Source: Actinomycetota bacterium (GTDB lineage Bacteria > Actinomycetota > Acidimicrobiia > Acidimicrobiales > Acidimicrobilacustridaceae). Taken from it: a DNA stretch of 33,016 bases. Within the stretch, counting starts at the first letter, position 1, and the number at the start of each line of letters is the position of its first letter. Made by a program: the position numbers and the translations under genes. The stretch is taken from the NCBI GenBank assembly GCA_009700115.1, contig WLMU01000013.1:1-33016 (forward strand), given 5' to 3'. The notes under the pieces were generated by a model, which saw only the letters and a program-made list of their open reading frames with translations, was not told the DNA's origin and did not search any database. This document shows, one piece after another, positions 1-33,016 of the stretch.

Positions 1-994
1 CGCCGCGAGCAGCAACGAACACTGAGGCGCCAAAGGTTTGGCGACCTGGGTGTTCAAACACGATGTCGACATCGCGACCGATCATTGAGCGAATGTCTTT
101 GCCCAGTCGACGCCATTCTGTCTCGTCTTGGGTGTGCTCATCGGCCCAGAACTTGTAGTTGGATGCACGACGATCGATGACGTGCTCAACGCCGAGGTCG
201 TTCAGCAGTCCAACCTTTTCTGGGGATGACACAACACCGACCGGGGTGCCTCCACCATTGAGGATGTACTGGACGGCGTAACCGCCGAGGCCACCCGACG
301 CGCCCCAAACAAGAACGGCATCGCCTTGTTTCATTTGAGCGGCATTCCTACTCACCAGCATCCGGTAACTCGTGGAGTTGCACAATGCGTTAACTGATGC
401 TTCTTCCCACGAAAGATGAGCAGGCTTTGGCATGAGCTGATTCGCTTTGACAACCGAAAGTTCGGCGAGTCCGCCGTAGTTGGTTTCGAAACCCCAAATA
501 CGTTGGTTGTCACCGAGCATTGAGTCGTTGTGGCTTGAAGGATCTTGATCGTCGACGTAGTTGCAGTGCACGACGACTTTGTCGCCAACCTTCCACTTAC
601 GCACTGCGCTGCCAACTCGCAGGACAACGCCTGATGCATCGGAACCGACAGCGTGGAACGGTTGGTCGTGACGTGCTCCCCAGTAACTCTCTTTGCCGAG
701 GCGCTTCAGGAAACCGAACGTCGAAACCGGTTCAAAGATTGAGGACCAAACGGTGTTGAAGTTGATTGAGCTCGCCATGACAGCGATGACCGCTTCATCG
801 GGGGCGAGTTCGGGGAGGGCGATCTCTTGGAGATGAAGTGCCTGACGAGGGTCCTTGGCTTCTGACTCCATGCCGTCGAACATCGTCTGCTCTGAGGCGA
901 GAACGACGGTGGCCTTATAGGACTCGGGGAGGGGGATGGCAGCGAGTTCCTCGCCGGGGGCACCCTGGAGAATGGCATCGATGATCTGTTGCAT
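1..994 (-). CDS. ccr: Crotonyl-CoA carboxylase/reductase (3'-truncated by window edge)
   Basis: Reverse-strand ORF open to the window edge, translating MQQIIDAILQGAPGEELAAIPLPESYKATVVLASEQTMFDGM...IWGFETNYGGLAELSVVKANQLMPKPAHLSWEEA...VLVWGASGGLGGYAVQ; characteristic Ccr zinc-less MDR sequence. Confidence 0.92.
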   Translation of the reverse strand, partial: MQQIIDAILQGAPGEELAAIPLPESYKATVVLASEQTMFDGMESEAKDPRQALHLQEIALPELAPDEAVIAVMASSINFNTVWSSIFEPVSTFGFLKRLGKESYWGARHDQPFHAVGSDASGVVLRVGSAVRKWKVGDKVVVHCNYVDDQDPSSHNDSMLGDNQRIWGFETNYGGLAELSVVKANQLMPKPAHLSWEEASVNALCNSTSYRMLVSRNAAQMKQGDAVLVWGASGGLGGYAVQYILNGGGTPVGVVSSPEKVGLLNDLGVEHVIDRRASNYKFWADEHTQDETEWRRLGKDIRSMIGRDVDIVFEHPGRQTFGASVFVAARG

Positions 995-1011
995 GAGGCG
1001 GCACGCTACCG

Positions 1012-1061
1012 GGCCTGATGGGCCTCAGGCCATGCGGGCCGGGTGCCCTGAGGCCATGCGG
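1012..1061. promoter_or_regulatory. Cluster of inverted/direct repeats upstream of ccr, candidate operator
   Basis: GGCCTGA-6nt-TCAGGCC (1012-1031), GCCTCAGG-17nt-CCTGAGGC (1022-1054), direct repeat AGGCCATGCGG at 1027 and 1051; immediately upstream of a TAGCGT -10-like box (minus strand, 1003-1008). Confidence 0.45.
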
Positions 1062-1171
1062 TGGCCGTGGTTACCGGCGGGTACAGTTCTGGCCCGGGAC
1101 ATCGCCGTCCCTCCCGTCGATCGCCTGTCTGAGCCGGCGACGGGGAACAATTCCTCTTGGGAGGTTCAGGC

Positions 1172-2353
1172 ATGGCTGGTTCGGTCATTCTCGCTGGCGC
1201 TCGTACGCCTATTGGCAAGCTTTCTGGTTCATTAGCCGGATTCGAAGCCACTGATCTCGGTGCACTTGCCATCCGCGCTGCGCTTCAGCGCGCTGGGCTC
1301 ACCCCGGAACAGGTCGATTATGTGTTCATGGGGCAGGTGCTGCTCGGCGGTGCTGGTCAGATGACTGCACGTCAAGCATCAACCAAAGCTGGCATTCCCA
1401 TGTCGGTTCCTTCGACCACCGTCAACAAGGTGTGTCTCTCAGGTCTCAATGCAATTCATCTTGCCGACCTCTACATCCAGTCCGGCGAGGCCGACATCGT
1501 TGTCGCCGGCGGTATGGAGTCGATGACCAATGCGCCGTACCTCATGCCAGGAGCTCGCGCTGGTTTGCGCATGGGCGACAGCAAAGTCATCGACTCGATG
1601 ATGTTCGACGGACTGTTCTGCGCCATTGACCAATTGGCAATGGGTGCTGGCACCGAAAAGTACGCAGCTACCGCCGGCATCAGCCGCGAATCACAGGATG
1701 CGCTCGCCGCACTTTCACACGCACGAGCCGTCAAAGCACAGGCGGAAGGCCTTTTCAACGACGAGATCGTCAAGGTGGAGATTCCACAGCGCAAGGGTGA
1801 CCCGAAGTTGTTCTCCGAAGACGAAGGTGTTCGCGCGGAATCTACCTACGACTCCCTGAGCGGTCTTCGTCCGGCATTCGATAAGGCCGGAAACATCACC
1901 GCTGGTAACGCTTCGCAAATTTCCGATGGTGGCGCAGCGGTCATCGTTGCATCGGAAGCGGCTGCTGAGCGTCTTGGCATTACGCCGCTCGGTCGCATCG
2001 TTGGATATGGCCAGGTTGCTGGTCCCGATGCATCACTGCTCGATCAGCCCGCCAATGCAATCAATAACGCGCTCGATCGCGTCGGCATGAAGGTCAGCGA
2101 TCTCGACCTCTTCGAATTGAACGAAGCATTCGCCGCCGTCGGAGTTGCTTCAATGGCGAAACTTGGCATCACCGACGAAATCACCAACGTCAACGGTGGC
2201 GCAATCGCTCTTGGTCACCCCATTGGCATGTCGGGCACCCGTGTTGCCCTGCACCTCTTGATGGAACTCAAGCGTCGCGGTGGCGGTAAGGGCGCTGCTG
2301 CACTTTGTGGCGGCGGCGGTCAGGGCGACGCCATCTTGCTGGAAACGATCTGA
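1172..2353 (+). CDS. Acetyl-CoA C-acetyltransferase (thiolase)
   Basis: MAGSVILAGARTPIGKLSGSL...NKVCLSGLNAIHLA...GGMESMTNAPYLMP...NVNGGAIALGHPIGMSGTR...ALCGGGGQGDA; thiolase active-site Cys/His/Cys motifs; SD GGGAGG upstream of ATG 1172. Confidence 0.93.
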   Translation: MAGSVILAGARTPIGKLSGSLAGFEATDLGALAIRAALQRAGLTPEQVDYVFMGQVLLGGAGQMTARQASTKAGIPMSVPSTTVNKVCLSGLNAIHLADLYIQSGEADIVVAGGMESMTNAPYLMPGARAGLRMGDSKVIDSMMFDGLFCAIDQLAMGAGTEKYAATAGISRESQDALAALSHARAVKAQAEGLFNDEIVKVEIPQRKGDPKLFSEDEGVRAESTYDSLSGLRPAFDKAGNITAGNASQISDGGAAVIVASEAAAERLGITPLGRIVGYGQVAGPDASLLDQPANAINNALDRVGMKVSDLDLFELNEAFAAVGVASMAKLGITDEITNVNGGAIALGHPIGMSGTRVALHLLMELKRRGGGKGAAALCGGGGQGDAILLETI

Positions 2354-2354
2354 G

Positions 2355-2957
2355 CTAATCGACGTCGCGGCGTCCCTCGAGGGCGCGGCCGAGCGTGAGC
2401 TCGTCTGCGTACTCGAGGTCGCCACCGACCGGAAGTCCGCTGGCAATTCGTGTGACGCGAATGCCGAGTGGTTTGAGCAAGCGTCCCAAATACATCGCGG
2501 TTGCTTCACCTTCGATGTTGGGGTTTGTGCACAGGATGACTTCTTCGATTCCTTCGGGCTCGATGCGTGTGAGCAGTTCCTTCACGCGCAATTGATCGGG
2601 CCCAATACCCTCGATGGGACTAATTGCGCCTTGAAGCACGTGATAGCGGCCGCGGTATTCGCCGGTCTTTTCAACGGCGACGATGTCGCGAGGTTCTTCA
2701 ACCACGCAGACCACGCCTGCCTCGCGGCGTGTATCGCTGCAGATTCCGCAGGAGTCACCTTCGGACACGTTGAAACATGTCGTGCAAAAGCTGACGCGTT
2801 CTTTCACGATGAGAATGGAATTGGCTAACCGAGCGGCGTCCTCGGTGGGCATCTTGAGCAAGTGAAACGCGATGCGTTGCGCGGATTTCGGGCCAACACC
2901 AGGAAGGCGACCGAGTTCGTCGATGAGATCCTGAACTGGACCGGCGTAGATGCTCAC
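2355..2957 (-). CDS. recR: Recombination mediator protein RecR
   Basis: [34 protein letters not shown], zinc finger [16 protein letters not shown], Toprim region. Confidence 0.96.
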
Positions 2958-3367
2958 TCGTGATCGCTCGATTGAGGTGTATCGATCTCAATGATGTCGT
3001 CGGGTGCTCCGAAAAGACCAAGTGCGTCGAGATCGACAAGACCGCCAAGGTCGCCGAGGTCGGGCATGGCTGCGTTCTGAAAAGGCCCAAGTACTTCCTG
3101 TTGCATCTCATCGATTTGCGCGAGTGCATCGTGAAATGCGGCAAGCACAAGATCTTCGAGCATGGCGACGTCGGAAGGGTCGACAGCTTCGGGAGAAATC
3201 GAAACATCGAGCATCTGCATGCCACCGGTGACGCGAATGGCGACAGCGCCTCCGCCGGCTTGACCGACGAACTCGCGAGCAGCGGCGTCGGCGCGAGCTT
3301 GCTCAAACTGCTGTTGCATCGCCATTGCTTGGCTAAGCATTGAGCTGAGATCGAATTGGTCAGACAC
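2954..3367 (-). CDS. YbaB/EbfC family nucleoid-associated protein
   Basis: Small protein between dnaX and recR with 4-bp overlap to recR; YbaB-like [27 protein letters not shown]. Confidence 0.85.
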
Positions 3368-3399
3368 GTGGGCTCCCGCAGGGGCGATGGGGTAGGGAA

Positions 3400-5349
3400 T
3401 CAGTTTTCGTCGACGAGTTCGGCGCCGGGGAAGACCGCAGCAATGCGATCAGCACCCGCAGAAGATGCGCCTCTGGCATTTCTGAGGTCGTCGAGATCGA
3501 TGGATTCATCGACGGGATTTTGGTCGGTTGCTGCTCGGCGCGCCGCAGCGACACTTCGAGGTGCAGATGGATCGGGTGCCGAACCATCGACAACGAGACG
3601 AATGGGGACCGGGGCACCGAAGTGTGCTGCAAGTGCAGATTCAACCTCGGAGCGGCATTCTTCGCAGCGAACCGCATGCGGTTCATTGGGTAATCCAAAG
3701 ACGGCGACACCATCGACAACGTCGACCCAATGTCCGCCGGAGAATCGAGCGCGAGACCGTTGGGGAAGTGAGGGAAGAAGGGTGTCGCTCCAGTTGCTCG
3801 TGAGATCGATGAGCGCCGGCATGGACCCGCCTGTAGGAGCAGGTGCGGCCGGAGCGCTTGGCGCCACTTCAACGATCGGCTCAGGGGTGAGATCGGCGAC
3901 TGGTTCGGCGACTGGTTCACCAATTGGTTCGGCGACTAGCCCAGTAGCCGGCTCGGGGGCGGGCACTGCTGCTGGGCTGGGGGCCGCACTGGGGGCCGTA
4001 GCTGCGCCGGGACGACCGGGACGGGCGGGACGAGTTGGTGGGCGAGCCGCAGCGCGACTTGGTCGAATTGGTTCTTCGCCTCCTGTTCGACGGCGAAGTT
4101 CCTCGCGAGCGACATCGGCGGGACGACTGCCAGCTGCTGGCATGGGACTGGAATCGACCTGCTCGTCGTCGGTGTCATCGGCAATGGGGGGTGGGAGTGC
4201 CTTGGGCCGTGCCGGTCCTGGCGCCTTGGTTGCCGCGTCAGTCGAAACGACGACTCCGTCGCGTTCGAGTCGTGAAATGCGATCGGCGAGCGATGACAAA
4301 GAGACGTCGGCATCGTCGCGAGTGAGTCGGACTAACGCGACTTCAAGTGGGATGCGTGGGTCGAGGGCGTCTTGAATGCCCACGAATGCTTCGCCGAGTG
4401 CTTCAAGCGCACGAGTTGCACCAGCAGCACTGAGGCGTCGGCCCTGTTCGACAGCGCGATCGCGATCGGTGTCGGTCAGGCGAGAAAGGTCGGCGCCAAC
4501 CGACGCAAGGAAGACATCGCGTAGCCGTGCGATGAGAGCCTCGCCGAGAACACGCGGGTTGCGCCCACGAGAGAGGGCACCCTCGACGGCAATGAGTGCG
4601 CGGCCGGTATCGCGTTCACAGAGGGCTTCGACAAGTTCATCGACGGCATCTTCAGAATCGGGAATACCGCCAGCGGCAACAACTCGATCGAGTGCAGAGA
4701 GTGTGTCGCGCGCAGATCCCGCGCCAACGCGCAAGACATAGGAGCGACCTTCGGGCGAAAGTTCGAGACCAGCATCGGCGACGACGTAGTCGACGAGTCC
4801 TTCAAGATCGGCGGCCGATAGCAGGTGCACCTCGAAATGCTGCGTGCGGCTCCGAATGGTCGGAAGAACTTTCTGCGGATCGGTGGTTGCCAACACGAAG
4901 ATGACGTGAGAAGGCGGTTCCTCGAGCGTTTTCAATAATGCATTCGACGCGGCAGTCGAAAGCATGTGGACCTCATCGAGGATGTACACCTTGTAGCGAC
5001 CAGGCGTAGCAAGCGATGCGCTTGAGATGAGATCTCGAATCGAGTCGACGCCGTTATTGGAAGCAGCGTCGAGTTCGTGAACATCGAAACTGGTTCCCGC
5101 ATCGATGGAGAGGCACGAGTCGCACACACAACATGGCTCGCCCGCTTCGGGATTCTGACAATTGAGAACCTTGGCAAGGATGCGAGCGGTAGAGGTTTTG
5201 CCGGTACCTCTCGGGCCAGAGAAGAGATAGGCGTGGCCCAAGCGATCTTCGGTGACGGCGTTGCGAAGCGCCGACACAAGGTGCTCTTGGCCACGAACCT
5301 CACTGAAGCGACTCGGGCGATAGCGGCGATAGAGCGACTGATAGGACAT
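3400..5349 (-). CDS. dnaX: DNA polymerase III subunit gamma/tau
   Basis: MSYQSLYRRYRPSRFSEVRGQEHLVSALRNAV...FSGPRGTGKTSTARILAK...DEVHMLSTAASNALLKTLEEPP; start set at the conserved MSYQSLYRR, preceded by TAGGCT-8nt-ATG. Confidence 0.95.
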   Translation of the reverse strand: MSYQSLYRRYRPSRFSEVRGQEHLVSALRNAVTEDRLGHAYLFSGPRGTGKTSTARILAKVLNCQNPEAGEPCCVCDSCLSIDAGTSFDVHELDAASNNGVDSIRDLISSASLATPGRYKVYILDEVHMLSTAASNALLKTLEEPPSHVIFVLATTDPQKVLPTIRSRTQHFEVHLLSAADLEGLVDYVVADAGLELSPEGRSYVLRVGAGSARDTLSALDRVVAAGGIPDSEDAVDELVEALCERDTGRALIAVEGALSRGRNPRVLGEALIARLRDVFLASVGADLSRLTDTDRDRAVEQGRRLSAAGATRALEALGEAFVGIQDALDPRIPLEVALVRLTRDDADVSLSSLADRISRLERDGVVVSTDAATKAPGPARPKALPPPIADDTDDEQVDSSPMPAAGSRPADVAREELRRRTGGEEPIRPSRAAARPPTRPARPGRPGAATAPSAAPSPAAVPAPEPATGLVAEPIGEPVAEPVADLTPEPIVEVAPSAPAAPAPTGGSMPALIDLTSNWSDTLLPSLPQRSRARFSGGHWVDVVDGVAVFGLPNEPHAVRCEECRSEVESALAAHFGAPVPIRLVVDGSAPDPSAPRSVAAARRAATDQNPVDESIDLDDLRNARGASSAGADRIAAVFPGAELVDEN

Positions 5350-5410
5350 TGGTGGCGAGCCTACCGATCGGCTGGGACTGCCATCGCCCCGATCTGTGGG
5401 CAATGGGCGG

Positions 5411-5551
5411 AAAAAGACCCGCTCTCCCGTGTGACGGTCAGGCGACCTGCGGCACATCGGTGATCCCGTTGAGAGCTGCTGCCTTCCGGCCCTGACTCGA
5501 TTCGCGGGTTCCGATTGCACAGGACCCGACCGCCACACGCGAGAGCGGGTC
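5411..5551 (-). ncRNA. ffs: Signal recognition particle RNA with long terminal helix
   Basis: Minus strand has GTCAGGGCCGGAAGGCAGCAGC...GATGTGCCGCAGGTCGCC (SRP RNA domain IV signature). Flanks GACCCGCTCTCGCGTGTGGCGGTCGGG / CCTGACCGTCACACGGGAGAGCGGGTC pair into one helix followed by TTTTT. Confidence 0.85.
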
Positions 5552-5558
5552 GGGAGGA

Positions 5559-5568
5559 ACGATACCCT
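5559..5568. promoter_or_regulatory. Overlapping divergent -10-like boxes for ffs (-) and tRNA-Ser (+)
   Basis: ACGATACCCT contains TATCGT on the minus strand (7 nt before the ffs helix) and TACCCT on the plus strand. Confidence 0.4.
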
Positions 5569-5609
5569 GTCGGCTCGGAACACCGTCCGGCACAAATGGA
5601 TGGTCCCCG

Positions 5610-5697
5610 GGAGGGGTGCGAGAGCGGCCGAATCGGCACGCTTGGAAAGCGTGTGTGGGGTAACTCACCGTGGGTTCGAATCCCACTCCCTCCGCCA
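5610..5697 (+). tRNA. tRNA-Ser (anticodon GGA), CCA encoded
   Basis: GGAGGGGTGCGAGAGCGGCCGAATCGGCACGCTTGGAAAGCGTG...GGGTTCGAATCCCACTCCCTCCGCCA; long variable arm. Confidence 0.95.
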
Positions 5698-5733
5698 GCA
5701 AGTACAGACGAACGCAACGTGATCGGAGACCGA

Positions 5734-6222
5734 ATGGGAGTTGCAACTGACACCCCCGAGTCCTCCGATCACGGGCTTTCTGATTTTGACCTCATGGGCT
5801 TGGCCCTTGAAGAAGCAAGGCTCGCCGGCGAGCAAGGTGAAGTGCCGATCGGCGCCGTTGTGGTGATCGATGGCCAGGTCGTTGCTCGTCGTCATAACGA
5901 GCGTGAACAGTCACAGGACCCCACCTCGCACGCAGAACTCCTCGCGGTTCGAGATGCTGCAGCAGCCATAGGTTCTTGGCGACTCGAGAATGCCACCGTG
6001 GTTGTCACGCTTGAACCCTGCGCCATGTGTGCTGGGCTCATGGTGAACGCTCGAGTTGGCCGAGTGGTCTTCGGAGCGCGTAGCTATGAAAACGGTGCAT
6101 GCGGTTCGCTGTATCAACTTGGGAGCGATCCTCGACTGAACCACGAGTTCGTGACCGTTGCTGACGTGCGGGCCGAGGAGTGCAGCGAACTGCTCTCTAC
6201 GTACTTTGCTGGCCTGCGCTGA
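5734..6222 (+). CDS. tadA: tRNA-specific adenosine deaminase
   Basis: MGLALEEARLAGEQGEVPIGAVVVIDG...TSHAELLAVRDAA...VTLEPCAMCAGLMVNARVGRVVFGA; HAE and PCxxC zinc motifs. Confidence 0.95.
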   Translation: MGVATDTPESSDHGLSDFDLMGLALEEARLAGEQGEVPIGAVVVIDGQVVARRHNEREQSQDPTSHAELLAVRDAAAAIGSWRLENATVVVTLEPCAMCAGLMVNARVGRVVFGARSYENGACGSLYQLGSDPRLNHEFVTVADVRAEECSELLSTYFAGLR

Positions 6223-6284
6223 ACTCTTTCTGATCCTCAAGGCGCGTTGGCCCCCTTCGAACAGGGGCAACTAGTGTCGAAGAC

Positions 6285-6374
6285 GGAAAGTTGCCAGAGC
6301 GGACGAATGGGGCGGCCTCGAAAGCCGTTGTGGCCTTCGGGTCACCGAGGGTTCGAATCCCTCACTTTCCGCCA
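6285..6374 (+). tRNA. tRNA-Ser (anticodon CGA), CCA encoded
   Basis: GGAAAGTTGCCAGAGCGGACGAATGGGGCGGCCTCGAAAGCCG...GGGTTCGAATCCCTCACTTTCCGCCA. Confidence 0.95.
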
Positions 6375-6456
6375 CCAATGCCGGCGCCTACGGGCGCCGG
6401 TGGCGCGTCCGGTGGCGGGAGTGAATGCGCTCGGTGGGTCCTAGCCTGAGCGGACC

Positions 6457-8337
6457 ATGATGCCCAGTTCCCTTCACATGATGATGTCCGGCAATCGCGA
6501 CGCAATTGCCAATGCATCAATCGGCCGCCGCACCGTGCTTCGGGTGCTTTCTTATGCCCGCCCCTATCGGTGGGCGATCTCTACATTCGTTTTTGTCATC
6601 GTGATTCAGGCCCTGCTTGGACTCATACCGGCATTGCTCTTCCGACAGATCATCGACTCGGCCATTCCTGAAGGAAATCGCGGACTTCTTCATGTCCTCG
6701 CCGCCATTGTGATCACCGCAGCAGTGTTTTCTTCTGCGATGTCATTTTTCGAGCGTCTCTATTCGTCACGCATTGGCGAAGGATTGATTTACGACCTCCG
6801 CGTGAAGTTGTTCGATCACGTTTCCGCCATGCCGATTGGTTTCTTTACGCGAACTCAAACCGGCGCTCTGATGAGCCGCCTCAATAACGATGTCATCGGA
6901 GCTCAACGCGCGGTAACGACAACGCTCGGGTCGGTTGTTTCGAACGTGATTGTGCTCATCACCACGCTTATTGCGATGTTTTATCTGGAATGGCGCCTCA
7001 CCCTTATTGGCATCTTGGTTCTGCCAATTTTCATCATTCCGGCTAAGCGTGTTGGGCGTCGACTGTCGGCAATCACTCGTCGAGGGTTTGATCTCAATGC
7101 AGCAATGAACACTCAGATGACCGAACGCTTTAATGTTTCGGGAGCACTCTTGGTGAAACTGTTCGGTAATCGCAAGCGCGAGACCAAGCAGTTTTCCGAC
7201 CGTGCTGCAGAAGTGCGCGACATCGGTATTCAAAGCGCGATGTACAGCCGTACGTTCCTCATTGCCCTGGCCCTTGTTGGCGCAATCGGAACTGCGCTGG
7301 TCTATTGGATCGGCGGGCAACTCGTTATCTCCGATGCCATCACTCTCGGCACGCTGGTTGCGTTAGCGGCATTGGTGACGCGCATCTACGAGCCGCTTAC
7401 GGCGCTTTCAAGTGCTCGCGTTGACATCATGACGGCCCTTGTTTCCTTCGATCGTGTTTTCGAAGTTCTCGATCTGCGCAACTCACTCGATGACAAAGAC
7501 GATGCAATAGATCTTCCGCCATCAAAGGGCGCGATCGAATTCGATCACGTCACATTCCGCTACCCCTCTGGAGCAGAGGAGTCACTGGCATCACTCGAGA
7601 TCGGCTTGAGCGGATCGATCGACGACGGCCCCGGTGCCGAAGTTCTTCATGACGTCTCTGCGTCAATTCTTCCGGGGCAGCTCATCGCGCTCGTAGGCCC
7701 TTCGGGTGCGGGAAAGACCACCATGAGTTCGTTGGTGCCGCGCTTGTACGACGCCTCCGAGGGCTCGGTCCGTATCGATGGGCACGATGTTCGCGACCTC
7801 ACACTCGATTCGTTGCGCAGCGCGGTCGGGGTCGTGTCGCAAGATCCTCATCTCTTTCACGACACGGTGGCCGAAAACCTTCGCTACGCGCGGCCCGACG
7901 CGACCGATGCCGAAATCGTCGCGGCGTGTAAGGCAGCCCAAATCCACGATGTCATCGTTGGCTTTCCCGACGGGTACAACACTGTTGTTGGTGAACGCGG
8001 CCATCGCCTTTCTGGCGGAGAGAAGCAGCGTTTGGCGATCGCCCGAGTGTTGGTGAAGGCGCCGGCCATCATTGTTCTCGACGAGGCCACGAGCCATCTC
8101 GATTCAGAAAATGAATCACTTGTTCAGCAAGCGCTTGCGACGGCACTTAAAGGAAGAACTTCATTGGTTGTCGCACATCGACTGTCGACGATCACCGGCG
8201 CCGATCAGATTCTGGTTCTCGAGTCAGGACGCATCGTTGAACGAGGGCGTCACGAAGAATTGTTGGCGGCCGAGGGTTTGTATGCCGACCTCTATCGCAC
8301 GCTGGTTCGTCAAGACCTCGAAGGCATCGACGTCTAA
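6457..8337 (+). CDS. ABC transporter, fused permease and ATP-binding protein (exporter type)
   Basis: N-terminal ABC exporter TM domain; Walker A GPSGAGKTT, signature LSGGEKQR, Walker B IIVLDEATSHLD. Confidence 0.94.
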   Translation: MMPSSLHMMMSGNRDAIANASIGRRTVLRVLSYARPYRWAISTFVFVIVIQALLGLIPALLFRQIIDSAIPEGNRGLLHVLAAIVITAAVFSSAMSFFERLYSSRIGEGLIYDLRVKLFDHVSAMPIGFFTRTQTGALMSRLNNDVIGAQRAVTTTLGSVVSNVIVLITTLIAMFYLEWRLTLIGILVLPIFIIPAKRVGRRLSAITRRGFDLNAAMNTQMTERFNVSGALLVKLFGNRKRETKQFSDRAAEVRDIGIQSAMYSRTFLIALALVGAIGTALVYWIGGQLVISDAITLGTLVALAALVTRIYEPLTALSSARVDIMTALVSFDRVFEVLDLRNSLDDKDDAIDLPPSKGAIEFDHVTFRYPSGAEESLASLEIGLSGSIDDGPGAEVLHDVSASILPGQLIALVGPSGAGKTTMSSLVPRLYDASEGSVRIDGHDVRDLTLDSLRSAVGVVSQDPHLFHDTVAENLRYARPDATDAEIVAACKAAQIHDVIVGFPDGYNTVVGERGHRLSGGEKQRLAIARVLVKAPAIIVLDEATSHLDSENESLVQQALATALKGRTSLVVAHRLSTITGADQILVLESGRIVERGRHEELLAAEGLYADLYRTLVRQDLEGIDV

Positions 8338-8341
8338 ATGG

Positions 8342-9310
8342 TTAACCGTTTGCGAGCTCGGCTCGTAATCGGGGAAGAACTTCTGCCCCCAGCACAGCAA
8401 TCTGCTCTCGGGCGGCTTCGGCAGCGATGCCAGGTGCATGGATTCGCAGGTTGATGCACGACGTATTCGTTGTTCGCAGAGCGTCAGCGAGTTCTTGCGC
8501 GAGTGCGGCGCCGTCATCGCCACAGATCCATCCGTTATCTCGCCAGTGAGTGAGTGCTTCAGTGGTCGAGTAGCTCTGATACACCTCGAACTGCGCTTCA
8601 AAAGCTTCCTTCGGTGGAGGTCCTAACCACACTCGGCGAATGAGAATTCTTGGTGCAGTACCGCCGGCTTCGACATAGGCATCGGAAAGCGTTCGCAGTC
8701 GATCCGGGTTGCTCCCGCCGTCGTAAATGACGCCCGCTCCAGCAGCGGCCGATCGGCGCACTGCGGCGGGACTCATTGCCGTGCTGATCACGGGGATCGG
8801 CTGCGTTGTGAGTTCGCGTAACGCTCGGTCTCCGTTGATGACGCCGAGTTCGCGACCAGAAAGCATCTCGACGAGCCGTGGAAGATCGCGTTTGAAGACG
8901 TCGACTGCTGTGCTTTGGTCAATGTCCATTGCTTCAAAGTCGAGCGGTAAGGAACCCGAACCAACACCAATGCCGACGCGTCCGGGGAAGCGCGCGTTCA
9001 GCCATGCAACTTCTTCAGCCAGCATGGCAACCGGGCGCAATGGCAAGAGCACCGGACAAGCCGCCGCCCATCCTCGGGACATAGAAGCGAGTTGAAAGCC
9101 GCTGGTCTGTAGAGGGTTCGGCAAGTAGCCAGCGAATCCGCCGTGGTGTTCTGACGTCATGACCCCGTCGAAACCAACATCAGCGGCAATTGCCGCTTGC
9201 GTGCACAACTGGTCGACGATGGAGATCGCATCGAGTTCGTTGTGTGGGTAGAGGCGAAGTGAGATCGATCCGTTGGCAAACACGGCGGTGGAGTCGGATC
9301 GTTGAGCCAT
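8342..9310 (-). CDS. LLM-class flavin (probably F420)-dependent oxidoreductase
   Basis: Luciferase-like: GFDGVMTSEHHGGFAGYLPNPLQ...GRVGIGVGSGSLPLDFEA; start MAQRSDST preceded by TATCCT-6nt. Confidence 0.82.
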   Translation of the reverse strand: MAQRSDSTAVFANGSISLRLYPHNELDAISIVDQLCTQAAIAADVGFDGVMTSEHHGGFAGYLPNPLQTSGFQLASMSRGWAAACPVLLPLRPVAMLAEEVAWLNARFPGRVGIGVGSGSLPLDFEAMDIDQSTAVDVFKRDLPRLVEMLSGRELGVINGDRALRELTTQPIPVISTAMSPAAVRRSAAAGAGVIYDGGSNPDRLRTLSDAYVEAGGTAPRILIRRVWLGPPPKEAFEAQFEVYQSYSTTEALTHWRDNGWICGDDGAALAQELADALRTTNTSCINLRIHAPGIAAEAAREQIAVLGAEVLPRLRAELANG

Positions 9311-9372
9311 CCCCGGAGGATACGACCCCGGGAATGCGGACGCGGGGGTGTTGCTCGTCCTACGCTCCGGCC

Positions 9373-9900
9373 ATGGCATCTTCGGACCTGACTGAGATCG
9401 TTGAGCGGCTGTGGGCGCATGAACAGATCCGTCAACTGGCATCGCACTACGCCGTTGCTGTGGACTCCCGAGATCTCGATGCACTCGTCCTGCTCTTTGT
9501 TGACGACGTTCGGGTTGGACGCGACACCTATGGTCGCGAGGCGTTGCGAGCGTCGTTTGCGGAGTCGCTCGGTGCGATCGGGATCTCGATGCTGAATGTT
9601 GGGACCCACGCGATTGATCTGGTTGATGCCGATCACGCAACGGGTCAGGTGTATTGCCATGCACAGATCCAAGATGGCGAGCGCTGGATTCATCAATTCA
9701 TTCTTTACCGCGACACCTATGAACGGCGCGGCGGCCAGTGGCTCTTCGTTCGACGTATTCATGAACTTTGGTATGGCGAAGAAGCACCGAGCTCGCCGTT
9801 GTCATTGCGGGTTGCGGAATGGCCGAAGAACCACGACGGACTGGGCACGGTGCCCGGTTCCTGGCCGTCGTGGACCAAGTTTTGGGCCACCAAGGCCTGA
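9373..9900 (+). CDS. SnoaL-like / NTF2-fold protein
   Basis: MASSDLTEIVERLWAHEQIRQLASHYAVAVDSRDLDALVLLFVDDVRV...GREALRASFAESL, typical SnoaL_4-like N-terminus. Confidence 0.75.
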   Translation: MASSDLTEIVERLWAHEQIRQLASHYAVAVDSRDLDALVLLFVDDVRVGRDTYGREALRASFAESLGAIGISMLNVGTHAIDLVDADHATGQVYCHAQIQDGERWIHQFILYRDTYERRGGQWLFVRRIHELWYGEEAPSSPLSLRVAEWPKNHDGLGTVPGSWPSWTKFWATKA

Positions 9901-10020
9901 CAGATTCTTGAGTGAGAAACCTGCGCCGTTGATGTGGTTACTTTCTCGGAAAAATTTTGAGTGACCGGGTAGCGTCGGCGAAACGGCGCACGGGCGTCGC
10001 CTGAGTTCACGGGAGAACTG

Positions 10021-10701
10021 ATGACCGATTTGCCACCACCACCGCCACCACCACCGCCACCAACTGGCGGTACTCCGCCACCCGCTCCACCGGCACCACC
10101 CGCAGGTGGATTTGCTCCACCTCCGATTGCTCAAGCGGGTAGTGCGCCGAATCCGAATAACGGAATGGCTGTCGCTGCACTGGTGCTCGGTATCTTGACG
10201 TTCGTCTGCCTCGGACCGATCGCTGGCATCCTCGCCATTGTCTTTGGTTTTCTTGGCATGAAAAAAGCCAAGGAATTGGGCGGCACGGGCAAGGGAATGG
10301 CACTTGCAGGTCTCATTCTGGGCGCTGTCGGAACGATCATTGCGATCATCCTTTTCGTGGCTTTTGTCGTGCTTGCGGGAACGGCAACTGTTGCCTTAAA
10401 GGATGCAACCGGAAAAGCTGATCCGTCGACGTACACGTTAAAGATCGACAGATGTGAGGTCGATTCACTTGGGTACCCGATGATGGCGGGAACGATTTCG
10501 AATCAAACGTCAACATCCAAGAGTTACCTCTTTGAATACGAGTTCCGCGATCCGTCGGGAACGCTTATTAATAATGGAACGACCTTGCCAAATTCGGTGC
10601 CCGGCAATGATCGAATCCAGTGGGATATCGGTTCGTACACCGTCACGACCGCTTCGAAGGTCACCTGTAAAATCACTCAAGTTGATAACTGGTTCAACTG
10701 A
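10021..10701 (+). CDS. Proline-rich DUF4190-type membrane protein with C-terminal FxLYD-like domain
   Basis: Poly-Pro N-terminus, two TM helices (GMAVAALVLGILTFVCLGPIAGILAIVFG...GMALAGLILGAVGTIIAIILF), extracellular C-terminal domain. Confidence 0.75.
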   Translation: MTDLPPPPPPPPPPTGGTPPPAPPAPPAGGFAPPPIAQAGSAPNPNNGMAVAALVLGILTFVCLGPIAGILAIVFGFLGMKKAKELGGTGKGMALAGLILGAVGTIIAIILFVAFVVLAGTATVALKDATGKADPSTYTLKIDRCEVDSLGYPMMAGTISNQTSTSKSYLFEYEFRDPSGTLINNGTTLPNSVPGNDRIQWDIGSYTVTTASKVTCKITQVDNWFN

Positions 10702-10726
10702 TTAGGTTGATCACAACAACGTTGTG

Positions 10727-10753
10727 CAGAGCCCGGCCTTGTGTCGGGCTCTG
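10727..10753 (+). terminator. Hairpin between membrane-protein gene and ATP-grasp gene
   Basis: CAGAGCCCG-9nt-CGGGCTCTG perfect 9-bp stem, no long U tract. Confidence 0.5.
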
Positions 10754-10784
10754 TCGCGTCGGCGCTCATCGCTAGCGTGACGGC

Positions 10785-11690
10785 ATGAGAGTTGCGTTTG
10801 TGACCACAAGTGATCTCGACGCGATCCATGATGATGTCGATCTTCCTTTGCAAATCGTTGCCTTTGCCAATGCCGGAATCGATCTTGTTCAAGCGGCGTG
10901 GGAAGACGAATCGGTGGCGTGGGATTCGTTCGATCTTGTTGTCGTGAGAAGCCCCTGGAATTACGTCAAGAGATTGAACGCGTTTCGAAAATGGCTTGGT
11001 GATCGGCGCGGGCTGACGACCTTTCACAATCCCGTCGAACTCATCGAATGGAATATCGACAAGCGCTATCTCGCGGATCTTGCCCATCAAGGGGTGCCGA
11101 TCGTTCCGACTGCCTTTGTCGATTCGATCGAAGAGTTTCATTCGGCGGCGCAATCTTTTGGCAGCGCGGAGATTGTGGTGAAACCTTCGGTGTCAGCAGG
11201 GAGCCGGTTGACGGGTCGCTATCTGAAGACTGATCGGGCGGCCGAAGTGCTGGCGAGTGAAATCTTGGCCAAAGGTCTGACGACGATGGTTCAGCCGTTC
11301 GCAGCGCGGATCGACGCTGAAGGTGAAATCGGAACGGTGCTGTTCGACGGGATGATTTCCCACTCGTTCAACAAAGCAGCGTTGCTCGCTGAAGGCGGTC
11401 AGCTCGTGGGCGGTGAGTATCAGGAGCAGATCACGTCAGTACAAACTCCCGACGATGTTCTGGTCGTTGTCGATGCTGCAGCGTCGGCAGCAACCGAGGT
11501 TGCTCGCGGGGCCGGTTGGATCTCGAAGGATCAGCAACTCCTCTATGGCCGATACGACGTGGTCCGACTCGATGACGGATCGCCTGCACTTCTGGAGGCG
11601 GAACTTTTCGAGCCGTGTTTCTTCTTACCGATCGACGTAGATGCTGCCGACCGATTCGTTGGCGCGGTTCTTCGTCGACTCAGCGCTTAA
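10785..11690 (+). CDS. ATP-grasp domain ligase (RimK / O-ureido-D-serine cyclo-ligase DcsG-like)
   Basis: MRVAFVTTSDLD...AAWEDESVAWDSFDLVVVRSPWNYVKRLNAFRKWL...NPVELIEWNIDKRYLADLAHQGVPIVPT...EIVVKPSVSAGSRLTGR; typical of this ATP-grasp family. Confidence 0.78.
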   Translation: MRVAFVTTSDLDAIHDDVDLPLQIVAFANAGIDLVQAAWEDESVAWDSFDLVVVRSPWNYVKRLNAFRKWLGDRRGLTTFHNPVELIEWNIDKRYLADLAHQGVPIVPTAFVDSIEEFHSAAQSFGSAEIVVKPSVSAGSRLTGRYLKTDRAAEVLASEILAKGLTTMVQPFAARIDAEGEIGTVLFDGMISHSFNKAALLAEGGQLVGGEYQEQITSVQTPDDVLVVVDAAASAATEVARGAGWISKDQQLLYGRYDVVRLDDGSPALLEAELFEPCFFLPIDVDAADRFVGAVLRRLSA

Positions 11691-11691
11691 T

Positions 11692-12498
11692 TCAGGAAGG
11701 GCTGGCGAGAGTGCCGCCAAAGATCTGCCAAGCGAGGGCGCTCTTCGCAACAAGGCTGAGAACGAGGTACACCTTTTCGCCATAGAGGTAGTCGGTGAAC
11801 TTGCCTTTGCCTCTGTACTGCAGCCACTGATTGAGAGCGAAGCAGTTGAACAAGAGGAACAGCGAAATCACGATGAAGTACACGAAGGTCGGAACACCTT
11901 CTGAGTTTGCCGGAACCCCGTTGATCATCGTGTTGTCAGTTGACGAAGTGACAAGCCCGATGACGATTGCGATCCACGGGACGATGCCGGCGATGCAACC
12001 AAAGATGAATGGCAACCAATTGACTGATTCGCGATTGCGATTGACTTGTTCCATGACCAGACCAAAAAGGATCATCGCGGCGTTCACGCCAAAGATGGCG
12101 ATGATGGCGTAGAGGTTGTTGATGCCATTCAAGAGTGCAATCAGCACGATCATGATTGACGCGCTCACGGAGTATTCGATCCAGCGCGCGTAGTTGATTC
12201 CATGGAGGAGGTTGCGCTCGTACCAAGAACGCAATGGAGTCACTGAGGTCAGCAAGTGATCGCCGGCGGCAAGAAACAAGAAGAGCGCGATAGCGATCGG
12301 AAAGTTGAAGTCAAAGAAATGCTTGGTTACTGAAAGAGATCCCTCGCCACCGGGCGGGCCGGTCATGACCGTTGCAACAATCGGAATGGCGAAAGAGGTG
12401 CTCAGAACAAGGATGAGGATGCCTTGCACAAGGTGCAGGCCACCAATACCGATGTTCCATTTGCGAAGGTTTGCGAGACGTTCTGTTTGATCAGCCAT
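11692..12498 (-). CDS. Heliorhodopsin (268 aa)
   Basis: RWIEYSVSASIMIVLIA (E108 counter-ion), AIFGVNAAMILFG, FGCIAGIVPWI, ISLFLLFNCFALNQWLQYRGKGKFTDYLYGEKVYLVLSLVAKSALAWQIFGGTL (K252 Schiff base); cavity His H22 and H81; closely resembles heliorhodopsin 48C12 recalled from memory. Confidence 0.96.
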   Translation of the reverse strand: MADQTERLANLRKWNIGIGGLHLVQGILILVLSTSFAIPIVATVMTGPPGGEGSLSVTKHFFDFNFPIAIALFLFLAAGDHLLTSVTPLRSWYERNLLHGINYARWIEYSVSASIMIVLIALLNGINNLYAIIAIFGVNAAMILFGLVMEQVNRNRESVNWLPFIFGCIAGIVPWIAIVIGLVTSSTDNTMINGVPANSEGVPTFVYFIVISLFLLFNCFALNQWLQYRGKGKFTDYLYGEKVYLVLSLVAKSALAWQIFGGTLASPS

Positions 12499-12504
12499 GG
12501 CTGG

Positions 12505-12510
12505 AGAGTA
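12505..12510 (-). promoter_or_regulatory. -10-like box TACTCT, 6 nt upstream of heliorhodopsin ATG
   Basis: Minus strand TACTCT-CCAGCC-ATG; fits the window-wide leaderless pattern. Confidence 0.4.
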
Positions 12511-12576
12511 TGCCGTCGCTGAAGGAAAGGGGTGGTTTCTTCGCCGAGGAGTCTCGGTATGGTGAACAATGACCCC

Positions 12577-13467
12577 ATGCAGGTACATCTGGTCGACGGC
12601 ACCTATGAACTCTTTCGCCACCACTTCGCGCTCCCATCGCGCGTAAATGACGATGGCATGGAAGTCGCAGCAACTCGCGGCGTGGTGATGTCGATGTTCA
12701 ACATGCTCGATGAAGGCGCGACTCACGTTGGCGTCGCTACTGATCGCACGGTGGATTCATTCCGCAACGCCATGTGGGATGGCTACAAATCGGGTGAAGA
12801 TCTTGATCCTGAATTAGGTAACCAGTTTCCGTTACTCGATGAAGCGTTGGATGCTGCTGGTTTCACCGTCTTCTCAATGATCGAACACGAAGCCGACGAT
12901 GGCATGGGTTCGGCTGCTGCGAGAGCTGCAGCCGATAAAAGTGTGGATCAGGTGCTCATCTGCACTCCCGACAAAGATCTTGCCCAGTGTGTAGTCGGAA
13001 GTCGTGTGGTCCAGTTCGATCGTCGCAAAGGCCAGATGTTTGATCACGATGGCGTGATCGAGAAGTTTGGCGTTCCACCGGAATCGATTCCCGATTACCT
13101 CGCATTGATGGGCGATGCATCGGATGGGTTCCCGGGTTTGCCTGGTTGGGGGGCAAAGTCAGCGTCAACAGTTCTCGGGCGCTATCTGCACATCGAACAT
13201 ATTCCTGCTGACCCCGAGAACTGGGATGTTCAGGTGCGAGGCGCGGCGAAACTGGCGGCAACGTTGCAGGAACAGATGGAACTTGCGATGTTGTTTCGGA
13301 AGATCGCCACCGTTGTGACCGATGCGCCGACATTCACAGAGGTCGATGAACTTCGCTGGACGGGACCGGAAGCGTCGTTCGCTGAAGTCGCGGCGCGCAT
13401 TGATTCGCCGCGTCTTGTTGAGCGGGCCCAGAAGTTGGCCCAGAAGTTGGCTCAGACGCGAAACTGA
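12577..13467 (+). CDS. 5'-3' exonuclease / PolI-N-like flap nuclease (standalone)
   Basis: MQVHLVDGTYELFRHHFALPS...VATDRTVDSFRNAMWDGYKSGE...EADDGMGSAAARAA...ICTPDKDLAQCV...DYLALMGDASDGFPGLPGWGAKSA (H3TH). Alternative ATG at 12559. Confidence 0.88.
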   Translation: MQVHLVDGTYELFRHHFALPSRVNDDGMEVAATRGVVMSMFNMLDEGATHVGVATDRTVDSFRNAMWDGYKSGEDLDPELGNQFPLLDEALDAAGFTVFSMIEHEADDGMGSAAARAAADKSVDQVLICTPDKDLAQCVVGSRVVQFDRRKGQMFDHDGVIEKFGVPPESIPDYLALMGDASDGFPGLPGWGAKSASTVLGRYLHIEHIPADPENWDVQVRGAAKLAATLQEQMELAMLFRKIATVVTDAPTFTEVDELRWTGPEASFAEVAARIDSPRLVERAQKLAQKLAQTRN

Positions 13468-13487
13468 CCGACCCATAGGCCGGTCAG
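13464..13487. terminator. Hairpin between convergent exonuclease and tatA
   Basis: CTGACCG-10nt-CGGTCAG, 7-bp perfect stem. Confidence 0.4.
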
Positions 13488-13524
13488 TCGTCAGTTCTGG
13501 TGGCAGCGCCAACGGGCGCGAACC

Positions 13525-13731
13525 TCAGGAATCGGTCTTGTCGGTGGCTTCAGTGGCCTTGGCGTCGGTCGCCTTGGACTCGGGAGCGCCTTCTTTGAGG
13601 CCCTTTTCAAACTCACCCTTGGCCGAACCCAGCGATCGGGCGAGCTTTGGAAGTTTGGCGCCACCGAAAAGCAGGGCGATGATTGCGAGGACGATGACAA
13701 TGTCCCAACCGATGATTTCAGCGAGCACCAT
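13525..13731 (-). CDS. tatA: Sec-independent protein translocase subunit TatA
   Basis: MVLAEIIGWDIVIVLAIIALLFGGAKLPKLARSLGSAKGEFEKGLKE. Confidence 0.93.
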   Translation of the reverse strand: MVLAEIIGWDIVIVLAIIALLFGGAKLPKLARSLGSAKGEFEKGLKEGAPESKATDAKATEATDKTDS

Positions 13732-13868
13732 GTGGTGTCCTTCCTGCGCCGAGAGCGGCGATGAGGGGCTTGTGACACAAGGCTAGACCGCCGAACGAGT
13801 TCTCGGGTTATCGGTGTGTGGGCGGCCACTTTTCGGTGGCCAACCGTGGGCTGGGTAGTGTTGGCGCC

Positions 13869-15425
13869 ATGTCTGAACACCCAATGACCGAGCGCCTGGC
13901 CCAACTGGCCGAACTCAAAGAACAAGCCCTCCACGCCGGTTCGGAGCGTTCCGTTGAACGCCAGCATTCCAAGGGCAAGATGCTTGCCCGCGAGCGGCTC
14001 GACTATCTCTTGGACGAGGGTTCGTTCCACGAACTCGACATGCTCGCTCGGCATCGGGCCCATGAAAGTGGCATCGAAGAGCGCCCGTACACCGACGGTG
14101 TCGTCACCGGCTGGGGCACGATCGACGGTCGCAAGGTGTTTGTGTTCTCGCAGGACTTCACCGTCTTCGGCGGCGCACTTGGCGAGGTCTTCGCCGAGAA
14201 GATTCACAAGGTCATGGACCTCGCTCTGTCTGTTGGTGCACCGCTTATTGGTCTGAATGATGGCGCTGGTGCTCGTATTCAGGAAGGCGTGGTGTCGCTT
14301 GCCAGTTACGGCGGCATCTTCCATCGCAATGTTCTTGCCTCGGGCGTCACTCCACAGATCTCGGTAATCCTCGGCCCATGTGCCGGCGGCGCGGTATACA
14401 GCCCAGCCATGACCGATTTCATCTTCATGGTCGACGAAACCTCGCACATGTTCATCACCGGCCCCGATGTTGTGAAGACCGTGACCGGGGAAGAAGTCAC
14501 GCTCGAAGAACTTGGTGGCGCGAAGTCGCACGCGAGCAAGTCTGGTGTCGCAACCTTCGTTTCTCCGGACGAGAAGTCATGTCTCGACGACGTGAAGTAT
14601 CTGTTCTCGTTCCTTCCGTCGAATAATCTTGAGACAGCTCCAACGATGCCAACCGGCGACGATCCGCAACGCAGCTGTCCTGAACTGGTCGACATCATGC
14701 CGGCTAGCCCGAATATTCCGTACGACATGAAGAAGGTCATCGCGTCAGTTGTCGACGATGGCGACTTCTTCGAGTACTTCCCGCGGTGGGCTGGTTCCAT
14801 CGTGTGCGGATTCGCTCGTCTCAATGGTGAATCCGTCGGCATTGTCGGCAATCAGCCAATGGTGCTTGCTGGCGTACTCGACATTGAATCTGCAGAAAAG
14901 GGCGCACGTTTCGTGCGTACTTGCGATGCGTTCAATATTCCGCTCGTGACATTCGTCGACGTTCCCGGGTTCCTCCCAGGTGTCGATCAGGAATACGGCG
15001 GCATCATCCGCCACGGTGCCAAGTTGCTCTACGCCTTCTGCGAAGCAACTGTTCCTCGTATTCAGGTCATCACTCGTAAGGCCTACGGCGGCGCATATGT
15101 CGTTATGAATTCCAAGTCGATTGGTGCTGATCTCGCGTTTGCTTGGCCTTCGGCCGAACTTGCGGTTATGGGCCCCAATGGTGCTGTCGAGATTCTCTAT
15201 CGTCGCGAAATTCAAGGTGCGGCCGATCCCGAAAAGCGTCGTGCTGAACTCATCGATGATTACACCGAGCGGTTCGCGAACCCGTATATCGCTGCCGAGC
15301 GCGGTTTCATCGACGATGTCATCGATCCTGCTGACACACGTATGAAGATCATCGCTGGCCTCGAGATGCTCAAGTCCAAGCGTGAAGAACTTCCGCATCG
15401 CAAGCACGGGAATATCCCGCTGTGA
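13869..15425 (+). CDS. Acyl-CoA (propionyl-CoA-type) carboxylase beta subunit
   Basis: Carboxyltransferase motifs GLNDGAGARIQEGVVSLASYGGIF, VPGFLPGVDQEYGGIIRHGAKLLYAF, RKAYGGAYVVMNSKSIGADLAFAWPSAELAVMGPNGAVEI. Confidence 0.94.
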   Translation: MSEHPMTERLAQLAELKEQALHAGSERSVERQHSKGKMLARERLDYLLDEGSFHELDMLARHRAHESGIEERPYTDGVVTGWGTIDGRKVFVFSQDFTVFGGALGEVFAEKIHKVMDLALSVGAPLIGLNDGAGARIQEGVVSLASYGGIFHRNVLASGVTPQISVILGPCAGGAVYSPAMTDFIFMVDETSHMFITGPDVVKTVTGEEVTLEELGGAKSHASKSGVATFVSPDEKSCLDDVKYLFSFLPSNNLETAPTMPTGDDPQRSCPELVDIMPASPNIPYDMKKVIASVVDDGDFFEYFPRWAGSIVCGFARLNGESVGIVGNQPMVLAGVLDIESAEKGARFVRTCDAFNIPLVTFVDVPGFLPGVDQEYGGIIRHGAKLLYAFCEATVPRIQVITRKAYGGAYVVMNSKSIGADLAFAWPSAELAVMGPNGAVEILYRREIQGAADPEKRRAELIDDYTERFANPYIAAERGFIDDVIDPADTRMKIIAGLEMLKSKREELPHRKHGNIPL

Positions 15426-15625
15426 CCGACGCGTCGTCGAGCGTGCGCATCACGCCTGAACCGACCATTGAAGAAGCAGCAGCAATTGCTGCCGCTATTG
15501 AGATCACGCGACCTCGCATCATGGTGGGTCAGGAAGTTGAACCCGAAGCGCGCTGGCGCTTCAGCGGTCGCTGGTGGTCACGACCAGTGGCGTCGCGCCG
15601 GGCCCGTCCCGCCGCCCGCAGCTAG
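15422..15625 (+). CDS. Acyl-CoA carboxylase epsilon-like subunit
   Basis: Coupled (GTGA overlap) to the beta subunit; small protein PTIEEAAAIAAAIEIT...ARWRFSGRWWSRP matches the AccE/PccE pattern. Confidence 0.75.
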   Translation: MTDASSSVRITPEPTIEEAAAIAAAIEITRPRIMVGQEVEPEARWRFSGRWWSRPVASRRARPAARS

Positions 15626-16608
15626 TTCGCGCCGCCGAAAACCTTTATCGCTACCTCTCCGAGTTGTTCAATGCGCTCGGGGAGGGTGCCGTTCGCCGGC
15701 AGTGAAACGGTGACGCCATCGAGTCCGAGGTCTTTGACCTTTACAAACCATTCCTCGATCTCTTCCGATCCGCCCCACCACACGGCGGAGAGGAACATGT
15801 CGCGTGTGGCCTCGTCGACAGCGTCGAGATCGACGCCCATTCCGAGCATGTATGACTTGGCTTCTTGGTAGGCCTGATCGACTGTCGGGGCGATGACACA
15901 GAAACCCATCTTGCTGACGGTGATTTCGCTTCGATCGCGTCCGAGGCGTTCGCAATGTGCAGCGAGCGCTTCCATCTTTCGAGGGACCTCGTCGAGGCCG
16001 CAAGTGAAATTTGCTGAATCGGCGTATTGCGCAACCATGCGCAAGGTCTTCTTTTCGCCGGATCCGCCGATCATCACCGGGATTCGACTGATCGGCGCAG
16101 GCTGATTGATGGCATTGTCGACCGAATAATGCTTTCCGGCGAATGTGGGTCGTTCGTCGCGCAGCATCGGAAGAATGATCTGCAGTGCTTCTTCAAGTTT
16201 TTCGAATCGATCGGTGAAGGTGCCGAACTCGAATCCGAGTGAGTCGTGTTCGAGTTCGAACCAACCTGCACCGATACCAAGTTGAGCGCGACCACCCGAC
16301 ACGATGTCGAGTGTGGTGATTGTCTTCGCCAGGAGAGCAGGGTTCCGATAGGTATTGCCGGTTACGAGCGATGCAAGTCGAGCTTTCGTCGTGTGCTGTG
16401 CGAGAGCAGCGAGAGTTGAATAGCACTCGAGCATGTACTTCGAAGGCTCGCCCAGCATCGGTAGCTGGTAAAAGTGGTCCATCACCATGATCGTGTCGAA
16501 GCCGGAACGGTCAGCAGCAGCGGCTTGCTTAGCCACCGCGTCGAAGAGTTCAGCGGGGCCAACTCCGGGGTAGGTGAAGTTGGGAATCTGGTAGCCGATG
16601 CGAGTCAT
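15622..16608 (-). CDS. LLM-class F420-dependent oxidoreductase
   Basis: MTRIGYQIPNFTYPGVGPAELFDAVAKQAAAADRSGFDTIMVMDHFYQLPMLG...GRAQLGIGAGWFELEHDSLGFEFG; SD AGGAGG 5 nt before ATG. Confidence 0.9.
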   Translation of the reverse strand: MTRIGYQIPNFTYPGVGPAELFDAVAKQAAAADRSGFDTIMVMDHFYQLPMLGEPSKYMLECYSTLAALAQHTTKARLASLVTGNTYRNPALLAKTITTLDIVSGGRAQLGIGAGWFELEHDSLGFEFGTFTDRFEKLEEALQIILPMLRDERPTFAGKHYSVDNAINQPAPISRIPVMIGGSGEKKTLRMVAQYADSANFTCGLDEVPRKMEALAAHCERLGRDRSEITVSKMGFCVIAPTVDQAYQEAKSYMLGMGVDLDAVDEATRDMFLSAVWWGGSEEIEEWFVKVKDLGLDGVTVSLPANGTLPERIEQLGEVAIKVFGGAN

Positions 16609-16697
16609 GGTTCCTCCTGAGGTTCGATGAAGCGTAGACACTCGAGCGCCAATCGCATTGCCCCGAGTTCTGCGTTCCGCCCGTTAGCGTTTCAGTC

Positions 16698-17816
16698 GTG
16701 CCCAATCCACCCCTTTCCGATCTGCGTGTTATCGATATCTCGACGGTCCTGGCTGGGCCTGGTTGCGCACGACACTTGGCCGACTTTGGCGCCGACGTCA
16801 TCAAGGTCGAGCGCCCAGGTACTGGTGACACGGTTCGTGACATGGGATGGCGAGATCCATCCGATGACGTCACGTTGTTCTGGAAGATGGTCGGGCGTGG
16901 AAAGCGCACGATTGTTCTCGATCTGAAATCTGAAGACGGGGTTTCAGTTCTGCGCAAGTTGCTCGAGACCGCCGATGTTCTTGTCGAGAATTTTCGTCCG
17001 GGGAAACTCGAAGCGCTTGGGCTCGAACCTGAAGTTCTGCTTGCGGTGAATCCCAAACTTGTGATCACTCGCGTGACGGGCTTTGGTCAGACTGGTCCAT
17101 ACCGAGATCGGCCCGGATTCGCATCGATTGCCGAAGCGATGTCGGGCTTCGCCAACGTCAACGGTGAACCCGACGGCGGACCAACGCTTCCACCTATTGC
17201 GTTGACCGATGAAGTGACGGCAATCGTTGCAGCCTTTGCCACCATGGTTGCGGTGCATTCAGGTGTGGGTCAGGTCGTCGATGTGAACCTTCTTGAATCC
17301 ATGCTGCATTTGATGGGTCCGCTTGTATCTGCAAATGCACTCACTGGCTATGAACAGCCTCGACTTGGTTCAGGAATTCCTTACACAGTGCCGAGAAAGA
17401 CCTACGAATGTGCTGACGGCAAGTGGGTGGTTGTCTCAGCAACCGCAGAGTCAGTGGCTCAGCGATTTATGGCAATGGTCGGTGTCACCGAAGATCCGCG
17501 ATTCAAAGGATTCGAGAATCGAGTGGCCAACCGAGAACTTATCGACCAAATCGTGGGCGACTGGGTCGGCGAACGAACGCTTGAGCAAGTGCTCGATGAA
17601 GCGGAACGTGCAGAAGTCGCCGTTGCTCCCGTCTACACAATGACTGATGTTGTGAATGATCCGCATCTTCGAGAGCGCAACGCGATTGTCGATGTTGACG
17701 GTGTCCCGATGCAGAACGTCATCGCACGTTTGTCGGAAACTCCCGGCAGCATCAGATTTGCAGCACGAGCACTTGGCGAAGATACCGAAGCTGTGATCGC
17801 TGAACTGAACGACTAG
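16698..17816 (+). CDS. CaiB/BaiF-family CoA transferase
   Basis: LSDLRVIDISTVLAGPGCARHLADFGADVIKVERPGTGDTVRDMGW...LKSEDG...ENFRPGKLEALGL; GTG start. Confidence 0.93.
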   Translation: MPNPPLSDLRVIDISTVLAGPGCARHLADFGADVIKVERPGTGDTVRDMGWRDPSDDVTLFWKMVGRGKRTIVLDLKSEDGVSVLRKLLETADVLVENFRPGKLEALGLEPEVLLAVNPKLVITRVTGFGQTGPYRDRPGFASIAEAMSGFANVNGEPDGGPTLPPIALTDEVTAIVAAFATMVAVHSGVGQVVDVNLLESMLHLMGPLVSANALTGYEQPRLGSGIPYTVPRKTYECADGKWVVVSATAESVAQRFMAMVGVTEDPRFKGFENRVANRELIDQIVGDWVGERTLEQVLDEAERAEVAVAPVYTMTDVVNDPHLRERNAIVDVDGVPMQNVIARLSETPGSIRFAARALGEDTEAVIAELND

Positions 17817-17825
17817 TCGTAAGTC

Positions 17826-19838
17826 TTAGCGACGAGTCTCGATAACAAGATCGGCGATATCGCTCATGATGTGGCCGAGTTCAAAGTCTTTTGGTGTGTA
17901 GACGCGAGCTACACCAGCTTTGAGCAACGTCAGTCGGTCATCTTCGGGGATAATCCCGCCGACAATGACGGGGCAGGTCACACCTTCGGCACGAAGTCGT
18001 TCCACCACATCGGGGACGAGTTCCAGATGGCTACCCGAAAGAATCGAAAGCCCAACCACGTCGACATCTTCGTCTCGGGCCACTGCTGCGATCTGGGCAG
18101 GGGTGAGACGGATGCCTTGATAGATAACTTCCATGCCGGCGTCGCGTGCTGCGACCGCGATCTGTTCGGCGCCATTCGAATGTCCGTCGAGACCGGGCTT
18201 TCCCACTAACAATCGTGGGGGACCACCAGGCATCGCCTTTACTCGTTCGGCAACTACTCGGAGATCTTCAGGCAATGTGCCGACACCAGCGGCAGCAGAC
18301 ACGCCTGTCGGAGCTCGGTATTCGCCGAAGACGTCGCGCAGTGCGCCTGCCCATTCGCCCGTAGTGCCGCCGGCGAGGGCCAACGCGATAGTCGCGCCCA
18401 TGATGTTTTCATCGGTGTTGGCGACTCGACGAAGTTCAGCAAGTGCCGATTCGACCGCAGCGCTGTCGCGTTCGTCGCGCCACTTCTCGACCTCGGCAAC
18501 TGTCTGGGCTTCAAGTGCTGGATCGACTCGAAGAATGGATTCATCGCCAGCAAGTGGCGACTCGGCCGCCTCGGTGAACCGATTGACGCCAACAACAACT
18601 TGTTGGCCAGTCTCGATGCGGCGGACTCGTTCGGTGTTTGAAGAAACGAGGCGGCCCTTGAGTTCTTCGATAGCGGCGAAGGCGCCACCCATTGCAAGAA
18701 CTTCATCGAGTTCGGCCTGAGCGGCGGTCACGAGCTCATCGGTAAGTCCCTCGATGACGTGTGAACCGTTGAAGATGTCGTCGTATTCAAGTAGATCGGA
18801 TTCAAACGCAAGAACCTGCTGCATACGCAGCGACCACTGCTGATCCCACGGGCGGGGAAGACCGAGGGCCTCGTTCCATGCGGGCAACTGCAATGAGCGC
18901 GCACGAGCATCTTTTGAGAGTGTGACGCCAAGCATTTCGAGAACGATTCGTTGCACATTGTTTTCCGGCTGAGCTTCGGTGAGTCCGAGAGAGTTCACCT
19001 GCACGCCGTATCGGAATCGCCGGGCTTTCGGATCAGTGACGCCGTATCGCTCAAGGCAGATCTGATCCCACATTTTGGTGAAGGCCCGCATTTTGCACAC
19101 TTCTTCGACGAAACGAATGCCCGAGTTCACAAAGAACGAAATCGATGCAACGACGGCAGGCATTCGGTCGGCGGGAACTTGGCCGCTGTCTCGAACGGCA
19201 TCAAGTACGTCGATAGCAGTTGCGAGTGAGAACGCGATTTCCTGAACGGGAGTGGCTCCTGCTTCTTGCAGGTGGTAGCTGCAAACGTTCATTGGGTTCC
19301 AGGCAGGGATGTTTTCTGAACACCAGGCCACCATGTCGACAATCAGGCGACGCGAAGGGATCGGAGGGAAGATGTACGTGCCTCGTGACAAGTACTCCTT
19401 CACGATGTCGTTTTGCGTTGTGCCGCGCAGTTCCGAAGACGCAACACCATTCTCTGACGCGTACGCAACATAAAGAGCGAGCAACCACGCTGCAGTTGCG
19501 TTGATCGTCATCGAGGTATTCATGCCCCCGACGGGAATGCCCTCGAGTAGTTCGCGCATGTGACCGAGTTCGGCCACCGGTACTCCGACCTTTCCGACCT
19601 CGCCGCGTGCACGGGGATCATCCGGGTCGTAGCCCGTTTGAGTCGGGAGATCGAAGGCAATGGAGAGACCGGTTTGGCCCTTGGCCAGATTCGTCCGGTA
19701 CAGCTCATTCGAGGCGCGTGCGGTCGAATGCCCTGAGTAGGTGCGCATCATCCACGGCCGATCAGCTGATCGGATGGAATCTCCGGAGGGGGTCGTACTC
19801 ATTTCCCCATGCTCGCCCACTGAAGGTGGTGTTGTCAC
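17826..19838 (-). CDS. ecm: Ethylmalonyl-CoA mutase (MeaA/Ecm-type, B12-dependent)
   Basis: RPWMMRTYSGHSTARASNELYRTNLAKGQTGLSIAFDLPTQTGYDPDDPRARGEVGKVGVPV and C-terminal B12 domain KPGLDGHSNGAEQIAVAARDAGMEVIYQG; resembles actinobacterial MeaA/Ecm. Alternative ATG at 19802. Confidence 0.88.
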   Translation of the reverse strand: MTTPPSVGEHGEMSTTPSGDSIRSADRPWMMRTYSGHSTARASNELYRTNLAKGQTGLSIAFDLPTQTGYDPDDPRARGEVGKVGVPVAELGHMRELLEGIPVGGMNTSMTINATAAWLLALYVAYASENGVASSELRGTTQNDIVKEYLSRGTYIFPPIPSRRLIVDMVAWCSENIPAWNPMNVCSYHLQEAGATPVQEIAFSLATAIDVLDAVRDSGQVPADRMPAVVASISFFVNSGIRFVEEVCKMRAFTKMWDQICLERYGVTDPKARRFRYGVQVNSLGLTEAQPENNVQRIVLEMLGVTLSKDARARSLQLPAWNEALGLPRPWDQQWSLRMQQVLAFESDLLEYDDIFNGSHVIEGLTDELVTAAQAELDEVLAMGGAFAAIEELKGRLVSSNTERVRRIETGQQVVVGVNRFTEAAESPLAGDESILRVDPALEAQTVAEVEKWRDERDSAAVESALAELRRVANTDENIMGATIALALAGGTTGEWAGALRDVFGEYRAPTGVSAAAGVGTLPEDLRVVAERVKAMPGGPPRLLVGKPGLDGHSNGAEQIAVAARDAGMEVIYQGIRLTPAQIAAVARDEDVDVVGLSILSGSHLELVPDVVERLRAEGVTCPVIVGGIIPEDDRLTLLKAGVARVYTPKDFELGHIMSDIADLVIETRR

Positions 19839-20515
19839 GATGAAACCTCGGAAAGGAAGGGGCGAACGGGAATTGCTAGGGCCTCATGGAGTTTTGAGAG
19901 GTACTCGGTGCGGGGAATGGCGATTGCTCCGAGGGTGGCGAGATGTGGGGTGAGCCACTGGACGTCGAGCAACGCCACGCCGATTCCTTTGAGGTGAGTC
20001 ACCAATGCGACGAGGGCAACCTTCGACGCGTCGGTGCTGCGGTGGAACATCGACTCTCCGGCAAACAGCCCGCCGATATGAACGCCATAGAGCCCGCCAA
20101 CCAGTTCGCCAGTTGCTCGGTCGCGGGTTTCAACCGAGTGGGTCCAGCCAAGGTCATTGAGTCGTGAATACGCCGCGTGAATCTCAGAAGTGATCCACGC
20201 GCCGTCACGGTCGGGGTTGGCGCATGCTGAAACGACGTCGTCGAATGCAGTGTCGATCGTGACCTCGTATCGCTCGATGGATTGACGAAGTGATCGCGAA
20301 ACTCTTAATCCATCTAGCGGGAGAACTCCGCGCGGATCAGGAGACCACCAGCCGACGTTCTCGCTGTGATCGATCGGCATCGGAAAGATTCCTGAGCGGT
20401 AGGCAGCGAGGATCGTTCCGGGCTCGAGGTCAGCGCCAATGCCAATTAATCCGCTCTCATCGGCGCTATCGGGCGCGGGAAATTGCCACTGAGAATGTGG
20501 CGGAGCGATCGGCAT
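19835..20515 (-). CDS. aat: Leucyl/phenylalanyl-tRNA--protein transferase
   Basis: GLIGIGADLEPGTILAAYRSGIFPMP...WWSPDPRGVLPLDGLRVSRSLRQSI...GGLYGVHIGGLFAGESMFHR. Confidence 0.95.
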   Translation of the reverse strand: MPIAPPHSQWQFPAPDSADESGLIGIGADLEPGTILAAYRSGIFPMPIDHSENVGWWSPDPRGVLPLDGLRVSRSLRQSIERYEVTIDTAFDDVVSACANPDRDGAWITSEIHAAYSRLNDLGWTHSVETRDRATGELVGGLYGVHIGGLFAGESMFHRSTDASKVALVALVTHLKGIGVALLDVQWLTPHLATLGAIAIPRTEYLSKLHEALAIPVRPFLSEVSS

Positions 20516-20548
20516 GTCGAATAGTCGGTCATCAGCGATGACAGCGAC

Positions 20549-21409
20549 TCACTTTCGGTAGTCGTAAAAACCAATACCGGACTTCCGGCCCAGATGACCA
20601 GCAGTCACCATGCGACGAAGGCGCGGAGCAGGTGAGAAGTTTGGATCGCGGAATTCGTCGTACAACGCATCGAGAATGGCAACAGAGGTATCGAGACCAA
20701 CGAGGTCGAGCAATTGCAATGGTCCCATAGGGAAGTTGCAGCCGCCCTTCATCGCAGTATCGATATCATCGCGACTGGCGATTCCGTTTTCAAGCAACTT
20801 CACGGCGTTGTTGAGATAGGGAAAGAGCAGCGCGTTCACAATGAAACCGGCTCGATCAGCAACCTCGACGGGGTCTTTGCCGCAAGCCTGAGCGAATGCG
20901 GTCACCTCGGCGATGGTCGCGTCATCAGCGGTCATCGGTCGAACAATTTCAACGAGGCTCATGGCCGGCGCCGGATTGAAGAAGTGAACGCCACATACTT
21001 TGCCCGGTCGGTTTGTGGCCATCGCCATTTCCACAACAGGAAGAGTTGAGGTGTTTGTTGCGATGATGGCGTCGGCTTTCACGATGCCATCGAGTTCGCG
21101 GAAAAGTGCGACCTTCACATCGAGATTTTCGACGACTGACTCAAGAACGAGATCGCAGTCAGCGAGATCGCTGAGATCGGCTGTGGCGGTTACTCGAGCA
21201 GCGATGGCGTCGGCATCGGCCTGTTCGCGGCGACCCTTTTCGACCTGACGGGCGAGTGACTTCTGTAATCCGGCGAGCATCGCGTTCGCACTGTCGATTG
21301 AACGTGAGCGGAGCACCACGGTGTGGCCGGTGCTGGCGGCAACCTCGGCAATACCCGAGCCCATGATTCCCGAGCCAATGATTCCGATTCGTTTGATTGC
21401 CACAGCCAT
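20549..21409 (-). CDS. 3-hydroxybutyryl-CoA dehydrogenase
   Basis: KRIGIIGSGIMGSGIAEVAASTGHTVVLRSRS...VCGVHFFNPAPAMSLVEIV...FIVNALLFPYLNNAVKLLE. Confidence 0.94.
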   Translation of the reverse strand: MAVAIKRIGIIGSGIMGSGIAEVAASTGHTVVLRSRSIDSANAMLAGLQKSLARQVEKGRREQADADAIAARVTATADLSDLADCDLVLESVVENLDVKVALFRELDGIVKADAIIATNTSTLPVVEMAMATNRPGKVCGVHFFNPAPAMSLVEIVRPMTADDATIAEVTAFAQACGKDPVEVADRAGFIVNALLFPYLNNAVKLLENGIASRDDIDTAMKGGCNFPMGPLQLLDLVGLDTSVAILDALYDEFRDPNFSPAPRLRRMVTAGHLGRKSGIGFYDYRK

Positions 21410-21527
21410 TCCTCCGTCGCTTGTCCCGGGCCATCCGGGGAAGCGCTAGACGTTACCGCTGGGTAGGTTTCGTTGCGCAAAGCGCGGGCGGATTGTCCGA
21501 AGGGGGTCCCCTACTAGCGTGATTGCC

Positions 21528-22052
21528 GTGTCAAAGTCCGGAACCGTGATCGTTGAAGGAAACCGCCGGTTCCCCCGGTCGATTGAAACAACGCTTGATC
21601 GCCGTAGGTCCGAAGCGCTGAGTCGAGCCGCTGGGCGAGTGCTCGACCTTTCCGATCCCGATGCTCGCGAGGTGCTGGCATCGGCCATCGATGGCCAGGC
21701 GGCGGCGGAATGGGACTGGGTGATCTCAGTGGCTGAGCTCATCCGATTTCCCGACCTTCCGGCGGCGCTCGGCGCAATTGATCGATTGTTGGCTCCGGGT
21801 GGTCGGCTCTTGGCGGTTGAACCCGTTAATCGACCCGGCACCGTTCGCGTGCTCGCTCTCGCCCCTTGGGGAGCGACGCCGTGGGTCCGTGGCTTTCATG
21901 TTGGACGAGATCTGACCGCAGCGCTGCGAGCGACGACACTGGTCCATGACGACATCGATCGATTCACTTTTCGAACCGCGGTCGCCCCACTTCGGCACTT
22001 TGTGTCACTCGGGGCGCGTCGCGTTGAGATCAAGACGGAGGAAACAAAATGA
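21528..22052 (+). CDS. Degenerate class I SAM-methyltransferase-like protein
   Basis: EWDWVISVAELIRFPDLPAALGAIDRLLAPGGRLLAVEP resembles the C-terminal half of a class I methyltransferase; GTG 21528 preferred because TAGCGT lies 7 nt upstream (ORF track start 21519). Confidence 0.5.
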   Translation: MSKSGTVIVEGNRRFPRSIETTLDRRRSEALSRAAGRVLDLSDPDAREVLASAIDGQAAAEWDWVISVAELIRFPDLPAALGAIDRLLAPGGRLLAVEPVNRPGTVRVLALAPWGATPWVRGFHVGRDLTAALRATTLVHDDIDRFTFRTAVAPLRHFVSLGARRVEIKTEETK

Positions 22053-22726
22053 GTGGACCATTAGCTCTTGTCGGTGGCGGTGAATTTTCTGAAGGTTGCA
22101 CGTTCGACGCGGAACTTCTCGCTGCAGTCGGAGCCACGGAAGTGACACTTCTCGCGACTGGTTGGGCCTATGAAAATCCTCAGAAGTCGGTTGATGCCGC
22201 CCGCTCTTGGTTCGCCAAAGTTGATGTAACGGTTCGTGAAGTGCCCGTGTACACGCGCACCGATGCGTTAGATGCTGACAATGCTGCAGCCGTTGCGAAT
22301 GCGAAGTTTATTTACCTCACTGGTGTTTCTCCGATGCACATCAAATCAGTACTCAAAGGAACCCCGGTGTACGAAGCGCTCATTGGTGCGTGGCGAGGTG
22401 GTGCAGCATTGGTCGGCAGCGGCGCTGGTGCCGATGTGCTTTGCGACCCGATGGTCGACACGCGTGGCGGTGCGTTCACGGTTGGCCTTGGACTTCTGCC
22501 TGGTCTCGCTGTGATCGCCCGCAGTGATGAATGGTCGCCTGACAAAGTTCGGCGCACAATCGATCTTGCATCGACTGGAGTTGTGCTCCTTGAGCTTCCG
22601 ACCAGCACCGCAATCATCGATGACATTGGAAATGGCGGATGGCGCGTGGCCGGTGCCGGCTCTGTGATCGTGCACCGAGACGGAAAACTTTCCGATATCT
22701 CTGCGATACCCGAAGCTGTCTTTTAA
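22049..22726 (+). CDS. Peptidase S51 / cyanophycinase-like (type 1 glutamine amidotransferase-like) protein
   Basis: MSGPLALVGGGEFSEG...AKFIYLTGVSPMHIKSVLKGTPVYEALIGAWRGGAALVGSGAGADVLCDPMVD; family fold with altered nucleophile elbow. Confidence 0.65.
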   Translation: MSGPLALVGGGEFSEGCTFDAELLAAVGATEVTLLATGWAYENPQKSVDAARSWFAKVDVTVREVPVYTRTDALDADNAAAVANAKFIYLTGVSPMHIKSVLKGTPVYEALIGAWRGGAALVGSGAGADVLCDPMVDTRGGAFTVGLGLLPGLAVIARSDEWSPDKVRRTIDLASTGVVLLELPTSTAIIDDIGNGGWRVAGAGSVIVHRDGKLSDISAIPEAVF

Positions 22727-22736
22727 TCGAGCTTCG

Positions 22737-23417
22737 TTAGTTCGCTGCGGTTCCCGGAGTTGCCTCCGCTGACGCCGAGATCAAGTCGACGACAAAGATG
22801 AGCGATTCACCTGGCGGGATATTCCCCTGGCCCGTTGAGCCGTAGCCAAGGTCGGGAGGAATAATGAGCAGTCGGCGTCCGCCAGGCTGCATGCCCAGGA
22901 GACCTTGAGACCAACCTGTGATCACCTGGTTGAGCGGGAACGTCACTGACTTACCCGCGGCCCAAGACGAATCAAAGATCTTGCCGGTAGAACACGACAC
23001 GCCGATGTAGTTGACCGTGACGGAGTCGCCCTTTGCGACGGGAGTTCCTGTTCCAGTCACGAGATCTTTGACCACCAGTGAATCGGGGACAGTTCCAACC
23101 GGCATCGTCACGCCGGGGGCTCCCGCAGGAAGTGTGTCGTTGAAATCAACGCAAGGTTTGCCTGCTGCTGATGGAAGGTTCTCCGAGGGGTCGGTCGTGG
23201 TCGTCGCCAGCGAAGTCGTTGTGGTCGCGGCGGTGGTTGAGGTTGAACTGTTGTCGCTCAACGCAGTGAATAGTCCCGCAACCGCCACCATGATGACGGC
23301 AGCACCAACGATCGTGAAGAGCCGCCGGCGACGTTGGTCGCGACGATCCAGTGATCGTTCAACATTGAGGCGGGCCTTATGTCCGGCCTTTTGGCGTTCA
23401 CGCTTCGCGGTTCCCAT
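22737..23417 (-). CDS. Membrane-anchored FKBP-type peptidyl-prolyl isomerase
   Basis: Basic N-terminus, TM helix, Thr/Ser linker, then GTPVAKGDSVTVNYIGVSCSTGKIFDSSWAAGKSVTFPLNQVITGWSQGLLGMQPGGRRLLIIPPDLGYG. Confidence 0.93.
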   Translation of the reverse strand: MGTAKRERQKAGHKARLNVERSLDRRDQRRRRLFTIVGAAVIMVAVAGLFTALSDNSSTSTTAATTTTSLATTTTDPSENLPSAAGKPCVDFNDTLPAGAPGVTMPVGTVPDSLVVKDLVTGTGTPVAKGDSVTVNYIGVSCSTGKIFDSSWAAGKSVTFPLNQVITGWSQGLLGMQPGGRRLLIIPPDLGYGSTGQGNIPPGESLIFVVDLISASAEATPGTAAN

Positions 23418-23469
23418 CGGGCGGCGACGCTAGCAAGGCTCGGACCATAAGAGCCATCGCGGTCAATTG

Positions 23470-24315
23470 TTAACTCGGGATTGCTCCGCTGCGGACGACG
23501 CTGATCGATTGGATGGTTACCAGCGACGTGGGTTTCCCGGACTGGCTGGCCAATGTGTTGATGGCGGCAATTGTCGTGTCACCACTGAGCATGATGCCCA
23601 ACGGCGTCACTTGTTGATCGTTATCGGGGGCTTGATCGAAGGTGGCAACGACGAGTTGGCCGCCGATGCCGCCGGAAGCTGATGAGCGTGTCATTGCGAG
23701 CGCGCCGGGGGTGAACACGGTTCCCTTCGCAGGGATCTCACCTGGAATGGCAAAGCCGGGTTGGTTGGTGCCGCCCGAGAACGCCATGCCAACAGTGAAT
23801 GATGCGCGCGTGCGAACGTCGGTTACCGGTTGGCCGTCGTAGTAGTGATAGCGAGCGAGGACTACGAAGGTGTTGACGGTTTGCGGAGAAACTCGTGGGT
23901 TGAGTTGCACCGTCATCGGACCTTTCGAGGTCGTGATCGTTGCGGTGTAAAAGTGGTCGGTCTCGATGCACGTCGATGGGGCAGAGGCGAATGATGTTGT
24001 TCGTGCTGATGAACCGTCTTCGGCGGGACACGGCGTCGCTCCGCTGAGCGTGGCGCCAAGCGCTGCGGCCGGCGGCGTGATCCCGTTCGTCGGCAATGTG
24101 GTTGACGTCGGAGCGGTGGTCGTTGTTGCGGGCTTCGATGAGGATGACGAACGCGAGCCCAGGAAGGCGCCGAGTGTCGAGAGCACGACAATGACGGCAA
24201 CTGCACCAGCGGCCACCTGCTTGCGCCGGCGATCCTTGCGTTGGCGAGCTGTCAAAGCGGCTTGCGCCTTTTGGCGGGCTAACTGTTGCTGTCGGCGGTC
24301 CGAGGTGCGAGCCAT
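23470..24315 (-). CDS. Membrane-anchored cyclophilin-type peptidyl-prolyl isomerase
   Basis: Basic N-terminus, TM helix, Thr/Ser linker, then TITTSKGPMTVQLNPRVSPQTVNTFVVLARYHYYDG...GFAIPGEIPAKGTVFTPGALAMTRS. Confidence 0.92.
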   Translation of the reverse strand: MARTSDRRQQQLARQKAQAALTARQRKDRRRKQVAAGAVAVIVVLSTLGAFLGSRSSSSSKPATTTTAPTSTTLPTNGITPPAAALGATLSGATPCPAEDGSSARTTSFASAPSTCIETDHFYTATITTSKGPMTVQLNPRVSPQTVNTFVVLARYHYYDGQPVTDVRTRASFTVGMAFSGGTNQPGFAIPGEIPAKGTVFTPGALAMTRSSASGGIGGQLVVATFDQAPDNDQQVTPLGIMLSGDTTIAAINTLASQSGKPTSLVTIQSISVVRSGAIPS

Positions 24316-24375
24316 GGTTGGAGAACCTACAAGTGATTCGGGATCAGGTCGGGGCGGCCGGTAGCGTTGCATCCC

Positions 24376-25608
24376 GTGGCTCTCCTTGTTCAAAAGTTTG
24401 GTGGTACCTCGGTCGGCGATCCCGAGCGCATGCGCGCTGTCGCTGGCCATGTGGCGCGCACCGTGCGAGAGGGCAATCAGGTCGTGGTCGTGATTTCCGC
24501 CATGGGCAAGGAAACCGACGACCTTTTGCGAATCGCCGCCGAGGTTTCCAGTACTCGCCCAGGTCGCGAGATGGACATGCTCGTCACGGCAGGCGAACGC
24601 AAGGCAATGGCGTTGTTGTGTATGGCTATCGCGGACACTGGTATTGAGGCCGAATCGTTTACTGGCTCACAAGCCGGATTCCTCACAGACTCCACACACC
24701 GCAACGCAAAGATCGTCGACGTAAAGCCTGCGCGTGTTGTCGAAGCGTTGGCCGCTGGTCGCGTTGCTGTTGTTGGTGGAGCGCAGGGCGTTTCGCCCGA
24801 ATTCAATGTCACGTTCCTCGGTCGCGGTGGTTCAGATACCACTGCGGTTGCGCTTGCTCACGCGCTTGGCGCCGATTCATGTGAGCTCTATACCGATGTC
24901 ACCGGCGTGTTCACCACCGATCCGCGAATCGTGGCGAACGCTCGCAAGATGGAAAAAATCAGTTTCGATGAACTACTCGAAATGACGGCAAACGGTTGTC
25001 CCAAGCCAGCGATGCGCTCCGTTGAGTTCGCCCGTACCCACGGTGTCGATCTTCATGTGCGTTCAGCGTTTACGTGGGAACTCGGAACGATCGTCACCCA
25101 GGAGGACGAAACCATGGAACAAGCAATTGTTTCGGCAGTTGTGCACGATGCCGATGAAGCGAAAGTCACAGTCGGTGGTGCCGCTGATCGTCCTGGCATC
25201 GCCGCCCTGATGTTTCGCGCGCTTGCCGATGCAAACATCAACGTCGATCTGATCGTGCAGAACACGTCAGACCGCGGAGTCACCGATATTTCCTTCACAG
25301 TCCCACACAGTGAACTCGACGCCGCAATTGCGATCTGCGAAGAGCACACGGCCGATATTGGCGCAACTCACGTGACCGGCGACCCTGCCATTGCGCGAGT
25401 CAGTGTTGTTGGCGCGGGCATGAAGTCGCACCCGGGTGTTGCCGCAACGGTGTTTGAAACGCTGGCCGCGAACAACATCAATATCGAGATGATCGCCACG
25501 TCGGCGATCCGTGTGAGCTGTGTTGTTGCGGAAGCCGATATCGAGCGAGCGGTGATTTCCCTGCACGATGCCTTCGGTCTGGCCGATGGTCCCGTCTACG
25601 TCGATTGA
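24376..25608 (+). CDS. lysC: Aspartate kinase
   Basis: VALLVQKFGGTSVGDPERM...GRGGSDTTAVALAHALGADSCELYTDVTGVFTTDPR, C-terminal ACT domains; GTG start with TAGCGT 8 nt upstream. Confidence 0.96.
   Translation: MALLVQKFGGTSVGDPERMRAVAGHVARTVREGNQVVVVISAMGKETDDLLRIAAEVSSTRPGREMDMLVTAGERKAMALLCMAIADTGIEAESFTGSQAGFLTDSTHRNAKIVDVKPARVVEALAAGRVAVVGGAQGVSPEFNVTFLGRGGSDTTAVALAHALGADSCELYTDVTGVFTTDPRIVANARKMEKISFDELLEMTANGCPKPAMRSVEFARTHGVDLHVRSAFTWELGTIVTQEDETMEQAIVSAVVHDADEAKVTVGGAADRPGIAALMFRALADANINVDLIVQNTSDRGVTDISFTVPHSELDAAIAICEEHTADIGATHVTGDPAIARVSVVGAGMKSHPGVAATVFETLAANNINIEMIATSAIRVSCVVAEADIERAVISLHDAFGLADGPVYVD
25114..25608 (+). CDS. Candidate in-frame internal ORF: aspartate kinase beta (regulatory) subunit
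   Basis: AGGAGG-acgaaacc-ATG inside lysC; MEQAIVSAVVHDADEAKVTVGGAADRPGIAALMFRALADANINVDLIVQNTSD parallels the Corynebacterium lysC beta start. Confidence 0.55.
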   Translation: MEQAIVSAVVHDADEAKVTVGGAADRPGIAALMFRALADANINVDLIVQNTSDRGVTDISFTVPHSELDAAIAICEEHTADIGATHVTGDPAIARVSVVGAGMKSHPGVAATVFETLAANNINIEMIATSAIRVSCVVAEADIERAVISLHDAFGLADGPVYVD

Positions 25609-25649
25609 CCGTCTGTAGTGCTGGTTCGGGGCTCGATTCTGGGCTCTGA

Positions 25650-26735
<1,086 letters not shown>

Positions 26736-26767
26736 GTGCTGGGCCGATTGCACTGATCATTGAAACG

Positions 26768-26800
26768 AAAAGGACCCCAACCGATGGTTGGGGTCCTTTT
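26768..26800. terminator. Bidirectional intrinsic terminator between asd and tRNA-Pro
   Basis: AAAAGGACCCCAACC-GAT-GGTTGGGGTCCTTTT, perfect 15-bp arms. Confidence 0.93.
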
Positions 26801-26805
26801 ACATG

Positions 26806-26882
<77 letters not shown>

Positions 26883-26933
26883 TAAGGAGTGGTCACCCTA
26901 TCGGACGGCCTCGGTTGCAATGAAAGCCGGATC

Positions 26934-27365
26934 TCAGCCTTGAAAGGCCAGACCAGCGGCATCGCCCGACGCGAGATTGATCGGGTCGGCGTAGGACTCG
27001 CCGGCCAGAAGTGCATCGGCGGCCTTGCGTAAACGCAGTGAATCAAGTGGCTTGACGAGGTAACCGTCGGCGTCGCAACGCTGCACCTGGAAAACATCGT
27101 GAGCCCGATCAAGCAGCATGAGGACGGCGGTGATCGGGATGGCGTCCATCCCTTCGGCATTTCGAATGGCCATGCATGTGGCGATTCCGCCCATGTTCCC
27201 GATCTGTTCATCGATGATGACGAGATCGGGGCTCAACTGGGTGATCGCCTCGAGCACATCGATGCCTGCTCGCACTCGGTAAACGTTCGTCGACGCGTCG
27301 GCGAGGGAGGCATCGACCTCTTCGAGAATCCAGTCGGCATCGGTGGCGAGAAGGATGGTGGGCAC
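26934..27365 (-). CDS. Standalone response-regulator receiver-domain protein
   Basis: [21 protein letters not shown]...[26 protein letters not shown]...[27 protein letters not shown] start supported by TACTGT 7 nt upstream. Confidence 0.8.
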
Positions 27366-27432
27366 GGCGCAGACAGTACCGGCTGGCACCGGCCCCGCCC
27401 AACCATCGCGGCCCGTTGTTCCCCGGGCGTTG

Positions 27433-28500
27433 TCAGGTTGGGGTCAACCAGAGCGCGAGGCGGCCGAGCTCATCGAGGTTATGAACATCGGTATCAAGGA
27501 AGGGGACGTTGACGACCACGCCATTGGTAAGGGCTCTTGTGAGTGCTTCCAGCACGTTCTGCTCACCAGCAGCCACCTGTTGCGATTCGTGCAACACCGT
27601 GACGAACGGTGCCAGTGGTCCTTCGCCAAGGCCGCGGACTTCTTCTGTGCCGAAGCGGGGGTGCACGCGATTGACGACCAGGGCGTCCACGTTGATGTCA
27701 GCTTGGGCCAGTTTCTCGACGAAAACGGTGGCGTCTTCGATCGTGTCGTTGCGGGGAACCGTCACAAGAACAAACGCCGTGGAATCGGCAATGAGGAGAT
27801 TGTGAACCGCAACCGCGCGACCGCGGAATCCTTCTTCCATTCCATCGAACGTGGCGAAGAACTCGATGGCGTCATCGACGACCGACGCACTCACGATGCG
27901 AGCAACGGTGCGCAGGAAACCTTGAGCCGCGAAGTTCACGACGCGAGCGAAAGCCCCGCTTGGGGTAACCAACACCTTGTAGAGGCGATGATCGAGAAAG
28001 CGTGTAATGCGATCGGGGGCTTCAAGGAAATCAATCGCGTTGCTCGTTGGGGGAGTGTCAACGATTACGAGATCAAAACGGTTGTCGTTGTTGAGTTCAT
28101 ACAACTTTTCCATCGCCATGTATTCGTGCGCGCCAGACATTGAGTCAGCAATGTTGCGGTAGAAATCGTTGGTGAGGATGCTGTTCGCTTGGTCCGCGTT
28201 GAGCGCGTACTTGCGTATAAGGGCATCGAACGTGGTTGAGGTGTCGAGCATGACTGCCCACAACTCGCCGTTGACTTTGACATCAACTCGTTGTGGCTCG
28301 TTGCCTAGTGAAGCCTCGGCGCCAAGACCCATCGCATCGGAAAGCCTCCGTGCAGGGTCAATCGTCACAACACAAACGCGGCGACCTCGGTTTGCTGCTT
28401 CGAGTGCAAGCGCCGCAGCGGTTGTGGTTTTTCCTACGCCACCAGCGCCGACACACACAATGACGGAACGTTCGTGAAGGAGCGTCGCAAGCGAGTTCAT
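27433..28500 (-). CDS. ArsA/GET3-like ATPase (second of pair)
   Basis: VIVCVGAGGVGKTTTAAALALEAANRGRRVCVVTIDPARRLSDAMGL...LVIVDTPPTSNAIDFLEAP. Confidence 0.9.
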   Translation of the reverse strand: MNSLATLLHERSVIVCVGAGGVGKTTTAAALALEAANRGRRVCVVTIDPARRLSDAMGLGAEASLGNEPQRVDVKVNGELWAVMLDTSTTFDALIRKYALNADQANSILTNDFYRNIADSMSGAHEYMAMEKLYELNNDNRFDLVIVDTPPTSNAIDFLEAPDRITRFLDHRLYKVLVTPSGAFARVVNFAAQGFLRTVARIVSASVVDDAIEFFATFDGMEEGFRGRAVAVHNLLIADSTAFVLVTVPRNDTIEDATVFVEKLAQADINVDALVVNRVHPRFGTEEVRGLGEGPLAPFVTVLHESQQVAAGEQNVLEALTRALTNGVVVNVPFLDTDVHNLDELGRLALWLTPT

Positions 28501-29468
28501 GCGTCGTCCTCGGTGAGATTGTTGATTCCAATTGTGAGTGAATCTGCCAATATTTCGAGCTCTTGTGGTCCGGGCGCTGAAGTAAAGAGTTGCGGTGTCG
28601 TGAGTTGGGCGAGCGGCAAGCTTTCGGAGAGGCGAGCAACTTGTTCTCGTTGACGCCCAGCCCAGCGCAGGCGGAACGCGGCAGCATCACGCAACGCCGC
28701 AGCATCGTTTGCCGAAAGTTTCGGAGCGTTCTCGGCGAGAAGAGCATCGAGATCTCCATCGAGTCCTTCGGGAACGTCGACGAGACCGTTCACGATCACA
28801 GGCCCGAGCGCGATACCGATTTCGTCTTCAAGGGCGAACGCAGTTTCGATCACTTCGTTCACCGGAGTTTCCTCGGCCAATGTCACGAGCATGACTCGGC
28901 ATCGGTCAGGGTCGGCCAACATCGCCAGCACATCGTCGGCCTGAGTGGCGATGGGGCCTGCTCCCACAGCGCCGCGCAGGCCGGTGGGTGATTGCAGGAA
29001 CGAGACCGCGTGGCCTGCAGCAGGAGCATCGAGGACGATGAGGTCGGCGGCCCGCGAAGCTTCCATCGCCTTGACCCGACCCAGCACGAGGAGATCCCGA
29101 ATGCCGGGGGCGGCGGTGGTGACTACGTCGATGGCCCCGGTGGACGCCAAACGCCGGGTGATGCGGGCCAGACCGTGATCGGCGAGATACTCCGTCAGTG
29201 CCTCGTCAGGAGTCACGAGACGGCCTCGGATATCGGCATCTCCGCCCGGTCCACCCCCAGCATGGAGGGTCTGTTCGAGGGTTGTGAGGTCGGGCTGGGC
29301 AAAGAGCCGACTGATGGGTCCGCCGGGGGTCAGACGAATGAGAAGGGTGGAAATGCCGGCGCGGGCGGCGGTCCGGGCCAGGGCCGCGGACATGGTGCTT
29401 TTGCCCACGCCCCCCTTCCCGGCCACGATGAGGACCCGTGATGCTGCGAATAATCGTGCAGGGTCCAT
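28497..29468 (-). CDS. ArsA/GET3-like ATPase (first of pair)
   Basis: RVLIVAGKGGVGKSTMSAALARTAARAGISTLLI...LIVLDAPAAGHAVSFLQSPTGL; 4-bp overlap with the second ATPase gene. Confidence 0.9.
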   Translation of the reverse strand: MDPARLFAASRVLIVAGKGGVGKSTMSAALARTAARAGISTLLIRLTPGGPISRLFAQPDLTTLEQTLHAGGGPGGDADIRGRLVTPDEALTEYLADHGLARITRRLASTGAIDVVTTAAPGIRDLLVLGRVKAMEASRAADLIVLDAPAAGHAVSFLQSPTGLRGAVGAGPIATQADDVLAMLADPDRCRVMLVTLAEETPVNEVIETAFALEDEIGIALGPVIVNGLVDVPEGLDGDLDALLAENAPKLSANDAAALRDAAAFRLRWAGRQREQVARLSESLPLAQLTTPQLFTSAPGPQELEILADSLTIGINNLTEDDA

Positions 29469-29488
29469 TTTCCCCTCGGAGGCTCGAC

Positions 29489-30832
29489 ATGCGCAGACTA
29501 CCCACCGCTGCTGCCATCACTGCTGTCGTGGCACTGATGATCGGTGTCATCGGGTTTGTCGTGAGTGCGATGACCAGCCCCGTTTCGGCCGAAACATCCA
29601 CAACGATCATCAACGAGGGCAGCCCCGATGGCTTTGTCGCTGTCGTGAAGGTCAGTGGTCTTCTCGATCCAGTGATGGTCGATTTCATTCGTTCTTCGAT
29701 TGACGACGCGATCAACGAAGGCGCGCTGGCGCTCATTCTTCAAACGGATTCGAACGGTGTTGTCGTCGACGATGCGACGTTTGCCGCGTTGTTGAACGCA
29801 ATGCTTGCTTCACCAGTTCCGATTGATGTGTGGGTTGGCCCCTCGGGTTCACATCTCACCGGTTTGCCTGCGCAACTCGTTGGTGCTGCTGATCAAGTTG
29901 GTATGGCTCCTGGTTCGCGACTTGGTGATGCTGGCCAACCTGTGGTTTCCGGTCTGGACGCGAAGCGACTCGCTCCCATCACGGACAAGACCGTGAATGC
30001 GCAAGAAGCTGCGGATCTTGGTGTTACGACAGTCGCGGCACCAACAATCGGCGATTTCCTTGTGAATCTTCCTGGCGTGGCGACTCGTGAAGTCACTGCT
30101 GATAACGGCGAAACGCGCCGAGAGCCGTTGACGCAAGTTCGTTTCGGTCAGCTCTCGCTGGTGTCGAATCTCATGCATACGGTTGCTAGCCCTGCAGTGG
30201 CGTACTTGTTGATCACTGTTGGACTTGCTTTGATCATCTTCGAGCTGTTCACCGCCGGAGTTGGTGTTGCAGGCGTCGTTGGTGCGGCAGCATTCATTCT
30301 TTCCGGATACGGAATGTGGGTATTGCCGACGCATTGGTGGGCGTTTGTTCTGCTCGCTATTTCGATATTCGCATTCGCGATTGATGTACAAACCGGCGTG
30401 CCAAGAGTGTGGACCGGTATCGGCATGGTGTTGTTCGTTGTGTTTTCATTCACCGTGTATGACGGCATGTCGATGTCGTGGATCACGTTGCTTGTCGCGA
30501 TCCTGGGTATTGCCCTGACATTCCTCGGGGGCATGCCATCGATGGTTCGCACGCGTTTTTCGACGCCAACGATCGGGCGTGAGTGGATGATCGGCGAGAT
30601 CGGTCGGGCTGTCACTGGAATTAACCCTGACGGCGTTGTCCAGATCCGAGAGGCCCTTTGGCGGGCATCGACCAATCGCTCGACGCCCATCGAAGAACTC
30701 GACCGAGTTCGGGTGGTGAGCATCGACGGTTTGGTTCTTGAGGTTGAGCCCGAAACGGGTGGGGCCAAGGATTACCGCGATCGTTCCGGGGGCTCCGATC
30801 CCAAGGGGCAGAAGGAATCTCCTGCGGAATAG
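29489..30832 (+). CDS. NfeD / ClpP-fold membrane protein
   Basis: Signal/TM start MRRLPTAAAITAVVALMIGVIGFV; ClpP-like VWVGPSGSHLTGLPAQLVGAADQVGMAPGSRLGDA; polytopic TM region; C-terminal OB-like NfeD domain. Confidence 0.85.
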   Translation: MRRLPTAAAITAVVALMIGVIGFVVSAMTSPVSAETSTTIINEGSPDGFVAVVKVSGLLDPVMVDFIRSSIDDAINEGALALILQTDSNGVVVDDATFAALLNAMLASPVPIDVWVGPSGSHLTGLPAQLVGAADQVGMAPGSRLGDAGQPVVSGLDAKRLAPITDKTVNAQEAADLGVTTVAAPTIGDFLVNLPGVATREVTADNGETRREPLTQVRFGQLSLVSNLMHTVASPAVAYLLITVGLALIIFELFTAGVGVAGVVGAAAFILSGYGMWVLPTHWWAFVLLAISIFAFAIDVQTGVPRVWTGIGMVLFVVFSFTVYDGMSMSWITLLVAILGIALTFLGGMPSMVRTRFSTPTIGREWMIGEIGRAVTGINPDGVVQIREALWRASTNRSTPIEELDRVRVVSIDGLVLEVEPETGGAKDYRDRSGGSDPKGQKESPAE

Positions 30833-30977
30833 GGAGTGACGTCAGACGATGGTCAGGCTGCTGACTGACAGTGTTTTCATCCCATTTACCGGGATGTGAC
30901 ATTCGTCGCATTTTTTCTTGCAATGGAGGGGAACCCGGTTGTACGTTCGCCATCCGGAGTAGGGAGGCAGTTCTGCG

Positions 30978-31241
30978 ATGAGCATTCAGCGTGTTGAAGT
31001 CGATTGGCAGATGAAGGCGGAGTGTCGGGGACCACAGGCCGTGGTTTTCTTCCCGCCCTCACAATTCGAGCGCAAGGAAGACAAGCTTCAGCGCGAGAAC
31101 CGAGCCAAAGAAATTTGCACGGAGTGTTCCGTGCGTCCCGATTGTCTTGATTACGCCCTGTCGATCCGTGAACCGCACGGCATCTGGGGTGGACTCAATG
31201 AACTTGAACGAAAGGCCCTGCTGACACAGCACGCGGTCTGA
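30978..31241 (+). CDS. WhiB-family iron-sulfur transcriptional regulator
   Basis: Four Cys (AECRGP...CTECSVRPDC) plus GIWGGLNELER. Confidence 0.96.
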   Translation: MSIQRVEVDWQMKAECRGPQAVVFFPPSQFERKEDKLQRENRAKEICTECSVRPDCLDYALSIREPHGIWGGLNELERKALLTQHAV

Positions 31242-31285
31242 AAGGCCTGCGACGTTGGTTCGGGGGGACCAATGCTCGCTGCAGA

Positions 31286-31331
31286 CCCAGCGTCGGGTTC
31301 GGTTCTTCCGACCCGGCGCTGGGGCATTTTT
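31286..31331 (+). terminator. Intrinsic terminator downstream of whiB
   Basis: CCCAGCGTCGGGT...ACCCGGCGCTGGG 13-bp stem (one G-U), followed by GCATTTTT. Confidence 0.9.
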
Positions 31332-31390
31332 GCGGTCAAGAGTCCACAACGCGGCGGCCTTCGCGGGATCCTCACCGATACGCTGGCCTT

Positions 31391-31870
31391 GTGTCGCTGA
31401 CTCTGTTCGTCGTGTTTGTCGTCTTCCCGCTCATCGAGCTGGGTGTCATCATTTTCGTGGCTGACGCGATCGGCATCTTCCCGACGATTGTGCTGCTCAT
31501 TGCCATGAGCGCTTTCGGTGCGTGGCTCGTAAAACGCGAAGGGATCGGCGTGATGCGCCGGACACGACTTGCGGCGAATCGTGGCGAACTCCCAGGCGAC
31601 CAAATGCTCGACGGAGCAATGTTGGCAATCGCCGGCGTGTTGTGCATTGTGCCCGGGTTCATCTCGGGCACGATTGGGCTGCTGTTGCTTATCGGACCCG
31701 TTCGACGACCAGTTGGTCGGCGCCTTGTACGTCGGTGGACGCGTATGGCGTCATTGGTCGGTTTTACTCGCCGTCGTCGTGGTGCCGTTCAGGTCGAATG
31801 GGTTGGCGATATCACTCCGACGCATTCCCCACCGAACCCGGCAAGTGAACTCGGGCCAGTGAATGACTGA
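31391..31870 (+). CDS. FxsA family membrane protein
   Basis: LFVVFVVFPLIELGVIIFVADAIGIFPTIVLLIAMSAFGAWLVKREG...DGAMLAIAGVLCIVPGFISGTIGLLLLIGPVR; GTG start. Confidence 0.92.
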   Translation: MSLTLFVVFVVFPLIELGVIIFVADAIGIFPTIVLLIAMSAFGAWLVKREGIGVMRRTRLAANRGELPGDQMLDGAMLAIAGVLCIVPGFISGTIGLLLLIGPVRRPVGRRLVRRWTRMASLVGFTRRRRGAVQVEWVGDITPTHSPPNPASELGPVND

Positions 31871-32711
31871 CACCTTTACGACGGAACCCCCGTTGATTCA
31901 TGACGTGCCACAGAGAATTTCACCGCTGGTTCGTCGCATCACGGCGAACAATCCGAGCCATATGACCGGCCCTGGAACCAACACGTATCTCGTTGGAAAC
32001 GACGAGGTAGTCGTTATCGATCCCGGTCCGGAAGATGCAGCACACACGGCGGCGATTCTCCAAGCGGCCGAAGGTCGTATTCGTTGGATCATCTGTACTC
32101 ATACTCATCCTGACCATTCGCCGGGCGTGCCTGCATTGAAGGCTGAGACCGGTGCCAAGGTGATGGCGTGGAGTAATCGCAATGGTCTCAAGACTGACCA
32201 GCGACTTCGTGATGGCGACCAACTCACTGCCGATGAGTTCACCCTCACTGCGGTGCATACGCCAGGGCATGCAGGTAATCACCTTTGTTTCTTCCTTGAA
32301 GGCGAACGTGTGCTGTTCTCCGGCGATCACATCATGCAGGGCTCAACTGTGGTGATTACGCCGCCTGACGGCGATATGGGGGCCTATCTCGAGTCATTGG
32401 CCAAGGTGCGGGCGCTATCACCGCTGACTATTGCTCCAGCTCACGGCCACGTCATCACCGATCCAAATTCAGTCATCGACTGGTACGTCTCGCATCGGCT
32501 TGAACGGGAAGCGCAATTGCATGACCTGATGATCGAGATGGGAAGTGCACGAATAGGGCAACTTGTTGAAGCCGCCTATGTCGACCTTGACCCGATTCTC
32601 ATTCCGATGGCGAAACGCTCAGTTCATGCCCATCTTCGCAAGCTCGCTCAAGAGGGCAAGGTCGAAGGCGAAGGCGCTCGAAGCGTTTGGTCGACGGTTA
32701 CACCGAACTGA
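31863..32711 (+). CDS. MBL-fold metallo-hydrolase (LACTB2-like)
   Basis: TGPGTNTYLVGNDEVVVIDPGPED...CTHTHPDHSPGVPALK...VHTPGHAGNHLCFFLEGERVLFSGDHIMQGSTVVITPPDGDMGAYLESL. Confidence 0.94.
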   Translation: MTDTFTTEPPLIHDVPQRISPLVRRITANNPSHMTGPGTNTYLVGNDEVVVIDPGPEDAAHTAAILQAAEGRIRWIICTHTHPDHSPGVPALKAETGAKVMAWSNRNGLKTDQRLRDGDQLTADEFTLTAVHTPGHAGNHLCFFLEGERVLFSGDHIMQGSTVVITPPDGDMGAYLESLAKVRALSPLTIAPAHGHVITDPNSVIDWYVSHRLEREAQLHDLMIEMGSARIGQLVEAAYVDLDPILIPMAKRSVHAHLRKLAQEGKVEGEGARSVWSTVTPN

Positions 32712-32719
32712 TCCGCGCA

Positions 32720-33016
32720 TTAGTCCGGCGGGTGATCAGGGAAGCGGTCGTACTGCCACAAGACCGGGAACAGAACGATCCAGGCAACGACGACACCGAT
32801 CGTTGCAACGCCACCGAGAACGACGGCTCGGCCTGTTCCGAGTAGCTGACCAGCAACACCGGATTCAAACGCGCCAAGTTCGTTCGAAGCGCCTATGAAG
32901 ACACCCTCAACTGCCATCACGCGACCACGAGCTGAAGACGGCGTAACTAGCGGAACCAATGTGCTGCGGATGTACACGCTGACCGAATCGGCGGCGCTCA
33001 ACAACATGACGCTCAG
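32720..33016 (-). CDS. MFS transporter, C-terminal part (5'-truncated by window edge)
   Basis: SVYIRSTLVPLVTPSSARGRVMAVEGVFIGASNELGAFESGVAGQLLG, typical of MFS_3-type transporters. Confidence 0.78.
   Translation of the reverse strand: MSVMLLSAADSVSVYIRSTLVPLVTPSSARGRVMAVEGVFIGASNELGAFESGVAGQLLGTGRAVVLGGVATIGVVVAWIVLFPVLWQYDRFPDHPPD

Follow-up and report, generated by a model that had tools for sequence, protein, structure and literature searches.

What a heliorhodopsin (HeR) may do in a freshwater acidimicrobial genome, where it obtains its retinal and with which partner it works were the questions raised by the locus at positions 11692–12498 of contig WLMU01000013.1. The window, which is the whole stretch of 33,016 nucleotides that was analysed, adds one more heliorhodopsin to a known family; its value lies in the surrounding pattern. 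Worth following is the combination of a HeR fixed throughout the sampled genus with missing carotenoid and retinal synthesis and with no operon partner in the window.

Identity, structure and relatives of the heliorhodopsin

The HeR coding sequence was located at 11692..12498 on the minus strand. It comprised 268 amino acids, with the ATG at 12498 and the stop codon at 11692–11694. A preliminary description had placed a complete heliorhodopsin of 268 amino acids at exactly these coordinates and had given no strand. On the minus strand, 11692–12498 was one open reading frame of 268 codons, and reading of the plus strand was rejected because it was interrupted by stops. An alternative GTG start, which would extend the protein to 344 amino acids, was also rejected since the relatives align from the 268-aa ATG. 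It was further disfavoured by the N-terminal motif MxDxxxRLxNLRxW, conserved from this ATG onwards, and by a TAnnnT signal situated 6 nt before it.

The search against family profiles that had been proposed earlier gave a strong match. PF18761 was matched far above chance, with E = 6.7e-95 and 317.5 bits (cutoff 26.7) and full coverage of the model (1–242 of 242). The NCBIfam HeR equivalog NF038020 scored 301.8 bits (cutoff 100), covering model positions 1–244 of 244. The protein gave no match to PF01036, the type-1 rhodopsin family. Only one heliorhodopsin was present in the genome bin. The gene is a genuine, intact, single-copy heliorhodopsin of a well-described family, in agreement with the preliminary description, and the protein itself is ordinary, with nothing unusual. 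The concern that a gene caller might mislabel it carries little weight, as the dedicated Pfam and NCBIfam models were easily passed; because of these matches, automatic annotation would name the HeR correctly.

Alignment with 48C12, whose residue numbers were counted on the printed alignment, paired H22 with H23, H81 with H80, E108 with E107, S248 with S237 and K252 with K241. The codon of the Schiff-base lysine K252 lay at 11743..11745 (minus strand) and that of the counter-ion E108 at 12175..12177 (minus strand). H22, H81, E108 in RWIEYS, and S248 and K252 in SLVAKSALAWQ had all been named beforehand and were found at these residue indices; the equivalence of E108 to the 48C12 counter-ion and the position of S248 one turn before the Schiff-base lysine held in the alignment as well. 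The SxxxK motif (S248/K252) with the Schiff-base lysine in helix 7 was thus present, together with the counter-ion glutamate of RWxEYS in helix C and the pair of cavity histidines. Conservation was assessed across 97 HeRs, i.e., 96 full-length locus sequences, some of them mutual duplicates, and 48C12. R105, W106, E108, Y109, S112, Y244, S248, K252 and W257 never varied in this set, and the cavity histidines were retained in 94/97 (H22) and 95/97 (H81). Values of dN/dS against 14 relatives were 0.04–0.13, with 0.064 for the closest pair and with synonymous sites near saturation in most pairs; based on this range, the HeR is under strong purifying selection.

The AlphaFold2 model, calculated from a 43-sequence alignment, had a mean pLDDT of 89.6 and a pTM of 0.86. 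Its ten best PDB matches were all heliorhodopsins, with TM scores of 0.84–0.87, rmsd values of 2.0–2.9 Å and 42–47% identity. The first rhodopsin outside this family among the PDB matches followed with E = 1e-3 and an rmsd of 7.3 Å. DSSP assigned seven helices and AB-loop strands to the model as in solved HeRs. The structural comparison with 48C12 suggested in the preliminary description returned the same fold (PDB 6su3, 6su4, 6uh3, 9ljj; TM 0.84–0.87, with 0.87 to 6su3_A; 45–47% identity in the structural alignment). The Schiff-base lysine, counter-ion glutamate, cavity histidines, SxxxK motif and AB-loop strands are shared with 48C12. The sole anatomical peculiarity is the extracellular E–F loop, which is about 9 residues longer than in 48C12 (TDNTMINGVPANSEG). 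This long loop is common to most of the genus and is absent from 48C12, the basal congener G020 and other genera of the family. The best structural match was TaHeR of Thermoplasmatales archaeon SG8-52-1 (PDB 6is6, 7u55, 7clj), with an rmsd of 2.0 Å and 43% identity; its counter-ion is also numbered E108. Unlike the window HeR, TaHeR is archaeal and sits on a more distant branch, with 12 aligned residues fewer in the loops. Lysine and arginine residues numbered 11 in predicted cytoplasmic segments versus 1 in extracellular segments. The topology is predicted to be inverted with the N-terminus inside, for which this sequence-based charge count is as expected and gives an indirect indication, and the AB-loop strands in the model would fit such an orientation too.

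In the HeR tree, the window sequence grouped with those of its congeners (support 100/99 and 100/97). The closest sequences were HeRs from freshwater Acidimicrobiia MAGs, with identities of 95% (L002), 91% (L003) and 79–87% (L004–L013). They belong to the same genus-level clade and mostly share the gene neighbourhood, whereas some of these MAGs carry additional HeR-proximal genes that the window lacks, namely the A–B module and a short-chain dehydrogenase/reductase (SDR) described below. Named relatives were metagenome bins labelled Acidimicrobiia, Acidimicrobiales, Microthrixaceae or Actinomycetota, and many of them are apparently derived from lakes. The window would accordingly stem from an acidimicrobial bacterium of fresh water. 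Three loci (L004, L014 and L016) stem from public records named Bifidobacterium breve. They showed an acidimicrobial locus with the same synteny and a HeR identity of 71–88%, and their species labels look wrong.

Gene neighbourhood and expression signal

Both neighbours of the HeR gene were encoded on the opposite strand, and no co-directional partner directly adjoined it in the window. The convergent neighbour (10785..11690, plus strand) was an ATP-grasp protein resembling D-cycloserine synthetase DcsG, with a match to NF058666 (E = 1.7e-72) whose 244 bits were below the cutoff of 360. Its stop codon was 1 bp from that of the HeR. The divergent neighbour (12559..13467, plus strand) was a 5′–3′ exonuclease of the PolI N-terminal type, supported by PF02739 (E = 1.7e-31) and PF01367 (E = 2.1e-20). 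Its start may be at 12559 or at 12577, approximately 60–80 bp from the HeR. The order ATP-grasp, HeR, exonuclease was retained in most congeners. A functional link of the HeR to either gene was rejected, as both are encoded opposite to it and do not adjoin it in G008 or in other genera; the arrangement is therefore regarded as genus-level synteny and not as a functional unit. In G008, the HeR locus (L085, G008:C72) had quite different surroundings: a response regulator lay upstream, and an SDR gene was oppositely oriented. The HeR has thus moved within the genus. By adjacency, the window HeR fitted none of the HeR operon classes (glutamine synthetase, photolyase, ABC transporter, SDR and others). 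Further genes near the HeR, at 13491–19838, encoded proteins resembling an acyl-CoA carboxylase beta subunit, CoA-transferase III, a luciferase-like monooxygenase and a protein similar to methylmalonyl-CoA mutase; this looks like ordinary acyl-CoA metabolism.

Scanning for a standard sigma-70 promoter and a terminator at the HeR detected nothing. A −10-like TAnnnT signal, TACTCT, was present at 12505..12510 (minus strand), 6 nt before the HeR ATG, as a conserved upstream motif. Among HeRs at least 65% identical to that of the window, the arrangement TAnnnT-N6/7-ATG occurred in 15/16 distinct upstream regions, and the remaining upstream DNA was not conserved. The signal was kept even where a co-directional gene ended 32–59 nt upstream of the HeR. 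In leaderless actinobacterial genes, the TAnnnT signal begins about 12 nt upstream of the start codon (PMC3160421); the HeR signal, with its first T at −12, matches this spacing. Based on the conserved signal, the HeR is most likely transcribed on its own as a leaderless mRNA.

Chromophore supply

The genus sample comprised 21 genomes, i.e., the genome of the window, a bin of 85% completeness, and 20 congeners. HeR was present in 21/21, partial genes at contig ends included. Phytoene/squalene synthase (PF00494) was detected in 0/21 and the retinal-forming BCD/Blh likewise in 0/21. An RPE65-type oxygenase occurred in 5/21 genomes; none was found in the genome of the window. As 10/21 genomes were at least 90% complete, missing sequence is no explanation for the absent carotenoid genes. 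A type-1 rhodopsin was present in 8/21 genomes (G001, G002, G004, G007, G014, G015, G016 and G020). These congeners also lacked phytoene synthase and BCD, so two retinal proteins there would need retinal from outside.

Across the order, 67/248 genomes encoded HeR. PF00494 was present in 19 of these 67 and absent from 48, while BCD was restricted to three (G093, G098 and G241) and absent from 64. Phytoene synthase occurred in 19/67 genomes with HeR versus 81/181 without it, an odds ratio of 0.49 (p = 0.02, uncorrected for relatedness). HeR and phytoene synthase are not positively coupled in this order.

Other freshwater actinobacteria with HeR have been proposed to depend on retinal from outside the cell (PMC12422013). 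In the HeR-bearing Luna-1 actinobacteria, described as dependent in this way, most genomes have HeR without Blh, like the genus described here. Unlike this genus, with phytoene synthase in 0/21 genomes, Luna-1 mostly retain crtB/crtY (82–83%; PMC12422013). Aurantimicrobium minutum makes retinal despite having no known retinal-forming gene (PMC7734400), and by this counter-example the absence of known genes is no proof of retinal auxotrophy. With no known genes for carotenoid or retinal synthesis in the genome or the genus, the cell most likely acquires the chromophore of the HeR from its environment. If true, the HeR of these lake bacteria relies on other organisms for its retinal. An unlikely reading goes further: a genus with a fixed HeR would have lost or never had the known carotenoid and retinal synthesis, and its sensor would respond to light only in the presence of retinal from other plankton. 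In effect, the HeR would then sense light and neighbour-derived retinal jointly.

Proposed function and candidate partners

Altogether, the locus probably encodes a functional single-copy HeR, expressed from its own leaderless promoter, that acts as a light sensor or regulator on scavenged retinal, with its partner encoded elsewhere. From what is known of the family, all-trans retinal would be bound at K252 with E108 as counter-ion. Light would isomerise the retinal and the Schiff-base proton would then move within the protein. The slow photocycle typical of the family may alter the cytoplasmic loops, through which the signal could reach a partner in the cytoplasm or membrane whose gene lies at another locus. 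By family analogy, the protein would sense light or act as a regulator and would not pump ions.

As to the partner, the HeR might serve a single enzyme as its dedicated helper, binding and modulating it; in this genome, the enzyme would be an unlinked one such as the photolyase. This tentative explanation is rather unlikely, although partners have been documented for HeRs elsewhere, namely glutamine synthetase, CPD photolyase and an ABC transporter (PMC9529153, PMC9769723, PMC11109279), and the HeR of Trichococcus was reported to enhance photolyase (PMC9769723). The cytoplasmic loops of the window HeR carry positive charges, and a photolyase/cryptochrome-type protein is encoded in the genome (G000:C51) and in 21/21 congeners. 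Against this, photolyase was present in 34/37 genomes of the family, including most of those without HeR. Being near-universal in the family, its co-occurrence with HeR is uninformative. Moreover, the documented partner photolyase belongs to CPD class II, whereas the protein here was placed only as photolyase/cryptochrome-type, and neither photolyase, glutamine synthetase nor any co-directional partner adjoins the window HeR.

Another candidate came from the loci of the congeners. Protein A is exported and combines a PqqD-like domain with a membrane segment, a bacterial Ig domain and, at its C-terminus, a conserved tail (TPKYTG/APTFTG); protein B is a 2OG-Fe(II) oxygenase. The A–B pair lies between exonuclease and HeR and has the same orientation as the HeR in G004, G005, G019 and G020. 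The modules were found upstream of and co-directional with the HeR at L005:42-1519, L009:1508-3003, L014:4461-5943 and L018:4453-5941. In these congeners, B ends 32–59 nt before the HeR, and all full-length copies of B found in the genus sit at the HeR. No description of the A–B/HeR neighbourhood was found in the literature searched. An SDR-family oxidoreductase was located directly downstream of the HeR at L012:6783-7517 and L013:6780-7514, and SDRs have been published as one of the recurrent neighbours of HeR (PMC11109279). In both loci, the apparent start of the SDR gene coincides with the HeR stop codon or slightly precedes it, which suggests translational coupling of the two genes.

It is improbable that the HeR works with the A–B module or the adjoining SDR and that the lineage of the window lost, or never had, this partner. 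A and B are absent from the window, no copy was found in the rest of its genome bin, they are scattered patchily over the HeR tree, and they evolve much faster than the HeR, with 35–60% identity of B where the HeRs share 71–87%. Even downstream of B, the HeR retains a promoter signal of its own, and A–B pairs occur without an adjoining HeR in another genus (G035). The patchy 2OG-oxygenase/PqqD and SDR neighbours are nevertheless concrete candidate partners in the congeners, for a protein family whose targets are mostly unknown.

Light-driven proton transport, as in the giant-virus V2HeR3, is very improbable for the window HeR. This one viral heliorhodopsin is reported to transport protons (PMC9448325), and the PF01036 search yielded no type-1 rhodopsin anywhere in the genome of the window. 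On the other hand, bacterial HeRs tested so far did not pump (PMC11109279), and the window HeR lies within the bacterial HeR radiation, with 42–47% identity to 48C12 and TaHeR. Scarcely credible is an apoprotein devoid of light function and retained for another reason in a cell unable to make retinal: phytoene synthase, BCD and RPE65-type oxygenase were indeed not found in this genome, but the Schiff-base lysine, the counter-ion and the residues of the cavity are conserved under strong purifying selection, which is hard to explain without retinal.
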